This document shows positions 1 to 64,000 of a stretch of DNA of 64,000 nt, in pieces. The DNA is from an uncultured Selenomonadales bacterium (GTDB taxonomy: Bacteria; Bacillota; Negativicutes; Selenomonadales; Selenomonadaceae), in NCBI GenBank assembly GCA_946407095.1, contig CAMJMR010000003.1, forward strand, positions 1-64,000, read 5' to 3'. The notes under the pieces were generated by a model that worked only from the letters and a program-made list of their open reading frames with translations, did no database searches and was not told the DNA's origin. Numbering within the stretch: the first letter of the stretch is position 1; each line of letters begins with the position of its first letter. The translations under genes were made by a program, and so were the position numbers.

Positions 1-98
1 CTTTTTGCTGCTATTCTTCTCTGGTTAAAATGAATTGTCCACAGTCCCTAGTTGTACCATTTTAAAAGCGATCGTCACGTTGCCAAAATGTTTAGGGC

Positions 99-127
99 TT
101 GATTCTGCTTTAAGGTTGCGCTATAGT
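99..127 (+). promoter_or_regulatory. Promoter for the deacetylase gene
   Basis: TTGATT (99-104) and TATAGT (122-127) are separated by exactly 17 bases, and the -10 ends about 28 bases before the start codon. This fits a sigma-70/sigma-A promoter. No operator is evident. Confidence 0.6.
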
Positions 128-155
128 AAAAAAAACTTTTTGACAAGGAGTAGCT

Positions 156-1079
156 ATGAAAAAATTTTTTTGTTTGACGATGATTTTGTTGACGATGATT
201 TTTGTCGGCTGCGGCGAGCAGTCAAAGCCCGCAGACGTTAATCAAATTCCGACCGAAGTGGCTGACCCGAATGTCGCTAAGCCCGCCGAAGAGCCTAAAC
301 CTGCCGAGCCCGTCACGCCCGCGCAGGAGGGCAAAGACTACATTGTTGCCGACGACGACTTGTCAAACTTGCAACTGTCCGACCCGACAATCCCCGTTTA
401 CGATAAATACATCATTTGGGAGCGACAGGAAAAAGGCTTGCCGATTGTGCTTCCCTACCTTGAGCCCTACGAGACCGAATCGACGGTTTATCTGACTTTC
501 GACGACGGTCCCGACGATAAAGTTACGCCGCAGATTTTGGACATCCTAAAGGCCGAGGGCGTCAAGGCGACTTTCTACGTTTGCGGCAACATGGTTGAGG
601 CTTATCCCGACGTGCTGAGGCGCATCTTCAACGAAGGGCACGCGATAGGCAACCACAGCTACAATCACCGCTACGACGAACTTTACAAGAGCCCGTGGAG
701 CTTCATGGAGCAGATTATTCAGACCGACACCGCGATTAAAAACGTCATAGGCGTGCGCCCGTTCATAATCCGTGCGCCGGGCGGCGTGGGCATGTTCAGC
801 GAAAACTACTGGACGATGGTTGAGGATTGCGGCTATATCGAACACGATTGGAACGTCTTGACCGAGGACGCGACGCCCGCCAAGCCCAATGCCTCCCAAC
901 AGATTAACAACGTCCTGAAGTATTTGGGCGACAATCCGCCGCGCTCCGTGATTATCCTTATGCACTCAAACAGCGACAAGGCCGAGACCGTCAAAGCCTT
1001 GCCCGAACTGATTCACTTCCTGCGCGATTGGGGCTATCAATTCGGTGTCGTCACGCCCATGACGCCGCAGCCGTGGTAA
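156..1079 (+). CDS. Polysaccharide deacetylase (NodB domain) lipoprotein
   Basis: This is a secreted NodB/CE4-type deacetylase that probably removes N-acetyl groups from peptidoglycan or another surface glycan. The N-terminus is a lipoprotein signal (MKKFFCLTMILL...FVGC, acylated Cys19), followed by a Pro/Glu-rich linker to about residue 60. The catalytic domain starts near residue 110 with TFDDGP (114-119, motif 1 metal/catalytic Asp). The metal-binding HSYNH follows at 167-171, then RAPGG (motif 3). The start is supported by AAGGAG eight bases upstream and by the signal peptide. It appears monocistronic, with a promoter upstream and a hairpin terminator directly after. The natural substrate cannot be told from sequence. 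Confidence 0.93.
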   Translation: MKKFFCLTMILLTMIFVGCGEQSKPADVNQIPTEVADPNVAKPAEEPKPAEPVTPAQEGKDYIVADDDLSNLQLSDPTIPVYDKYIIWERQEKGLPIVLPYLEPYETESTVYLTFDDGPDDKVTPQILDILKAEGVKATFYVCGNMVEAYPDVLRRIFNEGHAIGNHSYNHRYDELYKSPWSFMEQIIQTDTAIKNVIGVRPFIIRAPGGVGMFSENYWTMVEDCGYIEHDWNVLTEDATPAKPNASQQINNVLKYLGDNPPRSVIILMHSNSDKAETVKALPELIHFLRDWGYQFGVVTPMTPQPW

Positions 1080-1101
1080 TTTTCTGAAACCAAAAAGAAA
1101 A

Positions 1102-1134
1102 CTCCCGCCGATTTCGACGGGAGGTAATTTTTTG
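1102..1134. terminator. Bidirectional Rho-independent terminator
   Basis: CTCCCGCCGA pairs with TCGACGGGAG around a short loop (1102-1123), with A-rich sequence to the left and a T-rich tail to the right. It lies between the convergent deacetylase gene and the 81-aa gene and can serve both. Confidence 0.75.
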
Positions 1135-1148
1135 TTGCGGTTAAAACT

Positions 1149-1394
1149 TTACGCGGCTTCTTCTTTCAAGACGTAGCGCATATACAACGGGAGCTTTTCA
1201 ATCGTCTTGTCCAAGCGGGGATTCTTGCGCCAAAGATTGTATTTGTGCAGTTCCGATTCAGATCGTCCGCTCTTGAAGAATTGGTAGACGCCCTTAGAAA
1301 AGTCTTGCGTGAACAGGTAATACCGCTTGCCGTTTGAAATCAGATAGAAATGGAGCTTCTCGTTTAACTTGTTTACGGTTATCTTGTTCTTCAT
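1149..1394 (-). CDS. Hypothetical 81-aa protein
   Basis: A small basic protein (about 81 residues, many Lys, Tyr and Phe) with no signal peptide, membrane segment or recognised motif. The reading frame is credible because it has a GGGGGA ribosome site seven bases before the ATG, a 17-base-spaced promoter upstream and a terminator downstream. The fragments GKRYYLFTQDFSKGVYQFF and LDKTIEKLPLYMRYVLKEE suggest a compact alpha/beta fold. Function unknown. Confidence 0.7.
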   Translation of the reverse strand: MKNKITVNKLNEKLHFYLISNGKRYYLFTQDFSKGVYQFFKSGRSESELHKYNLWRKNPRLDKTIEKLPLYMRYVLKEEAA

Positions 1395-1441
1395 GAAACA
1401 TTCCCCCTATGAAAGCTGAATGAAAATTCTTCTACGCCGCT

Positions 1442-1470
1442 ATTTTAATCGAAAAGTTTTTGCTTGTCCA
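1442..1470 (-). promoter_or_regulatory. Promoter for the 81-aa gene
   Basis: On the minus strand, TGGACA (1470-1465) and TAAAAT (1447-1442) are separated by 17 bases, about 50 bases upstream of the start codon. Confidence 0.5.
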
Positions 1471-1559
1471 TAAGCGCGGAAAATTTTAATGAAAAAATAA
1501 TGATTCGTAATCTTCCGGCAGAGGCGTGTTGACGGCGGGTTTAAAATTAGAGGAACAGG

Positions 1560-1860
1560 GGCTTTTGGTAAATCGGCGTGTTCCTTCGATTCGGCGATTC
1601 GATGACTTTCAAGTTGATTAACTACTTTCTTTGACCGAGCAAAGAAAGTAGCAAAGACCCGCTTTAGAAGCGGGGGAACAGCGTGGACGCGGCGTCCCCC
1701 CTTAAGCCGTCGAAGAGTTTCAACGCGCTATCTGGGTCAAGCTTCAAGCTTGCGCCTCGCAGGGGCGGCTACTGACTACTTGTTCAACGTCCGCGCAACC
1801 CGAAACCACTTGTGCCCGCTGTTTAAGACGCGGGCGGCCGACTCCTTGTCGGCCTCGTCC
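1560..1860 (+). repeat. Dispersed composite intergenic repeat, copy 1
   Basis: The 515-base gap before the MetH-activation gene is largely filled by this element. It contains a perfect 10-bp hairpin ACTTTCTTTG/CAAAGAAAGT (1624-1649), then CCCGCTTTAGAAGCGGG (1658-1674), GTGGACGCGGCG, and the CCTCGCAGGGGCG block near 1755. The same blocks recur near 27,900 and 54,480, and parts recur near 3,500-4,170. No transposase is encoded. It could be a non-autonomous mobile repeat. Confidence 0.7.
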
Positions 1861-1909
1861 CTTGCAACTCGTTTCTTATTTTGCTAACAGACCCTAAGGA
1901 GGTGTCGAA

Positions 1910-2575
1910 GTGCCGATTTACAACGCGCAGATTTTGGCGATAGACGCGGCGGAAACTCGTCGATACGCGGGCTTGCGGAAGGTGCCGACCTTCGGCGAAA
2001 AAAATATCCTTGACGCGTGCCAAGAGGCTTTGCTACTTTCGGAAGTGCGCGGCGTCTGGGAGGTTTACGGCTACGACTGCGCCAAGCACACCGTCGAAAG
2101 CCGACCGCCCGTCACCATTGAGGGCAAGTCGATTGTCAAACACCTTGACGGCTGCGAAAAAGTCATTTGCATGGCGGCGACCGTCGGCTTTGCCGTTGAG
2201 CGCGAGATAACCAAAAAGTTTGAGCGCGGCGAATACCTTGCGTCGGTGCTGTTGGATGCGGCGGCTACTGCAGCGGTGGAACAGGCGGCTGACGCTATGG
2301 AAAAACATTTCGCGGCGACCTTCGCCAAAGACGGCTTCAAAATGCGTTGGCGCTTCAGCCCCGGCTACGGCGATTGGGATTTGACCGCGCAGGAGGAACT
2401 TTTTAAAATCGCTGGCGCAGAGCAAATCGGTATGAAGTTGAGCTCGGCAATGATGCTTGAGCCGCGCAAATCCGTCACGGCGATTATCGGGCTGTATAAG
2501 GGACAAGGGACAAGCGATAACCGACAAGCGGCTTGCAAGGCGTGCAACCGAATCGATTGCTCGATGAGGAAATAA
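1910..2575 (+). CDS. Stand-alone B12-dependent methionine synthase activation domain protein
   Basis: A 221-aa protein matching the reactivation (AdoMet-binding) domain of cobalamin-dependent methionine synthase, encoded separately from the catalytic MetH. In the family this domain helps reductively methylate oxidised cob(II)alamin using S-adenosylmethionine. The diagnostic motif RFSPGYGDWDLTAQ lies around residues 150-163, and the C-terminal CKACNRIDCSMRK is Cys-rich. The start is GTG, supported by AAGGAGGTG just upstream. It is followed four bases later by map. No cobalamin riboswitch was seen ahead of it. Split MetH systems of this kind are common in anaerobic Firmicutes. Confidence 0.85.
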   Translation: MPIYNAQILAIDAAETRRYAGLRKVPTFGEKNILDACQEALLLSEVRGVWEVYGYDCAKHTVESRPPVTIEGKSIVKHLDGCEKVICMAATVGFAVEREITKKFERGEYLASVLLDAAATAAVEQAADAMEKHFAATFAKDGFKMRWRFSPGYGDWDLTAQEELFKIAGAEQIGMKLSSAMMLEPRKSVTAIIGLYKGQGTSDNRQAACKACNRIDCSMRK

Positions 2576-2579
2576 ATTC

Positions 2580-3485
2580 ATGATAAAGTTTTTCAGGGAG
2601 ATGTTGCGACGTATGAAACGAAACGACCCGTGTTGGTGCGGCAGCGGCAAGAAGTACAAGAAATGTCACGAAGACTTCGACGCCCGAATCGACGAAATAA
2701 AATTCATTAAGGCAAAGAATCAGGTGCGCCCGCCCAAGAGGCTGATTAACAACGCGGCGGACATCGAAGGCATAAGGCGGGCGGCGGTTATCAACACGGG
2801 CGCGCTCGATTTGATGAGCGAACTCGTCAAGGAGGGCGTCGACACTTTGACACTCAACGACGCCGCGCACGAATTCATTGTAAGTCACGGCGCGAATCCC
2901 AGCTGCTTGAATTTTGAAGGCTTCCCGAAGAGCATTTGCATTTCCGTCAACAACGTCGTCTGTCACGGCATTCCTTCGCGAAAGGAAATCCTGAAGGCGG
3001 GCGACATTCTCAATATCGACATAACGACCGACCTTGACGGATACTTTGCAGACGCCTCGCGCATGTACACCGTCGGCGAAATTTCGCCCGAAGCAAGGCG
3101 GCTAATCGACGTGACGCACGACATCATGGAGGCGGGCATTGCGGCGGCGAAGGCTTGGCATTTCGTCGGCGATATCGGCGCGGCTTGCGGGAAAATGGCG
3201 CACGATAACGGCTACTCTGTCGTCACCGATTTGGGCGGGCACGGCGTCGGGAAAAAATTTCACCTAGAGCCGTTCGTAAGTCACGACTGCGCCGCCGATA
3301 CGGGAATGCTTTTGGTGCCGGGCATCGTCATTACCGTCGAGCCCATGATTAACGCGGGCAAGAAATACGTCACGGTCGACGAGGACGACAAATGGACTGT
3401 CCGCACGAAGGACGGTAGCTTATCGGCGCAATGGGAGAAAACCATTTTGATAACCGAGACAGGCGCGGAGGTTTTGGCAAGCTGA
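2580..3485 (+). CDS. map: Methionine aminopeptidase type I with N-terminal SEC-C zinc motif
   Basis: Removes the initiator methionine from nascent proteins. Residues about 12-32 form a SEC-C metal-binding motif (RNDPCWCGSGKKYKKCH), then comes a type I MetAP catalytic domain. The family's metal ligands are visible in NIDITTDLDGYFADASR (two Asp), GHGVG (His), and the later ITVEPMI and WEKTILIT segments (Glu). The SEC-C extension occurs in some clostridial and other bacterial MetAPs and is thought to aid ribosome association. The start could be the ATG at 2580 (AGGA nine bases away) or 2613. It follows the MetH-activation gene and is probably cotranscribed. Confidence 0.92.
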   Translation: MIKFFREMLRRMKRNDPCWCGSGKKYKKCHEDFDARIDEIKFIKAKNQVRPPKRLINNAADIEGIRRAAVINTGALDLMSELVKEGVDTLTLNDAAHEFIVSHGANPSCLNFEGFPKSICISVNNVVCHGIPSRKEILKAGDILNIDITTDLDGYFADASRMYTVGEISPEARRLIDVTHDIMEAGIAAAKAWHFVGDIGAACGKMAHDNGYSVVTDLGGHGVGKKFHLEPFVSHDCAADTGMLLVPGIVITVEPMINAGKKYVTVDEDDKWTVRTKDGSLSAQWEKTILITETGAEVLAS

Positions 3486-3489
3486 TTGT

Positions 3490-3641
3490 GAATTAAGAGG
3501 CCGCCCAAGGACGGGCAGACGTCCGCCGATGATTTTGCGTGACGCAAAAACCGGCAACGTGACGTTGCATCCAGATAGCGCGCTGAAACTCGTCGACGGC
3601 TTAAGGGTGAACGCCGCGTCCACATTGTTCGTCTTTGGGCA
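3490..3641 (-). repeat. Dispersed composite repeat, copy 2 (left part, inverted)
   Basis: An inverted relative of the repeats near 1,680 and 28,010. It holds GGCCGCCC...GGGC, TTTTGCGTGACGCAAAA, the palindrome GCAACGTGACGTTGC, ATAGCGCGC and GCCGCGTCCAC. The IS30 remnant follows immediately. Together the repeat, IS remnant and a second repeat fragment fill 3,486-4,190, and no intact gene is present there. Confidence 0.65.
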
Positions 3642-4089
3642 CGCGAATAGTCAAGCTAAGTGCAACACAATGAAAAACTCATAGTTTCCTGCTAAGATGT
3701 TTATCGTAATGGTGGTGAATACTTGCTACACGCGAAGACGTAAAAAATGCCGCCCGAACAAATTGCCAATCGTCTCAAGCTCGAAAATTATCCGATTCAG
3801 ATAAGTTACAGGACGATAGCAATCTACGCAGGGATACGCCGGAACAAAAACGTTCATTGAGGTATTTCAGTGTCAACCGCTCTACACGATAACCCCTGAC
3901 AGAGGGCAAGGTAACGACGGAGTTGGGCGTTGAGTTCTACTTTCCGCCGGTAGCATCACGCGCCTTAGCAAGGAAGACTTACAAAAAGTCGTTGACCAAC
4001 TAAATCACCGTCCCAGAAAATGTTTGGGTTATAGAACACCCGCAGAAGTATATTTTTCTACTACGTTGCACTTAGCTTGACTATTCGCG
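3642..4089 (+). mobile_element. Decayed IS30-family insertion sequence
   Basis: Perfect 25-bp inverted repeats bound the element: CGCGAATAGTCAAGCTAAGT... at 3642-3666 and its reverse complement at 4065-4089. Inside are fragments of an IS30 transposase in more than one frame: PEQIANRLKLENYP near 3,750, ITPDRGQ near 3,890, and the typical C-terminus LNHRPRKCLGYRTPAEVYF ending in a stop inside the right end. At 448 bp it is less than half the usual IS30 length, so the middle is deleted and the transposase is dead. The intact ends could still be mobilised in trans. Confidence 0.88.
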
Positions 4090-4170
4090 CGGTCAAAGAC
4101 CCGCTTTAAAAGCGGGGGAACAGTTAAGGCGCGGACATCCTTCAGCCGTCAACGAGTTTCAGCGCGCCCC
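4090..4170 (+). repeat. Dispersed composite repeat, right part after the IS30 remnant
   Basis: CCCGCTTTAAAAGCGGG (4100-4116), GGGGAACAG and a CGTCAACGAGTTTCAGCGCG segment match copy 1 (1650-1730), indicating that the IS30 element lies between two repeat fragments. Confidence 0.6.
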
Positions 4171-4190
4171 AATATTCGGAGGCTTTGTTT

Positions 4191-4841
4191 ATGAGAAAAT
4201 TTTCTGTCGCGGCGGATATCGAGCGCGTTAAAAATCTTTACCGCTACGAAGACGAATATCGCGCCAAAGGTTACGATTTGATTGCGGGCGTCGACGAGGC
4301 GGGACGCGGCTCACTTGTCGGGGCGGTCGTAGTGGCGGCTACCGTCCTGCCCGCCGATTTGTATCTTGAACGCCTTGACGATTCAAAAAAACTTTCCGCC
4401 AAGATTCGCGAAAGACTTTACGAGCAAATCACGGAGGCGGCTGTCAGTTGGAGCGTCGTGGCGGTGCCCGTCGAGGAGGTTGACAATCTGAACGTCTATC
4501 AAGCGACGTTGGCGGGCATGAAACGCGCCGTCGAAGGTTTGAACGTTCAGCCGGAATTCGTCCTTACCGACGCCATGCACGTCGACTTCGGCGAAAAAAT
4601 TCCTTCCTTGCCGATTGTTCACGGCGACGCGTTGAGTGCTTCCATTGCCGCCGCGTCGATTATCGCCAAGGTGACCCGCGACCGCCTCGCCGACCAATGG
4701 GCAGTTCAATATCCCGAATACGGCTTCGAGCGCAATCGCGGTTACGGCACCAAGGAACATATCGCCGCCATTTACAAGCACGGAGCCACGCCCATTCACC
4801 GCCGCTCGTTCAATCCCGTCAAAGAACTCTTGAGCCAATAA
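4191..4841 (+). CDS. rnhB: Ribonuclease HII
   Basis: Degrades the RNA strand of RNA-DNA hybrids and nicks at ribonucleotides misincorporated in DNA. The signature AGVDEAGRGSLVG carries the first acidic residues (about 35-41), with DDSKKL, the catalytic Asp in LTDAMHVDF, and SIIAKVTRDR (about 155-165) following. The C-terminus GYGTKEH...PIHRRSF is typical. At 216 aa the length is normal. ATG 4191 is preferred over the upstream in-frame TTG 4185 because GGAGG (4178-4182) lies eight bases before it. A strong terminator follows at once. Confidence 0.95.
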   Translation: MRKFSVAADIERVKNLYRYEDEYRAKGYDLIAGVDEAGRGSLVGAVVVAATVLPADLYLERLDDSKKLSAKIRERLYEQITEAAVSWSVVAVPVEEVDNLNVYQATLAGMKRAVEGLNVQPEFVLTDAMHVDFGEKIPSLPIVHGDALSASIAAASIIAKVTRDRLADQWAVQYPEYGFERNRGYGTKEHIAAIYKHGATPIHRRSFNPVKELLSQ

Positions 4842-4876
4842 AAAAAACCCCGCGCAGGTTGCGGGGATTTTTTTTG
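4840..4876. terminator. Bidirectional terminator between rnhB and the M50 protease gene
   Basis: CCCCGC (4848-4853) pairs with GCGGGG (4861-4866), flanked by eight or more A residues on the left and nine T residues on the right, so it can stop transcription from both convergent genes. Confidence 0.9.
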
Positions 4877-4877
4877 C

Positions 4878-5513
4878 TTAAAGCAGAATGCCGACGATGC
4901 CTTGAAATATTCCGAAGATGAATCGTTGCAACGGAACAAAGACGTAGCTCAGCACGGGCGTCGCGATTATTATCAGCAGGAAGATGAAGCTGTAGCGTTC
5001 GAGCCCTTCAAACTGCCGCGCCAATTCGTAAGGCAACAGGTTGCGCAAGATGTGCGAGCCGTCGAGCGGCGGTATCGGCAGCATGTTGAAAATCGCGAAG
5101 TTTATGTTGTAAATGATTATCAGATTGAAGACGACGAGCAGCCCCTCCGTGAACGGCACGTTGAGCTTCGCCAGCAAAACCAAGACGATCAGCGCGATAA
5201 ATGCCGTGATTAAATTCGACGCGGGACCTGCCAGCGATACCAAGATGTCATCTCTGCGCGGGTTGCTGAAGTTCATTGGGTTTATGCGAACGGGCTTAGC
5301 CCAGCCGAAGTGCACCAAGAACAGCATCAGCAAGCCGATTGGGTCGACGTGAGCGGCGGGGTTGAGCGTCAAACGTCCTTCGAGCTTCGGCGTATAATCG
5401 CCCAGGGCGTAGGCGACGCGAGCATGAGAGAATTCGTGCACGACCATGGCAATAACAATGCCCGGCAAGCCCGCGATTAAATTCATCAGGAAGCCGCCAA
5501 TATCATCAAACAT
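4878..5513 (-). CDS. Site-2-protease-like M50 zinc metallopeptidase
   Basis: A polytopic membrane metalloprotease of the M50/S2P family (YwhC-like subfamily). The zinc motif HEFSH lies in the first transmembrane region near residue 26, and the third ligand region is the PPLDGSH motif near residue 150. Four to six hydrophobic segments are visible. Family members cleave membrane-embedded substrates, and no substrate can be inferred here. The start ATG (5513) overlaps the stop of the upstream NUDIX gene (TGATG), with GGAGG seven bases upstream, so translational coupling is likely. The track's extra TTG codon is not needed. Confidence 0.9.
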   Translation of the reverse strand: MFDDIGGFLMNLIAGLPGIVIAMVVHEFSHARVAYALGDYTPKLEGRLTLNPAAHVDPIGLLMLFLVHFGWAKPVRINPMNFSNPRRDDILVSLAGPASNLITAFIALIVLVLLAKLNVPFTEGLLVVFNLIIIYNINFAIFNMLPIPPLDGSHILRNLLPYELARQFEGLERYSFIFLLIIIATPVLSYVFVPLQRFIFGIFQGIVGILL

Positions 5514-6091
5514 CAAAACACCTCCGGCTTTTTAAGGAAGACTTGCTTGGCGAGCAACAGGATTGATACGGCTGATTTGGCGTCGAAAATTTTTCCGCTC
5601 TCAACCATTTGCAAGGCGGCAGTCAGCGGAATTTTCACGACGTTGATAAATTCGTCAGAATCGGGATGAATTTTGCCCGGCGTCAAGTCGCTTGCGGCGT
5701 AAAGGTGAATGTATTCGTTGCTGAAGCCGACCGTCGTGGCAATCGTCGTGAGTTTCCAATATTTGCCCGCCGTGTAGCCCGTTTCCTCCGACAGTTCGCG
5801 CTTGGCGCATTCAATCGGGTCTTCGCCGACCTTGTCGAGTTTGCCCGCGGGCACTTCAAGCGTGACTTGACCGACGGGATAACGGAATTGGCGCACAAGG
5901 ATAATCTGATTGTCGGGCAGGAGCGGGATAATCGCCGCCGCGCCGGGGTGTTTAATCCATTCGCGCGTGGCCGTGTGTCCGTTGGGCAATTTCACTTCGT
6001 CCTTGAACACATGCAACAGCACGCCGTCAAATATCGGTTCGCTTGAAATTTTTTTCTCGACCAAAGTTTTATCTTCGTTGTCAATCAACAT
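5513..6091 (-). CDS. nudF: ADP-ribose pyrophosphatase (NUDIX hydrolase)
   Basis: A 192-aa NUDIX protein of the ADP-ribose pyrophosphatase subfamily, which hydrolyses ADP-ribose to AMP and ribose 5-phosphate. The Nudix box GKLDKVGEDPIECAKREL continuing into SEETGY lies around residues 88-112. The N-terminal segment with TREWIKHPGAAAIIPLL and RQFRYPVG is characteristic of the subfamily. AGGAG precedes the ATG. The last codons overlap the M50 protease start. Substrate specificity within NUDIX proteins is inferred from similarity only. Confidence 0.9.
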   Translation of the reverse strand: MLIDNEDKTLVEKKISSEPIFDGVLLHVFKDEVKLPNGHTATREWIKHPGAAAIIPLLPDNQIILVRQFRYPVGQVTLEVPAGKLDKVGEDPIECAKRELSEETGYTAGKYWKLTTIATTVGFSNEYIHLYAASDLTPGKIHPDSDEFINVVKIPLTAALQMVESGKIFDAKSAVSILLLAKQVFLKKPEVF

Positions 6092-6304
6092 GCCAATCGC
6101 TCCTCAAAAAATTTTTCTGCTGTATGATACAGGAGGCGTGGCGGAATGTAAAGTTGCGAATCGAATTTTCAAGCGACCGCCGCCTCAACACTTGTTCCTT
6201 GTTCCTACTTCCTTGTTCCTAAAAAAAATTTTTTAGCAGGAAATTTTCAGACTCAACCCGAATCAACCGCTAACGAACAGAAAATTTTTCGGGAGGTTGA
6301 AATT

Positions 6305-6958
6305 TTGGTTCACATAGTGATTGATTTGGAAATGAATCCCGTCAACAAGACTTTCAAGGACGTGCGCCGCTACACCACCGACGAGGTGATAGAAATCGGC
6401 GCGGTCAAGCTTGACGACGATTATAAGCAGGTAGACGAGTTTCAATGCTACGTCCGCCCGCAATACGGCGAGATAACCAAGCACATAACCAAGCTGACGG
6501 GCATAACGCAAGAGACCGTTGCCGACAAGCCGCTTTTCCCCGAGGCTTTTCAGAATTTCATGGATTGGATTGGCACGTGGGATATGACGCTCTATTCGTG
6601 GAGCAATTCCGATATTAATCAGTTGCGCGACGAGTGCAAGTTCAAAATGCCCAAATACGACGTGAGCCGCCTGGAAAGGCAGTGGCGCGACTTGCAGAAG
6701 GCGTTCGACGAGCGAATCGGTTTGCATTCGAGCCTTGCGCTAAAGCACGCTATCGGCGCGATGAATCGCGACTTCGAGGGCACGCAACACACCGCCCTTG
6801 CCGACGCCGCCAACACCGCCGCCATCCTTACGCTTTTGCAGGACGACGAAGAATTTTTCCGCGTCATGCAGCCCGTGATTGATTTGTTGCGCCCGAAACA
6901 ACTTTCGCAATCAATCGGCGACCTTTTCCCCGAACTAAGCAAGCTGAAATTCGATTAA
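6305..6958 (+). CDS. DEDDh 3'-5' exonuclease (KapD/RNase T-like)
   Basis: A single-domain DnaQ-fold exonuclease of 217 aa. Visible acidic motifs are VIDLEMNP (ExoI, Asp and Glu near residues 7-9), SWSNSDINQL (ExoII Asp, about 100) and HTALADAANTA (ExoIIIe His and Asp, about 160-165), so the DEDDh set is complete. Its 3'-5' exonuclease activity on RNA or DNA is family knowledge, and the physiological substrate is unknown. The start is TTG, because GGGAGG (6291-6296) lies eight bases upstream and no ATG or GTG fits. A hairpin terminator follows. Confidence 0.88.
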   Translation: MVHIVIDLEMNPVNKTFKDVRRYTTDEVIEIGAVKLDDDYKQVDEFQCYVRPQYGEITKHITKLTGITQETVADKPLFPEAFQNFMDWIGTWDMTLYSWSNSDINQLRDECKFKMPKYDVSRLERQWRDLQKAFDERIGLHSSLALKHAIGAMNRDFEGTQHTALADAANTAAILTLLQDDEEFFRVMQPVIDLLRPKQLSQSIGDLFPELSKLKFD

Positions 6959-6977
6959 CGTTCGGCTGATAAAAAAG

Positions 6978-7006
6978 CTCTTCGTCACTGGGCGAGGAGT
7001 TTTTTT
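6978..7006 (+). terminator. Terminator of the exonuclease gene
   Basis: CTCTTCGTC pairs with GGCGAGGAG (wobbles included) around ACTG, followed by seven T residues. A near copy stands at 7071-7099. Confidence 0.8.
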
Positions 7007-7009
7007 GCG

Positions 7010-7070
7010 CGGCAAATTCGTTGCGGTCATGAGCGATTAATCGCGCTATCTGGATGCAACGTCACGTTGC
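7010..7070 (-). repeat. Short dispersed repeat with GCAACGTCACGTTGC palindrome
   Basis: Contains CGCGCTATCTGGATGCAAC and the palindrome GCAACGTCACGTTGC, shared with the elements near 3,560 and 15,655. It lies between two nearly identical terminator hairpins. Confidence 0.6.
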
Positions 7071-7099
7071 CTCTTCGTCATCGGGCGAGGAGTTTTTTT
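7071..7099 (+). terminator. Duplicated terminator hairpin
   Basis: CTCTTCGTCATCGGGCGAGG and seven T residues repeat the hairpin at 6978-7006 almost exactly. No gene ends between the two, so it looks like a duplication. Confidence 0.7.
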
Positions 7100-7183
7100 G
7101 TTGCGCCGCCAAGTGCCATTCGTGTAAAATGCTCGGCGAAGCTAAAACAGCGACCCAAAATTAAATGCAAAGGAGCACTTGAT

Positions 7184-7876
7184 GTGAGCAATACTTCAAA
7201 TTCGGAAGCCGAAAAGGGAAGTAAATTTTGGATGCAGAAAATTGTAAACGAAAATTCTTTCAAGGCGCGTTTGGAAGAATTTCTCGACGAAAAATTTTTG
7301 AACTTCTTCTGCCCGTTGCAAGCCGAAGCGTATAAAGAATATCAGCTTAAAGAGACGAAAATTATTTCCGAAGTACTCGGCTTGTCTCGTGAAGGTTTCA
7401 AAGAACGATTTTCTTTCTGGCCGACGAATCAGCCGCATTGGGACTCAATCGCATTGTCCGCCGACGGAAAAATTTTGTATCTGTTCGAGGCAAAAGCTCA
7501 TCCAAAAGAAATTTTCAGCAAAATCAGTGCCGTCAACTTAAACAGCATTGAAAAAATTACAAACTCCATGCGCACAGTTTTCGAGGAAATATCTGACGCG
7601 GATGAGAAAAATTTTGCCGCATGGCTGAACAAATATTATCAGCTCGGAAATCGATTCACTTTTTTGCATTTCATGAATCGAATGACGTTTCCCAAAATCA
7701 AACGCACAGTTTTGGTTTTGTTGAACATTACAGACGATAAAACTTATATAGCCACTTCCAAAGCGGATTGGGTTCGGCATTACGAAGAAATTTTTCAAGA
7801 GATGCTCGGTCAAAAAATTCCGCCGCCGAATGTGGAAATGATTTATTTTCCGGGCAACATTTCGCCTCCAAGATAA
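7184..7876 (+). CDS. Uncharacterised protein, possible PD-(D/E)XK nuclease fold
   Basis: A 230-aa protein not confidently assigned. The segment PHWDSIALSADGKILYLFEAKAH (residues about 90-112) resembles the core of PD-(D/E)XK nucleases, with an Asp, then a strand, then E-A-K. The rest is mixed alpha/beta with many aromatic residues. The track start at 7067 lies in a terminator and is rejected. GTG 7184 has GGAG eight bases upstream and begins MSNTSNSEAEKG. A terminator follows. It is monocistronic. Its composition is slightly more AT-rich than its neighbours, which could mean transfer, but no mobile sequence adjoins it except the repeat at 7010. Confidence 0.65.
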   Translation: MSNTSNSEAEKGSKFWMQKIVNENSFKARLEEFLDEKFLNFFCPLQAEAYKEYQLKETKIISEVLGLSREGFKERFSFWPTNQPHWDSIALSADGKILYLFEAKAHPKEIFSKISAVNLNSIEKITNSMRTVFEEISDADEKNFAAWLNKYYQLGNRFTFLHFMNRMTFPKIKRTVLVLLNITDDKTYIATSKADWVRHYEEIFQEMLGQKIPPPNVEMIYFPGNISPPR

Positions 7877-7898
7877 AATCTGCCCATTAAACAAAAAT

Positions 7899-7925
7899 TC
7901 CCCGCCAATCGACGGGGATTTTTTT
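7899..7925. terminator. Terminator
   Basis: CCCCG...CGGGG hairpin (7900-7917) with A-rich left flank and seven T residues on the right. Confidence 0.8.
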
Positions 7926-7929
7926 GAAT

Positions 7930-8022
7930 TTAGAAACACGCAAGCATTTCGTTTCGGCGCGGCGATTTGCTGAAGTCACGGGCGATTGGACGCGCTAACT
8001 GTTCCGCCGCTTTTAAAGCGGC
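7930..8022 (+). repeat. Dispersed hairpin repeat
   Basis: Contains GCAAGCATTTCGTTTCGG, a GACGCGCTAACTGTTCC block and the hairpin GCCGCTTTTAAAGCGGC (8006-8022). It is closely related to 24,355-24,450 and, inverted, to 15,630-15,745. It abuts the 3' end of cstA. Confidence 0.7.
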
Positions 8023-8025
8023 TTC

Positions 8026-9486
8026 TTAGCGCAGGTTTCGTGACGAGACGGAACGCTGTCCGAAACGGACAATCGCTACTGCATAAGCCGCCGCGCAGAC
8101 CGCCGCCAAGATATAGCTGAGCGTGTAGCCCAAGCCGAAGCCTATCGGCGCGTGCAAAATGTACGTCGAGACCATGTACATGTAGAACGTGCCGGGAATG
8201 ACCGCCATAAGGTAGGGCATGTTGTTTTTCATCATGTAGACTGCAATCATAGCGAAGGCAAAGACCGCAATCGTTTCGTTCGCCCAAGAGAAGTACCGCC
8301 ACAGGAGCGCGAAGCCGCTTGCGTCGGTTTTGGCAATGTAAAGCACGCCCGCCACTATCGCGAAGATTATCAGCGCAAGGACGAACACGTTGGATTTTTT
8401 CTTGTTGTCAATGTGGATGGCATCGGCAAGCATGAGGCGCAACGAACGCAAAGCCGTATCGCCCGACGTGATAGCCAAGACTATGACGCCGAGCACAGCG
8501 ACCATGCCGCCGATACTGCCGAGCATGTCATTGGCGATAATGCCGACGACAACCGCCGCCTGCTTGAAAAGATTTTCTTCCGTGGCAATGCCGCTGCCGA
8601 CCGCGCCCATAGCCGCGCCCGCCCAGCTCATCGCGATAAAACCTTCGGCAATCATCGTGTTGTAGTAAACCAGCCGCCCGTGCGTCTCATTCGTGACAGA
8701 GCGGGCAATAATCGTTGCCTGCGTCGAGTGGAAGCCGCTCGTTATGCCGCAAGCGACCGTTATGAAGAATATCGGGATAAAATTTTCGCCGTAGGGGTGA
8801 ACGTTCGCTATGCCAACTTCCCAAACTTCCTTCAGCGGATAGCCGCCGATAAACAGCCCGAAGAAAATTCCGACCGCGCTAAGCAAAAGTATCGCGCCGA
8901 AAATCGGATAGATGCGCCCGATAATTTTATCAATCGGCAAAAGCGTTGCGAGCAGGTAGTAGGCGAGGATGACGGCGTAAACTATGACAATTTCGGTGCT
9001 CAACGTGGAGACATCGCCTTTGAGAATCTGCGCGACGAACAAATCGCCGGGCGTGTAGATAAAGACGACGCCGACCAAAAGCATAAGCAGGCAGACGAAA
9101 ATGTTGTAGACCGTGTAGACGCCGCCGCCCAGGAACCGACGGACGAGCGCGGGCATTTGTTCGCCGTTGTTGCGCACGGAAATCATGCCGCTCATATAAT
9201 CGTGGAACGCGCCGCCGATAACGCAACCGATTGGAATCGTAAGGAAGGCTATCGGTCCGAACAAAATGCCTTGAATGGGACCGAGCACGGGACCCGTCCC
9301 CGCAATGTTCAACAGCTCAATCAGACAATTTTTCCATTTGTTCATGGGCACGTAGTCGACGCCGTCACGAAGTTTAATCGCGGCCGTCTGCGCCGAGGCG
9401 TTGGGTTTCATGATTCGTTCGCAAAACGAGCCGTAAATCGCCGCGCCGACGAACAGAATCACCAAGCCGATTATAAACGTAATCAA
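8026..9486 (-). CDS. cstA: CstA-family carbon starvation / peptide-pyruvate transporter
   Basis: A 486-aa polytopic membrane protein of the CstA family (peptide or pyruvate transporters induced by carbon starvation in enterobacteria). It has about 14 hydrophobic segments. The conserved CstA core is visible early: NAQT-like NASAQTAAIKLRDGVDYVP, then NIAGTGPVLGPIQG and GGAFHDYMSGMISVR. It is the shorter form, lacking the C-terminal extension of E. coli CstA (701 aa). GGAGG precedes the ATG. The C-terminus (SSRNLR) abuts a dispersed repeat and may have been altered by it. The substrate is not decidable from sequence. Confidence 0.93.
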   Translation of the reverse strand: MITFIIGLVILFVGAAIYGSFCERIMKPNASAQTAAIKLRDGVDYVPMNKWKNCLIELLNIAGTGPVLGPIQGILFGPIAFLTIPIGCVIGGAFHDYMSGMISVRNNGEQMPALVRRFLGGGVYTVYNIFVCLLMLLVGVVFIYTPGDLFVAQILKGDVSTLSTEIVIVYAVILAYYLLATLLPIDKIIGRIYPIFGAILLLSAVGIFFGLFIGGYPLKEVWEVGIANVHPYGENFIPIFFITVACGITSGFHSTQATIIARSVTNETHGRLVYYNTMIAEGFIAMSWAGAAMGAVGSGIATEENLFKQAAVVVGIIANDMLGSIGGMVAVLGVIVLAITSGDTALRSLRLMLADAIHIDNKKKSNVFVLALIIFAIVAGVLYIAKTDASGFALLWRYFSWANETIAVFAFAMIAVYMMKNNMPYLMAVIPGTFYMYMVSTYILHAPIGFGLGYTLSYILAAVCAAAYAVAIVRFGQRSVSSRNLR

Positions 9487-9557
9487 AGAGAAATTCCTCC
9501 TTCACATGTCATTCGTCAAATATTTTTGGTAAAGTAGCAAGCAAGAAGGCTGATAAC

Positions 9558-9956
9558 ATGACCGTTAAAGATTTTGCCGACAAATATTTTTTACACGACA
9601 GCGGCATTGAGGAAATTGAATACGACGCCGCCAAGAAAAGCCTCGTGCTGAAAATCGACAGTTGCCATTGGTGGGCAATATACGGCAAGCCAAACGAAAT
9701 GATTATCGGCGTGATTCGCGTGACGTTCACGGACGTTTCGCGCTTTGAATACGACGCGGACGCCGCCAACAGGATTTTTGCCGCCGAGCTCAACAACGAA
9801 ATTTTTGACAGCGACGTTGAAGACCGTGACACGTTGATTCTTACCATAGGTGACTACTTGCCGCCCGAAGATGTTTTTTATCGGCTGACAATCTGCGCGG
9901 CTTGCGTCGAAGTCAAAGAGCTTGCCGAGCTTGAACGATTCATTTTTGACTACTGA
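9558..9956 (+). CDS. Hypothetical 132-aa acidic protein
   Basis: An acidic cytoplasmic protein without signal peptide or membrane segment. It begins MTVKDFADKYFLHDSGIEEIEYD and has a WWAIYGKPNE segment. Proteins with an FLHDSxI start are small beta-rich proteins often found in immunity-protein-like families, but the assignment is only suggestive. AGAAGG eight bases before the ATG supports translation. It is divergent from cstA and convergent with infB, its stop codon directly adjoining the infB stop without any spacer. Confidence 0.7.
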   Translation: MTVKDFADKYFLHDSGIEEIEYDAAKKSLVLKIDSCHWWAIYGKPNEMIIGVIRVTFTDVSRFEYDADAANRIFAAELNNEIFDSDVEDRDTLILTIGDYLPPEDVFYRLTICAACVEVKELAELERFIFDY

Positions 9957-12554
9957 TTAATCGCGGTTGACGTCCTCAATCGACGTTTCGACTTCCTCCA
10001 TCTTGTAAGCCTCGATGATGTCGCCCTCCTTGAAGTCGCGATAGTCGACAAGCGAAATGCCGCATTCGTAGCCTTGAGCCACTTCCTTGACGTCGTCCTT
10101 GAAGCGGCGCAGCGAATCAATTTCGCCGTCGAAAATCTCAACGTTGTCGCGCAGGAGGCGGACTTTGCTGTTGCTGAAAATTTTGCCTTCCAAAACATAC
10201 GAGCCCGCAACCGACGCCTTGGAGTACTTGATAATCTTGCGAACTTCGACGCGCCCTTGAATGACTTCCTTGAACTTAGGCGCGAGCAAGCCGCTCATTG
10301 CGTTTTCTACGTCGTGAATGGCGTCGTAGATGACGCGGTAGGTGCGAATGTCGACGTTCTCTGCCGCCGCCGCCTTGCGAGCGTTGTTGTCGGGGCGCAC
10401 GTTGAAGCCGATAATCAAAGCGTTCGACGACGAGGCAAGCATAACGTCATTTTCCGAGACCGCGCCGACGCCCGAATGCACTATGCTGACGCGGACTTCG
10501 TCGTTTTTGTTCAAGCCGAGCAGCGAAGACTTCAAAGCCTCAATCGAGCCTTGAACGTCCGCCTTAATGACGATGTTCAAATCTTTAAGCGAGCCTTCCT
10601 GAATCTGATTGAACAGGTCGTCGAGCGAAACTTTCTTGGACTTAATCAGCTCATTGCGCTGACGTTCGATGCGGTGTTCGGCGATTGACTTGGCAAGCTT
10701 TTCGTCGAGCGCGGCAAGGATATCGCCCGCAGCCGGCACGTCGTTCAAGCCCAACACTTCAACGGGGACGCTGGGTCCCGCCTTCTTCAGGTTGTCGCCG
10801 CGTTCGTTCATCATGGCGCGCACCCTGCCGTAGGTCGTGCCCGCGACAATGTAATCGCCGATTCTTAGCGTGCCGTTCTGCACCAAAACCGTAGCGACGG
10901 GGCCGCGTCCTTTGTCGAGCTGCGCCTCAATGATGACGCCGCGAGCTTCGCGATTCGGATTGGCCTTGAACTCTTGAACGTCCGCTTCAAAAAGAATTTC
11001 TTCAAGCAAATCGTTAATGCCAATGTTTTTCTTCGCCGAGACTTCAACCATAGTCGTGTTGCCGCCGAAATCGCGGCTGACCAATTCGTGCTCCAACAGC
11101 TCCTGCTTGACGCGCATGGGATTGGCGTTGGGCTTGTCGATTTTGTTAATGGCAACGATAATCGGGACGTTCGCCGCCTTCGCGTGGTTGATAGCCTCAA
11201 TCGTCTGCGGCATAACGCCGTCGTCCGCCGCGACAACCAAAATCGCAATGTCGGTAACCTGCGCGCCGCGAGCCCTCATGGCCGTGAAAGCCTCATGCCC
11301 CGGCGTGTCGAGGAAGACGATTTTCCTGTCGTTGCAAATGACTTGGTACGCGCCGATGTGCTGGGTAATGCCGCCCGCCTCCGTGGAAGTGACGCGCGTT
11401 TTTCTGATAACGTCGAGCAGCGACGTTTTGCCGTGGTCGACGTGACCCATGACCGTGACGACGGGCGGACGGATTTTGAGCGTGGCGGGGTCGTCTTCGA
11501 TTTCGGGGATAAGTGTCGGGTCGACTTCGGGCGGCAATTCCTCCGCCGTCACGCCGAATTCGGAGGCAACGAGCGCGGCGGTGTCGTAGTCAATGACTTG
11601 GTTAATCGTGGCGACGACGCCCATCATCAAAAGCTTCTTGATGACTTCGACGGCGGTGCAACTCATTTTGCTTGCCAAATCTTTGACGGCAATGCTTTCG
11701 CCGACTTTGATATGCGTCGGGCGAGCGATTTCAACTTTATGGACGGGCGCGGGCGCGGGACGATTTTTCCTGCGAGCCGAACGCGGAGCGCGTTGCTTGG
11801 TGTCACCCGATTGAGCCGCTTGAGTTTTGGCCGCCTCCTTGGCATTGGCGGGGCCGCGCTGGTTGCGGTTGCGGTTGCGATTGTTCCTGTTGCCTGCGTC
11901 GTCGCGCTGACGGTTTTTGGATTGACGGTCGCCGCGTTCGCCGCGAGTGTCTTGCTTTTCCTGCTTATCCTGCGCGCGAGTTTCGGGCTTGTCTTGAGTG
12001 CGAGCGTCTTGCCGTTCGGGACGAGCCTCCTGCCGTCTGGTATCGTTGCGCCGTTGTTGAGGCTGTTGCTGTTGAGGCTTGCCCTGCGCGGAGGCTTGCG
12101 GTTTCGGTTGCGGCTTATCGGCGGGCTTTGCTTCGACTTTAGGCGCGGGCTTGACGGTCTTGGCTTGTTGCGGCGGCTTGTCGACGGTTTTGGCTTGCGG
12201 CTTTGCTTCGACCTTAGGCGCAGGCTTAGCGGTCTTGGCCTGTTGCGGCGGTTTGTCGACGGTTTTGGCTTGCGGCTTGGTTTCAACCTTAGGCGCAGGC
12301 TTAGCGGTCTTGGCCTGTTGCGGCGGTTTGTCGACGGTTTTGGCTTGCGGCTTGGTTTCAACCTTAGGCGCGGGCTTAGCGGCCTTGCGACGCCCGAATT
12401 GCGCCTTGACCAGCTCGTAAGCCGCGTCGTCCACGCTTGAGAAACGATTCTTGGCTTTAATCTTGCGCTTGTTCAGAAAATCGACTATGACTTGCGCCTC
12501 CTGATTGAATTCTTCCGCCAACTTATAAACTATATATTTGGTCGGTTTTGACAT
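9957..12554 (-). CDS. infB: Translation initiation factor IF-2
   Basis: GTPase that loads initiator tRNA on the 30S subunit and promotes subunit joining. The 865 aa comprise an IF-2 N-terminal helical domain (1-55), a long low-complexity Lys/Pro/Gln then Arg-rich linker (about 60-270) with an exact 25-residue tandem repeat, a second IF2N domain (about 275-345), the G domain with [14 protein letters not shown] (G1), DTPGHEAF (G3) and NKIDKP (G4), then domains II, III and C. It is the last gene of the rimP operon. rbfA, which follows infB in many relatives, is absent. Confidence 0.97.
12150..12380 (-). repeat. 75-bp in-frame tandem repeat inside infB
   Basis: Three nearly identical copies plus a partial one of a 75-bp unit encode [20 protein letters not shown] plus QAKTA (25 aa). 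The copies differ by only a few bases, so the array is recent and probably variable in copy number. Confidence 0.85.
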
Positions 12555-12576
12555 AGATCCACCCCCGTTGAAAAGT

Positions 12577-12885
12577 TCAATTTACATTGCGGATTATCTC
12601 CTTTGTTAAGCCTTCGATTTTGTCGTAAACATCGGCGGGCACCTTGGCTTTGAGGACTCTGTCGAAATTGCGCCGCTTCCTTAGGGTTGCGAGGCATTCG
12701 GGCGACTTGCAAACATAAACGCCGCGACCTGATGCCTTGCCCGTTTCGTCGAATGAAATATCGCCCGCCGCAGTTTTGACGACGCGCAACAGTTCAGACT
12801 TGTGAAAGCTTTGACGGCAGACGACGCAACGGCGCATTTCGATTTGCTTGGTAGCGATGCCTTTGGCGGCTTTACCCTTCGACAC
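12577..12885 (-). CDS. rnpM: YlxR/RnpM family RNA-binding protein
   Basis: A 102-aa DUF448/YlxR protein. The signature [19 protein letters not shown] (about residues 17-35) and [12 protein letters not shown] (about 53-64) are the conserved Cys-rich and nucleic-acid-binding blocks. B. subtilis YlxR (RnpM) binds RNase P RNA and modulates its activity. It sits between nusA and infB as in most Firmicutes. The L7Ae-like ylxQ gene that usually follows is missing here. Spacing to nusA is six bases. Confidence 0.93.
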
Positions 12886-12891
12886 GACGCC

Positions 12892-14034
12892 TCACCGCTT
12901 GCCTTTCTTCGGACGCGGCTTGAAGACTGCCATAGCCTCCGAGATGTCGACTTCGTGCATTTCGTCGGGCAAGGGGTCGTTCTTCGCCTGCTTTACGCTC
13001 TTGATGTCGATTTTCCAACCCGTAAGTCTTGCGGCAAGCCGCGCGTTCTGACCTTCCTTTCCGATAGCCAAGCTTAGCTGATTATCGGGGACGACGACGC
13101 GGCAATTTTTATCCTCGTCGTTCAGCGCGACGCTGACGATTTTCGACGGGCTTAGGGCATTGGCAATGAAGACGCCCGCCTTGGGGCTCCATTCGATGAT
13201 GTCAAGCTTTTCCTCGCCCAATTCGTCAAGCACGGGCTGAATTCTTGTTCCGCGCTGGCCGACGCACGAGCCGACCGCCTCAACGTTGGGGTCTTTGGAA
13301 TTGACGGCGACTTTGGCACGCGCACCCGCCTCACGCGCCACGCCTCTTATTTCGATTATGCCTTCCTGAATTTCGGGCACTTCAAGCTCGACGAGCCGAC
13401 GCACGAAATTGGGATGCGTCCGCGAAAGATACACTTGCGGACCTTTGCCGCCCTTGCGCACTTCGATAATGTAGGCACGCACCCAATCGCCGATTTGGTA
13501 ATGGTCGTTGATCGTCTGCTCGCTGGGCACCAATATCGCTTCGGTCTTGCCGACTTCGACGATTAAATTTTCGTCCTCGATGCGAACGACTTTGCCGCGA
13601 ACAAGGTCGCTGTCACGGTTTGTGAATTCGTCGTAGATGACGCCGCGTTCGGCCTCGCGCAACTTCTGCACGACGATTTGTTTGGCGGCCTGCGCGGCGA
13701 TTCGCCCGAAATCCTTGGGCGTGACTTCAATTTCTATAACGTCGTCAATCGCGCAACCGGGACTGATTTTTTCGGCGTCCTCCAGCGAAATTTCGATAAC
13801 GGGGTCTTCGACGGTCTCGACGACGCTTTTAAGCGAATAGACGTGATAACTGCCGTCCTTGCGGTCCATTGTTATCTCGACGTTGTCGTCTTGGTTGAAA
13901 TTTTTCTTATACGCTACCTTGAGCGCGGACTCGACGGCCTCGAAGAGGACATCGGGCGAAATTTCCTTTTCGGCGCACAAATCCTTCAGCGCGTCCATCA
14001 AATTCAATTCGGGTTTCTTTTTTCTGACTGCCAA
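12892..14034 (-). CDS. nusA: Transcription termination/antitermination factor NusA
   Basis: RNA polymerase-associated factor for pausing, termination and antitermination. The 380 aa contain the N-terminal RNAP-binding domain (1-125), S1 domain (about 135-200, GKVVRIEDENLIVEVG), KH1 (RTHPNFVRRLVELEVPEI...) and KH2 with the VGQRGTRIQPV and IGKEGQNARLAARLTGW motifs. The acidic C-terminal repeats of E. coli NusA are absent, as usual in Firmicutes. It is cotranscribed with rimP upstream (23-base gap) and rnpM downstream. Confidence 0.97.
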   Translation of the reverse strand: MAVRKKKPELNLMDALKDLCAEKEISPDVLFEAVESALKVAYKKNFNQDDNVEITMDRKDGSYHVYSLKSVVETVEDPVIEISLEDAEKISPGCAIDDVIEIEVTPKDFGRIAAQAAKQIVVQKLREAERGVIYDEFTNRDSDLVRGKVVRIEDENLIVEVGKTEAILVPSEQTINDHYQIGDWVRAYIIEVRKGGKGPQVYLSRTHPNFVRRLVELEVPEIQEGIIEIRGVAREAGARAKVAVNSKDPNVEAVGSCVGQRGTRIQPVLDELGEEKLDIIEWSPKAGVFIANALSPSKIVSVALNDEDKNCRVVVPDNQLSLAIGKEGQNARLAARLTGWKIDIKSVKQAKNDPLPDEMHEVDISEAMAVFKPRPKKGKR

Positions 14035-14057
14035 GTAAATCTTCCCTCCAAAAGTTT

Positions 14058-14501
14058 CTAAAAGTCTATGTGAAGCCGCACTTGAGCAACTTTATCGCGC
14101 GGCAAGGGCGCAACGTCCTTCAAGTGCAGAAAATTTTCGTCACGACCTTCAAGCTCGCCGACGAAAAATTTTTTCCCGTCCAGCGGGGCGTAAAGCGTCA
14201 CGTCGACGACCTTGCCCGCCTCGCGAACAAAATCTCTGTCCTTTTTCAAAATGCGGTCAATGCCGGGCGACGACACCTCCAAAATGTACGCGCCGCCGAT
14301 TATGTCAGCCGCGTCCAGTTTCGCGCTCAACTGCTCGCTGATACTCTGGCAATCGTCCAAATCGATGCCGCCCGCCTTGTCGACGAAAACGCGCAGATAC
14401 CAATCGCGCTCCTTGACGTATTCCACGTCAACCAGCTCAAAAGCCGTGTCCTGCAAAATTTCCGTCATCAAACTTTCAACCTGTGCTTCAACCTTACTCA
14501 A
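14058..14501 (-). CDS. rimP: Ribosome maturation factor RimP
   Basis: A 147-aa RimP (YlxS) needed for 30S subunit maturation. Conserved blocks: LVDVEYVKERDWYLRVFVDK (about 22-41), GIDLDDCQSISEQLS and VSSPGIDRILKKDRDF. The track start at 14714 adds 71 residues without homology. The better start is TTG 14501 (SKVEAQVESLM...), preceded by GGGGGTGAG. First gene of the rimP-nusA-rnpM-infB operon, with a perfect hairpin in its leader. Confidence 0.92.
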   Translation of the reverse strand: MSKVEAQVESLMTEILQDTAFELVDVEYVKERDWYLRVFVDKAGGIDLDDCQSISEQLSAKLDAADIIGGAYILEVSSPGIDRILKKDRDFVREAGKVVDVTLYAPLDGKKFFVGELEGRDENFLHLKDVAPLPRDKVAQVRLHIDF

Positions 14502-14533
14502 TCGCTCACCCCCGAAATTTCCCCTTACAACGT

Positions 14534-14561
14534 GAAAGAGTGGACGCGCGCCCACTCTTTC
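14534..14561 (-). promoter_or_regulatory. Perfect leader hairpin upstream of rimP
   Basis: GAAAGAGTGG (14534-14543) and CCACTCTTTC (14552-14561) form a perfect 10-bp stem with an 8-base loop, about 35 bases before the rimP start. No T run follows in either direction, so a simple terminator is unlikely. It may be an RNase III or NusA-responsive leader structure. Confidence 0.55.
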
Positions 14562-14717
14562 AACTAAGCTATGTCCGTTTAAATCGTCCTCCGCCCGCGC
14601 GAAGAGAGTTTCAAGCCTGCAATTAACGCCCTCCGAAAAATTTTTGTTTAAACTTCGCGCCACATTGTAACCAAAAATAAAAACGTTTGCAAGCACTTTT
14701 TGCCGCCGCCGCAAAGT

Positions 14718-15557
14718 TTATTCGTCGAAGACAAGATGGCGTCCGAAATTTTCTGCGCGGTCTCGGAGGAAATTCTTCGCCGCCGCGTGAACTACAACTT
14801 GATTGACGAAATCGCTCAAGTACTCGTCGAAAATGCCTGCGCGGTCGCACAGCACCATCAAGCGCAAAAAATTTTCTTCGGCGTCAAGGTCGTATTCGAT
14901 TCGGTGCAAAAGCCTGGACAGCTCGGCGCGGTCGTCGTCGGTGAACAAATCCTTCAGCGCGGCAACCTCGGCGGTACACTTGCAGGCTTTGACCAACCAA
15001 ATGCGCGTCGTCAAGTCGTCGTTGAAATTGTCGAAGCCGAATGCCTCCCAAGCCTCCGCCGAAAAATTTTTGGACTCGGCGGGCAGAAAGTGAATCTCTT
15101 TGTAAATCGCGTCGTCCAAAAGCTTAACGACGTCGGCCTTCGCCCAAAGTCGTTGCTCGTTGTTTGAGAACTTCCCGCGCCGCAAATTTTCCAGCACGCC
15201 GACAAAACGCACGTTGCGGAACTGCGTCAAGAGCGCGCCCGAATCTTTCAGCAGGTGGTTGAACGCCATCAGCCGCGCGTAGAAGTTTTCGTCAGTTGTC
15301 AGCACTTCCGGCGCGATTATCAGATCGAAAAGTTTCGGCTCGCTCGGCAAGGCAGTTATCAAATCTGCGCGGGCGTCGTCGCAGAGCGATTTAAGCTTGG
15401 GCGTCGGCTCCGCCGTCATGAAGGCGATTTGCGAGGCGGGCAAAAGTTTTCGCAAGCCCGTCAGCAAATCCGCCGTCTCGACCAGCAAAACGGTTACAGG
15501 CAAAAAATTAGGCGGCACGAACTTCATCAGCCCGCGCCGCTCGTTTTCCGTATTCAC
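14718..15557 (-). CDS. Uncharacterised 279-aa protein, methyltransferase-like N-terminus
   Basis: Not confidently recognised. The first 120 residues (LLVETADLLTGLRKLLP, then IAFMTAE, then FDLIIAPEVL and LLKDSGALLTQFRN) follow the strand order of a Rossmann-like class I methyltransferase, but no clear GxGxG motif is present. Residues about 165-270 are helical. The start is GTG with GGAG eight bases upstream. It lies just downstream of a HEPN gene whose duplicated 3' end runs into its ribosome-binding site. It may be an accessory gene linked to the glycosyltransferase at 17.6-19 kb, but that is speculation. Confidence 0.7.
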   Translation of the reverse strand: MNTENERRGLMKFVPPNFLPVTVLLVETADLLTGLRKLLPASQIAFMTAEPTPKLKSLCDDARADLITALPSEPKLFDLIIAPEVLTTDENFYARLMAFNHLLKDSGALLTQFRNVRFVGVLENLRRGKFSNNEQRLWAKADVVKLLDDAIYKEIHFLPAESKNFSAEAWEAFGFDNFNDDLTTRIWLVKACKCTAEVAALKDLFTDDDRAELSRLLHRIEYDLDAEENFLRLMVLCDRAGIFDEYLSDFVNQVVVHAAAKNFLRDRAENFGRHLVFDE

Positions 15558-15565
15558 TTAATCAA

Positions 15566-15629
15566 CTCCAATTCGTTTCAATCTCCGCCCTTAAAGCCTC
15601 GAACAGCGCGATAAACTTTTTCTGCGCGG
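15566..15629 (-). pseudogene. Duplicated 3' end of the HEPN gene
   Basis: This segment repeats 15766-15825 with a few substitutions and encodes QKKFIALFEALRAEIETNWS followed by a stop, i.e. the last 20 residues of the HEPN protein. The hairpin repeat at 15630-15745 lies between the two copies. Confidence 0.75.
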
Positions 15630-15745
15630 GTCGCTTTAAAAGCGACGGAAGCAACGTGACGTTGCATCTTGATAGCGCGCCGTGCCGCTCGTGACTTCAA
15701 AGGTTATAGCCGCGCTTGAACGCAACGCTTGCGTATTGCTAGCTT
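15630..15745 (-). repeat. Dispersed hairpin repeat between duplicated HEPN ends
   Basis: GTCGCTTTAAAAGCGAC (15630-15646), the palindrome GCAACGTGACGTTGC (15651-15665), GATAGCGCGC and a GCAACGCTTGCGTATTGC end. It is the inverted relative of 7930-8022 and 24355-24450. Confidence 0.7.
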
Positions 15746-15751
15746 TACCGA

Positions 15752-16147
15752 TTACAGCCGTGAATAATTCGTTTCAATCTCCGTCCTCAAAGCCTCGAAC
15801 AGCACGATAAATTTTTTCTGCGCGGCGTCGATAATCTTAAGCGCGACTTCCTCGTTGTAGGAATGAGCTACGTCGTTTCGCGTCGTCAACATCTCAAGCC
15901 AAAGCTCCTCGTCGTCAATCATGCCTGCCGCGAACGCTTGCTTGATTATCATTCGCGGCGAACCGATTTTTCTTTCGCCGAAGCCGTGAAGCTCCAGAAT
16001 TTCTTTTATCGCTTTCCAAGACTGCTCAAAACAAATTTCAAACAGCGCGACCATGCCCGCCGTCGTTATCGCGTCGAAGGGCGGCGATTTCGTTTCAATC
16101 TCGTGCAGGTTGGTCAACGCCCGACAAAAATTTTCAAACTTTTTCAT
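15752..16147 (-). CDS. HEPN toxin of a type VII HEPN-MNT toxin-antitoxin pair
   Basis: A 131-aa HEPN-domain protein (nucleotidyltransferase substrate-binding, HI0074 family). The motif RNDVAHSY near residues 90-97 is an exact R-x4-H-x-Y, the RNase active site plus the tyrosine that MNT partners AMPylate in characterised pairs. The track start at 16216 is too far upstream. The ATG at 16147 begins MKKFENFCRAL and overlaps the MNT gene by 14 bases, with a GGAGG farther upstream. The 3' end is partly duplicated downstream. Confidence 0.88.
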   Translation of the reverse strand: MKKFENFCRALTNLHEIETKSPPFDAITTAGMVALFEICFEQSWKAIKEILELHGFGERKIGSPRMIIKQAFAAGMIDDEELWLEMLTTRNDVAHSYNEEVALKIIDAAQKKFIVLFEALRTEIETNYSRL

Positions 16148-16418
16148 AGAGCAAGACGCCCTCCCGTTCAACAGCCTCGCGCAGTTCCGCCGACAAAAAT
16201 TCATCCAGAACAACAAAGTCGAACATCAGCAACGTAGGGACAACTTCCTCGACGGCAAGCGCGAACTCAACGTAATTGCCGCCGCTTATCGCCAAGTCAA
16301 TGTCACTGCGCTCCCGATTGTCGCCGCGCGCCCGTGAGCCGAACAAAATCACCTTGTCCACGTCGTAAGCCTTCGCAAGGGCAATTATGCTGTCCCTTAT
16401 ATTGTCGCGCAGATTCAT
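16134..16418 (-). CDS. MNT nucleotidyltransferase antitoxin
   Basis: A minimal nucleotidyltransferase of about 94 aa that in type VII pairs inactivates the HEPN toxin by transferring AMP to it. The motif GSRARGDNRERSDID is an exact GS-x10-D-x-D. ATG 16418 overlaps the stop of the upstream Uma2 gene (ATGA), which suggests coupling. An in-frame ATG at 16430 is an alternative. The gene order Uma2-MNT-HEPN on one strand suggests a single transcript. Confidence 0.88.
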   Translation of the reverse strand: MNLRDNIRDSIIALAKAYDVDKVILFGSRARGDNRERSDIDLAISGGNYVEFALAVEEVVPTLLMFDFVVLDEFLSAELREAVEREGVLLYEKV

Positions 16419-17005
16419 TTGTAACCCCATTTGAAAATGTACTTCAGCGGCACTTTCAGCCCTTCCAAAATCGAAACGGGCACCTCGTATTTGACTTCGG
16501 CTTTTTCGGCGTCGGTGAGCTTTTCAAATTCGTCGGCGTCAAACAAAATGTATTCGTCGCTGAAAAAATATTTTCCGTCGTGCAGAAGATAAACATCAAC
16601 GCTTTTTGCCCACGGGTCGATAATCCAATACTCGCGGACGCCGTTTGCCTCGTAAGCGTCCTTTTTGACGGTAACGTCCCGCTTTTTGGTAGACCGCGAC
16701 AAAACCTCGACGACCATGTCGGGCGCGCCATAAATTCCTTTGTTCCAATCGATAATCGACGAATTTTCTTCCAAAACGACAATCAAATCAGGCTTAAAGA
16801 GCGGTCCTTCCAGAAGATAAACGTCAACATCGTCCGCGAAAACGTAGCCGGCATTTTGGGCATCCAAATAACTGAAAAGAAATGCATATAGTCTTCCGAT
16901 AATGCTGCCGTGAGTGGGATTTGCCGCAGGTGCCATGACTTTTTTACCTCCAATGACTTCGTAGGACGGGTAAAGCTCCCGCTCGTTGAAAACCTCGGTC
17001 GCCAT
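16415..17005 (-). CDS. Uma2 family protein (DUF820, PD-(D/E)XK fold), copy A
   Basis: A 196-aa Uma2-family protein with the restriction-endonuclease-like core: FKPDLIVV (Asp), PDMVVEVLS (Glu) and the basic TKKRDVTVKKDAYEANGVREYWIIDP block. Family biochemistry is poorly known. Uma2 genes are abundant in cyanobacteria and some Firmicutes and occur as paralog clusters. It is closely similar to copy B (17060-17650), with a tandem duplication that carried along the 3' end of the glycosyltransferase gene. GGAGG eight bases upstream supports the ATG. Confidence 0.88.
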   Translation of the reverse strand: MATEVFNERELYPSYEVIGGKKVMAPAANPTHGSIIGRLYAFLFSYLDAQNAGYVFADDVDVYLLEGPLFKPDLIVVLEENSSIIDWNKGIYGAPDMVVEVLSRSTKKRDVTVKKDAYEANGVREYWIIDPWAKSVDVYLLHDGKYFFSDEYILFDADEFEKLTDAEKAEVKYEVPVSILEGLKVPLKYIFKWGYK

Positions 17006-17046
17006 TCAAATCGCCTCCAATCGCGCGTAAAAATCTTCGACAAAAG
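17006..17046 (-). repeat. Duplicated 3' tail of the glycosyltransferase gene
   Basis: The sequence between the two Uma2 genes repeats 17651-17691, the last codons (VEDFYxRLEAI and stop) plus the ribosome site of the Uma2 gene. It marks the joint of a tandem duplication. Confidence 0.8.
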
Positions 17047-17059
17047 CCGCCGCGCAGAT

Positions 17060-17650
17060 TCATTTGTAAGTTCGTTTGAAAATGTACTTCAGCGGAACCG
17101 TCAGCCCGTCGACGATTGAAACGGGCACTTCGCTTTTGACTTCGGCGCGTTCGGCTTCCGTCATAAGCTCCAAGTCTTCTTCGTCGAGCAACATGTATTC
17201 ACCGCTCAAAAAATATTTTCCGTCGCGCAGAAGGTAAACGTCGATGATTTTCGCCCACGGGTCGATAATCCAGTATTCGCGGACGCCATGCGCTTCGTAA
17301 GTGTCTTTTTTGACGCCGAGGTCTTTTCTGCGCGTCGAATAGGACAAAATTTCGACGACCATGTCAGGCACGCCGTAAATCCCCTTGCGCCAATCAATAA
17401 TCGACGAATTTTCTTCAAGGACGACGGACAAATCGGGCTTGTACAAACTGCCGTCGGGAAAGTGAATGTCAATGTCATCCGCGAAAACGTAGCCGCCGTT
17501 GGTCTCCTCCAAGTAATTTTCGATAATCGTACCAAGTCTCATGATAACTCTGCCGTGAGTCGGTGCTGCCGAAGGTGCCATAAATTTTTCGCCTCCAATG
17601 ATTTCGTAGGACGGGTAAAGCTCCCGTTCGTTGATAATCTCGGTCGCCAT
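17060..17650 (-). CDS. Uma2 family protein (DUF820), copy B
   Basis: A 196-aa paralog of copy A with the same start (MAT-E-NERELYPSYE), PDLSVV, PDMVVEILS and GVREYWIIDP motifs, so the PD-(D/E)XK catalytic residues are retained. Its ATG directly follows the stop codon of the glycosyltransferase gene with no gap, and its GGAGG lies inside that gene's end. Differences from copy A are mostly conservative, so both are probably functional. The downstream order is copy A, MNT, HEPN. Confidence 0.88.
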   Translation of the reverse strand: MATEIINERELYPSYEIIGGEKFMAPSAAPTHGRVIMRLGTIIENYLEETNGGYVFADDIDIHFPDGSLYKPDLSVVLEENSSIIDWRKGIYGVPDMVVEILSYSTRRKDLGVKKDTYEAHGVREYWIIDPWAKIIDVYLLRDGKYFLSGEYMLLDEEDLELMTEAERAEVKSEVPVSIVDGLTVPLKYIFKRTYK

Positions 17651-19033
17651 TTAAATCGCCTCCAATCGCCTATAAAAATCTTCGACAAAAGCTTTCGTGT
17701 CAGTCAGTTTATCAAGGTTAATCTTCGCCGTCAACGCAGCCAGCCGCCCGCGATTCGTCGCAAGCTCGACGGCTTTTTCAACGTAAGCGTCTGCGTCGCC
17801 TGTGATAAGCTCGCCAACGTCGGCGATGTGCAAAATGTCCGCGCCCGTCCGCCAACTCGCCAAGCCGCCGCGCAGATTCAAAACGGGCACGCTCATGTAC
17901 AAAGCCAAAGCCGTCATCATGCCGCCGGGGTAGGGGAACGCGTCAAGAATCAAATCGACCTCGGCGTAGTCGGTGAAGAAGTCGTCGGAGCCTCGACGCA
18001 CTTCAAAACGCTCAAGCCCAAAACTTTCAAGCCGCTCAATCAGCGCGCGTTGACGGCTCGCAAGCGGCGTGGTGTCTCGGAAAATGATTCGGGCGTCGGG
18101 CACGGCGTCAAGGATTTTCTTCACGGCGGCAAGGTAAACGTCGCTCAACTTCATGAAGTTGTTCAGACAGCCGAACGTGAAATTTTTGTGCGGAAACGGT
18201 CGGCGCGCTTGTCGTTCGCGAATCATGCGGGCATTCGGGCGGAAGGCAAAGGCATTGGCAAGCGGGAAAATTTTTTCGGCAAAAGTCGTGTCGCCCGCCG
18301 TCAAGAAGTCGTCGCCGATAAAGTAGTCAATCGCCTCAAGCCCCGTCGAATCAAAGTAGCCGATGCCGCACAGCTGCACCCGCGCAGGTTTGTACGCCGC
18401 GATTTGCAACGTCATGCCGCCCTCGGTGTGCCCGCCCAAGTCAATCAGAATGTCGGTGCCCGCGTCGCGAATTTGCTCGGCCGCCTCCTCGAAACTCGTT
18501 TCCGATATGTCAAAGTAGCCGTCGACGTTGCGGCGAATTTTCCTCGTGAAGGCGTCCTCCTCGCTCGACAAACTCCAAGCCGTCACGTTGAATCGGTCGC
18601 GGTCGTAATCGGTCAACAACGCCTCGTAAAAGCGCGCGGCAGATGAATCGCAAAAGCTCGGCGCAAGGAAGGCAACGGAAATTTTTTCGGCAAGGTGTTC
18701 GGCGGCGGGCAAGGGCTCGGCGTCGTGATAAAGGAAAGTGTAAACCGCCAGCTCGTTTGTCAAAGTCGACGCGTCCAGTTGCGGCAGATAGTGCAGCGCG
18801 AACAGATAATTTGAGTAGTGCGCCCGCTGACTGCGCAAATATTTATCGGCATAGGCGGCGTTGAAGTAAGCCTGCGCGGCACCGTCGGCGTCCGCCAAGT
18901 CGTGGAAACATGCGCCAATCAGCTCGTGCACTCGCCACTGATTTTCGGCGTCGACGTTCGGCAAAAGTGTCTTCAGCCGCTCCAATGCCTCGCGCGGTTT
19001 GCCGTCGTCCAAAAGTTTTTTCGCAATGTCCAT
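17651..19033 (-). CDS. TPR / GT41 (O-GlcNAc transferase-like) glycosyltransferase
   Basis: A 460-aa protein with an N-terminal helical TPR-like region (1-110) and a SPINDLY/O-GlcNAc transferase-type C-terminal region (about 125-455). Typical GT41 blocks are DILIDLGGHTEGG, PARVQLCGIGYFDSTGL, FTFGCLNNFMKLSD and LILDAFPYPGGMMT. In Negativicutes such proteins often glycosylate flagellin or surface proteins, which is inference here. The track's M at 19063 is 11 codons too early. ATG 19033 (MDIAKKLLDD) has GGAGG eight bases before it. It heads a run with two Uma2 genes and the HEPN-MNT pair. Confidence 0.87.
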   Translation of the reverse strand: MDIAKKLLDDGKPREALERLKTLLPNVDAENQWRVHELIGACFHDLADADGAAQAYFNAAYADKYLRSQRAHYSNYLFALHYLPQLDASTLTNELAVYTFLYHDAEPLPAAEHLAEKISVAFLAPSFCDSSAARFYEALLTDYDRDRFNVTAWSLSSEEDAFTRKIRRNVDGYFDISETSFEEAAEQIRDAGTDILIDLGGHTEGGMTLQIAAYKPARVQLCGIGYFDSTGLEAIDYFIGDDFLTAGDTTFAEKIFPLANAFAFRPNARMIRERQARRPFPHKNFTFGCLNNFMKLSDVYLAAVKKILDAVPDARIIFRDTTPLASRQRALIERLESFGLERFEVRRGSDDFFTDYAEVDLILDAFPYPGGMMTALALYMSVPVLNLRGGLASWRTGADILHIADVGELITGDADAYVEKAVELATNRGRLAALTAKINLDKLTDTKAFVEDFYRRLEAI

Positions 19034-19082
19034 GTCATCAGCCTCCGCCGCCGATTTTACCATTCCGCCTGCCGAAATACAA

Positions 19083-19114
19083 AAACCCTCCGACCGTAGC
19101 CGAAGGGCTTTTTA
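19083..19114. terminator. Terminator of the CCCTCCGAC/GCCGAAGGG family
   Basis: AAAAACCCTCCGACCGTAGC with CGAAGGGCTTTTT forms a bidirectional hairpin downstream of the transglutaminase-like gene. Near-identical hairpins stand at 35666, 37523 and 38033. Confidence 0.8.
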
Positions 19115-19127
19115 TTTTTTGCGACGT

Positions 19128-20219
19128 TCAATATGTGCGCGTGTGAATGAGCATATATTTTCCGCGTTGCCAGTAACGATAACTAATATTCTTGTTGCAT
19201 TCCTTACAGACTTTGTTGTATATGGCGGTTTTCATAACATCATTATCGGAATATTTTGCGTCGAACGGCACCATGACGGAAGCCCAACCGTTTCGTTCCT
19301 TGAACTTTTGAGCGATAAAATTCAAGCCCGCTTCAACATTGTTTGCCCGCGCAAGATGGCTGTCAAGAAAGCAATAGGAATAGCAGTTGTCGACGCTCGG
19401 TTGAAGATTTGCCGGAGCCAACGACCAATCCCACGAGTGAGTATCTTTCATAATCTCCACGGGCGCGTTAAAATAAACATAACCGTTGTAGGTTACGTCG
19501 CCGTTTTTAATCGAATTGTCGTCCCCCGTCGCGTCGACGAAATATTTTTTGCCGTTGATTTCAATCCAGTTCCAAGCGTGACCGCCGCCACCCGCCGTGC
19601 CGCTCATTCTGCCTACGTTCCAGCCCATCATGCGCCCGAGCATGTAGAACGCGTCCGCGTAGCCTTGACAATTTGCTTTGTGGTCAATAAGAACTCCATA
19701 CGCCGTGACGAAATGCGGCTGATTGCTCATATCGCCCGTCAGGTAAGTCGAACGGTTCATTATCGTTTCGTAAATGGAAACTTCTTGATTAATTATGCCG
19801 TTACGTTTCTTCGCCTCGTTGACGATTTTGACAGCTTCGTCGTAAAGTCGTTTCTCTTCGGCGTTGAGCCAAGTCGTGTCGTTTTTTAGGTAGGCGTTGG
19901 CGACCTTCGTGCCGGGATAGTCCATAAGCGTATAAATCATTTGAGTATTTTTCCCGTCGTTGGCGACGGTTTGCCAATGGACAATGGACGACGGGCACAG
20001 CGTGATAAAATCTTGACCGGTGACAGTTAAGCCGTTCGTGAGAATAACAGGAATGATAGTTTCTCCGGCTTTCTTTTGGCCTTCGACGTACTGACCGAGT
20101 TCGGTTTTGTCGCTTATGCGCTTGACTTTGCTCCAGTCGATTGGCGGAGCGGCGGAGGCGATTTGCGAACTTATCACGAGCAAACCGACAATCATGACGA
20201 CGAAAATTTTCCTAATCAT
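19128..20219 (-). CDS. Exported transglutaminase-like (cysteine peptidase fold) protein
   Basis: A 363-aa secreted protein. A signal peptide is evident (MIRKIFVVMIVGLLVISSQIASA). The C-terminal half holds a transglutaminase-core triad: Cys in KANCQGYADAF (about 190), His in GGGGHAWNWIEI (about 215) and Asp in YFVDATGDD (about 228). Bacterial members are mostly proteases or cell-wall-linked enzymes rather than true cross-linkers. ATG 20219 is chosen over the track's GTG 20228 because AAGGAAG is correctly spaced. It appears to be monocistronic, between the rnr terminator and its own. Confidence 0.87.
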   Translation of the reverse strand: MIRKIFVVMIVGLLVISSQIASAAPPIDWSKVKRISDKTELGQYVEGQKKAGETIIPVILTNGLTVTGQDFITLCPSSIVHWQTVANDGKNTQMIYTLMDYPGTKVANAYLKNDTTWLNAEEKRLYDEAVKIVNEAKKRNGIINQEVSIYETIMNRSTYLTGDMSNQPHFVTAYGVLIDHKANCQGYADAFYMLGRMMGWNVGRMSGTAGGGGHAWNWIEINGKKYFVDATGDDNSIKNGDVTYNGYVYFNAPVEIMKDTHSWDWSLAPANLQPSVDNCYSYCFLDSHLARANNVEAGLNFIAQKFKERNGWASVMVPFDAKYSDNDVMKTAIYNKVCKECNKNISYRYWQRGKYMLIHTRTY

Positions 20220-20259
20220 GGCGACCACTTCCTTTCTTGCGGTAGGAGTTTACTATAAA

Positions 20260-20290
20260 AAAAAACCTCAAGCAATATGCCTGAGAGTTT
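20260..20290 (-). terminator. Terminator of rnr
   Basis: On the minus strand CTCAGGCA TAT TGCTTGAG is followed by nine T residues, about ten bases after the rnr stop codon. Confidence 0.8.
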
Positions 20291-20292
20291 TT

Positions 20293-22170
20293 TCAGATTT
20301 TCGCTATCAAGTCGCGGTTGGCAACGTCGCTGACCAGTTCAAAGCTCAACTGCCTAAGCTTGGTGTTCGCCGCCGACAACTTCACGCGGACGCCGTCGCC
20401 GATGTGAAAGCTTTTGCCCGTCGCGTTGCCGATAAGCGCAAATTCCCGCTCGACGAACGCGTAATAGTCGTCTTTCAGCTCCGCCGCCCGAACAAGCCCG
20501 TCGACGCCGTTATCCAGCTCGACGAAGAAGCCAAAGTTCGTCACGCTCTCAATCACGCCGTCGAAGTGCTGACCGACAAACTGTTGCATGTACTCGACCG
20601 CCTTCAAGTCCAAAGCCTCGCGCTCAATGTCAATCGCCCGCCGCTCGCGCTCCGACGTCTGCTTCGATATTTCCTCCAGATTTTTTATGACGCCGCCGCG
20701 CAGTGCCCGATGAACGATTAAGTCGGGGTAGCGTCTTATCGGCGACGTGAAGTGCGTGTAGAACTTCGCCGCCAACCCGAAGTGCCCCAAGTTTTCCGGC
20801 GAATAGCGCGCCTGTTGCATTGTCCGCAGCGCGTAGGTCGTGATGACGCGTTCGGCGGGCAAGCCCTTGACTTTCGACAAAATCTTTTGGAAGTCTCTCG
20901 GCTCGGAGGCCTTCGATATGTGCAGGCTGAAGTGCGCAAGCAGTTGATTCAGCGTCAAGACTTTGTCGGGATTGGGCAGCTCGTGGACGCGGTACAGGCT
21001 CGGAATTTTTTTCTTGAGCGTGTGCTCGGCGACGGTCTCGTTGGCAAGCAACATGCATTCTTCGATTATCGATTCGGCGACGGTCTGAATGCGTTTCGTT
21101 ATCGCAAGCGGCTTGCCCGCCTCGTTCAGGACGATTTTCATTTCGGGCAAGTCAAAGTCAATCGCGCCGCGCTCCGCCCGAATTTTTTTCCGCAAGCCGT
21201 GAATTTTTTTCAGCGCGTTTAAGTTGTCGGCGCAGGCAGAAAGTTCGCGGTCTCCGTCCAGAAAACGGTTGACTTGCGTATAACTCAGCCTCTTGAAGAC
21301 GTGAATCACCGTCGGGAATATTTTATAGTCGACGACGTTGCCCTCCGCGTTCAAGTTCATTTCGCACGCCACAGCCAAGCGGTCGACACCCGCGTTGAGG
21401 CTGCAAATGCCGTTGGACAGCTCGCGGGGCAACATGGGGACGACTCGGTCGACGGGATAAATGCTGGTGCCGCGCTCGAAGGCCTCGCGGTCAAGGGCGG
21501 TGTGCGGGCGGACGTAGTGGCTCACGTCGGCGATATAAACTCCCAAAAAAAATCCGCCGTCGCGTTCTTCGGCGAAAACCCCGTCGTCAAGGTCTTTGGC
21601 GTCTTCGCCGTCGATAGTGACGATTTTCAAGTTGCGGCGGTCGATTCGGCTGGCAACCTCCTGCGCGGCGGGCTCAAGTTCGATTCTCGATGCCTCGGCC
21701 TGCACTTCGGGCGGAAAATCCTCCTCGACGCTGTGACTGCGCAAAATCCCGCGAATCTCGACGCCGGGCGCATTCTCCTTGCCCAAAACCTCGACGACGT
21801 GCCCGCGCAGGGGACTCCATGACGTGACTTTGACGACGACCTTAGTTTTGGCGGCGAAGTGTTCGCGGTAGTGCGGCAAGACGATTTCTTGAGTGATGCG
21901 CTTGTCGTCGGGCTCGACGGCGATTTTTTTGCCCAAGCGTACCAGCGTGCCCACGACGATTTGATTGACGCGCTCCGTGACTTCGACAACGTGACCTTCT
22001 CGCCGCCCGCGCCATTGGTCGACGACTTTGACTTTGACTTTATCGCCGTTGAAAGCTCCGCGCAGATTGTCGGGCGCAATGAAGATATCCGTGCCGTCGT
22101 CATCGGGCGTGACGAAGCCGAAGCCCTTCAAGTTGACGCTTAGCTTGCCGACGATAAACTTATCCCTCAT
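20293..22170 (-). CDS. rnr: Ribonuclease R (RNB family 3'-5' exoribonuclease)
   Basis: Processive 3'-5' exoribonuclease. The 625 aa comprise two cold-shock/OB domains (1-150, starting VGKLSVNLKGFGFVTPDD), the RNB catalytic domain (about 175-500) with the acidic cluster TIDGEDAKDLDDGV and the YTHFTSPIRRYPDL block, and a C-terminal S1 domain (GVIESVTNFGFFVEL). The N-terminal winged helix and Lys-rich tail of E. coli RNase R are absent, so it is a short form. The start overlaps the thioesterase stop (ATGA), implying coupling. Confidence 0.94.
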   Translation of the reverse strand: MRDKFIVGKLSVNLKGFGFVTPDDDGTDIFIAPDNLRGAFNGDKVKVKVVDQWRGRREGHVVEVTERVNQIVVGTLVRLGKKIAVEPDDKRITQEIVLPHYREHFAAKTKVVVKVTSWSPLRGHVVEVLGKENAPGVEIRGILRSHSVEEDFPPEVQAEASRIELEPAAQEVASRIDRRNLKIVTIDGEDAKDLDDGVFAEERDGGFFLGVYIADVSHYVRPHTALDREAFERGTSIYPVDRVVPMLPRELSNGICSLNAGVDRLAVACEMNLNAEGNVVDYKIFPTVIHVFKRLSYTQVNRFLDGDRELSACADNLNALKKIHGLRKKIRAERGAIDFDLPEMKIVLNEAGKPLAITKRIQTVAESIIEECMLLANETVAEHTLKKKIPSLYRVHELPNPDKVLTLNQLLAHFSLHISKASEPRDFQKILSKVKGLPAERVITTYALRTMQQARYSPENLGHFGLAAKFYTHFTSPIRRYPDLIVHRALRGGVIKNLEEISKQTSERERRAIDIEREALDLKAVEYMQQFVGQHFDGVIESVTNFGFFVELDNGVDGLVRAAELKDDYYAFVEREFALIGNATGKSFHIGDGVRVKLSAANTKLRQLSFELVSDVANRDLIAKI

Positions 22171-22559
22171 GACAAAGCCACGACCGCGAATTTAGCCGTC
22201 GCCTCCGCCGTGATTGTGCCGTCCGCCGTCTCGACAGTCGCGCGCGTCGTGATGATGTTGCGCCGTTGACTTTCCGCCCATGCCGAAATTTTCAGCTCCT
22301 GTTCGACGGGCGTCGGGAATTTGTAACGGACTTCAAGCCGTCCTGTCATTGCCCGCTCGTTATACTTCGCGGCGATAAATTTGCACATGGTCTCGTCCAG
22401 CATGGTTGAGATAATGCCTCCGTGCGCCGCGCCCTCGTAGCCTTGAAACTCTTTGGGCAAAGTCTTTCGCGTCGTGACCTTTTCGCCGTCGAAGTCGAAC
22501 GTCAAATGCAAGCCGATAGGATTTTTCGCCCCGCAAGCAAAGCAGTAATCGTCACTCAT
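22167..22559 (-). CDS. PaaI-type hotdog thioesterase
   Basis: A 130-aa single hotdog-fold acyl-CoA thioesterase. Characteristic are CFACGAKNPIGLHLTF near the start, GAAHGGIISTMLDETMC (the HGG motif around the active site, about residue 47) and the LEVRYKFPTPV strand. The acyl substrate is unknown. AAGGAG precedes the ATG, and the stop overlaps rnr. The upstream neighbour is a frameshifted Uma2 gene. Confidence 0.88.
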   Translation of the reverse strand: MSDDYCFACGAKNPIGLHLTFDFDGEKVTTRKTLPKEFQGYEGAAHGGIISTMLDETMCKFIAAKYNERAMTGRLEVRYKFPTPVEQELKISAWAESQRRNIITTRATVETADGTITAEATAKFAVVALS

Positions 22560-22571
22560 TCAATCATCTCC

Positions 22572-23160
22572 TTAAAGTTCAAAGTACCAGCCGAAAATAT
22601 TTTTGATTTTGACTTTGAAGCCGTCCAAAACATCCACGGGCACTTCCGATTCTACTTGCGCGCGTTCGTCTTCGGGCAGCCTCGCCAATTCGTCGTCGCT
22701 CCAATTTTGATACAGCCCGCCGAATTCGTATTTGCCGCCGCGCAAGAAGGTAAACTTCAACGGTTTCGCGCCACGGGTCAATCATCCAATATTCTTTGAC
22801 GCCGTTGCGCTCGTAGGTGTCTTTCTTGATGCCGATGTCGCGTTTCATTGTCGAGCGGGAAAAAACTTCGGCAACCATGTCGGGCACGCCGTCAATCGTC
22901 TTTTTTATGTTGTCGAAGACGGTTTTGGGGGTCGACGCGCTGTAATAGACAAAATCCGGACGAAAAATATTTTCAGGCGAAAAATCCAGTTCCAAATTAC
23001 AAAATTGACAGCCGAGCTTATTTGTCCGCGCGTGCCAGCCAATGAGTATGGCTAAATTCGATTTAATTATTCCTTCGCCAATGGTATCGCTAAGCTGAAT
23101 AAATTTTTTCCCGCCGATAATCTCGTATCTGTCGGGGTCGCGGAAAATTTCGGTTGCCAT
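22572..23160 (-). pseudogene. Third Uma2 gene, broken by a single-base frameshift
   Basis: The N-terminal part (MATEIFRDPDRYEIIGGKKF through PDMVAEVFSRSTMKRD and GVKEYWMIDPWRETVEVYLL) is in one frame and the remainder (RGGKYEFGGLYQ to NIFGWYFEL) is in another. Comparison with copy B shows one extra base in the minus-strand CTTCTTGCGC (about 22744-22745). Removing it restores a full-length Uma2 protein. The PD-(D/E)XK residues lie before the break. It is either a pseudogene, a sequencing error or, less likely, a shifting gene. Confidence 0.85.
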
Positions 23161-23173
23161 TTGAATCGCCTCC

Positions 23174-23584
23174 TCAAGAATATTTTTCGGCAAGCCACCC
23201 CGCCAACATATCGCCGACTTCGCGCAGATAAGTGACATGTTCGCGAAAAGTTTTACCGTCCATTGCCTCGAAGGTTTGCGCGGTTTTTTCGTAGCTGTCC
23301 AAAATCGCGCGCGGAGCCGACTTGCCCGCGTCAATCAAATCCTGAACCTCGTAATGGGCGGCGGGGTCTTCAATCATGACGATTTTCACTTCAAGAGCGT
23401 TGGCGTCTCGGTCGGTTATCGCCAAATGTTTTCCGCCCGAACGAAGATTTTCGGCTACCTGCGCGAATGCATTGGCGGCGCGTTTCTTTTCGACGGCGGG
23501 GCTGCCCGCAACGTAACCGTCCAAGGAAATCGTCTTGCGCTTGACGACGGGCGTTTCAATCAGGAAAAATTTTTGTCCGAACAT
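23174..23584 (-). CDS. Hypothetical 136-aa cytoplasmic protein
   Basis: Not recognised. Its sequence is soluble, mixed alpha/beta, with no Cys cluster. It starts MFGQKFFLIETPVVKRK and has a predicted helical C-terminus (DGKTFREHVTYLREVGDMLAGWL). ATG 23584 has GAGAGG nine bases upstream and is preferred to the TTG at 23593 that overlaps the upstream stop. It is tightly packed behind the alpha/beta hydrolase gene, so probably cotranscribed. Confidence 0.7.
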   Translation of the reverse strand: MFGQKFFLIETPVVKRKTISLDGYVAGSPAVEKKRAANAFAQVAENLRSGGKHLAITDRDANALEVKIVMIEDPAAHYEVQDLIDAGKSAPRAILDSYEKTAQTFEAMDGKTFREHVTYLREVGDMLAGWLAEKYS

Positions 23585-23589
23585 TTCAG

Positions 23590-24324
23590 TCAACCTCTCA
23601 AGAAATGCAAGACCGTCTCGAAGACGAAATCCCTTTCCTCGGCAAGCGGCAACAAATGACCGCTGTTGGGCACCGTGACGATTTGTTTTGCCTTTGCGCC
23701 GACGTTGTCCATTATGAAGCGTGCAGAGCGCGGCTGAGCCGTATGATCCTCCTCGCCGTGCATGATGAGTATCGGCGTGTTGATTTGCGGCAAAAGGTTT
23801 TTCACGTCGTCAATCAAGTCAAGCAGCTCGTGCACGCTGACCAGCGGCGTCTTCTTGTAAACTTCATTGGCGGCTTGCGGCACGTTGTCCAATTTTCGGC
23901 GCGGCTGAACGATGCAGGCATTCCCGCAAAATTCTCGCGGCGGCAGGTTTTTAAGCCCCAAGCCCTCGTCAATGAAAATCGGCGCGGCAAGCGTCACAAT
24001 CTTTGCAACTTCGCGCTCCGTCGAAAGTTTTAGCGTCAAGAGCCCGCCCATTGAGTGTCCGACTGCGAAAATGGTATCGCAAGCCCCGCGCAGAATCGCA
24101 AAGCCGTCGAGCACCGAATTAAACCAATCATCTTTGTTGGTGCGCATAAGATTGTTTTCGTCGACGCCGTGCCCCGCTAAGCGCGGACAAAGCACCGTGA
24201 AGCCTGCGCGGTTAAGGCATTCGCCGAGCAAAAGCAGTTCGACGGGCAAGCCCGTGAAGCCGTGAATCAACAAGACGCCGTTCTTGCCGCCGCCGATGAA
24301 AAAAGGTTCTCCGCCGTTAATCAA
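23590..24324 (-). CDS. Alpha/beta hydrolase, carboxylesterase (Est30-like)
   Basis: A serine hydrolase with the full triad: nucleophile in AVGHSMGGLL (about residue 90), Asp in PILIMHGEEDHT and His in NSGHLLPL. The oxyanion region is LLIHGFTGLP. Monoacylglycerol- or carboxylesterase activity is typical of the family. The track start (24339) would leave no room for a ribosome site. TTG 24324 lies seven bases after GGAGGA and is the likely start (LINGGEPFFIGGG). Confidence 0.87.
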   Translation of the reverse strand: MINGGEPFFIGGGKNGVLLIHGFTGLPVELLLLGECLNRAGFTVLCPRLAGHGVDENNLMRTNKDDWFNSVLDGFAILRGACDTIFAVGHSMGGLLTLKLSTEREVAKIVTLAAPIFIDEGLGLKNLPPREFCGNACIVQPRRKLDNVPQAANEVYKKTPLVSVHELLDLIDDVKNLLPQINTPILIMHGEEDHTAQPRSARFIMDNVGAKAKQIVTVPNSGHLLPLAEERDFVFETVLHFLRG

Positions 24325-24354
24325 GGTATATTCCTCCAAAATATTTTTTACGAG

Positions 24355-24450
24355 ACTAGCAATGCGTCAGCGTTGCGTTTCGGCGCGGCGACTAACTCAA
24401 AATCATTCACGAGTAGCGGCGCGTCCGCTGTTCCGCCGCTTTTAAAGCGG
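24355..24450 (+). repeat. Dispersed hairpin repeat
   Basis: GCAATGCGTCAGCGTTGCGT, TTCGGCGCGGCGA, a GCGTCCGCTGTTCC block and CCGCTTTTAAAGCGG (24436-24450), matching 7930-8022. The rest of the 24325-24561 gap holds the downstream terminator and nothing else recognised. Confidence 0.7.
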
Positions 24451-24505
24451 CCGAAAGGGCAATCATAACTTTCAGCACAGAAAAAAAATATCCTGTTTAT
24501 GCCGC

Positions 24506-24541
24506 AAAAAAATCGACGCGGAACGGTTAAGCTCTGCGTCG
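24506..24541 (-). terminator. Terminator of the GerM lipoprotein operon
   Basis: CGACGC (24514-24519) pairs with GCGTCG (24536-24541). On the minus strand the stem is followed by seven T residues. Confidence 0.7.
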
Positions 24542-24561
24542 GTTTAAATTTTTGTCTGTAA

Positions 24562-25200
24562 CTATTTGGTCAAGCTGTCCATGCGTTCAAGCGGCGTGCT
24601 CAAATCCATGTGCCCCGAAAGAGTTTCAATTTCCTTTCCGTCGACCAAAAACTTCACGCGCTTGACTTCGGGGAAATTGGTCAGCGTGTCGACGACCGAG
24701 CCTATCAAAAGTTCTTCGCCCGTCGAGCCGCCGACAAAAGTTTTCGTCAAGCTGCCGTCGAAATCAACCGTCGCGAGTTCGCCGTCAACCTTGACGCTCC
24801 TAATCGCCGCGTTCTTCGGGAAAATTTTCGTCAAGTTCGTTTCCTTCGGCTCCTCAAGCAGACTTTCAACGGCGGCGGTGTACTTATCGGTTTTGTCGCT
24901 TACGAGGACTTCGCGCTCCACTTCGACGAGCTTCATGCCCGAATCGTCGGGATAGTAGACTTTGACGTTCATCGATTGGACATCCTTTCCGTGTTTCGCG
25001 GTCGCGGGTGCCTTGGGCTCAACGTTTTTGTCAGGCGCGGGTTCGACGGGTTTTACTTCGGGCAAGTCGGGTTTCACGTCGGTTTGAGCCTGCGCGGGCG
25101 TCTTGGACGGTTTTTCGGGCGGATTGTCGACGGGCGGCTTATCGCAACCCGCCGTAATCAGCATCAGCGCGAGCAGTGCCGGCATTAAAATTTTCTTCAC
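24562..25200 (-). CDS. GerM-domain lipoprotein
   Basis: A 212-aa lipoprotein: signal MKKILMPALLALMLITAGC (lipid Cys19), Pro/Lys-rich linker (20-75), then a GerMN domain (about 78-205) with VKVYYPDDSGMKLVEVEREV and a NLTKIFPKNAAIRSVKVDG core. GerM in B. subtilis contributes to spore cortex/germination, and non-sporulating relatives use the domain in envelope biology. GTG start with AGGAGG nine bases upstream. It is translationally linked (GTGA overlap) to the amidase, supporting a cell-wall role. Confidence 0.87.
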   Translation of the reverse strand: MKKILMPALLALMLITAGCDKPPVDNPPEKPSKTPAQAQTDVKPDLPEVKPVEPAPDKNVEPKAPATAKHGKDVQSMNVKVYYPDDSGMKLVEVEREVLVSDKTDKYTAAVESLLEEPKETNLTKIFPKNAAIRSVKVDGELATVDFDGSLTKTFVGGSTGEELLIGSVVDTLTNFPEVKRVKFLVDGKEIETLSGHMDLSTPLERMDSLTK

Positions 25201-26249
25201 GATTCATATCCTCCTTGATTGAAGTAGCGGTTGACGGCGTTTGTAATTGCTTGCGCAAGTTTCTGCTGATAATCGCTTGAAGCCAAAAGTTTTTCTTCGC
25301 GCGGGTTGGTGATAAAGCCCAGCTCAATCAGCGAGGCGGGGCATTGCGAATGCGTCATAACGTAGAATCGAGCCGCTTTGACGCCGCGATTGTTCAGCCC
25401 GCCGAGCCTAAAAAGTTCTTCGTTGAGCAGGCGGGCGAGCCGCGAGCCTTTGACGGCATTTGGCGCGTGATAAGTTTCGACACCGTTGGCGTTGCTGTTT
25501 GAAAAGGCGTTGCAGTGGACGCTGATAAACAATTCGGCATTGGGTGGCGCCTTGTCGACGCGCGCTTGAAGTTCGGCGGCATCGGGCACGCCGGGCGCGG
25601 CAACGTCAATATCGGTCGTGCGTGTCATTACGACTTGATAGCCCGCGTCGGTCAAAAGCCTCTCCGCCTTGAGCGAGACTGCCAACGAAACAGATTTTTC
25701 GCTGACACCCGTGGGACCTATCGCGCCCCAATCGGAGCCGCCGTGACCGGGGTCAAGCACGACGATTCTGCCGTTCCCGTCGTAAGACGAGTAAGTGTCC
25801 TCTTTGGGCGCGGAATATTTTTTCACGTCGAGGACGATACGAGCGTCCTTTTTGTCGGAGCGGTTGGCGGGCTCAAGCAAGACTGTCACATTATCTGCGA
25901 CAGCCTCTTTGAAGTAAACTTGGATGCCGGTGTGACGTTTCTGCGTCTTGTTGACGAGGATTTTCTCTACGCAGTTGCGCGCGTCCGATTGAATTTGCGT
26001 GCCCGAAACGCGGCTTACTCTGCCGGGCAAAGCGTTATCGAGTTCGACGCGCAGGAGCCCTTCGCGCAATTCGGTCGACACGTTGCTTGAGTCGAGCTTG
26101 CCGCCGCTGTAGGAAATTTCAATGCGCACGGTTTCGTTATTCAAGTCGAAGGCGGTTATGCCCGTGAGTTCGGCGGGCTTGGCGGAGGCCGTCCCAGCGA
26201 GTGCCAGCACCAGCATAAGACTGAAGCACGTCAAAATTTTTCTCAGCAA
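25197..26249 (-). CDS. N-acetylmuramoyl-L-alanine amidase with AMIN domain
   Basis: Exported peptidoglycan amidase (Amidase_3). Signal peptide (KILTCFSLMLVLALAGTASA), an N-terminal AMIN domain (about 30-130) and the zinc amidase domain (about 165-340): VVLDPGHGGSDWGA (His), Glu in GVSEKSVSLA, HCNAFSN (His) and the catalytic Glu in SLIELGFITN. It cuts between MurNAc and the stem peptide. The TTG start is supported by GAGGA. It forms an operon with the GerM lipoprotein. Confidence 0.92.
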   Translation of the reverse strand: MLRKILTCFSLMLVLALAGTASAKPAELTGITAFDLNNETVRIEISYSGGKLDSSNVSTELREGLLRVELDNALPGRVSRVSGTQIQSDARNCVEKILVNKTQKRHTGIQVYFKEAVADNVTVLLEPANRSDKKDARIVLDVKKYSAPKEDTYSSYDGNGRIVVLDPGHGGSDWGAIGPTGVSEKSVSLAVSLKAERLLTDAGYQVVMTRTTDIDVAAPGVPDAAELQARVDKAPPNAELFISVHCNAFSNSNANGVETYHAPNAVKGSRLARLLNEELFRLGGLNNRGVKAARFYVMTHSQCPASLIELGFITNPREEKLLASSDYQQKLAQAITNAVNRYFNQGGYES

Positions 26250-26258
26250 ATTAATTCC

Positions 26259-26525
26259 TCATTCCTGATTCCTTGTTCCTAATTGACTTCGCGCCTCGTC
26301 GAGTGCCGCTTGAGTTTTTTCTTCGGCGCGGGCAAGCGTCAGCGTAAAGTATTCGCCTTCGGCGGCGTCTTCGGGCAGGAAGTCGGCGGGCAACACGAAT
26401 TGCCTGAACTCGTCCTCCTCGTCTTCGACGTAGAAAACTGCCGTCGCCGAGCCGTCCTCCAGCTCTTCGATTCGGTCAAGGTACGCGGTTATTTCTTTTT
26501 GTCTTTTTTCTTCTGCGCTATCCAT
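26259..26525 (-). CDS. DUF3006 family protein
   Basis: A small acidic protein (about 88 aa) with the DUF3006 pattern: AYLDRIEELEDGSATAVFYVEDEEDEF then FVLPADFLPEDAAEGEYFTL. In Firmicutes this family regularly follows an MBL-fold ComEC/Rec2-like gene, exactly as here, but its role is unknown. The coding region overlaps the 3' end of the MBL gene by 37 bases. The ATG at 26525 is 13 bases from GGAGG. The TTG at 26537 is the alternative. Confidence 0.82.
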   Translation of the reverse strand: MDSAEEKRQKEITAYLDRIEELEDGSATAVFYVEDEEDEFRQFVLPADFLPEDAAEGEYFTLTLARAEEKTQAALDEARSQLGTRNQE

Positions 26526-27556
26526 TTGTCGAGCCAATCCTCCTTTCGTTCGGGCGTGACGGAAAAGGTTTTGCCGTCGCTTACGACAGTGATTGTGCCG
26601 TTCCAGCGCGTGCAGTAGATGTGATTTTTGTCGATGCCTTCCGCCAAATAATTTTGAAGCGGATCAAGGTGCGGGTGTCCGTAGGTGTTGCGGCGTTCTT
26701 CTTCGGGGCCGCAGGAAATTAAGACGCAGCTCGGCGCAACGGTCTTGACGAAATTTTCCGTCGACGCGGTGTAGCTGCCGTGGTGTCCCGCCTTGAGGAT
26801 GTCGCATTTCAAATCCTTGGCGTCGTTGTCAGCCCAAATTTCGGATTCGACTTTGCGTTCGGCGTCGCCCGTGAACATCATGGAAAATTTTTTGTAAGTG
26901 AGCTTGCCGACGACCGATTCGTTATTGGGGTCAGATTTTTCCTTGCCGCCGTTGACGGCGTTGACGACTTCGGGCAAGGGGTAAAGCACTTTGAACTTGA
27001 CGGAGTTCCCGAAGTCAAGCGTGTCGCCGGCCTTGAGCGCGGTGCACTTAATGCCCTTATCGGCGGCGGCCTTGATGTAGCTTTTGTAGAGCGGCGCGGC
27101 GGCGGCTACGCCGTTATCGTAGACTTCGCCGACAGAAATTTTTTCCAGATAGGGATTTGCCTTGAGTTCCTTGTTGCTCGGGTTGATTAAGACTTTCGCG
27201 TTGCCTATGTGGTCTGCGTGCGGGTGCGTCAAGATGAGCTTGTCGATTTTGGTGACGGAAAGTTTTTCCAGCTCGCCGACCAAAAGTTCGCGCTCGTCAG
27301 TGTCCGACGTGTCGATTAGGACGTTTTGCTTGCCGGTCTGAATCAAAATCGCATCGCCCTGCCCGACGTTCAGCATGGAAATTTTCAAGTCGCCTTTGAC
27401 GACCTGCGCGGGCGCGGCTTCCGCTTGAGTTTCCTGCTTGGGTTGAGTGTCCGTCTTGGCTTGCGAATCGTTTTTGGGTTCGTCCTTTGCTTGACTGCCG
27501 CAGCCGCCCAGAATGAACGTCGCAAGCATGAGCACCGTTAAGAAAATTTTTTTCAT
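26489..27556 (-). CDS. ComEC/Rec2-like MBL-fold lipoprotein
   Basis: A 355-aa lipoprotein (signal ...LATFILGGCG, Cys19), then a Lys/Gln-rich linker and a metallo-beta-lactamase domain resembling the C-terminal nuclease-like domain of ComEC. Motifs: SMLNVGQGDAILIQ, LTHPHADHIGN (metal-binding HxHxDH), FTGDAERKVE, GHHGSYTAS and SCGPEEERRNTYGHPH. Stand-alone extracellular versions may act as nucleases or phosphodiesterases. It overlaps the DUF3006 gene. Confidence 0.88.
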   Translation of the reverse strand: MKKIFLTVLMLATFILGGCGSQAKDEPKNDSQAKTDTQPKQETQAEAAPAQVVKGDLKISMLNVGQGDAILIQTGKQNVLIDTSDTDERELLVGELEKLSVTKIDKLILTHPHADHIGNAKVLINPSNKELKANPYLEKISVGEVYDNGVAAAAPLYKSYIKAAADKGIKCTALKAGDTLDFGNSVKFKVLYPLPEVVNAVNGGKEKSDPNNESVVGKLTYKKFSMMFTGDAERKVESEIWADNDAKDLKCDILKAGHHGSYTASTENFVKTVAPSCVLISCGPEEERRNTYGHPHLDPLQNYLAEGIDKNHIYCTRWNGTITVVSDGKTFSVTPERKEDWLDKWIAQKKKDKKK

Positions 27557-27560
27557 TGAA

Positions 27561-27755
27561 TCATCCTTTCTGCTCGTTTTTGTAGACGATGTAAAGCCGA
27601 ATGAGTTTGGTAACCGTCCAGAAAGCGAACGACGCCATGTAGATTTTGTCCAGCAGTGACAGGTTATCGTAGTCGAAGTGCACGAACAGGAATATCGCCG
27701 CCAAAATGATTAGCCCGTCCATTTTGTCGAACGCTTTCCGCAAAATCTCAATCAA
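27561..27755 (-). CDS. Small 64-aa membrane-associated protein
   Basis: A short protein with one or two hydrophobic helices (LIILAAIFLFVHF and IYMASFAFWTVTKLI) and a basic tail. No family recognised. TTG start eight bases after GGAGG. It ends four bases before the MBL lipoprotein start and is probably cotranscribed with it. Confidence 0.65.
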   Translation of the reverse strand: MIEILRKAFDKMDGLIILAAIFLFVHFDYDNLSLLDKIYMASFAFWTVTKLIRLYIVYKNEQKG

Positions 27756-27829
27756 TGTTGCCGCCTCCTTTTTGCGAGGGATTATATCATGTTCCTTTCA
27801 TGTTTGACAAAGACTTTAATAAAAAATTT

Positions 27830-28069
27830 TGCAGGGCAGGGGCTGTCGGTAAGTTGGCGGCTCTGATTCGTTTCAATGACTTTTTTGTTTAGGATCTACT
27901 TTTTCTTTGTTCACCCAAAGAAAAAGTAGCAAAAAGAAAAGGTGCCTCGCAGGGGCGTAAATGTCCGCAACCCGCGCTGTCCGATAATTTAAGGTTGGTT
28001 GCCGCCGACGGTATTTGCATCACGCAAAAGCGTCGGCGGACGGCCGCCCGTCCTTGGGCGGCCTTTTTT
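27830..28069 (+). repeat. Dispersed composite repeat, copy 3, ending in a strong terminator hairpin
   Basis: Carries an ACTTTTT(T)CTTTG...CAAAGAAAAAGT hairpin (27898-27928), GCCTCGCAGGGGCG (27946-27959), TTTGCATCACGCAAAAG and GTCGGCGGACGG. It ends in the perfect 8-bp hairpin GGCCGCCC/GGGCGGCC (28042-28063) followed by six T residues. It fills the gap between divergently placed neighbours. No gene is seen. Confidence 0.7.
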
Positions 28070-28106
28070 CAGCAAATCTTCCCTACTTTACCAACAAACT
28101 AGCCTC

Positions 28107-28136
28107 AAAAAAATTTCCCCGCTGATGTCGGCGAGG
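28107..28136 (-). terminator. Terminator of the yaaR-holB operon
   Basis: Minus-strand CCTCGC...GCGGGG hairpin (28117-28136) followed by a T run (28113-28107), just after the trmN6 stop. Confidence 0.7.
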
Positions 28137-28142
28137 AATGGT

Positions 28143-28883
28143 CTACGTGTTGTAAATTTTATAAATCTCGTCGGTATAAGAGCCGTCGGCATTGTGCACT
28201 ACAAGCGGCGGCAGAATTTGCAAGTTACCGGCATTCGCGCCCACGACCGCCTCCAACATTATCAAGTTAGCGTCGCGATTTGCTTTAGGCTGAATCGGGC
28301 GCAAGCGTTTCATTTCCATTTGCCTCCTGTGAAGTGCGTCTACTATTTCGCAGAGCCGCGAAGCCAAGTGAATCATGCAGAAGACGCCACGAAATTTCAA
28401 GGCGAAACGCGCCGCCGTCACTACGTCCTCAAGTGTCGCCGTGAACTCGTGCCGCGCCCGCGCTATGCCCGAAAGTTTATTCGCCGCGCCGTTTTTTATC
28501 GGCGTGTAGGGCGGATTCGCTATCGCCAAGTCAAAGCTCTCCGCCTTGAACAGCTCGCGATGTTTGCGATAATCGCCTTCCACTACCGAAATTTTTTCAG
28601 ATAAGCCGTTCAGTTCGACGTTGCGCCGCGCTATGTCTGCCATTTGCGCATTCAGCTCGACCGCGCAGATTTCCTTGACTTCGTCGGCTATCAAAAGCGG
28701 TATGACGCCCGTGCCCGTGCCCAAGTCCAGGACGCGGGCATTTCGCTTGAAGCGCGGGAAGTGCGCGATTAATACCGAATCCATCGAAAAGCAGAATTCG
28801 TTTTCGCTCTGAATGATGACGCGTCCCGACCGCATTAAGTCATCAAGCCGTTCGCCCTCGCGCAAGGAAATTTCGTCGCCCAT
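28143..28883 (-). CDS. tRNA1(Val) adenine-37 N6-methyltransferase family protein (YabB/YfiC-like)
   Basis: A 246-aa class I SAM methyltransferase. VLDLGTGTGVIPLL is the SAM-binding loop (about 50-63) and LAIANPPYTP holds the NPPY motif of N6-adenine methyltransferases (about 125). In B. subtilis the orthologous position in the yaaR-holB-yaaT cluster is occupied by yabB, and E. coli YfiC (TrmN6) modifies A37 of tRNA1Val. The start overlaps the PSP1 stop by one base (TAATG). Confidence 0.88.
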   Translation of the reverse strand: MGDEISLREGERLDDLMRSGRVIIQSENEFCFSMDSVLIAHFPRFKRNARVLDLGTGTGVIPLLIADEVKEICAVELNAQMADIARRNVELNGLSEKISVVEGDYRKHRELFKAESFDLAIANPPYTPIKNGAANKLSGIARARHEFTATLEDVVTAARFALKFRGVFCMIHLASRLCEIVDALHRRQMEMKRLRPIQPKANRDANLIMLEAVVGANAGNLQILPPLVVHNADGSYTDEIYKIYNT

Positions 28884-29917
28884 TACTTTTTGGGCTCTCG
28901 CGAAGATTGACGACGCGTTTTATCGCCGCGCGGTCTGGTAGGGCGTTCGGGGTGCGGCGTGCGTTCGGGATTTTCGTTGCGGTTGTAGCGGCGATTGAAA
29001 GCCTCCGTCCTGCGCGGGCGTTCGGGACGTTCGGGCTTAGGCGCGGGCTCTTCAACCTGCGCGGCGTCCTCGGTCGATTCAAAATCCTCGGCATTGACGG
29101 GCAAAATATCTTCCCAACCAGCGACGACGGTTTTGTTGGTGTCAAGCAGAATCGTGGCGTTTCTGCGCGAAAAACTCACGGCAACGACTTTGCCCTCGCC
29201 GTCGGCCATCACTACGCGGCTGCCGACCCTCGGCTTGAACGTGACGCTTTGACGCGGCGCATTCTCGCAATACAAATCGTTTTCGTACTTGAGGCAACAC
29301 ATGAGCCGCCCGCAGACGCCGCTGATTTTCGTCGGGTTGAGCGACAAATTTTGGTCTTTGGCCATGCGAATCGACACGGGAATGAACTCGCCCAAGAACG
29401 ACGCGCAACAAAGCGGTCTGCCGCAACCGCCCATGCCGCCCAAAAGTTTTGCCTCGTCACGAACGCCCACTTGCCGCAGCTCGATACGCGTGCGGAATAT
29501 CGACGCCAAATCGCGGACAAGCTCGCGGAAGTCGACGCGCCCGTCCGCCGTGAAGAAGAAAATTATTTTGTTCACGTCGAATGTGAATTCCACGTTGATT
29601 AATTTCATCGGCAGGTTGTGTTCGGATATCTTCTGCAGGCAAATGTCGAACGCTCGCCTTTCGCCCGCGCGATTTTCTTCCAGCTTCAGCAAGTCGGCTT
29701 CGGTCGCCTTCCTGAAGATTTTTTTCAGCGGCAAACCAGGCTCCGATTCGGGATTTTCTTCGGCGGAAAGTTCGCGCGGCGCGACGACGACTTTGCCGCA
29801 CTCCAGCCCGCGTGCCGTCTCGACGATTACCGAATCGCCTTTGACCAGTTCCTCCTCGCCCGGCTCGAAGAAATAGATTTTCCCTGCCTTTTTTATTCTG
29901 ACTCCTATTATTTGCAC
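28883..29917 (-). CDS. ricT: PSP1-domain protein (RicT/YaaT-like) with Arg-rich tail
   Basis: A 344-aa PSP1/YaaT protein. In B. subtilis RicT (YaaT) works with RicA and RicF as a Fe-S-containing complex that adjusts RNase Y-dependent mRNA maturation. The conserved Cys clusters CGRPLCCASFLGEF and CGRLMCCLKYEND are intact (about 172-185 and 204-216). Residues about 285-344 form a low-complexity Arg/Pro/Glu tail not typical of the family, probably RNA-binding. It lies between holB and trmN6 as in Bacillus. Confidence 0.9.
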   Translation of the reverse strand: MQIIGVRIKKAGKIYFFEPGEEELVKGDSVIVETARGLECGKVVVAPRELSAEENPESEPGLPLKKIFRKATEADLLKLEENRAGERRAFDICLQKISEHNLPMKLINVEFTFDVNKIIFFFTADGRVDFRELVRDLASIFRTRIELRQVGVRDEAKLLGGMGGCGRPLCCASFLGEFIPVSIRMAKDQNLSLNPTKISGVCGRLMCCLKYENDLYCENAPRQSVTFKPRVGSRVVMADGEGKVVAVSFSRRNATILLDTNKTVVAGWEDILPVNAEDFESTEDAAQVEEPAPKPERPERPRRTEAFNRRYNRNENPERTPHPERPTRPRGDKTRRQSSREPKK

Positions 29918-30017
29918 GAATCATCCTCCAAACGTGACGTTTGATCCAGCGGACGCGCCTCAACGTTTCACAGTTGAAAGTAACCGCCCGCGTTCATACG
30001 CTTGCCCACAGGGCGCG

Positions 30018-31019
30018 CTAGCTCACGATTTTTCTAAGCTTGAACAGATACGCCTCGGCAATCAGGCGCAAGTTCGCGTTGGACTTCAAACGCCGTCGGA
30101 ACTCGACGCCCGCCTCTATCATCAAAAAGATTTTTCGTTCGGGAAGTTTTATCGCCTGCAAGCGCGGCGCAAGGTCGGGATTATGCGGCTCCAGCACCTC
30201 GGCAAAGCAAACGTCTCGCAAAAGCTTTTGGATATGCGTCAGGAAGTCGGCGAATTTTTCTCGCGACCACTCGGCGATTTGTGCGCCCTTGGCAAAGATG
30301 TCTTCGTTTTTCAGCTCTGCGCGGGCAAGCCGTTCCAACGTCGAAAGTGCCTCCTCGCGAAGCTGCGCGCCGCCCGAATCTTTCAGCTTGAGTGCCCGCC
30401 CGAAACTGCCGCCCGCGATTACCGCCAACCTTTCCGCCTCCGAAGCCTCCACGTCTCGACTTATCAGCGCGTCCCGAATTTCCGCCGTCGACAGCTTGTC
30501 GAAGTTCACGGTTGAGCAACGCGACCGAATCGTCATGAGCAGGCTTGAGCGGTTCGCCGTCAGCAATATGAAAATCGTTTGGCTCGGCGGTTCTTCAATC
30601 GTTTTCAGCAGGCAATTCGCCGCCGCATTGTTCATCAGCTCCGCGCCGTCGATTATCACCACTCGCCGCGCAGAATTTATCGGGCGCAAGGACGCCTCGC
30701 TTTGCATTTCGCGAATCTGTCCGATTTTGATGTTGCGCGTCGTCTTGGTCTCTTCCGCCTCCACGACGTAAAAATCGGGGTGACTGTGCGCCGCCGTCAG
30801 TTGACAGCTCTCGCACTCGCCGCAAGGTGCTCCGTCAACGGGATTTTCGCACAACAAGGCCGCCGCGCAGATTTCCGCCGCCAATCGTTTGCCCGTGCCT
30901 TCCTCGCCCGAAAACAGCACCGCGTGTGGAAATTTGTCTTCGGCGATACTTTTGCGCAAATGATTCGCCGTGGCCGCGTGCCCGATTAAATTTTCCCAAC
31001 TAAGCTTGTAAGTGTCCAT
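30018..31019 (-). CDS. holB: DNA polymerase III subunit delta'
   Basis: Clamp-loader subunit. The N-terminal AAA+ domain has FSGEEGTGKRLAAE (Walker A-like), a zinc module CENPVDGAPCGECESC (about 55-70), VVIIDGAELMN (Walker B-like), then TANRSSLLMTIRSRC (sensor 1/SRC motif). The ATG at 31019 overlaps the yaaR stop (TGATG). The 100-base gap to ricT downstream contains a fragment of the dispersed repeat (CGGACGCGCCTCAACG). Confidence 0.93.
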   Translation of the reverse strand: MDTYKLSWENLIGHAATANHLRKSIAEDKFPHAVLFSGEEGTGKRLAAEICAAALLCENPVDGAPCGECESCQLTAAHSHPDFYVVEAEETKTTRNIKIGQIREMQSEASLRPINSARRVVIIDGAELMNNAAANCLLKTIEEPPSQTIFILLTANRSSLLMTIRSRCSTVNFDKLSTAEIRDALISRDVEASEAERLAVIAGGSFGRALKLKDSGGAQLREEALSTLERLARAELKNEDIFAKGAQIAEWSREKFADFLTHIQKLLRDVCFAEVLEPHNPDLAPRLQAIKLPERKIFLMIEAGVEFRRRLKSNANLRLIAEAYLFKLRKIVS

Positions 31020-31474
31020 CACATGAAAATATCGACGAGCATACCGCGAATGGCATCGTGCGCCGCGATAACGTCAAGCTGTTCCGATTGTCCCAGCCGA
31101 ATTTTTTCAGCCATTTCCTCCAGCCGATTATCGATTTTGCGGACGGTCGTGTAGACGCGTTGGCGCCCCATTCTGTCCCAACCGGCAGACGTGTGCACTT
31201 CGTACATGTTGCTTATCGCCGCGCTCACGAAATTTTTTATCAGCGTGCGATACTCTTTGAGCTCGTCGTAAGTCGGCGTTTTGGTAAGGCGTGCCGCTTG
31301 GTCGTCGATTTTCTTCAGCATCGCCTCCATTTCCTCGTGCGAAACGCCTTCGTCTTGTTGCTCAAGAAGTTCCGCCTCGAAGCTCAATTCTTTATCGCGC
31401 GGGTGTTCGCTCGTGCCGCGCAGAAGTTCAAACGGCGACGCGGGGACTCCCGTGTTTGAAATTTTTACTGCCAT
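31019..31474 (-). CDS. yaaR: YaaR (DUF327) family protein
   Basis: A 151-aa protein of the YaaR/DUF327 family, located immediately upstream of holB as in B. subtilis. It is helical and charged. The conserved C-terminal block DRMGRQRVYTTVRKIDNRLEEMAEKI is visible. Function unknown, though the synteny with holB and ricT is conserved in Firmicutes. The start lies about 40 bases after the end of the structured RNA described below. Confidence 0.9.
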   Translation of the reverse strand: MAVKISNTGVPASPFELLRGTSEHPRDKELSFEAELLEQQDEGVSHEEMEAMLKKIDDQAARLTKTPTYDELKEYRTLIKNFVSAAISNMYEVHTSAGWDRMGRQRVYTTVRKIDNRLEEMAEKIRLGQSEQLDVIAAHDAIRGMLVDIFM

Positions 31475-31511
31475 TTCAATTCACCTCGCGTGCAGTTTAT
31501 ACATTTTGGTC

Positions 31512-31757
31512 GCCAAATGCAAGAAGAGACTGCCGATTGATAATCAGCAATCTCTTCTGAAAAAGGGCTCCGAAATGCCGGTTCCTCCGAATGTCTAAAC
31601 CTGCTTACTCGCAGGTGGGTTCCCTAAGCTCGGTTTCTGTTACTCGCCGCGCGGACAATTCTCCATCTTCCGAAATCAATTCGGGTTCCCTAAAATTAAT
31701 GTAGGTTAGACATTAATTGAGTCCTCGTACCTCCCAGATGGTTCCTTCTTCGCGCCG
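31512..31757 (-). ncRNA. Structured non-coding RNA upstream of yaaR (unassigned, possibly 6S-like)
   Basis: About 235-245 nt on the minus strand. The 5' end GCGAAGAAG, just after a good promoter, can pair with CTTCTTGC at the 3' end (8 bp with one bulge), so both ends close on each other. Internal hairpins include the perfect ATTAATGT/ACATTAAT stem (about 31720-31698), a CCGAATTGATTTCGG hairpin, ACCTGC/GCAGGT (about 31600-31617) and AGAAGAGA/TCTCTTCT (31522-31558). The motif GG(G)AACC recurs four times. There is no ORF. I could not assign it to a named family. A long 5' leader of yaaR is the alternative. Confidence 0.6.
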
Positions 31758-31762
31758 ATAAT

Positions 31763-31791
31763 AGCACGAAAATTTTTTTATTACAAGACTT
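31763..31791 (-). promoter_or_regulatory. Promoter of the structured RNA
   Basis: Minus-strand TTGTAA, 17-base spacer, TATTAT (plus strand ATAATA within GCCGATAATAGC and TTACAA near 31790), about seven bases upstream of the proposed RNA 5' end. Confidence 0.65.
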
Positions 31792-31825
31792 GACAAGCCT
31801 CGCCGCCGAAATTTTTTGCAAGCCG

Positions 31826-32995
31826 TCAGCGGTAGGACTTTTGGTAAATTTTCAGCATGTCGTCGTCGCTAAGGGCAACAGGGTCGAACTGCAAGAGGAA
31901 GCCCATCGCGTCGCGAGTATTCTGCACCATTTTGGGGAATTCGTCGGGCTTAATGCCGTAGTCGCTCATTTTGAGATTGTCGACGCCGCAAGCCGCTTGC
32001 ATTTCCTTCAGCGCGTCGATAAAGTCTTCGGGCTTGTCGGCATTGACTTTGCCCATGGCGCGCGCCATAGCGATAAATTTTTCGTCGCAAGCGTGTTTCT
32101 CGACGAAGTGTCCGAAATATGCCAGCGAAATCATAATCAAGCCCGCGCCGTGCGGCAATTCGGGATGATAAGCACTCAAGGCGTGTTCAAGGGAATGTTC
32201 CGCCGTGCAAACGCAAACGTCCATCGAAAAGCCGCCCAAGGTGTTCGCGAAGGCAACTTGCGTGCGCGCCTCAAGATTCTTTCCGTCGTTGACGGCAACG
32301 GGCAAATACTTCGCGAGCTTTTCAATCGCCGTCAGCTCAATCATCGACGAAGCCTCATTGCACGCGTTGGAAATGTAACCCTCGGCGTTGTGGAAGAAAG
32401 CGTCGAAGCCTTGATAAGCCGTGAAGTGTTTCGGGACGGTCAGCATGTAAATCGGGTCGACAATCGCCAAGTCGGGATAGCTGCCGAAAAACGCGGTCTT
32501 CTCGTTGGTTTCAAGGTTTGTGATGACTGCGCCCGCGTCGACTTCGGAACCCGTGCCCGCGCTGGTCGTTATCGCAATGTAAGGCAAAGCTTTTTCCGTC
32601 AAGGGCTTTTTGCCGCCCGTGCCGAACATGATGTAATCCCAGACGCGCCCGCCGTCCTTTTGCGGAATGACCGAGGCGATAGCCTTCGCCGCGTCGAGCA
32701 CCGAGCCGCCGCCTAAGCCCACGACGAAATCGCAACCGTTAGCGCGCCCGAAGTCCACGCCCTCCTGAACGACAGGCTCCGTAGGATTCGCGCCAATCTT
32801 GTTGAAGACGACGAAATCCGCGCCCCAAGCCGTCAGTTCTTCCTGCAACTTGTCGAGACTGCCGTTGGTTTTCGTCGAGCGTCCGTTTGAAATGACAATC
32901 AATGCCTTTTTGCCGAAAGGTGCCTCTTTGTGCAGTTCGCCGAGCTTGCCCGCGCCGAATAAAATCTTTGTCGGAATGTGCCAAGTAAATGCCAT
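31826..32995 (-). CDS. Iron-containing alcohol dehydrogenase
   Basis: A group III Fe-dependent alcohol dehydrogenase (388 aa, butanol-dehydrogenase-like). NAD(P)-binding GLGGGSVLDAAKAIA (about 90-105), TTSAGTGSEVDAGAVI, and the metal site Asp/His residues around DAFFHNAEGY, AEHSLEHALSAYHPELPHGAG are complete. It reduces aldehydes or oxidises alcohols in fermentation. ATG 32995 (MAFTWHIPTKILFG) follows GGGAGG and replaces the track start. Last gene of a run with a glyoxalase and two HAD phosphatases. Confidence 0.93.
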   Translation of the reverse strand: MAFTWHIPTKILFGAGKLGELHKEAPFGKKALIVISNGRSTKTNGSLDKLQEELTAWGADFVVFNKIGANPTEPVVQEGVDFGRANGCDFVVGLGGGSVLDAAKAIASVIPQKDGGRVWDYIMFGTGGKKPLTEKALPYIAITTSAGTGSEVDAGAVITNLETNEKTAFFGSYPDLAIVDPIYMLTVPKHFTAYQGFDAFFHNAEGYISNACNEASSMIELTAIEKLAKYLPVAVNDGKNLEARTQVAFANTLGGFSMDVCVCTAEHSLEHALSAYHPELPHGAGLIMISLAYFGHFVEKHACDEKFIAMARAMGKVNADKPEDFIDALKEMQAACGVDNLKMSDYGIKPDEFPKMVQNTRDAMGFLLQFDPVALSDDDMLKIYQKSYR

Positions 32996-33066
32996 AAAAA
33001 ATGCCTCCCAAAAATTTTGTCGAGGCAATTATATCACTTCAAGTCAACTTTAATGCAAGATGTTTT

Positions 33067-33429
33067 TTACTCCGGCAAAACTTCAAGCCAGTAGCCGTCG
33101 GGGTCTTCGATAAAGTAAATTCCCATTTCGCGGTTTTCGTAGCAGATACAGCCCATCTTTTCGTGGCGAGCGTGCGCCGCAGCGAAATTTTTCGTCGTGA
33201 ACGCCAAATGTACTTCATTATCGCCCAATTCGTAGGGTTTTGTCCTGTTTTTGAGCCACGTAAGCTCCAATTTGTGGTGACTGCCGAACGAATCGCCTAA
33301 ATAAACGATTTTGAAGGCGTCGCCGCCGTCTATCCCGCCTACCTCGTGCAAATCGAGCGCGTCAGCGTAAAATTTCAGGCTCCGCTCCAAATCCAAGACG
33401 TTCAAGTTGTTGTGAGCGAATCGAAACAT
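33067..33429 (-). CDS. gloA: Glyoxalase I / VOC superfamily protein
   Basis: A 120-aa VOC-fold protein close to lactoylglutathione lyases: FAHNNLNVLDLERSLKFYADAL at the start, KLELTW in the middle and YFIEDPDGYWLEVLP at the end carry the His/Glu metal-ligand positions. It could detoxify methylglyoxal or act on another thiol adduct. It lies between a HAD phosphatase and the Fe-ADH on the same strand. Confidence 0.85.
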   Translation of the reverse strand: MFRFAHNNLNVLDLERSLKFYADALDLHEVGGIDGGDAFKIVYLGDSFGSHHKLELTWLKNRTKPYELGDNEVHLAFTTKNFAAAHARHEKMGCICYENREMGIYFIEDPDGYWLEVLPE

Positions 33430-33447
33430 GTTATCGCCTCCAAAAAA

Positions 33448-34530
33448 TTAGTTTGACCGTTTAACGTTGTCGCCGTAAATCGTTTTGAAGTCGTCGCGCA
33501 TGGAAATTGTAATCCAGCCGTTCTTTTCCGCCAGCGAAATGCACTTGTTCGCCTTGTCGATGTTGCCGAGTTCGCGCTCCGTGTCGTCGCAGATGACGAA
33601 AAACGCCAAGCTCTTGTATTTGTTGCCCGCAAGCGCGTAATTCAGCATGGAAGTATCGCCGCCGCTGTTTCCGAACGCCAAAACCGGCTGCTTGCCAATT
33701 TCGTGCTCAATCGCAATGACTTTGTTCATTTTCAAGTTCTTTTGCGTGAGCCCGCCGCGAATCAGATAATCGTCTTGGCGATAGTTGTAATCGTCGGCGG
33801 ACTTGTCGCCCTGATTCGACGCAATTATCGCGGGATTGGTGCCGATAACGTTGTCGTAGGGGATTTTCAGCAGTTCCGAGGCCATGACGCGCGTTGCGGG
33901 ACGGTCGGAGCCCGTGACGATATAAACCGTGAAATTATTCGCCTGCAAGTACTTGATGACTTCAACCATCGGCAGATAGAACGCTTCGCCCCATTTTAAG
34001 TTCGTGAGGCCTTCGACGGGCTTTTTCATGAAGTTTTTGACGTAAACCTCGTAATCCTTGGGCGTCATGCCCGCGAAGACCGATTGTTGCGATTTTGCCT
34101 CGCCTAAATCGATACCCTTGGGGAATTTGCCCGTCATGAAGTGCCCGGCGCGAATTTCGGCGTCAACCATTTCCGCATAGGCTCTGTCTTCGGGCGAAGG
34201 CGTGTAATCGGGGTCGTTCAGCGCGCGTTCAAGGTACAACATCCACTCAAAGTAGCACGGCATCGACTCTCCGATAAAAGTTCCGTCCATATCGAAGACC
34301 GCCAATCTGTCCTCGACGGGGATAAAGTTTTTAGACTTCTTGTTCGTCACGTCGGTGACAAATTCGATTAATTTTTGCTTGGCAACGGCGTCCTTCGTCC
34401 AATACTTGAAATCTTTCGCCTTCTTGACTTGAATTTGAGCGATTTGGTCGCGGGGCATGGCGTCAGCCGCTCCGAACGTGCCAAAAGCGATTAATCCAGC
34501 CGTCAATGCCGCCAAAATCTTTTTACGCAT
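33448..34530 (-). CDS. Secreted HAD-superfamily phosphatase, paralog 1
   Basis: A 360-aa exported HAD hydrolase. Signal peptide MRKKILAALTAGLIAFGTFGAADA. HAD motif I is AVFDMDGT (about 81-88), motif II VTGSD, and motif IV FGNSGGDTSM with a Lys region before it. The large insertion between motifs I and II holds a cap (YFEWMLYLERALNDPDY...). A periplasmic or surface phosphatase is likely, substrate unknown. GGGAG precedes the ATG. Two paralogs occur at 34549 and 38592. Confidence 0.87.
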   Translation of the reverse strand: MRKKILAALTAGLIAFGTFGAADAMPRDQIAQIQVKKAKDFKYWTKDAVAKQKLIEFVTDVTNKKSKNFIPVEDRLAVFDMDGTFIGESMPCYFEWMLYLERALNDPDYTPSPEDRAYAEMVDAEIRAGHFMTGKFPKGIDLGEAKSQQSVFAGMTPKDYEVYVKNFMKKPVEGLTNLKWGEAFYLPMVEVIKYLQANNFTVYIVTGSDRPATRVMASELLKIPYDNVIGTNPAIIASNQGDKSADDYNYRQDDYLIRGGLTQKNLKMNKVIAIEHEIGKQPVLAFGNSGGDTSMLNYALAGNKYKSLAFFVICDDTERELGNIDKANKCISLAEKNGWITISMRDDFKTIYGDNVKRSN

Positions 34531-34548
34531 GAAAACATCTCCCGAAAT

Positions 34549-35613
34549 TTATTTTGAAAGTTTAACGTTGTCGCCGTAAATCGTTTTGAAGTCGTCGCGC
34601 ATGGAAATTTTTATCCAGCCGTTGGCGTCGGCGAGCTTGATACATTTGTTCGCCTTGTCGATGTTGCCGAATTCGCGCTCCAAGTCGTCGCAGATGACAA
34701 AAAACGCCGCCGTCCGATATTTATTGCCGCGCAGAGAAAAATTTATCATCGAACTGTCGCCGCTGCTGTTTCCGAATGCCAAAACCGGTTTTTTGCCGAT
34801 TTCGCGCGCCATGTTGCTGACTTTGTTCATATTTATATCTTTGCTGACGAATTCGCCGCGCACGACCTTGTCTTCGGGCTTCAAAGTGTAGTCCATGCCG
34901 TCCGTGTCGCCTTGATTCGTCGCAACGTGTTTGTAGTCGGTGCCAATCATGTTGTCGCTGTCGACGGGCAAAATTTCGGCCGAAGTGCGCATATAGTCTC
35001 TGTCCGCGCCGCTAATCAGGAAAATTTTAAAATCGTTCGCCTTGAGATAAGAAATTACTTCAATCATCGGCAAATAGAAAGCCTCGCCGACTTTTAAGTT
35101 GTCAAAACCTTCGACGGGCGTGTTCAAGTAGTTTCGCGTGTAGGCGGCGTATTCGTCAGCAGTCATGCCCGCGAAGACCGACGCATTGGATTCGCAATGT
35201 TTACGGCGAACGTCGTTGGTCATCTTGCGGTTGTAAATCGCCGCTTTTACCGCCTCGCCGTTGGCTCTGTCCTGCGCGGAGGCAATGTAATTGGGGTCGT
35301 CAAGCGCGCGGTGCACGAACATCATAAAATCGAAACAGAACGGTGCAGTCTCGCAAGCAATGGTGCCGTCCACGTCGAAGACCGCGATTCTGTCGGCAAC
35401 TGGGATAAAATTTTTGCTGCGCTTGTTAGTTACGTCGGTGACGTATTCGACGAGCTTTTGTTTGGCAACGGAATCTTTAGCCCAGTATTTGAAATCCTTG
35501 GCGCGTTTGACTTGAATTTGAGCAATTTGGTCGCGGGGCATGGCGTCGACAACTCCGAACGTGCCAAAAGCGATTAATCCAGCCGTCAATGCCGCGCAGA
35601 TCTTTTTACGCAT
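34549..35613 (-). CDS. Secreted HAD-superfamily phosphatase, paralog 2
   Basis: A 354-aa paralog of the 33448 gene, sharing signal peptide, FDVDGT motif I (AVFDVDGTIACETAPF), ISGADR motif II and FGNSSGDSSM motif IV, so the catalytic Asp pair is intact. The ATG at 35613 is preceded by GAGGTGATG. The signal peptide differs from paralog 1 at ILAAL/ICAAL, a change that creates the over-represented CCGCGCAGA string. Only 18 bases separate it from paralog 1. Confidence 0.87.
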   Translation of the reverse strand: MRKKICAALTAGLIAFGTFGVVDAMPRDQIAQIQVKRAKDFKYWAKDSVAKQKLVEYVTDVTNKRSKNFIPVADRIAVFDVDGTIACETAPFCFDFMMFVHRALDDPNYIASAQDRANGEAVKAAIYNRKMTNDVRRKHCESNASVFAGMTADEYAAYTRNYLNTPVEGFDNLKVGEAFYLPMIEVISYLKANDFKIFLISGADRDYMRTSAEILPVDSDNMIGTDYKHVATNQGDTDGMDYTLKPEDKVVRGEFVSKDINMNKVSNMAREIGKKPVLAFGNSSGDSSMINFSLRGNKYRTAAFFVICDDLEREFGNIDKANKCIKLADANGWIKISMRDDFKTIYGDNVKLSK

Positions 35614-35665
35614 GTTTTCATCACCTCGAAGCAAACTTTAGCAAAAAATTTTCGCGCCGTCAACG

Positions 35666-35699
35666 AAAAAACCCTCCGACACTTGCCGAAGGGCTTTTT
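35666..35699. terminator. Bidirectional terminator of the CCCTCCGAC/GCCGAAGGG family
   Basis: AAAAAACCCTCCGACACTTG and GCCGAAGGGCTTTTT form a long hairpin with A and T runs on either side. It ends the short transcription unit starting at about 35845. Confidence 0.85.
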
Positions 35700-35716
35700 G
35701 AATTCGGTTACGACTT

Positions 35717-35803
35717 TTACGACGAATTATCTAACGGTCGCGAATCAGACGTCGCAGAATTTTGGAATGAACCTTCCTTAGCTGCATACGGAACCATAAT
35801 CAT
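35717..35803 (-). CDS. Candidate 28-aa peptide gene
   Basis: A short ORF beginning MIMVPYAAKEG and ending LDNSS, too short for the ORF track. GGAGAGG lies ten bases before its ATG, a perfect consensus promoter lies upstream and a strong terminator directly after, so the transcript is well supported even if translation is uncertain. No match to a known leader or toxin was recognised. It could instead be a small regulatory RNA. Confidence 0.45.
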   Translation of the reverse strand: MIMVPYAAKEGSFQNSATSDSRPLDNSS

Positions 35804-35848
35804 CCACAGTAATCCTCTCCTTCCGCATTGTAATTAAGTGTTGCGGAC

Positions 35849-35876
35849 ATTATAAAAAAAAAAAAACGGCTGTCAA
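35849..35876 (-). promoter_or_regulatory. Consensus promoter with a 12-A spacer tract
   Basis: Minus-strand TTGACA (35876-35871) and TATAAT (35854-35849) are both perfect, separated by 16 bases of which 12 are a T homopolymer (A on the plus strand). Slippage in the tract would alter spacer length and promoter strength. Confidence 0.75.
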
Positions 35877-35904
35877 GACATTTTGAAAATATTTTTCCGA
35901 GTAA

Positions 35905-36050
35905 AAAAATCCGCTATGGCGGACGTTTGACTTGAAGAATCCGCTATGGCGGATTTTTACGCACGCTTTTAGCCATGTTCACAGCCGAAATTTAAAGAAT
36001 CGCGTCATGACGCCATTTGTTAATGTCATTTATCCGTTATAGCGGATTTT
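35905..36050. repeat. Three palindromic sites upstream of the RepL-like gene
   Basis: TCCGCTATGGCGGA occurs at 35910-35923 and 35940-35953, and TCCGTTATAGCGGA at 36033-36046. All are near-perfect dyads. They could be operators or an origin-type array for the replication protein encoded next. Apart from these and the promoters, the 35614-36132 gap holds only the 28-aa unit. Confidence 0.7.
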
Positions 36051-36079
36051 AACTTTTGAGCCGTCAAATAGCCTTTCAA

Positions 36080-36102
36080 AACCCATTTCAGCGTGTTATA
36101 AT
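36080..36102 (+). promoter_or_regulatory. Promoter of the RepL-like gene
   Basis: A perfect TATAAT (36097-36102) stands 30 bases before the start codon, with a weak -35 (CTTTCA) 18 bases upstream. The third palindrome lies just ahead. Confidence 0.5.
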
Positions 36103-36132
36103 CAAAAAAATTGCTCTCGGAGGGGTTAAAGC

Positions 36133-36525
36133 ATGATTTTCGACGACGAACGCACGCTTCGTATCATAAATGACGCTCCAAACGCTCATATCATTAAAAT
36201 TTTCTTCTGGCTCGCCTTTCATCAGCCTCAAGACGGCATTTACGGCTACAAAATCACAAAATCACAGCTTGCAGGCGATTTAAACCTCGGCAGAACCGTT
36301 TTATTTGATTCTCTGCACTGGTTGAAGGATAATTTATTCATTCAAGAGCTAAAATTCATTGACGAATCCGATTTCATGGTTAATCCCAATGTCGTAATGA
36401 ATAATTCCGACCGTGAAGCACGAATTAAGGAATGGAATCGCCGTTGCAAGCTCGATATTCAACGAGAATTGCGTTTGAGGAAAGAAAAACGCCTTCGCGA
36501 GGCTAGAAAAGCAGATAAGCAATAA
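36133..36525 (+). CDS. RepL-like plasmid replication initiator / winged-helix protein
   Basis: A 130-aa protein with a winged-helix pattern similar to Firmicute RepL initiators: helix-turn-helix around ITKSQLAGDLNLGRTVLFDSLHWLKDNLFI, then the strand FMVNPNVVMNNSD typical of RepL proteins, and a highly basic C-terminal helix (RRCKLDIQRELRLRKEKRL). GGAGGGG precedes the ATG. A lone initiator with palindromic repeats upstream, in a region of accessory genes, suggests an integrated plasmid remnant. A regulator of the neighbouring peptides is the alternative. Composition is more AT-rich than its surroundings. Confidence 0.68.
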   Translation: MIFDDERTLRIINDAPNAHIIKIFFWLAFHQPQDGIYGYKITKSQLAGDLNLGRTVLFDSLHWLKDNLFIQELKFIDESDFMVNPNVVMNNSDREARIKEWNRRCKLDIQRELRLRKEKRLREARKADKQ

Positions 36526-36531
36526 AAAAAC

Positions 36532-36572
36532 GGGCTTAACTCCGATTTTCGGAGCCAAGCCCTAATTTTTTT
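36532..36572. terminator. Bidirectional terminator
   Basis: GGGCTT..CTCCGATTTTCGGAG..AAGCCC hairpin with A and T runs at its sides, shared by the convergent RepL-like and substrate-binding protein genes. Confidence 0.85.
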
Positions 36573-36580
36573 AGCGAAAT

Positions 36581-37423
36581 TTACTTTTTCAAGCCGATGT
36601 GGGCAATCGTATCTTGATAATAGGGGTCGCTGAGCGCAACGCCTTCCGGTTGGTCGATTTTCGCGGGGATTAAAGCTGTGTCCTTGGGCACGCTGACCCA
36701 AAAGACGACGTCCGCGCCCTTAGACGAGAGAATCGACGCCCTTGCCGCGCTGTCGACGCTTACCAGTTCGATATTTTTGTTAATTCGCCGCGAAAGTTCA
36801 GCCAAAACCGCCGTGCTGAAGCCTGCGGGCGTTCCGTCCGCCAAAATCATATCGAACGGCGGCAAATCGCCCGTGACGGCAACTTTAATCGTGTCCGCGC
36901 CGTCGATGTGCGCTATCGGGACTGCGGGCGGCTCCGCGCCGTCCTTAAGGTCGGTAATGTACTTTTTCGACAAATTCACCAGCGTGCCGTCGTTCACCAT
37001 TGCCTTAATCGCCTTGTTCAATTCACGTTGCAACATGGTATCGCCCTCGCGCACGGCGAAGCAAAACGAATCGCTTAAAGACCTTTCGGCTGGCAGCGTC
37101 TCAAATTTTTCATTCCGTTGAATCATGTAATTGGCGACGTTTTGATAGGTGCTCAGCATGTCGATTTGCTTGGCGTCGGGCGCCATTTGCATATCGTTCA
37201 TCTTGTCGAAGTATTTGTATTCGGCTGGGCTTGCCTCTGACGGGCGATAGCTTTTGTCCAACTTGTTCATCAGGTTGTTGTATTCAATTTCGCTGGCGTT
37301 GAGGTGAGTTATGACGCCGATTTTCGTTTTGTCGGTGTCCTGCGCTGGTGCCGAGGCATTATCGCCGCCGCAACCCGTCATAAGCAGTGCCGCCGCGCAG
37401 ATTGCCGCAAAAAATTTCTTCAA
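36581..37423 (-). CDS. Amino-acid-type substrate-binding lipoprotein (SBP_bac_3), circularly permuted
   Basis: A 280-aa lipoprotein (MKKFFAAICAAALLMTGC). The two halves of an SBP_bac_3 domain are in reversed order. Residues about 33-155 match the usual second half (KIGVITHL..., IDMLSTYQNVANYMI, then FCFAVREGDTMLQRELNKAI..DGTLVNLSKKYI). Residues about 175-280 match the usual first half (TIKVAVTGDLPPFDMILADG continuing as TPAGFSTAVLAEL, ending at SDPYY). Such proteins should bind a polar amino acid or similar ligand, but no permease genes are adjacent. The lipoprotein signal could have been added to a permuted domain, or the gene could derive from a tandem SBP. Confidence 0.8.
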   Translation of the reverse strand: MKKFFAAICAAALLMTGCGGDNASAPAQDTDKTKIGVITHLNASEIEYNNLMNKLDKSYRPSEASPAEYKYFDKMNDMQMAPDAKQIDMLSTYQNVANYMIQRNEKFETLPAERSLSDSFCFAVREGDTMLQRELNKAIKAMVNDGTLVNLSKKYITDLKDGAEPPAVPIAHIDGADTIKVAVTGDLPPFDMILADGTPAGFSTAVLAELSRRINKNIELVSVDSAARASILSSKGADVVFWVSVPKDTALIPAKIDQPEGVALSDPYYQDTIAHIGLKK

Positions 37424-37522
37424 GATAAATCAGCTCCTCAAAATTATTTCGCCGATTATAACACATTGCGCAAAAAAAATCGCCATTCAATCGTTGCGAG
37501 CGAAAATTTTCCTTCGACAAAC

Positions 37523-37560
37523 GAAAAAACCCTCCGACATTGTCGCCGAAGGGCTTTTGG
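37523..37560. terminator. Terminator of the CCCTCCGAC/GCCGAAGGG family
   Basis: AAAAAACCCTCCGACATTGTC plus GCCGAAGGGCTTTT, directly downstream of the first GG-leader peptide gene. Confidence 0.8.
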
Positions 37561-37580
37561 TTAGATATTTGTGTCAGGGA

Positions 37581-37919
37581 TTATTTGATAATATTGGTTC
37601 CGTTGTCAGCGTCGAAATTCTTCCAGAATTCTTCGCGGGTGAGCAAGTTGCCTTGTTTGTCCTTGTAGATGTTGGCGTTGAGGAGACCGCCTTTGTCTTC
37701 GTAGCCCGCGTAGCCCATTTGGTGCAGTTTTTCGCGCACGGGAGCCGATTTCAATGCGTCATCTGCGCTCAAGAGGCCGCGTTTGTACAATTCGTTGCCG
37801 TCCGCGAAAGTTTCGAGCCTGTTGCCGCCCGCCACGTTGTCGAGTTCGTCGTCCTTGAGGATTTCGTCCTTCAAGATTGCGTCCTTCAAGATTGCGTCCT
37901 TCAAAATTGCGTTTGCCAT
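37581..37919 (-). CDS. Double-glycine-leader peptide, copy 1 (bacteriocin-type signal)
   Basis: A 112-aa precursor-like protein. The leader is a run of ILKDA/ILKDE repeats ending in ILKDDELDNVAGG (cleavage expected after Gly-Gly near residue 32), the classic bacteriocin-type leader cut by peptidase-containing ABC exporters. The roughly 80-residue core is hydrophilic (NRLETFADGNELYKRG...), without Cys, so lanthionine or disulfide modification is unlikely. No exporter or modification enzyme is within the window. Its own promoter region and terminator indicate a monocistronic unit. Confidence 0.75.
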   Translation of the reverse strand: MANAILKDAILKDAILKDEILKDDELDNVAGGNRLETFADGNELYKRGLLSADDALKSAPVREKLHQMGYAGYEDKGGLLNANIYKDKQGNLLTREEFWKNFDADNGTNIIK

Positions 37920-37937
37920 GGTTATCTGCGACCTTTC

Positions 37938-38017
37938 TTTTCATTTTTGATTGGCTGTTTGCCTTTCTGTAGCTTATACGTTGGAAAATCGATTTCGTTA
38001 CAGAGTTTAGCAGAAAA
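37938..38017 (-). promoter_or_regulatory. Promoter/leader region of GG-peptide 1, duplicated at 38511
   Basis: About 75 bases closely match 38511-38590. Both share TTGATTGGCTGTTTGCCTTT, CTTATACG and GATTTCGTTACA in plus orientation. On the minus strand this gives TGTAACGAAATC then TATAAG, a possible extended promoter or regulator site. Confidence 0.6.
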
Positions 38018-38032
38018 TTTTTGTTTTGGCAA

Positions 38033-38073
38033 CGAAAAAACCCTCCGACAACCGCCGAAGGGCTTTTTTTTGC
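38033..38073. terminator. Terminator of the CCCTCCGAC/GCCGAAGGG family
   Basis: AAAAAACCCTCCGACAACC plus GCCGAAGGGCTTTTTTTT, downstream of the second GG-leader peptide gene. Confidence 0.85.
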
Positions 38074-38121
38074 AGATTTGCGACCGTGACGCCGAATTTT
38101 AGGCGAGCCGCGATTAATTTT

Positions 38122-38493
38122 TTAGTAATCGATTTTGGGCAACGGTTTTCCCAACTTATCGGCAACGATTTGGAATGCTTCTTGACGACTAATCTCTTTT
38201 CCGCCGGTGCCGGCTATGTAGTAGCGATTTTGCACTGCTCCCCAAGACTGTTCGACCCTTATTCCGAACTTGTCGAAGACATTTGCGACTTCACTTGCCG
38301 TTTTGTGGAAGGTGGGAATCCAGAAGCATTCCAACGCGCTTCTTCCCGAAATTCCGAGTCCCAATTCGTTGAGTGCGCGCGAATCGGCCGCCGTGTTGTT
38401 GTAAGTGCCGCCTGCGACCTGTTCGAGTTCGTCATCGCTCATTGCTTCGAGCCCCGCGTTGATTTTTTTGATGTTTTCCTCTCTGTTTGCCAT
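38122..38493 (-). CDS. Double-glycine-leader peptide, copy 2 (bacteriocin-type signal)
   Basis: A 123-aa precursor-like protein. The leader MANREENIKKINAGLEAMSDD plus ELEQVAGG ends in Gly-Gly at about residue 29. The core (TYNNTAADSRALNELGLG...) contains one Cys (ECFWIP) and a C-terminal helical stretch (SRQEAFQIVADKLGKPLPK). Its upstream region is a copy of that of peptide 1, and both start MAN, so the two units are diverged duplicates. Function could be bacteriocin, signalling or another exported peptide. No maturation genes are nearby. Confidence 0.75.
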   Translation of the reverse strand: MANREENIKKINAGLEAMSDDELEQVAGGTYNNTAADSRALNELGLGISGRSALECFWIPTFHKTASEVANVFDKFGIRVEQSWGAVQNRYYIAGTGGKEISRQEAFQIVADKLGKPLPKIDY

Positions 38494-38510
38494 GGTTATC
38501 AGTCTCCTTT

Positions 38511-38590
38511 TGATTTTTTGATTGGCTGTTTGCCTTTCTGTCCCTTATACGCGGGAAGACTGATTTCGTTACACGGCTTAGCAAAAAATT
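38511..38590 (-). promoter_or_regulatory. Promoter/leader region of GG-peptide 2
   Basis: A copy of the block at 37938-38017, with the same TGTAACGAAATC and TATAAG elements at the same spacing on the minus strand. Confidence 0.6.
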
Positions 38591-38591
38591 T

Positions 38592-39668
38592 TCAGTTGGC
38601 AAGCCTGACGTTGTCGCCGTAAATGGTTTTGAACTCATCGCGCATGGAAATGGGGTTCCAACCGCGCTTGAGAGCCAAAGCCGTATCGTTTGCCGCGCGC
38701 TTGGGGTTGCCGAGTTCGCGGGTCGTGTCGTCGCATATCACGAAGAACGACATCGAGCGATATTTGTTGTCTTGGAGCGTGTATTCGAGCATTCCGCTGT
38801 CGCCGCCGCTGTTTCCGAACGCAAGGACGGGTTTTTTGCCGATTTGATTCATTATGGAAAAGATTTTTATGGTTTTGGCGTTATCAAGCAGCGGCTTGCC
38901 CGAAATGACGATTTTTTCTTTGAAACGGTCGAAGAAATGGTCGTGCGGATTATCTTTTCCCATATTTGTCGACGTGTAATTGAAGTCGGAGCCGAGAATT
39001 CTGTCGAATTGAATGGGAATGACGCCGTTTACGAGTTCGCGCGTGGTTGAAACGCCGCAAGCCGAGTCAATGTAGACCGCGAAGCCGTTGTTGGTCAAGT
39101 AGGACATAATTTCGACCATGGGCAGATAAAACGCCTCACCGCGCTTGAGATTTGTAAAGCCGTCTTCGTCAGTTTGCATGAAATTGCGGACGTAAGCGCG
39201 ATATTCATCGTCAGTCATACCGGCATAAACCGCAGTGAGCCCTTCAAAGTAATTTTTACTTTCTGATGGCGTTAATTTTTGTTTCGCGTAGACTTTCGGC
39301 CTAATTTTCTTGGCAAGGGTGAGATATTTCTTCGGCGCGGTGTAATTCGGGTCGTCAAGGACGCGGTGAAGGAACATCGCCTCTTGAAAGTAAATGGGCG
39401 CGGTTTCGCAGTAAAAAGTTCCGTCCATGTCGAAGGTCGCGATACGATCTTCTGGCGGAATGTAGTTTTGACTGCGCGGATTAGTGACATCCTCGACGAA
39501 TTCGGTAATTATGCGCTTAGTGGGCGAGTCGTCGTTCCAAAATTGGAAATCGGCGGCGGTTTGGACGTTGATAGCGGCGATTTCGGAGCGAGAGGCGGCA
39601 TTTGACGCGTTGAACGAGCCAAAAGCGATTAAACCCGCCGCGAGAGCCGCCAAAAGTTTTTTCTTCAT
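38592..39668 (-). CDS. Secreted HAD-superfamily phosphatase, paralog 3
   Basis: A 358-aa exported HAD hydrolase like those at 33448 and 34549. Signal MKKKLLAALAAGLIAFGSFNASNAA, motif I ATFDMDGTFYCETAP, motif IV FGNSGGDSGM, and the shared C-terminus ISMRDEFKTIYGDNVRLAN. Motif II is changed (IDSACGV rather than VTGSDR), so specificity or activity may differ. GGAGG is seven bases upstream. It lies just upstream of the GG-peptide 2 promoter. Confidence 0.86.
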   Translation of the reverse strand: MKKKLLAALAAGLIAFGSFNASNAASRSEIAAINVQTAADFQFWNDDSPTKRIITEFVEDVTNPRSQNYIPPEDRIATFDMDGTFYCETAPIYFQEAMFLHRVLDDPNYTAPKKYLTLAKKIRPKVYAKQKLTPSESKNYFEGLTAVYAGMTDDEYRAYVRNFMQTDEDGFTNLKRGEAFYLPMVEIMSYLTNNGFAVYIDSACGVSTTRELVNGVIPIQFDRILGSDFNYTSTNMGKDNPHDHFFDRFKEKIVISGKPLLDNAKTIKIFSIMNQIGKKPVLAFGNSGGDSGMLEYTLQDNKYRSMSFFVICDDTTRELGNPKRAANDTALALKRGWNPISMRDEFKTIYGDNVRLAN

Positions 39669-39715
39669 GATAAAACCTCCTTGAGAGTAATTCCGCGCGA
39701 TTATAACACGTTTGC

Positions 39716-39740
39716 AAAAAAAAATCTGCCCGAAGGCAGA
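39716..39740 (-). terminator. Terminator of acuB
   Basis: TCTGCC/GGCAGA hairpin (39725-39740) followed on the minus strand by a long T run. Confidence 0.75.
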
Positions 39741-39751
39741 GGAAAATCTTT

Positions 39752-40402
39752 TCAGCCGATTTTGGCGGTGTGCACGACTTTGTAGCCGCGTTCTTCGAGA
39801 ATTTTTTTTATGTCGTCGAAACCTTCGGGGCGGTCGTCGAGGCGCACAACGAGTTCATAACGATTATTTTTGTGGCGGCACGTGATAAAACTGTCAATGT
39901 TGATGCCTTTGTCCGCGAAAATTTTTGTTATCTCCGCCATGACGCCGACTTTGTTATCGACTTCCAACGTTAAGCGGGTTTTGCCGCCGATAAGCCCCAT
40001 GACTTTGATAAACGTCTTGAGGATATCGGTCGCGGTGATGATTCCGACGAGCGCACCGACATCCGACAGCACGGGCAGGCCGCCGACTTTATTTTGATAC
40101 ATGATTAACGCCGCCTCTTCGATTGTCGCGCCTTCGTTTACCGTGATAACTTTGTCGTGCATGATGTCTTTGACGGAAATTTTGTCTAGCAGCGAGCGAA
40201 TTTCAAATTTCGACAGCGTAGTAGCGGGGCTGGGCGCCACGCGCATGATATCGCGGTCGCTGAAGTAGCCGACGAGCTTTCCGTCGTCGACGACGAGCAT
40301 TCTGTGGAACTTGTACTTTTTCATCAGCCTGTCCGCCTGCTGAATCGTCGCGTCGCTTGAAACGTACACGGGGTGCTTTGTCATTCTTGACGCCACAAAC
40401 AT
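39752..40402 (-). CDS. acuB: CBS-domain pair plus ACT domain protein (AcuB-like)
   Basis: A 216-aa regulatory protein: two CBS domains (about 7-60 and 76-130; MTKHPVYVSSDATIQQADRL and DIMHDKVITVNEGATIEEAA) and a C-terminal ACT domain (about 145-210; LTLEVDNKVGVMAEITKIFADKG). This is the AcuB arrangement. CBS pairs bind adenosyl ligands and ACT domains amino acids. The true ligand is unknown. Its ribosome site AAGGAGG is formed by the last codons of the truncated toxin upstream. Confidence 0.9.
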   Translation of the reverse strand: MFVASRMTKHPVYVSSDATIQQADRLMKKYKFHRMLVVDDGKLVGYFSDRDIMRVAPSPATTLSKFEIRSLLDKISVKDIMHDKVITVNEGATIEEAALIMYQNKVGGLPVLSDVGALVGIITATDILKTFIKVMGLIGGKTRLTLEVDNKVGVMAEITKIFADKGINIDSFITCRHKNNRYELVVRLDDRPEGFDDIKKILEERGYKVVHTAKIG

Positions 40403-40405
40403 TTA

Positions 40406-40606
40406 TCATTCCTCCTTCGGCGTTTCGGGTTCTGCTAAATTTTTAATCATTAATTCTATCTGCTTGTCGTTTGGAATTCTAACGTCGTCTTTCTTTGAGT
40501 AAATCGAGAGCAAATAAATTTTTTCGTCGATGACAACGTAATAAATTATGCGAAAACCATTCGACTTCCCGCTTTTGGTTGAACTGTTGGCGGCGCGTAC
40601 TTTGTA
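40406..40606 (-). pseudogene. C-terminal remnant of a RelE/HigB-type toxin
   Basis: Not in the ORF track as a gene. Reading the minus strand gives VRAANSSTKSGKSNGFRIIYY followed by VVIDEKIYLLSIYSKKDDV and a C-terminal helix to the stop at 40408-40406. The GKSNGFRIIYY block is the conserved core of RelE/HigB toxins. A stop codon lies just before it and the N-terminal half is missing, so it is a deletion product. It overlaps out of frame with the 3' end of the antitoxin gene. Confidence 0.75.
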
Positions 40607-40767
40607 TCAGTTGCATTTGCTTTCTCCTGCTCTATCAACGCATTCATTTCGGCGAAGAAGTCTTCCATTGTCGGCTCCGGCTGTCTGCCCGCGCGCATTT
40701 CGCGCACTTCTCTGCAAGCGTCGGCTATCGATTGCTCAACAGATATGTAACGTTCGTCCTTATCCAT
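40546..40767 (-). CDS. Antitoxin-like 73-aa protein, C-terminus altered by deletion
   Basis: The first 50 residues (VEQSIADACREVREMRAGRQ, then MEDFFAEMNALIEQEKAN) look like a small type II antitoxin. The last 20 (KYAPPTVQPKAGSRMVFA) are read from the toxin remnant in another frame and are not native. GGAGG eight bases before the ATG. It is probably a non-functional leftover of a toxin-antitoxin operon. Confidence 0.65.
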   Translation of the reverse strand: MDKDERYISVEQSIADACREVREMRAGRQPEPTMEDFFAEMNALIEQEKANATDTKYAPPTVQPKAGSRMVFA

Positions 40768-40797
40768 ATTATCTGCCTCCTTTCAGCTTGTCGGCGA

Positions 40798-41832
40798 TTA
40801 TCGGCGGGCATTCTTGTCGAAAACCTTTTGCAGCTCTTCGAAGGGTAAAACTTTCAAATGCGCCAGCTTGTTGCGGACTTCGCGATACATTTCCAAATCT
40901 TCGGCGTCGCGGTCGTCCAAAAGCCATCGTTTCTGCGTAAACAGCCCGTAAAGGTTGCCGATTTCCAATTCTTCGGGCGCGGAAGGGTAAGGCGGCGTGT
41001 TCTTTATCGTCATATCGTATTTCTTGATAAAGTTGCGGCGGAAGGTCTCGACCAGCGGGAAAACCAACTTTAACTGCGTCATCCAAATGGCGCGGTCAAT
41101 ATCCTCGGCGGTTTTGTGCGAAGTGAATCCGTCTTGGGCGGAAATATTTTCAAAGACGACGGCAGGGTTTTTCAAGAGCGTTTCGCCGCGCCGTATGCAA
41201 GCCGCTCCGAATTCGACATCGCCCTCGGTCAGCGCGGAAACAAGCTCGGCAAGGTACTGCTTCATGAGATGATTCGCCTTGCCGAACTCCGCCGCGATAA
41301 AAATAATGAACGCAAAGCTGTCGTAGTCGCTGATTCGCCGCGCGTAGGACATGACCTCAATGCCGGTCTTGCCGATTAAATGACATTCGCCTTGCCGCTC
41401 CAAAAGGAAGACGCCGCCGCGTTTGCCCGCCAAAAATCTGTGATAGTCGGCAATGAAGGCAAGCCACTGTTCGACCTGCGCGGGTTGGGCATTGCGAATC
41501 CAAATGCAGGAACTGTTCAGCGCAATGCCCGTGCGTTCCGCCAAAAATTTCGCGTAGGCTCCCTTGCTGTAGGGGCGGAAGCCGTCCTTGTTCTCGCAAA
41601 ACTCGTCGAAGACAAATTCTTGCGGGTCAGAAATATTTTCGGCGTCAACGATTTTGATACCCAATGTGCCGCTTTTGCGCAGCCGCTTTTCAAAAACCTC
41701 GCGCATCGTCTCAAGCCACGGAACGTGTTCGGGCAGACACAGCACGACGCTTTTGCCGTTCAAAAGGTGATTGGCCGCGTCGCGAATGAATCTGCTTGAG
41801 CCGTTTAGCTGTTCCCACCAAATTTTATCCAT
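40798..41832 (-). CDS. HEPN-motif effector candidate paired with the large ATPase
   Basis: A 344-aa protein, not recognised as a named family. It begins MDKIWWEQLNGSSRFIRDAA followed by LLNGKSVVLCLPEHVPWLETM, a Rossmann-like strand-helix start. The C-terminus holds REVRNKLAHLKVL, whose R320-N-K-L-A-H325 fits the R-x4-H active-site motif of HEPN RNases and is placed in a helix as in HEPN folds. The start (ATG 41832) overlaps the ATPase stop by eight bases, so the two are translationally coupled and likely act together. A ribonuclease effector switched by the ATPase is the working hypothesis. Confidence 0.7.
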   Translation of the reverse strand: MDKIWWEQLNGSSRFIRDAANHLLNGKSVVLCLPEHVPWLETMREVFEKRLRKSGTLGIKIVDAENISDPQEFVFDEFCENKDGFRPYSKGAYAKFLAERTGIALNSSCIWIRNAQPAQVEQWLAFIADYHRFLAGKRGGVFLLERQGECHLIGKTGIEVMSYARRISDYDSFAFIIFIAAEFGKANHLMKQYLAELVSALTEGDVEFGAACIRRGETLLKNPAVVFENISAQDGFTSHKTAEDIDRAIWMTQLKLVFPLVETFRRNFIKKYDMTIKNTPPYPSAPEELEIGNLYGLFTQKRWLLDDRDAEDLEMYREVRNKLAHLKVLPFEELQKVFDKNARR

Positions 41833-44800
41833 TCTCGCCCTCCATGAGCTTGACGAGCGCGTCATCGACTTCGCCGCGCGTGCCGACTACGCGAAGAATC
41901 CTTTGCCGGGAAAAAAGATAGTTGCCCGCATTCGTCTTGCGCAAAATGTTCAGTTCGCAAAGTTCCTCCATGAGCGCGCCGATTTTTTCTTCGGAGGCGG
42001 GAAGAATTTCCTTGGCGACCAAATCGTAATCGTCGGCGGCTTTGAGGATATCGCGCGGCGAATAGCCTTCGACCTTGTTGACGTTGTAGTAAAGGTAGGC
42101 AAGCAGGTTGGCAATCGCGTGATAGTATTGGTCTCTGCCCAGGCCGAGCGTAATTTCGATTTTGGTCTTGATGTCCTTGGTGAATTCCTTATCGGCGAGA
42201 ACTTTCTTGATGTGGTCTTCGCTAATCGTGTAAATCGGCGTGTCGGCGTTGTAGCCCGCGTAGGACGTTTCAAAGAGAGCCTTGACGAGTTTTTCGCAGT
42301 AAAGCTGAATCAGACTTGGGAAGTAGTTCGCGCTTTCCAAAATCGTCAGAATCAGCGAATCTTTGTTGGTGTCGGGGAAGTACAAGCCCAGATAGCGGAG
42401 CGGCACTTCCAAAAGCTTGCGGGCGTCTTCGAGCCCGAACGGCTTAATCGTCAGCGACTTAAGCGTCGGCAGGATGTTGTTGTTGCTCAAAATTTTTTCG
42501 CGCTCAAAGCGGATGATGTTGCGCAAGCCCGCGATAACGAACTTGAAGCGGCTGCCGTTGTGATTGTCCTGCTGAATCTTGGCGAGCGCGGCAATCGGCG
42601 CGTAGTTGTCGTCCGCGCAGGATTCGATAAAGCCGTCCGCCTCGTCGAGCATGAGCAGGAAGTAAGGAATTTTCGTCGGCGTATCGCTTGCCAGACGGTT
42701 TTTGATGGCGCGCGTCAAATCTTCCCAGTTGTCGGTCTCAAAGGGCTCCGTGAAGAAATTTTTATCGCTAAGCTCTTGGCTGGTGAGGCGCGCGGCTTGC
42801 CGATAGTCTTTGTCGAGGATGTCGAGATAAATGGCGCGTTCGCCGTCGTGCCCGTCGATTTTCCTGCAAGCCATCTTCAAAAGCGCGGACTTGCCGAGTT
42901 GGCGGCCGCCGCAAACGATATTGACGCCGCCTTGCCCCGTGACTTCGTTTATTTCGGATTCGCGGCCGATGAACATTTCGGGAGGCAAGGGGACTTTCGG
43001 CGACCAGATGTAGGGTTGGCAGCGGGCGAACGGCATAATCAACGCCATGAGCGTATCGGTGATTCGTTTCGTGCCGAGCTGTTCCGCGCAGTTTTTGAAC
43101 AGATACATTATCGTCACTCTGTCGACGATAGCGAAAATTTTCGTCAAGCTTTTGTCGAGCTTAATTTCCTTGGCGAGGCGGCGGCGGGTCGGCAAATCGA
43201 GCGCCCAATCGAGGAAAACCAGCGTATGCCGGCTGTTGCCAATGTCCTTGAACTTGTCGATAAGATTTTTTTCGTCGTAGCGGCCGAACAGGCACGTCAC
43301 GCGGAAGCCGTCGACTTCGGCATCCGAGCCGAACGCCGCTATCGGGTGGCTGTATTTGATTTGACCCGAATCGACAATCCCGACGTGGAAATTTATCGTG
43401 TTGGCGGCGGACGAGGGAACTTTCTGCACGGTTTGAACGTCGAAGCCGAGCAACTTCAACAGCGCGGTGATTTTGTCTTCGCCGACGGGATTCGTTATCC
43501 AATTCTTCACGAGGTTGAGTTTGTTCTGCGAAACCTTGTTGTGGACGAAAATTTTCTTGGCGAGCAGATTTTCCAGCGAAGAGCCGCTGTCGTAAATTTT
43601 TTTGTAGCAGTCGTCGTAATCGGCAATGAAGCGGCTCAAGGCGTTGTCTTCGGCGTCGTCGAGTTTTTTGTACAGTTCGCCTTCGCTCAGCTTGAGAATC
43701 AGACTTTTGGCGACCGTGAAGTTTTTCGACGCGATAATCTGTTCAATTTCGTCGACGGCAGCCTTGAGTTCGTTGACGTCAAGATTTTGGGCAACCTGCT
43801 TGCAACTTTCAACGGCGGTCTGCAATTCGACGCGGAGGCTGTCGGCGTAGGCGGCGGCGTTCTTGTTGATGACGCCTTCCCAATGTTTAATGACGCGGAA
43901 GAAGACGCCGTAGTTTTTGCTTTCCTCCGCGTAGGCGTAGCAATTTTCGGCGAGCTGCAAAATTTTTTCCTTTTCGCCTTCGGGCATGACGTCGAATTGA
44001 CCGTAGCTCTGCGCGAGTTCGAGCCCGCCGATAAAACTTTCCTTGCGGCCGGGCGCGTCCTTGGCGGCACTGCTTATGCACTTTTTCAAGTCGTAATTCG
44101 CCTCAATGAAGGATTCGCCCTTGCAAGCCTTAAGGTAGTCGTCGAGCAGTTGCGCCGAGCCGAAATCGTCTCCGCCGTTTTCAAAAATCTGTTCGATACA
44201 CTTTTCGACCTTCGGCAACTTCGAGGCGGCGTGCTTTTGAATTTGTTCGAGGATGCCTGCCCGCGTGCCGTCCGAAATGTTCAAGTCGAGTTTCGGCAGA
44301 TAGTTTTCGTCGAGGATGACCTTATCGCCGCACAAAAATTTGATGTAGAAAAATTTATGGTCGAGCGGATTGAACGTGCCCTCCAGCCGCGCAGAAAGTT
44401 CTTCGAGCGTCTTGTCGACGACGCAAATGCCCGCCGAGGCAATGCCCTTGAAATTTTTGCGAGCGGCTTTGATATTGTCCAGCAGTTGCGAGCGAATTTT
44501 TTTGTAAGCTTCGGTGCCGCTGTCTTCGGTGTTTGCGCTGAAAATTTCCGCGCAGTTCGCCCACGCGCACATTATTTCAATAGCGCGCTCCAAAGTCTTG
44601 GTGATATTGTTTTTGAGTTCGCCCGTCAACTTGCCGGGATTTTTTTTGTCGCAAGCGTTGTCCCAATTTTCGGTTATGAACTGATTGAGCTTGTCTGCGT
44701 CGAGATTCACCGCGCTGAAACCCGCGTCCTCCCTGAGGAAATTCTCCGTCAAATACGTTTCGACGATGCCCAGCGTGTCGGCGGACGTGACTTCGTTCTT

Positions 44801-47047
44801 ATCCTTCATTGCGCGGAAAATTTGTCCCAAGTCGCCGTTCTGCGCGAAGATGATTTTCTTCATCCTTATGAACGCTTCGTTGTAAGCCTTGTCGGTCTGG
44901 TGCCCTTCAAAGTAGAGCGTGTAATAATCCTCCGCCGCTTGAATGACTTTGGTAAGATTTTTTTCGGCGGCGGCCTTGTCCTTCGTGCGGTAGTCGGCGT
45001 AGTAGTCGATGCCCCGTTGCATGTTAATCTTGAAGATTTTCAAGTCGTCAATCAGTTCGGCAAGCGGGGGATTGGAACGGACGACGACGAAATTTTTTAT
45101 AAGGACGCTGAGCGCGGGCACGCCGTAATCCCTGCTGAAGTCGTTGTAGAACAGCGCGCGCAAGGCGGCCGCCGTTATCAAAGCCTCGTTGAAGGCGTTA
45201 TCGTCCTCCGAGGACAGGTACGAAATGGAATCTGCGCGGTAGCCCTCATTGAGCAGCGGGTCGTCGAGCGCGAACGCCAATTGCCGATACAGCGGCTCCA
45301 AGTCTTCGCGCTCCAAGCTGACGGCTTTAAGGTAAGCGGTCGCGCAGTAGAATTTTTTATCCAGCAACATTTTGCGGACGACAGGCCAAAATTCTTCGTC
45401 GTTGCCCGCGTCTGACAAAAATTCTTCGGGCGGCTCCGCGTCTTCAATTTCCTCCGGCGCGTCCTGTTCGTCGACGGGTTCGGTGTCGTCGTCGTCAACG
45501 GGCGGCTCTTCGTCGGTCGAGTCGTCGTCAATTTCGTCAACGGGCGGCTCTTCGTCGTCAAAGTCGTCATCTTCGACGGGCGTGAAAAATTCTTCGGGCG
45601 AAATGGTTTCCTCCGTGCCTTCCAAGTAAAAAACGTCGTCGGCCGCCGAATAGAAGTAAACGTCGACGTAGGTCGGAATTTCCTCCGCCAAAACCGTTTT
45701 GAGCGCGGTGAAAACCCTTTCGGCGTGACCGAGCGTCAAACCCGCCACAATCACGCGGTCGAAGCCTCTGGTCATTTCGCTCAAGTACTGCCGCAACTTT
45801 TTCAGGAACTTGTCGCATTCGTCGAAGTCATCCCAGAAACAGCCGAGCATCAAGACGCGCTCATCGCCGACACGGAATTTTTCTCTGAAGGCTTGCGCAT
45901 AAAAATCGACGGCAACGAAATTTTTATCGGACTCCTTTTCGTAGGCGTTGAGCCGGAAGTAAATCGCGCGCGTCAAAGCAATTCGCGCATCCTCCGCCAG
46001 ATAGTTCGTGACGGCGGGGAAGCCCTTGTGCCCTTTGGTTATCGAATTGATGAATTTTTTGCCGCCGTCGCTGCGCATGAAGTCGGAAAACTTTTTCGTC
46101 ATGCCGTAGAAGCCGCCGAGGTCTCCGAAGGTAAATTTTTGCAAGTAGCCTTTGTTAAGCAGGAACTGCGCGGCGTTTTCAAATTCTTCAGGCGTGAACT
46201 TTTTGGGCGGCGTGACCGAAAACGCAACGCAACTGCGCGAGGCCGCCATCAAAAGCAACGGCTGCAGAGAACCCGTGTCGCCGAATTCCGCCTTGAAACG
46301 CTTGGCGGAAAATTCTTTGTCGCGGTCTCTTTTGTCGACGGAAAAACTTTCTTCCCACGGCGCAAAATCTTCGTCGGACAGGAGGGCATTGCTTTCGCGC
46401 AGGGCTTTGACGAAATCGCTTTCGGCGGGCTCTTCCGGAACAATTTCTTTAACCTCCGTCGCCGCCGCCTCTTCGACGGGCTCATTCGTGCTGTGAATCA
46501 ATTCTCCGTCGAAAAGCCCCGCTCCGATAAAATCTGCGCTGAAGAAATTCAACAGCTCTTGAGTCGCCGAAATTTTCGCGCCCGTAGTCGGCGCATTCAT
46601 TGCGTCGATAAATTTTGCGTAAGGCTCGGCGGCATTCTCGTTGAAGTTCTTCTTGCCGAACAATGCCTGCAATTTTTTCAGATGCCGCGTCAATTCCTTT
46701 TGATATTCGGGATTGTCGGTGACCAAATCCAAAAACTTCCGTGCGCGTCCGAAAACGCTCGTCTCCAGAATTTTGACTTCCGCCTCGTGTAAAAGCCGCT
46801 CCATTTCCCCGAAACTTTCGGGCGGCGGCTCCTGTAGCACTTCGCCGTACAAACCGTAACATGATTTCTGCTCCGCTATCAGCCGCGTCAAAAAGTCTCG
46901 CGTCGCGTTTAATCGCCCGAAGTTCAAAAATTTTTCCTCGTCGATGTCTTCGGTCAGCAATGAAAAATTTTCTTTGACAAATGCGCCGATTGTTCGCAAT
47001 TCGTTCAGCGTCTCGCGGATGTCGTTGATTGTCTTCAGTCGTTCCAT
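41825..47047 (-). CDS. Giant AAA/STAND-like ATPase (1740 aa) with acidic linker and C-terminal winged helix
   Basis: No family name is recognised for the whole. Residues 1-470 are mostly helical, about 480-545 are an acidic low-complexity linker (repeats of EEPPVDDDD type), and 550-1250 are helical, TPR-like. Residues 1260-1360 are an alpha/beta domain (LLKLLGFDVQTV...TLVFLDWALDL). The NTPase starts at PEMFIGRESEINEV, with Walker A GGRQLGKSALL (about 1378-1388) and Walker B YFLLMLDEAD (about 1467), resembling ORC/STAND ATPases. The end (about 1655-1740) looks like a winged helix. GGGAGGGG precedes the ATG. It is coupled to the HEPN-motif gene. The long sensor-like region plus C-terminal NTPase and a nuclease partner suggest defence, but this is inference. 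Confidence 0.8.
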   Translation of the reverse strand: MERLKTINDIRETLNELRTIGAFVKENFSLLTEDIDEEKFLNFGRLNATRDFLTRLIAEQKSCYGLYGEVLQEPPPESFGEMERLLHEAEVKILETSVFGRARKFLDLVTDNPEYQKELTRHLKKLQALFGKKNFNENAAEPYAKFIDAMNAPTTGAKISATQELLNFFSADFIGAGLFDGELIHSTNEPVEEAAATEVKEIVPEEPAESDFVKALRESNALLSDEDFAPWEESFSVDKRDRDKEFSAKRFKAEFGDTGSLQPLLLMAASRSCVAFSVTPPKKFTPEEFENAAQFLLNKGYLQKFTFGDLGGFYGMTKKFSDFMRSDGGKKFINSITKGHKGFPAVTNYLAEDARIALTRAIYFRLNAYEKESDKNFVAVDFYAQAFREKFRVGDERVLMLGCFWDDFDECDKFLKKLRQYLSEMTRGFDRVIVAGLTLGHAERVFTALKTVLAEEIPTYVDVYFYSAADDVFYLEGTEETISPEEFFTPVEDDDFDDEEPPVDEIDDDSTDEEPPVDDDDTEPVDEQDAPEEIEDAEPPEEFLSDAGNDEEFWPVVRKMLLDKKFYCATAYLKAVSLEREDLEPLYRQLAFALDDPLLNEGYRADSISYLSSEDDNAFNEALITAAALRALFYNDFSRDYGVPALSVLIKNFVVVRSNPPLAELIDDLKIFKINMQRGIDYYADYRTKDKAAAEKNLTKVIQAAEDYYTLYFEGHQTDKAYNEAFIRMKKIIFAQNGDLGQIFRAMKDKNEVTSADTLGIVETYLTENFLREDAGFSAVNLDADKLNQFITENWDNACDKKNPGKLTGELKNNITKTLERAIEIMCAWANCAEIFSANTEDSGTEAYKKIRSQLLDNIKAARKNFKGIASAGICVVDKTLEELSARLEGTFNPLDHKFFYIKFLCGDKVILDENYLPKLDLNISDGTRAGILEQIQKHAASKLPKVEKCIEQIFENGGDDFGSAQLLDDYLKACKGESFIEANYDLKKCISSAAKDAPGRKESFIGGLELAQSYGQFDVMPEGEKEKILQLAENCYAYAEESKNYGVFFRVIKHWEGVINKNAAAYADSLRVELQTAVESCKQVAQNLDVNELKAAVDEIEQIIASKNFTVAKSLILKLSEGELYKKLDDAEDNALSRFIADYDDCYKKIYDSGSSLENLLAKKIFVHNKVSQNKLNLVKNWITNPVGEDKITALLKLLGFDVQTVQKVPSSAANTINFHVGIVDSGQIKYSHPIAAFGSDAEVDGFRVTCLFGRYDEKNLIDKFKDIGNSRHTLVFLDWALDLPTRRRLAKEIKLDKSLTKIFAIVDRVTIMYLFKNCAEQLGTKRITDTLMALIMPFARCQPYIWSPKVPLPPEMFIGRESEINEVTGQGGVNIVCGGRQLGKSALLKMACRKIDGHDGERAIYLDILDKDYRQAARLTSQELSDKNFFTEPFETDNWEDLTRAIKNRLASDTPTKIPYFLLMLDEADGFIESCADDNYAPIAALAKIQQDNHNGSRFKFVIAGLRNIIRFEREKILSNNNILPTLKSLTIKPFGLEDARKLLEVPLRYLGLYFPDTNKDSLILTILESANYFPSLIQLYCEKLVKALFETSYAGYNADTPIYTISEDHIKKVLADKEFTKDIKTKIEITLGLGRDQYYHAIANLLAYLYYNVNKVEGYSPRDILKAADDYDLVAKEILPASEEKIGALMEELCELNILRKTNAGNYLFSRQRILRVVGTRGEVDDALVKLMEGENG

Positions 47048-47071
47048 GATTGCACCCCTCCCAAAAAATTT

Positions 47072-47965
47072 TCACAAATGCGCCTTCAAAAACTGCGTCA
47101 TGACGTTGAAAACCTCCTCCTGTTGCCAATAGATGTCGGCGTGATTCGCGCCCGGTATCAAATAAAATTCCGCCTCGACGCCTTGAGTTCTTAACGCTTG
47201 GAAAAGCAATTCGGATTGCGCGGGCGAAACGACTTTGTCGGCCGTGCCGTGCATGATTAGCATCGGCGCGGAATTTTTTGTTATGTAGTTGATTGGATTG
47301 GCGGCGGCCGCCGCTCGCGGATTGAATACAATGCCTCCGTCGACGCCTCCGAAGGCCGGCACGCCGTTGACGAACAGCGAAGTCACAGAGCCCGCCGAAT
47401 TGTACTGATTTTTTATTTCGGGCGGAAAAGTCGCCGCGATTTGCGTCAAGTCCGAAATGCCGTACAAGTCTATCGCCGCCAAAATTTCGCTTGAGTGATT
47501 GAGATTGTCGCCGACGTTGAAGATTTTCGCTCCGTTGGTCACCGCCGCGAACGCCGCAAGGTAGCCGCCCGCGCTGTCGCCCACGAGGCAAATTTTTTCC
47601 GCGTTGACGTTGAATCTTGGCGCGTTCGCCTTAAGGAAACGAATCGCCGCCTTGACGTCCTCAATCGGTTGCGGGAAGCGGGCATTGGGCACCGTGCGAT
47701 AGTTTATGCTCGCCACGACGAAATTTTTTTCGGCAAGGTGCATACGCAGTTGCGGCAGGCGCGCTCTGTTCGACGAGATGAAGCCGCCGCCCGTCACGAA
47801 GATAACGGCGGGCAATTTCCCTGCCACTTCCGGTATCAGCAAGTCCATTTGCAAAAGATGATTCGGCTTTTCGAACGTCGGCACTTGCGCGTAAACGACG
47901 TCGGGCACCGAATGGATTTTCGGACGCCGCAGCGTCACGTTGAGGATTTTGCTTTCGTAAATCAT
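47072..47965 (-). CDS. Alpha/beta hydrolase, esterase/lipase (BD-FAE-like)
   Basis: A 297-aa serine esterase of the hormone-sensitive-lipase/BD-FAE type. Oxyanion region VIFVTGGGFISSN, nucleophile CLVGDSAGGYLAAF (about residue 140), Asp in MLIMHGTADKVV and His in IPGANHADIY. No signal peptide, so cytoplasmic. ATG 47965 (MIYESKILNVTL) after GGGTGG is preferred to the track start, whose first 21 residues come from a repeat. It ends 25 bases before the large ATPase gene and may be cotranscribed with it. Confidence 0.87.
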   Translation of the reverse strand: MIYESKILNVTLRRPKIHSVPDVVYAQVPTFEKPNHLLQMDLLIPEVAGKLPAVIFVTGGGFISSNRARLPQLRMHLAEKNFVVASINYRTVPNARFPQPIEDVKAAIRFLKANAPRFNVNAEKICLVGDSAGGYLAAFAAVTNGAKIFNVGDNLNHSSEILAAIDLYGISDLTQIAATFPPEIKNQYNSAGSVTSLFVNGVPAFGGVDGGIVFNPRAAAAANPINYITKNSAPMLIMHGTADKVVSPAQSELLFQALRTQGVEAEFYLIPGANHADIYWQQEEVFNVMTQFLKAHL

Positions 47966-47989
47966 TTCAACCACCCAAATAAGCTTTGC

Positions 47990-48055
47990 GACCGCTTTAA
48001 AAGCGGCGGAAAAGCGGACGCGTCTCAACGTTGCGCCGATTGAAACTAATCACCC
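47990..48055 (+). repeat. Dispersed hairpin repeat between livF and the esterase gene
   Basis: CCGCTTTAAAAGCGG (47992-48006), GCGGACGCGTCTCAACGTTG and a GATTGAAAC tail. Related fragments are at 29945 and 63885. Confidence 0.65.
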
Positions 48056-48060
48056 GCGCC

Positions 48061-48771
48061 TTAACCGCCGAGGTAAGCTTTGCGAATGTCTTCGCTTGCG
48101 GCGAGTTCCTTGGCGTCGCCGCTGATTGTGATTCGTCCCGTCTCCAAAACGTAAGCGCGATTGGCTATCGACAACGCCATATTGGCATTCTGTTCGACGA
48201 GCAAAACCGTCGTGCCCGTCTTGTTGATGTCGACTATGATGTTGAAAATTTCTTTGATTAAAAGCGGCGCGAGCCCCATGCTTGGCTCATCCATAAGCAA
48301 AAGTTTCGGACGACTCATAAGGGCGCGACCCATCGCGAGCATTTGCTGTTCGCCGCCGGATAACGTCCCCGCCAGTTGCAGGCGACGTTCCTCCAGGCGC
48401 GGGAAGCGTCCGAAGACCATTTTCATATCGGCTTGAATTTCGTCCTTGTCGTTGCGCGTGAAGGCTCCGAGTTCCAGATTTTCAAGCACGGTCATTTCCG
48501 CGAAGATGCGCCGACCTTCGGGCACTTGCGATATTCCTTCGTGAACGATTTTATGGGCGGGCATTCCCGCGATATTTTTGCCGAGGAATTTTATTTCGCC
48601 GGTCTTGGGCTTGAGCAGTCCCGAAATTGTCCTCAACGTCGTCGATTTGCCTGCGCCGTTCGCTCCTATCAGCGTGACGATTTCGCCCTCGTCGACCGCA
48701 AGGCTTATGCCCTTTATCGCGTGAATTGCGCCGTAGTAAACGTTAATGTCTTTGACTTCAAGCATTGCCAT
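48061..48771 (-). CDS. livF: Branched-chain amino acid ABC transporter ATPase LivF
   Basis: A 236-aa ABC ATPase of the LivF subfamily. Walker A GANGAGKSTTLRT (about 38-50), Q-loop, signature LSGGEQQMLAMGRAL and Walker B LLLMDEPSMGLAP are all intact. It pairs with LivG to power uptake through LivHM. The ATG at 48771 has GGAG eight bases upstream. Last gene of the liv operon. Confidence 0.95.
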   Translation of the reverse strand: MAMLEVKDINVYYGAIHAIKGISLAVDEGEIVTLIGANGAGKSTTLRTISGLLKPKTGEIKFLGKNIAGMPAHKIVHEGISQVPEGRRIFAEMTVLENLELGAFTRNDKDEIQADMKMVFGRFPRLEERRLQLAGTLSGGEQQMLAMGRALMSRPKLLLMDEPSMGLAPLLIKEIFNIIVDINKTGTTVLLVEQNANMALSIANRAYVLETGRITISGDAKELAASEDIRKAYLGG

Positions 48772-48782
48772 AAGCAAAACTC

Positions 48783-49728
48783 CTATCTGTCGTGCAGAGC
48801 GACGAATCGCTCAATGTCATTGAAATACTTAAAGTTGTCGTATATCTTGTCGAGACTCCAATCCCACCACTTGATGCGCAAAAGAGCTTCGATAACGTCG
48901 GGCGGGAAACGATATTTGATAACCTGCGCGGGGTTGCCGCCGACAATGGCATAGGGCGGCACGTTCTTGACGACAACGCTGTCAGAGGCGATAACCGCGC
49001 CGTCCCCGACAGTCAGCGGCTTTGAAGGCTTTGTCGATTTCAAAATGCTGCCGCGTCCAATCCACACGTCGTTGCCGATTAGAATTTTGCATGTTCCCTG
49101 CGGCGGACGAAATTCGGCGGGAACTTTCCAATCAAAAATGCCGTTGAGAGTCGAATACACCTTGCGGTAATTGTGAGAGTAATTTTGCCCCAAAGAAAAT
49201 ATCATGTCACTTGCAAGGGAAGAAAAATTTCCAACACATATCAAACCGTTTCCTTTAATGGCGGCATTCACTTGGAGAAAACTTTTTATACCGGATATGA
49301 ATTTTGAATTACTGTTTGTAAATTTGTAAATCTGTGGATAAACTGAACGTGAATTAACATCAAAAGAATTTTTAACCGTAATGCCGTAAGCGACGCCCTC
49401 CTTGACGAGGCGCGGAAAGTCGAGATTTGGGACTTGGAAAGCTCTGCCGTCGATGATTCGGTTGCGCGGAATGCCTTGCGCCTCCAAAAATTTCATTCGG
49501 TCGTAAAAATTTTGGTTGGAAGAAATTATCGCCAGCTCAAAGTTCAGCGGTTGATTAACCCCCCCCCCCACGCGATTGTCCGTCGGCAGGAACGAGACGG
49601 ATGCCGTTGTTTTCCAAGACGGCGTAGGCGACGATGTCAAGGTTACCGCGCTGAACTTCGCGGGCATAGTAGGGCTGAAGTTCGTTGAACATGTCGTCGA
49701 CGCCGAAAATCAAAGTCTTGTACGCCAT
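48783..49728 (-). CDS. CatB-type O-acetyltransferase, frame broken at a G11 tract (phase-variable candidate)
   Basis: The native start is ATG 49728 (MAYKTLIFGVDDMFNELQPY), overlapping the livG stop (TGATG). After about 57 codons the frame meets 11 consecutive G (C on plus, 49559-49569) and then a TAA. With 10 G it would continue into GVNQPLNFELAIISSNQNFYDRM and a full protein with an N-terminal nucleotide-sugar-like domain. A left-handed beta-helix acetyltransferase end follows (GNDVWIGRGSILK...AVIASDSVVVKNVPPYAIVGGNPAQ). The track ORF begins inside the wrong frame. Family members acetylate surface sugars or antibiotics. The tract length makes slipped-strand on/off switching likely; a sequencing error is the alternative. 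Confidence 0.8.
49559..49569. repeat. C11/G11 homopolymer tract
   Basis: Eleven C residues on the plus strand inside the acetyltransferase gene. It is the longest G/C homopolymer I noticed in the window and sits where the frame is broken. Confidence 0.95.
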
Positions 49729-50510
49729 CAGTTAATCGCCTCCGCTCCAAGGTAGGCTCGAATGACTTCGGGGTTGTTCTGAATTTCGGCGGGCGTGCCG
49801 TCAGCGATAATCATGCCGTATTCCAAAACGTAAATCCGCTCGCATATGCCCATGACAAGGCTCATGTCGTGTTCGATTAAAAGCACCGTCAAGCCGAACT
49901 GCTTGCGAATCCAGCGAATCATTTCCATAAGCTCCTGCGTCTCTTGAGGATTCATGCCGGCGGCGGGCTCGTCCAAAAGCAAAAGCTTGGGCTTGGCGGC
50001 AAGCGCGCGCGCTATCTCCAATCGACGCTGTGCACCGTAAGGAAGATTTTTCGCGACCTCGTAGGCGTGCTCGTCCAGCTTGAAAATTTTCAGCAGGTTA
50101 AGCGCGTCGTCAGTGATAGATTTCTCCTCGCCGAAGTAGCGACCCATACGCAAGACAGTTTCCAGCAAGCCGTACTTAACGTGGCAGTGGTAAGCGATTT
50201 TGACGTTGTCCAAGACGCTAAGCTCGCTGAAAAGGCGAATGTTTTGGAAGGTGCGCGCAATGCCCCGCGTCGTAATTTCGTAAGGCTTGAGTCCGACCAA
50301 TGATTTGCCGTCGAAGGTAATTTCGCCCGTCGTGGGCTTGTAGACGCCTGTTATCAAGTTGAACGCCGTCGTCTTGCCCGCGCCGTTCGGTCCGATTAAT
50401 CCGATAAGCTCGCCCCTGTCAATGTAAATGTTGAAGTCCGAAACCGCCTTGAGTCCGCCGAAGACCTCCGACACGTCGACCGTTTCAAGCAAATGTTTAT
50501 TGTCCGCCAA
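49728..50510 (-). CDS. livG: Branched-chain amino acid ABC transporter ATPase LivG
   Basis: A LivG-type ABC ATPase of about 260 aa: FGGLKAVSDF, Walker A GPNGAGKTTAFNL, TFQNIRLF (Q-loop), signature LPYGAQRRLEIARAL, Walker B LLLDEPAAGMNP and the LivG-typical VLLIEHDMSLVMGICERIYVLEYG. The start is uncertain. TTG 50510 (ADNKHLLETVDVSEVFGG) after GGGAGG is preferred to TTG 50546, and either overlaps the small upstream ORF. The stop overlaps the acetyltransferase start. Confidence 0.93.
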   Translation of the reverse strand: MADNKHLLETVDVSEVFGGLKAVSDFNIYIDRGELIGLIGPNGAGKTTAFNLITGVYKPTTGEITFDGKSLVGLKPYEITTRGIARTFQNIRLFSELSVLDNVKIAYHCHVKYGLLETVLRMGRYFGEEKSITDDALNLLKIFKLDEHAYEVAKNLPYGAQRRLEIARALAAKPKLLLLDEPAAGMNPQETQELMEMIRWIRKQFGLTVLLIEHDMSLVMGICERIYVLEYGMIIADGTPAEIQNNPEVIRAYLGAEAIN

Positions 50511-50718
50511 CTTTCGCGTCGCCTCCCTCGCCGACAAGATTTTCAACTTCCTCCATCAACGCCAAATCTTCCTCGACTCGCTCAATCAATCGCTCCTGCC
50601 GATTCGTATCGACGTTAAGCAACTCGCAAACGTTTTCTAAAATCTTCAAGACCGTCGCCGCCTTGTCATCGGGAATGCTCGCGATTAGGGCGATAGCCTC
50701 CAACTTAGCCTTCGTCAC
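50497..50718 (-). CDS. Small 73-aa helical protein inside the liv operon
   Basis: A short acidic, helical protein (MTKAKLEAIALIASIPDDKA then TVLKILENVCELL) fitted between livM (four-base overlap) and livG (14-base overlap). The pattern resembles small antitoxin-like proteins common in Firmicutes. No partner toxin is visible. It could equally be a translational coupler for livG. Confidence 0.6.
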   Translation of the reverse strand: MTKAKLEAIALIASIPDDKAATVLKILENVCELLNVDTNRQERLIERVEEDLALMEEVENLVGEGGDAKVGGQ

Positions 50719-51680
50719 GTTGTAGCCTCCTTTGCGCCCGAAAGTCTGTCAAGAAGTTTTTTAATCGGTTTGACGTTAGTCAGCTCCATGTAGCCGAACA
50801 AACCTTGCGGGCGATAGAACATCATCAAAATCAGTGCCAGGGCGTAGATAATCATGCGGGCTTCGGGGAAGGACGCCAACGCCGCCGATATGAACGTCAC
50901 GACGAACGCGCCCGCGATTGAGCCGGTGATTGAGCCCATGCCGCCCATGACGACCATTATCAGATAGTTGAACGACGACAGGAAAGTGAACGACGTCGGG
51001 CTTATCAGATAGAACTGGTGCGCGAACAAGCCGCCCGCCACTCCCGCGAACGCCGCTCCCAACGTGAACGCCATGACTTTGTATTTCGTCGTGTTGACGC
51101 CCATTGCCTCCGCCGCTATTTCGTTTTCGCGTATCGCTATGCACGCCCGCCCGTGCGATGAGTTCACGAAGTTTTTGATAAAGAACAGCGTCACGAGCAT
51201 CACGAAGAAAACCCATGTGAAGTTCGTCAAATGCGGAATGCCCTTGAAGCCCGCCGCGCCGCCGACGTAGTCAATGTTCATTATGACGATTCGGATTATT
51301 TCTCCGAGCCCCAACGTCGCAATGGCCAAATAGTCTCCGCGCAGGCGCAAGGTAGGCAAGCCGATTAGAAAGCCCAAACAGCCCGCCGCTATCGCTCCGA
51401 GGATCAAGGCGGCAATCAGCGGCAAGCCGAACTTGACCGTCGCAACGACCCCGACGTAAGCGCCGACCGCCATAAAGCCCGCGTGCCCCAATGAAAATTG
51501 TCCCGTGTAGCCGTTAATCAAGTTCAGGCTCACCGACATGATTATGTTGACGCAGATTAAAATGATGTTCAGCTCCCAAAACGAGCCGATAACTTTCGCG
51601 CTGATCATTGCTTGCAATGCGCCGTAAAGCACCAGTCCGAAGACGAGCATTATTAAATCGCGTTTCCTTGCCGAGTTCAT
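50715..51680 (-). CDS. livM: Branched-chain amino acid ABC permease LivM
   Basis: A 321-aa membrane permease with 8-10 hydrophobic helices and the LivM hallmarks: NLINGYTGQFSLGHAGFMAVGAYVG near residue 50 and RLRGDYLAIATLGLGEIIRI, with the EAA-like ENEIAAEAMGVNTTKYKVMAF loop near 200. It forms the translocation pore with LivH. ATG 51680 (MNSARKRDLIM) is used instead of the upstream track start. Confidence 0.93.
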   Translation of the reverse strand: MNSARKRDLIMLVFGLVLYGALQAMISAKVIGSFWELNIILICVNIIMSVSLNLINGYTGQFSLGHAGFMAVGAYVGVVATVKFGLPLIAALILGAIAAGCLGFLIGLPTLRLRGDYLAIATLGLGEIIRIVIMNIDYVGGAAGFKGIPHLTNFTWVFFVMLVTLFFIKNFVNSSHGRACIAIRENEIAAEAMGVNTTKYKVMAFTLGAAFAGVAGGLFAHQFYLISPTSFTFLSSFNYLIMVVMGGMGSITGSIAGAFVVTFISAALASFPEARMIIYALALILMMFYRPQGLFGYMELTNVKPIKKLLDRLSGAKEATT

Positions 51681-51684
51681 ATCG

Positions 51685-52572
51685 TCACACCTTTTCGTTA
51701 GTGTTCTTGCCGAAGAGACCGCTGGGCTTGACAAGCAAAACCAAAATCAAAATCGCGAAGGCAGCGGCATCTCTGAAGGTGGACGACAAAAAGCCCGCGA
51801 CTAATGCCTCAACGACGCCCAAAACTATGCCGCCGACCACTGCGCCGGGCAAAATTCCTATGCCGCCCAAAACCGCCGCCACGAATGCCTTCAAGCCCGG
51901 CATAATGCCCATAAGCGGGTCAATCGTGTTGTAGTAGACGCCTACCAAGACGCCCGCCGCCGCCGCCAACGCCGAGCCTATGCAGAACGTCATCGAAATG
52001 ACTCTGTCGGAATCGACGCCCATGAGCTGCGCGGTCTCCGTGTCAAAGCTTGCCGCACGCATCGCCTTGCCGAGTTTCGTTTTCTGGACAATGTAAGTCA
52101 AAATCGCCATAAGCACGATTGTTATTCCGAGAATCAGCAGCTGTTGCCCGTTGATAATGAAGCCGCCGAGGTTGAATGAAATGTTGGGCATGACTTCGGG
52201 GAAAGTGCGCGGCGTCGGCGTCACGAAGTACATGCTGGTGTACTCCAGGAAAAACGACACGCCTATCGCCGTTATCAAAAGCGAAATGCGCGGCGCATGA
52301 CGCAACGGCTTGTAGGCGATTCGCTCGACCAACATGCCCAAGACCGCCGTCAATGCCATTGAGATTAAGAGCGCAGGGAAAATCGGCAGGTGGCCTATCG
52401 TGACTGCCGCGAAGCCGATATACGCGCCGACCATGTAAACGTCGCCGTGCGCGAAGTTTATCAACTTTATGATGCCGTAAATCATCGTGTAGCCCAAGGC
52501 AATCAGCGCGTAGATACTGCCCAGGCTCACGCCGTTTATCAACTGCTGAACGAGTTGATGCGCAAAGTCCAT
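51685..52572 (-). CDS. livH: Branched-chain amino acid ABC permease LivH
   Basis: A 295-aa permease. The LivH start MDFAHQLVQQLINGVSLGSIY, then the block ALIALGYTMIYGIIKLINFAHGD, is diagnostic. Later AASFDTETAQLMGVDSDRVI is the cytoplasmic coupling loop. GGAGG precedes the ATG. It is followed four bases later by livM. Confidence 0.94.
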   Translation of the reverse strand: MDFAHQLVQQLINGVSLGSIYALIALGYTMIYGIIKLINFAHGDVYMVGAYIGFAAVTIGHLPIFPALLISMALTAVLGMLVERIAYKPLRHAPRISLLITAIGVSFFLEYTSMYFVTPTPRTFPEVMPNISFNLGGFIINGQQLLILGITIVLMAILTYIVQKTKLGKAMRAASFDTETAQLMGVDSDRVISMTFCIGSALAAAAGVLVGVYYNTIDPLMGIMPGLKAFVAAVLGGIGILPGAVVGGIVLGVVEALVAGFLSSTFRDAAAFAILILVLLVKPSGLFGKNTNEKV

Positions 52573-52645
52573 AAAAAAACCTCCCTGAAAAAATTTTCAA
52601 GGAGAATTTTAACGTTTTAGGGCGATATTGTCACGCGTTATTTTT

Positions 52646-53041
52646 TTACAGACATTCCCATTGGTAGTCGAAGATTTTACGGTAAAAGCCGTGGTTGCCG
52701 ACTTCGCCGCCGAAATGCCTGACGCGTTTGTTTGCCCACTGCCGAGTGAATTTTTTGTTGTAAGAGTATTCGACGACGCGCGCCGCCCGACTGAAGTAAA
52801 ACATTCCGGCAAGACCGCGATAACAGCTGTGGAAGCGGACGTGCCTCAAGTTTTCGTGCCGTTTGCCGTCGTTGAACAGCGATTTGTATGCGCCCAACTT
52901 GCAAGACTTGCCGACAGTGCACAGCCGCCAAATTCGGCGATTTTCCCAATCTTTGCGGCTGTAGGAATTTTGTTTGCGGCGCGGCTTGAGCTGCACGGTT
53001 ACGACTTGCGCAATCGCCTCGTTCAATTCGTCGGGCGTCAT
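52646..53041 (-). CDS. Hypothetical 131-aa basic protein in the liv operon
   Basis: Between livJ and livH on the same strand. Starts MTPDELNEAIAQVVTVQLKP and has a basic, aromatic C-terminal half (GLAGMFYFSRAARVVEYSYN...). Codon choice matches neighbouring genes, but no clear ribosome-binding site precedes the ATG at 53041, so translation may depend on livJ. No family recognised. Confidence 0.5.
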   Translation of the reverse strand: MTPDELNEAIAQVVTVQLKPRRKQNSYSRKDWENRRIWRLCTVGKSCKLGAYKSLFNDGKRHENLRHVRFHSCYRGLAGMFYFSRAARVVEYSYNKKFTRQWANKRVRHFGGEVGNHGFYRKIFDYQWECL

Positions 53042-53060
53042 TTCGATAAGCAACGATTAA

Positions 53061-54266
53061 TTATTTTTCGGCTTCGGGAGAAACGGGCGCGATTTTCGTG
53101 CGGAGTTCGCGCACGCCGTTTTTGGTCTCGATGACGACGATGCCTTTAATCGGGTTGTGCGTCGCGGCGTCCATTGTGATTTTGCCCGTGCCGACTTGCA
53201 AATCGGTTATGGCTTCGATGTTGTCGCGAATCTTTTGGGAATCGTTGCCGCCCTTTTCAATCGCATTGACGAGCATTTTGCCCGCGTCGTAACCCAGAGC
53301 CGCGAAGACGTTCGGGTCGTTGTTGTATTCTGCCTTGTAAGCTTTGATGAAGGGTTGAACTTCCGCGTCGCCTTCAAAGTAGTGCGTGCAGAAGAAAGTA
53401 TTGTTGAGCGCGTCTTTGCCGGCTATGTCGGTAACTTTGCTGTCGTCCCAACCGTCGGTGCCCAAAATCGCGGCGTTTATGCCGAGCTCGCGAGCCTGCT
53501 TGACGATTTTGCCGACTTCCTCATAGTAAGCGGGGACAAAGATGACATCGGCGTTGGCGGTCTGAATTTTGGTCAACGCGGCCTTGAAGTCTTGGTCTTT
53601 GGCAAGGAAGGCCTCCTCCATGACGACCGTGCCGCCGTCGGCCTCGAAATGTTCCTTGAAGATTTTGCCCAAGCTCTTGGAATAGTCGGAGCTGGAATCA
53701 AGGTAAAGGACGGCAGTGTTCGCCATCAAGTCTTTGCGCGCGAATTGAGCCATGACTTCGCTCTGTTGCGGGTCAATGAAGCAACTGCGGAAGACGTAGG
53801 GCTTGACTTTGCCGTTCTCGACAGTGACGTCGGGATTTGTCGCGGCGGGCGCGATAATCGGAACCATGCTGTCAGTCGCCACTTGCGATTCGGCAATGAC
53901 GTTGGCTGTGACGGCAGGACCTACCAGCGCAACGACTTTGTCGTCGGAAATGAGTTTCGTCGCGGCGTTGACGGATTCGGCCGCCTCGGATTTGGCATCA
54001 GCCTCGACGATTTTGATTTTCTTGCCGCCGATGCCGCCCGCGTCGTTGACTTCCTTAATCGCAAGCTTGAGCCCGTTGTTGGCGTTGGCACCGTATTGCG
54101 CATGGTTGCCCGTCAGCTCGAAGTTCGCGCCGACAACAATTTCGTCGCCCGCAGCTTTTTCGCCGCCGCCGCCCGATTGTTCGCCGCAGCCCGTGAACAA
54201 TGCGCTCGCCAAAATCCCGCAAGCAATCATCGACGCCAATCTGAATTTCTTTTTAGAGAAGAACAA
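53061..54266 (-). CDS. livJ: Branched-chain amino acid-binding lipoprotein LivJ/LivK
   Basis: A 401-aa type I periplasmic-binding-fold lipoprotein (lipobox ASALFTGC near residue 27, Gly-rich linker, then IVVGANFELTGNHAQYGANANNGL). The family's KIVEADAKSEAAESVNAATKLI and VALVGPAVTANVIA blocks carry the ligand-binding Ser/Thr region. It delivers Leu/Ile/Val or related amino acids to LivHMGF. TTG start nine bases after GGAGG. First gene of the operon with a good promoter. Confidence 0.94.
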   Translation of the reverse strand: MFFSKKKFRLASMIACGILASALFTGCGEQSGGGGEKAAGDEIVVGANFELTGNHAQYGANANNGLKLAIKEVNDAGGIGGKKIKIVEADAKSEAAESVNAATKLISDDKVVALVGPAVTANVIAESQVATDSMVPIIAPAATNPDVTVENGKVKPYVFRSCFIDPQQSEVMAQFARKDLMANTAVLYLDSSSDYSKSLGKIFKEHFEADGGTVVMEEAFLAKDQDFKAALTKIQTANADVIFVPAYYEEVGKIVKQARELGINAAILGTDGWDDSKVTDIAGKDALNNTFFCTHYFEGDAEVQPFIKAYKAEYNNDPNVFAALGYDAGKMLVNAIEKGGNDSQKIRDNIEAITDLQVGTGKITMDAATHNPIKGIVVIETKNGVRELRTKIAPVSPEAEK

Positions 54267-54315
54267 ACTACTCGACCTCCAAAAAAATTTTTGTAACCTT
54301 GGGAACTTCGGCGCA

Positions 54316-54344
54316 AGTATATTTTAACGGGCGGCTTTCGTCAA
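54316..54344 (-). promoter_or_regulatory. Promoter of the liv operon
   Basis: Minus-strand TTGACG (54344-54339) and TATACT (54321-54316) are spaced by 17 bases, about 50 bases upstream of livJ. Confidence 0.7.
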
Positions 54345-54359
54345 GATTTTTTTCCGCGC

Positions 54360-54650
54360 AGGGAACCCTTTCGTTTGTTAAGCAAAAGGGCTCAAAGTCA
54401 ACTGTCGCGGCGGCGGGCGTGTCCCTTCGATTCAGTCAATCAATAATTTTTATATTTAGTATCAACTTTCTTTTGCTTGCCCAAAAGAAAGTAGCAAAGA
54501 AAAAGGCCCCTCGCAGGGGCGTTAAGTTGTCGTGGACGAAACGTTATGCCAAGCCGAAGCCGCTTGTGCCGGCAAAGAAACATCCCTGTTTCTGTTTCTG
54601 TTGCCGGCGGCCGTCATCCGTGACGGCCTCAAGTTACGCGGCTCGTCTGT
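54360..54650 (+). repeat. Dispersed composite repeat, copy 4
   Basis: Contains the perfect 11-bp hairpin ACTTTCTTTTG/CAAAAGAAAGT (54465-54492), GCCCCTCGCAGGGGC (54506-54520), and a GGCGGCCGTCATCCGTGACG end. It matches copies at 1,560 and 27,830. No gene is supported in 54,345-54,653. The track ORF here is read from the repeat. Confidence 0.75.
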
Positions 54651-54653
54651 TCT

Positions 54654-55655
54654 TTAAGCTTTTCTGAAGGCGGAGGCAGGTTGTCTGCAACGCGGACAAA
54701 CGGCAGGCGGCTCGTCGCCGAAATGTTCGTAGCCGCAAACACTGCAGACCCATTTCGTGCCCGTCGCCTTGGGAGCCTCGGCTTGTTCCTCGACGGCGGG
54801 CGCGTCCTCAACGTCGGGAAGTTTCATAATTTTTTGCGCGTCAAGATTCTCGTAGCCGTAGGGCGTGTGCGTCGACAGGTAAACGGTCGGATTCGCTTTG
54901 ATGAAGGCGCGGACACGATTCAAGGTGTCGCGGGCGGCGGGCAAGTCCTCAAACACGACGGACAGTTTGTTTTCAAGCAAAGCCTCGTCGGTATAGGTTA
55001 CGTCGCCGTGAATCAGATAGAATTTGTCGCCGTCCTCGACTATGACGATGCTGTTGCCCTTGGTGTGCCCCGGCGCGAAGATGTAATAGACGCCGTCGGC
55101 GATTTTCTGGCAGGCGTCGAAGTTTTTGTACGCGCCGTCGGTGAAGTCGGTGCGGACAACGTTATCGCCCGTCAAATTCATGTCGTCGGCCTCGACGCGT
55201 GAAATGTAAATCTTGGCGTTCGGGAAGTGGCGCAGTTCGCCCGTATGGTCGGGGTGCTTGTGCGTGATGAGAATCTTCGACACATGCGCGGGCTCGTAGC
55301 CTGCCGCACGGAGCGCGTCGACGTAATCGGCAACCTTGTCGCCGAAGGTTATCACGGAGTCTTTCGTCACAGGAATGGTTTCCTCGGCGGGGAAGCCCGT
55401 GTCGACCAAGATAATTTCATTGCCCGTGTCGATAACGAAATTTTGCAGGCTGGAACGAAGTTTTTCTTCCTTAATCGCGCCTTCGGGCAAGCCGCCGCCG
55501 CACGCGAACGACTTCATCATGTAGCCGCCGTCGAAGAGCTTTACCGCAGAAATTTTCATGCCAAGAGACCTCCTCGCCTCAACAAAGTTTTGACCGTCAA
55601 GCATGAGACCAATCGTCGCAATGCCCGTCGTTTTAATAAAATCTCGTCGATTCAT
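54654..55655 (-). CDS. Tat-exported MBL-fold hydrolase with C-terminal rubredoxin domain
   Basis: A 333-aa protein: twin-arginine signal MNRRDFIKTTGIATIGLML, MBL domain (about 50-270; LITHKHPDHTGEL metal site, APGHTKGNSIV, LIHGDVTYTDEAL) and a rubredoxin-like domain at the end (WVCSVCGYEHFGDEPPAVCP then RC, about 297-322). The combination recalls flavodiiron/rubredoxin redox partners, but no flavodoxin domain is present. It overlaps the rubrerythrin fusion gene (ATGA), supporting a joint oxidative-stress role. Confidence 0.88.
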   Translation of the reverse strand: MNRRDFIKTTGIATIGLMLDGQNFVEARRSLGMKISAVKLFDGGYMMKSFACGGGLPEGAIKEEKLRSSLQNFVIDTGNEIILVDTGFPAEETIPVTKDSVITFGDKVADYVDALRAAGYEPAHVSKILITHKHPDHTGELRHFPNAKIYISRVEADDMNLTGDNVVRTDFTDGAYKNFDACQKIADGVYYIFAPGHTKGNSIVIVEDGDKFYLIHGDVTYTDEALLENKLSVVFEDLPAARDTLNRVRAFIKANPTVYLSTHTPYGYENLDAQKIMKLPDVEDAPAVEEQAEAPKATGTKWVCSVCGYEHFGDEPPAVCPRCRQPASAFRKA

Positions 55656-56656
55656 GACGCTTTTTCCTTAAACACGGACGCGGGCTGACCGCAAATCGGG
55701 CAAACATCGGGCGGCGCGTCGCCTGTGCATTCGTAGCCGCAAACACTGCAGACAAAAGTTTTCGGTGCGGGCTTTTCCTTGAAGACCGACGCAGGCTGAC
55801 CGCACACGGGGCAAGCTTCGGGCGGCGCGTCTCCAACGTGTTCGTAGCCGCAAACGCCGCAAATCCACTTCTTGCCGCTCTTGACGGCATCTTTGGGCGC
55901 GTACTTGGCAATCAGCTCGTCGATGACGACGCCGTGATGCCATTCCTGCTCGGCAAAGACTTCCATCTCGTCCGCCGCCTTCGTCAAGCCCGCCGCGCGA
56001 ACCATATCAGCCAGCCCTTTGATTTTCGTCTTGCCGGCGTATTCGGCCTTGGCGACGCCCGCAACGAATTGCCAAAAGTCTTTCGGGACTTTGCCGCTAA
56101 GCACGGCGTAAAAGCCCGAGTGAACGGCCTCCTGATTCGCCGACTCGATGAAGGTGTTCGCAACCGCGTTGAGACCCTGTTCTTTGGCAAGGCGGGCAAG
56201 CGCGTAGTACATCATGACGCCGTTGGCCTCGCCCTGCGCCAATGTTGTCGTAGCGGCTTCAAGGTCGGTGCCCTTCGTCAAGCCGTGAAGGCTTTCGGTC
56301 GTCTTGGCGGAGGAGCTGCGGTCGATTTTCGGATAGTCGAACGCGTAGCCCACGCCGAAATGAATCACCCATTCGGGCTTTTCGGGAATCGGAATCCAGT
56401 AGCCGTAAGCCTTGCCGAATGCGCCCTCGTAGGTGCAGAATTGCGCCTCGCCCGTGTCGACTGCCTTATCGCACTGGCAGCCCTTGTGGTTTTCGGGCTT
56501 GCCGATTGTCGAACACTTAATGCCCGGCGCAAGTCCGAACTCGGCGGCCTTCTTGTTGACGGCGACAATTTCGCGGCTCTTCTGCGTTATCGTCACGGCT
56601 TCGGGGAAGTTGTCCCACATAAGATGGAAGGCTTGGATAATTTCTTCGTTGCTCAC
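55652..56656 (-). CDS. PAS-like / rubrerythrin / double rubredoxin fusion protein
   Basis: A 334-aa protein: N-terminal PAS-like domain (about 1-110; DNFPEAVTITQKSREIVAVN with CQCDK Cys pair), a rubrerythrin-type four-helix diiron domain (about 125-255; EANGVMMYYALARL, ESANQEAVHSGFY, FAEQEWHHGVVIDELI supply Glu/His ligands) and two rubredoxin domains (CGVCGYEHVGDAPPEACPVC and CSVCGYECTGDAPPDVCPIC). Rubrerythrins reduce peroxide in anaerobes. GTG 56656 after GGGAG is the likely start. Confidence 0.9.
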   Translation of the reverse strand: MSNEEIIQAFHLMWDNFPEAVTITQKSREIVAVNKKAAEFGLAPGIKCSTIGKPENHKGCQCDKAVDTGEAQFCTYEGAFGKAYGYWIPIPEKPEWVIHFGVGYAFDYPKIDRSSSAKTTESLHGLTKGTDLEAATTTLAQGEANGVMMYYALARLAKEQGLNAVANTFIESANQEAVHSGFYAVLSGKVPKDFWQFVAGVAKAEYAGKTKIKGLADMVRAAGLTKAADEMEVFAEQEWHHGVVIDELIAKYAPKDAVKSGKKWICGVCGYEHVGDAPPEACPVCGQPASVFKEKPAPKTFVCSVCGYECTGDAPPDVCPICGQPASVFKEKAS

Positions 56657-56781
56657 ACGAATCACTCCCTAAAACAAAATACGCATAAAGAATAACCCGC
56701 GCAGATTTTTTCCGCAACGAGCTTGACTAAAATTTTTATGGCTCGACGATATTATAAAGCGCGGTGAAAAAATTTCCGCCC

Positions 56782-58185
56782 TCAGTCTTGTCCCTTCCTT
56801 GAGCGATAAAAGTAGTAGCCCATGACCGTCCAAACCAGCAGGAAGAAATAAGACTCTCTGCCCAAGGAAATGTTGAAGTACGGAATGGGAACCAGCAACA
56901 AAATCGCGAAAAGCACGGCGAAGGCAAAGCCCAAAAGCCCCGTGACTTTAACAATCGTGTCGTCGTTGTCCGTGGCGTATTTGTAGGCGACGAGCGAAGT
57001 ATAAGCGTAGCCGACGGCTGCACCCAAGGACGCCATGTCGACAATCCAACCCAAGACCGTCCTGCCCATGAACGGCGCAATCACCGAGACCGCTAAGATA
57101 AACAGAATCGCATTCCGTGGCGTCTTGTATTTTTCGTGCAGTTCGCTGAAGACGGCGGGTATTACGTTATCGCGCGCCATAGCGAATATCAAGCGGCTGG
57201 TTGCCATGTAGAAGCCGAGCAAGCCCGAAAGAATCGCCGCTATGACCGAAACGCTCAAGGCAATCAAGCCCGCTTGACCCAAAAGCAAATACGTCGAATA
57301 GAATGTCGGCAACGTCATCAAGCCCGAAGCCGTCTTGGAAGCCGCTATGTAAGCGACCCAATTATCGAAGCCCGACGGCAAAATCGCGATGGTTATCATG
57401 TTCAAAGCGACGTAAGCAGCCGAGCCGAACAGTATCGCTATAATCATTATGAAGAGGCTCCGCGCAGGCGAAAAGTTGAATTCCTCTGCCGCTTGCGGAA
57501 TGGTGTCGAAGCCGACGAACGCCCACGGCGATATCGCCAAAATCGAAAGTATGGCGACAAGATGATTGTCGATATTGGGCGGGAAGCCGGGCGAGAAATT
57601 CGCCCACGATGTTTGCGGATTTAAAATCGCCGCGACGGAGACAACGGCTATGCCGCCGACCAGGCACATTACCAACAGCGTTTGAAATTTTCCCGTGACG
57701 CTGACGCCTCTTATGCTGAGCCACGCGAAAAGACAAAGTGCCGTCAATGCCAAAAGCACTTCGCCCATGTAAACGTCATAGCCCGCTATCGTGTAGTGGA
57801 AGCCGAATTGAAAATCAAAAAAGTTGTGCAGAACCGTGCGGAAAATCAGAGCCAAAGCCGTGGCGTTCAGCGGCACTATCGACAGGTAGCACAGCATAAG
57901 GAACCACGAGCAGATGAACGCGTTTTTCTGCCCGAATATGGCGTTGACGTAAATGAATTCGCCGCCCGCGACGGGATAGCGCTTTATCATGTAGTAGTAA
58001 TTTATTGAAATGATAATCAGGATGACGGCGGCGGCAAGCATGGCAAGAGCCATACCCAATGGACCGGCTTTGACCAAAAAGATTTCGCCGGGCATGATGA
58101 AAGCTCCCCAGCCGATTATGCAACCAAATGCCAATGCCCAAACGTTCAGCGGCGACAACTGCTTCTTTAAACCCTTATCGGACAA
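56782..58185 (-). CDS. APC-superfamily amino acid permease
   Basis: A 467-aa polytopic transporter with about 12 hydrophobic helices. The APC start LSPLNVWALAFGCIIGWGAF with the unwound GWG motif in TM1, and AISPWAFVGFDTIPQAAEEF in TM6, is conserved. Substrate unknown (amino acid or polyamine). TTG start eight bases after AGGAGG, promoter upstream. Monocistronic. Confidence 0.9.
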   Translation of the reverse strand: MSDKGLKKQLSPLNVWALAFGCIIGWGAFIMPGEIFLVKAGPLGMALAMLAAAVILIIISINYYYMIKRYPVAGGEFIYVNAIFGQKNAFICSWFLMLCYLSIVPLNATALALIFRTVLHNFFDFQFGFHYTIAGYDVYMGEVLLALTALCLFAWLSIRGVSVTGKFQTLLVMCLVGGIAVVSVAAILNPQTSWANFSPGFPPNIDNHLVAILSILAISPWAFVGFDTIPQAAEEFNFSPARSLFIMIIAILFGSAAYVALNMITIAILPSGFDNWVAYIAASKTASGLMTLPTFYSTYLLLGQAGLIALSVSVIAAILSGLLGFYMATSRLIFAMARDNVIPAVFSELHEKYKTPRNAILFILAVSVIAPFMGRTVLGWIVDMASLGAAVGYAYTSLVAYKYATDNDDTIVKVTGLLGFAFAVLFAILLLVPIPYFNISLGRESYFFLLVWTVMGYYFYRSRKGQD

Positions 58186-58238
58186 AACGAAGACCTCCTA
58201 TAGCGAACAAAGCAGTAAAAGTATATCGACAGTTGCGC

Positions 58239-58267
58239 ATTATAAAGCACTTCGACCGCTTAAGCAA
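58239..58267 (-). promoter_or_regulatory. Promoter of the APC permease gene
   Basis: Minus-strand TTGCTT (58267-58262), 17-base spacer, TATAAT (58244-58239), about 55 bases before the start codon. Confidence 0.65.
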
Positions 58268-58391
58268 ATTAAAGCCAAAACTCAAGCGGTTACCCCCGAC
58301 AAATTTGCAAGCGACGCCACGGTTTTCCTTTAACAATTCAGCCGCTGTCTGTACAATTTGCTCGAATCAAAAATTTGGGAGGCTACCAATA

Positions 58392-59618
58392 ATGAGTGAG
58401 AAAAAATTTTTTATCAACGACGCCGAAAAAATCATCCCTGCCGTGAACGATTCGCCTTACAAAAGAATTTTGGCTATCGGCGACGTGCACGCGGCATTTG
58501 ACAAGCTGCTGTCACTTTGGGAAAAAATTTCCGTCACGGAGGACGACCTCGTTGTCTTCCTCGGCGATTATCTTTACGGCTTGAGTGACAAAAATGTTGA
58601 GACGTTGCATTAGCTGATAGAACACAGGAAGCAAAAAAATATCATCTTCCTGCGCGGCAACGTCGACGAAACGTATTTGCACCATCTCTTCGACGACGAC
58701 GGGAAAATTCATCAAAGGCTCAACAGCGGTGTTGCCCGCGCCATAAAAATCGCCGCTGTCAAAGAGCCGTACCTGCCGCGCGAAGTTTACGGCTTCCTGA
58801 AAGATTTGCCGCTGTATCATTGCGAAACTATCGGCGGACGAAAATATTTCTTCTGCCACGCCGGCATAAAGGTCGATGCCCCGCTCGACAGGCAGCCGAA
58901 AACTTATCTGATTGATCATAAAAATCTTTTAGGTTTTTACAGAGATTATTCGGGCAATGCCGTTATCGTCGTCGGGCACAAGAGCCCGAAAAAAATTTCC
59001 GCCAAAGTGCCGCGCCTGTTCGCCAACGCCACAGAAAAGCTCGACTTGTCAAAGCCGGTGAAAGTTCCCGGCAAAAATATCGTCATGCTCGACACGCACG
59101 CCAAGGAGGGCGGGCGACTTCCTTGCGTCGACATTCTTAGCGGCGAAGTGTGGCAAAGCGATAACACCGTCGACAGCATTCTTTTCGTCTGTGCGGGCAA
59201 CACTTGCCGCTCGCCCATGGCGAAATACATCATGCGCCACCTCCTCGACCAAAAAGATTTGTCGGGCAAGGTGATTGTCGACTCGGCAGGTTGCGGAACT
59301 CGCGGCGGCAGAAACATGAGCAAAGATGCCCGCAACGTTTTGGATGAAGAACGAATTCCGCGCGACGCGCACGTCTCCAAACCATTCACCCCTGAAGACT
59401 ACGACAAATTCAAATGCATCATTGCGCTCGACGAATACGTGTTGCGAAAGGCGAAGCGAATTGCCAAAGGCGACCCAGAAAAGAAAATTCGCCTCTTTAC
59501 CGACGCAGACGGTTACAGATTCATCGTCGAAGACCCGTGGGGCACGGGCGACTATCGGAAGGCTTACAAGGAAATTCGTATTGGCTGCTCTTCGCTGATA
59601 AATGAACTTTTCGGATAA
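58392..59618 (+). pseudogene. PPP-type phosphatase / low-molecular-weight tyrosine phosphatase fusion with internal amber codon
   Basis: One continuous frame of 408 codons with a single TAG at codon 74 (58611-58613). Before it lies the metallophosphatase start (AIGDVHAAFDKL, FLGDYLYGL). After it come the rest of the PPP domain (FLRGNVDE, FFCHAGI, VVGHKSP) and a complete LMW-PTP domain (SILFVCAGNTCRSPMAKYIM near residue 260, ending in EDPWGTGDY). The TAG plausibly replaces a Trp codon (TGG to TAG). GGGAGG precedes ATG 58392. The downstream LMW-PTP half could still be made from an internal start (the track's TTG 58677). Nonsense mutation, sequencing error or readthrough cannot be separated here. 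Confidence 0.82.
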
Positions 59619-59640
59619 TTGACGACTTAATCGGACAAAA

Positions 59641-59682
59641 AAACGGGCAGGCGGCTCAACGGCCTCTGCCCGAATTTTTTTT
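59641..59682. terminator. Bidirectional terminator
   Basis: CGGGCAG (59644-59650) and CTGCCCG (59666-59672) form a stem with A-rich left and T8 right flank, between convergent genes. Confidence 0.85.
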
Positions 59683-59694
59683 ACGAATTTCGTA

Positions 59695-60471
59695 TCAAAG
59701 CTGGTTGGCGAACCAATTTTGCTTGCCGATAAGCTCAACCAGCGCAAGCTGCTGTTCCGCCCAATACATGTCGCCTTCCTCGTCTTGATAGTACGCCTTC
59801 AAGATGTCGAAGGTCGTCGGGTCGTCCTGCGCGGCGATGACAATTTCCTTAAGCCATGCGAGCCCGTCCTTTGAAACTTGCAGGTCGTGCTTGAGATACT
59901 CGACGGCGTCGCAGATAACGGGCGCGGCTTGCTTGTCCTCCAGCTTGACTTCGCAACCCAAATCGATGAGGCGGTCAATGCACTTGGTGACGTAACCGCG
60001 TTCCTCGGCGGCGTGCTCTTCGTACTGCTTGGCAAGCTTGCTCAAGCCCTGCGCGGCGAAAATGCGCGATTGAATCAGATGCCCGTCGGCCTGTTGCGCA
60101 AGTTGCGTGACAATCGTCTGCAAGCCCGCGATAACTTTGTTGTCCATAAAATCTTCCTCTCCGTCAAGCGGGTCGTCGACGTAATCAACTTCGGAATAGC
60201 CCGCGTGCAAAGTGATTTGATGACGCAAGCCCGCCGGAATGAAATACGTTTCGCCCGCCGAATAAACTTTGCTTTCGCCGTTGGCAGTGAAGGTGCAAGA
60301 GCCGCTGACGACAATCGTCCACTGCGCGGCGTGTGCATGTTCGGGAAAGATAACTTCCTTTTCTGCGCTGACAAAGTATACAGTACCCGTCGACGTGTGG
60401 TCAACATGCGTGGTCAAGCCGTCGATGCCGTAATCGCGGCTTGGAATTTTTTTGATGATGTCGGGGAACAT
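59695..60471 (-). CDS. Cupin / ferritin-like fusion protein
   Basis: A 258-aa protein. Residues 1-105 form a cupin domain (FPEHAHAAQWTIVVSGSCTF, FIPAGLRHQITLHAGY, with the His/Gln metal residues). Residues about 110-258 look like a bacterioferritin/Dps-type four-helix bundle (KQYEEHAAEERGYVTKCID and EEGDMYWAEQQLALVEL with Glu/His spacing). The fusion suggests metal or oxygen sensing coupled to iron handling. Last gene of a cluster with a flavodoxin-like reductase, an aldolase and a TetR regulator. Confidence 0.82.
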   Translation of the reverse strand: MFPDIIKKIPSRDYGIDGLTTHVDHTSTGTVYFVSAEKEVIFPEHAHAAQWTIVVSGSCTFTANGESKVYSAGETYFIPAGLRHQITLHAGYSEVDYVDDPLDGEEDFMDNKVIAGLQTIVTQLAQQADGHLIQSRIFAAQGLSKLAKQYEEHAAEERGYVTKCIDRLIDLGCEVKLEDKQAAPVICDAVEYLKHDLQVSKDGLAWLKEIVIAAQDDPTTFDILKAYYQDEEGDMYWAEQQLALVELIGKQNWFANQL

Positions 60472-60480
60472 GTTATCACC

Positions 60481-61041
60481 TCAAAAAGATTTTATGCATT
60501 CAACGATATTATCTGCGTATTTTTTCGCCTTGTCGACGAGCGCAGCCTTTTGCGCGTCGATGGTGAGACCGGGGACGCACATCATGCCGCCGACAGTGAA
60601 CAGTTTCTTGAAGTCGAGCTTGCACAAGGCCGCGAAGGCTTTAATCGGATAGCTGAACTCTTCGACGGTGTGAGCCATGACGCCCGTTGCCGAGTAAGCA
60701 TTTTCGGGCGCGCCCGTCGTGACAGAGATAATGAACGCTTTGCCCGCCAACGCCGTGCCTTGCGAGCCGTAAGCCCAGCCGTGCTCCATAACCTTGTCGA
60801 TGTAAAGCTTGAGCAGGCCGGGGACGCCGTACCAGTGCATGGGATACGCGAAGACGATGACGTCAGCCTTTTCGAGTGCCGCCTGTTCCGCCTTGATGTC
60901 GAAGTCGTAAGTCGGATAGAGTTCGTCGAGCTTGTGAATTTCGACTTGCGGCAGCCGCGCAGATATTTCGTCCAAGATTGTTTTGTTCGCGAGCGAAATT
61001 TTCAAATCGGGGTGCCCGCTGATAATCACGACGTTTTTCAT
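60481..61041 (-). CDS. Flavodoxin-fold NAD(P)H oxidoreductase (quinone reductase family)
   Basis: A 186-aa protein of the NQO1/KefF/MdaB family: [20 protein letters not shown] at the FMN phosphate site, [23 protein letters not shown] in the middle, and [12 protein letters not shown]. It likely uses FMN or FAD to reduce quinones or similar acceptors. The start overlaps the aldolase stop (ATGA). Confidence 0.88.
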
Positions 61042-61829
61042 TTGCCAATGGCCTCCTTGTAAGTTTTGAGCGTATTGTCGGTCGCCGTCGTCAGGAAGGA
61101 GGTATCGCCGCCGAGCGCAAGGAAACTCACGCCCAAATCGACGAAACGCTTAGCCTGGTCAGTCGTCAAGGCGATTGTGCCGACGGGCTTGCCGAGCTTG
61201 CGAATGCGCTTAATCATGTCGTCCATTGCCGCTTCGACTTCGGGGTGGAAGATGTTAAGCCCGTGCCCCATGTCGACGGACAAATCAATCGGGCCGAGGA
61301 AAACTGCGCCGACGCCCTTCGTAGTGGCGATAGCCTCCAAATTTTCCCAACCGCGCACGCTTTCGATTTGCGGCAGGATACAAATTTCGTCGACGTTGCG
61401 GTCAAGATAATCTGCGTGGCGACCGAAACGACCTGCGCGGACGGCCGTTGCTCCGAAGCCGCGATTGCCGCGCGGCGCGTAGCTTGCCCAATACATGATG
61501 TCTTCGGTCTCTTCGCCCGTTTCGACCTTCGGGATGATGATGTTTTGAATGCCGCCGTCAAGGAGCTGTTTAATGATGCCGGTGCCGGCTTGCGGAATGC
61601 GGACGACGGGCGTCACGTCGTAAGCGGCAATGGCGCGGGCGATATCAAGAATCGTGGTGACGGTGTGCCCGCCGTGTTCGCCGTCGACGAAAAGAAAATC
61701 GATATCGGCCGTAGCCAAAATCTCGGCGACTTCAGCGGACGTGGTCTCTTGCCCGACGCCGTATTGAAGCTTGCCCGCCTCGATACCGTGCTTGAACTTG
61801 TTGTACAGATAATCTTTTACCATCGGCAT
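61038..61829 (-). CDS. HpcH/HpaI aldolase / citrate lyase family protein
   Basis: A 263-aa class II pyruvate aldolase-like TIM barrel. [12 protein letters not shown] (catalytic His), [22 protein letters not shown] (metal Glu), [14 protein letters not shown] and [17 protein letters not shown] (metal Asp) are typical. The natural aldehyde is unknown. ATG 61829 ([15 protein letters not shown]) has GGAGG ten bases upstream, better than the track start. Likely under the TetR gene just upstream. Confidence 0.88.
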
Positions 61830-61898
61830 GAAAGAATCGCCTCCAAAAAATTTTTTCAAGTGTACAATAGTTGGCAGGCAACTTCAATTATCAAAGCG

Positions 61899-62453
61899 TC
61901 AAATGTGTAAAAGCAGAGGCTTGAGCGGTTCGGGCATGGCCGCCACGAAAAATTTTGCCATATCGCGCGGCGGGCAGTCCCACTTGTCCAGAGCCCAATC
62001 GCTGACGAATTCCGATACCGCTCGCATGAAAAACCTTATGCAGAAAAAAATTTCGGGCGACAGCTCGCGCAGGTGGTGATGAGTCTTTATCCACTCCGCC
62101 AACAAGTTAATCGCGTGGTCGTTGGTCGTGTAGCGGAAAGAATTTTGTCCGACGGCATTTTTGAGCAGGTTGACGTAAAAATTTTCGTCCTCCAAAATAA
62201 TTTCCATCCACTTGCAGACGACGTCCTCGAACGAATCGCCGCGCCCGAAATTTTCCATAGACGCCTCGACGCGCCGATTGTAAATCCACGCCATCAAGTC
62301 GTACTTGTCGCGGAAGTGATTGTAGAATGTCGGCGCGGTGAGCCCGCAATTTTTAGTCAGCTCCTTGACCGTGATTTTGTCGACGGGCTTGAACTTCGCC
62401 AGCTCCTTAAGCGATTCAGCAAGCAATTCTTTTGTCGTGTGTCGCGTTATCAT
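61899..62453 (-). CDS. TetR-family transcriptional regulator
   Basis: A 184-aa TetR/AcrR protein: HTH region KITVKELTKNCGLTAPTFYN then HFRDKYDLMAWIY (about residues 25-57) and a helical ligand-binding C-terminus of the DhaS-like kind. It is the first gene ahead of the aldolase, reductase and cupin/ferritin genes (70-base gap), so it probably controls them. A clear operator palindrome was not seen. Confidence 0.88.
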   Translation of the reverse strand: MITRHTTKELLAESLKELAKFKPVDKITVKELTKNCGLTAPTFYNHFRDKYDLMAWIYNRRVEASMENFGRGDSFEDVVCKWMEIILEDENFYVNLLKNAVGQNSFRYTTNDHAINLLAEWIKTHHHLRELSPEIFFCIRFFMRAVSEFVSDWALDKWDCPPRDMAKFFVAAMPEPLKPLLLHI

Positions 62454-62524
62454 TTAAAATCCCTCCACTCAAAAAATAAATCGCCGCGCAGATTTTTGCA
62501 ACCCGCTTTCAAAGAGGCAAAAAA

Positions 62525-62557
62525 ATTATCCCCGCTCGTTTGAACGGGGATTTTTTT
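62525..62557. terminator. Bidirectional terminator downstream of ftsZ
   Basis: ATCCCCG...CGGGGAT hairpin (about 62528-62550) with A-rich left flank and seven T residues at the right, between ftsZ and the TetR unit. Confidence 0.8.
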
Positions 62558-62584
62558 GAGGTCGGCAATGCGTATAAGCGTTTG

Positions 62585-63754
62585 TTATCTGCGAGTGCGC
62601 ATCCACGGCGGGATTTCGATAATATCCGCGCCGCCGTCCTTAGGTTGAGCATTCGTGTTGCCGAAGCCGCCGCTGAAGGTTCCGAAGGGCGATTGGCGCA
62701 AAACGTCTTGAGCACGCGGAGGCGTCGGCTGCGGAGCTTGTTCTTGGACGGTCGGGCGAACGGGTTCGGGCTCGTCGTAAGCCTGTTCCTCTTCCTCCTC
62801 GTCGAAGCGCGTGGCTATGACTGTGACGGAAACTTTATCGCCCAAAGACTCGTCGACGCTGACGCCCCAAATGATTTCGGCATCGGGATGCGCCGCCTCT
62901 TGCACGGTCGTCGACGCCTCGTTGACTTCCATCATCGAAAGTGAATCGGTTGCGCCCATAATGTTCAGCAGGACACCGCGCGCGCCTTGCAAGCTGGTTT
63001 CCAACAGCGGCGAATCGATAGCGGCTTTGACGGCGTCGACGGTCGCATTTTCCCCCGAAGCCTCACCGATACCCATAAGAGCCGAGCCCGCGTTCTGCAT
63101 GATAGACTTAACGTCGGCGAAGTCCAGATTAACCAGCCCCGGCACCGCTATCAAGTCCGAAATGCCCTTGACGCCTTGGCGAAGGATGTCGTCGGCTATC
63201 GTGAAGGCTTGCGTCATTGGCGTTTTCTTGTCGACGACTTGAAGCAGGCGGTCGTTGGGGATTGTGATAATCGTGTCGACGTTGCGCTTTAGGTTGTCAA
63301 TGCCGATATCGGCGTTCTTCTTGCGCTTGGGCCCTTCAAAGGTGAAAGGACGAGTGACGACGCCGACAGTCAACGCACCGATTTCGCGAGCGCATTGCGC
63401 CACGACCGGAGCCGCGCCCGTGCCTGTGCCGCCGCCCATGCCCGCCGTTATGAAGACCATGTCAGAGCCGCGCAGGACGTTGATAATATCTTCGCGACTT
63501 TCCATGGCGGCCTTTTCGCCGATTTCGGGACGAGCACCTGCGCCGAGCCCGCGAGTCAACTTTTCGCCGATTTGCATGCGCTTGGGTGCCATCGCCTTCA
63601 AAAGTGCCTGCGCGTCGGTGTTGACCGCGATAAACTCGACGCCCTCCAAGCCCAAAGAGATCATGCGATTGACGGCGTTGTTGCCGCCGCCGCCCACCCC
63701 GATTACTTTGATTTTGGCGAACTGGTCTAAAGTGTTGTCATCAAGTTCAAACAC
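62585..63754 (-). CDS. ftsZ: Cell division protein FtsZ
   Basis: Tubulin-like GTPase that forms the Z ring. The 389 aa have [14 protein letters not shown] near residue 20, the tubulin signature [14 protein letters not shown] (about 108-121), T7 loop [11 protein letters not shown], a variable acidic/Pro linker (about 320-375) and the conserved C-terminal peptide ([12 protein letters not shown]) for FtsA and SepF-type partners. GTG start nine bases after GGAGG. No ftsA is visible immediately upstream in the window. Confidence 0.97.
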
Positions 63755-63820
63755 ACTCTCATTCCTCCATAAAACTTATTCAAGACTCCGAAGAGAAACT
63801 TTCCAAAGCTATTCGCCGTC

Positions 63821-63847
63821 ATTATACTGTAAAATTTTCATTTGCAA
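63821..63847 (-). promoter_or_regulatory. Possible ftsZ promoter
   Basis: Minus-strand TATAAT (63826-63821) with TTGCAA 15 bases upstream, about 65 bases before the ftsZ start. The spacer is short, so the -35 is uncertain. Confidence 0.4.
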
Positions 63848-63879
63848 AAGACTTCATGTCATAAAATTTTCAGCAAGCT

Positions 63880-63925
63880 GGTAGCCGCTTTAGAAGCGGA
63901 GGAACGGTAAGGACACGGCGATAAG
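63880..63925 (+). repeat. Dispersed hairpin repeat upstream of ftsZ
   Basis: CCGCTTTAGAAGCGG (63885-63899), GAGGAACGGTAAGGACACGGCG, matching the 4100 and 1658 elements. Confidence 0.6.
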
Positions 63926-63932
63926 TGACCGT

Positions 63933-64000
63933 CACTTTGAATTGGCATACAACATGGCAAGCAGATATTTCGCGGGCACGCCGATTATCGGCTTTTCGGG
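63933..64000 (-). CDS. Possible 3' end of an unidentified gene
   Basis: The minus strand is open from the window edge to a TGA at 63935-63933 and reads PEKPIIGVPAKYLLAMLYANSK. It could be the end of a gene upstream of ftsZ. The fragment is too short to identify, and a plus-strand reading is also open. Confidence 0.3.

Follow-up and report, generated by a model that had tools for sequence, protein, structure and literature searches.

A minus-strand locus in the window, the 64,000-nucleotide stretch of DNA analyzed here, is a real, discrete structured-RNA gene, and its best explanation overall is, with very little room for doubt, that it is ssrS, the 6S RNA (SsrS) gene of a Quinella-like rumen Selenomonadales bacterium. 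6S RNA is a well-known, nearly universal small regulatory RNA that mimics an open promoter and restrains the main RNA polymerase. Membership of the locus in this family, the conservation of its promoter and structure, and the presence of a single recognizable copy are all shown by the analysis. The original prediction had noted the 6S-like form of the RNA and left it unassigned; the form proved correct, with a full-length match to the 6S model and a covarying rod structure, and the RNA can now be assigned by the curated Rfam threshold, by covariation, and by reciprocal-model tests. The locus is an ordinary member of a known family, with no novelty beyond description at the level of the lineage. 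The Quinella-like character of the host is suggested by the named relatives of the adjacent holB gene. A literature search combining 6S RNA and Negativicutes turned up only general RNA-discovery studies in which both terms are named once or twice.

Match to the 6S RNA family

The Rfam search that the original prediction proposed placed the 6S RNA body at positions 31563 to 31743 on the minus strand. The match to RF00013 (6S RNA) spans model positions 1 to 187 of 187 (window 31743-31563) and reaches 47.6 bits, where the gathering score is 46.4 (window-level E value, 1.9e-6), so that the whole-model score lies above the curated covariance-model threshold. RF00013 is the sole Rfam family reaching gathering level in the whole window. 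The margin over the cutoff is just 1.2 bits, and several pairs of the closing stem are nonstandard in the Rfam alignment; because the score falls near the cutoff, further identity tests were run, and these agreed with the match. A hit to RF01107, a plant-virus pseudoknot, at 31534 to 31560 (19 bits versus a gathering score of 39) overlaps the terminator-like hairpin described below and was dismissed as chance. As predicted, the gene has a single recognizable copy: the host's own 2.6-Mb assembly contains one RF00013 match, at 31743-31563 (minus strand), and a search of that assembly for a second 6S copy found none, unlike the situation in Bacillus subtilis, which has both 6S-1 and 6S-2.

Conserved structure, promoter, and predicted pRNA

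Support for the structure is comparative and does not come from folding energy. The covariance check called for earlier was run on 29 sequences from the genus and yielded a consensus of 60 pairs, with 97.4% of cells paired, compared with 92.3% in shuffled controls and 38 to 56% in slid versions, over which the consensus is somewhat favored, having been derived from the same alignment on which it was scored. Twenty-five of the pairs changed on both sides, versus 13.1 in shuffles (0/500 shuffles reach 25), and the number of cells with double changes was 122, versus 36 in shuffles. The folding energy is unexceptional (z = -1.09 on each strand, with plus and minus folded separately); since neither strand is unusually stable, thermodynamics was not used as evidence.

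The consensus is a rod with a closing stem, a central bubble, and an apical arm, supported by covariation. The two ends do pair, as had been proposed: on the minus strand, GAAGAAGG (31751-31744) joins CCUUUUUC (31566-31559) in the outer closing stem (helix 1, 96% of cells paired), which closes a rod of ∼190 nucleotides (nt). Perfect hairpins were likewise recovered at two places. One (ACCUGC-GAGUAA-GCAGGU, 31616-31599) lies in the 3′ strand of the central bubble, in a region where ACCCACCUGC is invariant or nearly so in the genus; it resembles the small hairpin of B. subtilis 6S-1 RNA (bsrA), which is already present in the bubble 3′ strand of the free RNA (PMC8876501). The other is a terminator-like hairpin straight after the 6S body (31558-31522, 17 bp in the consensus), in which 13/17 pairs changed on both sides and 97% of cells are paired. 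It is the most strongly supported helix of all, with covariation as expected of the gene's terminator, and is followed by a weak T-tract. Open reading frames that overlap the stretch look accidental, in keeping with the original view that it contains none.

A promoter scan of 31400 to 31900 returned exactly one sigma-70-like site, on the minus strand at 31786-31758, comprising a -35 element TTGTAA (31786-31781), a 17-nt spacer, and an extended -10 element TGC-TATTAT (31763-31758). This is the TTGTAA-17-TATTAT promoter of the original prediction, which had not stated its strand, and it is conserved in the genus: the 17-nt spacing and extended TG -10 are found at 27/30 loci, and at the remaining three the -35 is weaker but the TGnTATTAT -10 is retained. 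Given the promoter position, the conserved 5′ edge, and the 3′ hairpin, the primary transcript probably starts at about 31751 and ends just past the hairpin at 31522 (31522 to 31751, minus strand). The promoter, the closing stem, the pRNA-template helix, the apical arm, and the covarying 3′ hairpin are all conserved.

Conservation along the RNA is highest at TGTCTAACCTACA in the 5′ strand; this block pairs with GGTTTAGACA in the 3′ strand to form the P2 (downstream) helix and pRNA template of 6S RNA. In this helix (helix 3), 97.9% of cells are paired; the 5′ strand, AAUGUCUAACC (31704-31714, minus strand), is near-invariant, and the 3′ strand is GGUUUAGACAUU (31590-31601, minus strand). In lactic acid bacteria and reference species, the hallmarks of the start site are GG at pRNA positions 4/5 or 5/6 and an adenine just upstream (PMC8414754). 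These hallmarks, together with the alignment position, put the predicted pRNA start at 31701 on the minus-strand template, at C then A in the RNA, as in B. subtilis 6S-1. The predicted pRNA, 5′-GUAGGUUAGACAUUAA, would read as the plus strand from 31701 upwards, and short products made on this template would begin GUAGGUUAGACAUU. At the sequence level, GUAGGUUAGACAUUAA carries GG at positions 4/5 with an A beside the start, within a block that is near-invariant in the genus. When the template region was held unpaired, as in a pRNA hybrid, the predicted fold kept both arms and the 31616-31599 hairpin.

6S RNA in related genomes

RF00013 matches were found in 54/61 genomes (the host and its relatives), including 27/27 of the high-quality genomes; scores reach 113.7 bits in the same class and fall under the gathering cutoff in six genus members. 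Among the seven genomes lacking a match, one (G028) has an orthologue detected by DNA similarity and the genus model, and another (G019) has a copy truncated at a contig end. The other five are fragmentary genus genomes (59 to 83% complete), in which the lack of an RF00013 match probably reflects assembly gaps. As a reciprocal test, 24 same-class loci identified by RF00013 were searched with a covariance model trained on 23 sequences, all from the genus; it recovered 24/24 at the same places, with 20 to 93.9 bits. The RNA of the genus and the 6S genes accepted in related organisms are thereby homologous, and because the genus model lands on the RF00013 loci of those organisms, the two form one family.

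Two genomes merit separate mention. In the genus member G007, the P2/pRNA-template helix of the 6S RNA (locus L053, 1201-1376, minus strand) is ∼13 nt short in its 3′ strand, which is either a true deletion or a fault of the assembly; the remaining RNA and the promoter are intact. In a same-class genome, two tandem 6S genes lie ∼190 nt apart (G041:C1:2042624-2042797 and 2042990-2043164), among four RF00013 matches in total. Several members of the class have 2 to 4 copies, versus one in this genus.

Compared with 6S/SsrS RNAs of RF00013, the RNA shares the full-length match, the rod with a central bubble, the conserved P2/pRNA-template helix, the CCCACCUG block in the 3′ bubble, its own promoter, and a single locus. 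It differs in a bit score below those of most class relatives, in its lineage-specific sequence, and in the long covarying terminator-like hairpin that lies immediately 3′ of the closing stem.

Alternative explanations and gene neighborhood

The marginal Rfam score (47.6 versus 46.4) would fit a new structured RNA class resembling 6S only superficially. However, the genus-only model hits strong same-class RF00013 loci at the same places, and intermediate scores bridge these loci and the genus RNA, leaving a new class with next to no credence. A CsrB/RsmY-like sponge that titrates CsrA via GGA motifs is highly improbable too. The genome does encode csrA (PF02599, 86.9 bits), and the RNA contains 10 GGA triplets, a feature shared with CsrB/RsmY/RsmZ; the earlier count of about 10 was thus accurate, but the implied richness is not significant (7.2 expected from dinucleotide composition, p about 0.09). 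Across the genus, counts vary from 5 to 11 for GGA and from 0 to 5 for ANGGA, the motifs sit largely in conserved 6S helices, and the Rfam search of the window found no CsrB/RsmY-type family at threshold. The fourfold recurrence of GGAACC is genuine (0.14 copies expected in dinucleotide shuffles; 0/2000 reach 4). At the top of the bubble, its two inner copies, GGGAACCC, form helix 4 (GGG-CCC, AA/AA, CC-GG), one copy per strand; half of the repeat is thereby accounted for, and these copies pair with each other instead of lying in loops. With the full-length 6S match also disfavoring it, the suggested CsrA sponge was abandoned.

The same small probability attaches to a 5′ leader, that is, a cis-regulatory element of yaaR-holB and not a free RNA. 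The downstream genes are yaaR (DUF327) and holB (a DNA polymerase III delta-prime type subunit), and yaaR lies on the same strand with its start 89 nt past the 6S body; upstream is an iron-containing alcohol dehydrogenase gene. The location upstream of yaaR-holB holds here but not as a general feature: yaaR is downstream at only 13/30 genus loci, the alcohol dehydrogenase gene precedes 6S at 11/30, so that the neighborhood is not fixed, and no yaaR match was found within about 1.5 kb of class-level 6S loci. In lactic acid bacteria, 6S neighborhoods are conserved at the family level only (PMC8414754). Moreover, the covarying terminator-like hairpin stands between the 6S body and yaaR, and the leader was rejected on the variable synteny together with this intervening hairpin. 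A free 6S RNA could partly read through its weak-tailed terminator into yaaR-holB, coupling production of 6S RNA and the clamp-loader subunit in some species of the genus, an idea we consider very unlikely.

Between the 6S hairpin and yaaR (31474-31521, minus strand), a TGTATAAA box that is conserved at several genus loci is a possible separate yaaR promoter. Farther away (33448-35634, minus strand), two adjacent genes encode similar HAD-type secreted phosphatase-like proteins of ∼360 amino acids each, apparently a tandem duplication judging by their translations.

Proposed function and implications

By analogy with the 6S family, from which polymerase binding, pRNA synthesis, release, and physiology are carried over, the sigma-A-type promoter would produce an RNA of roughly 230 nt that folds as a rod with a central bubble. 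Mimicking an open promoter, this RNA would bind the sigma-A RNA polymerase holoenzyme and keep the polymerase idle in nutrient shortage. Once nutrients return, the polymerase would copy the 5′ bubble strand as a template into a short pRNA, predicted to be 5′-GUAGGUUAGACAUUAA, whose synthesis would open the P2 helix and release the RNA.

The locus is now settled as the orthologue of a nearly universal regulator. For 6S RNA in Quinella-like Selenomonadales, the analysis yields an alignment across the genus, together with a prediction of the pRNA sequence and a terminator-like hairpin that covaries. The 6S RNAs of these bacteria score near or below the Rfam threshold and may therefore escape automatic annotation.
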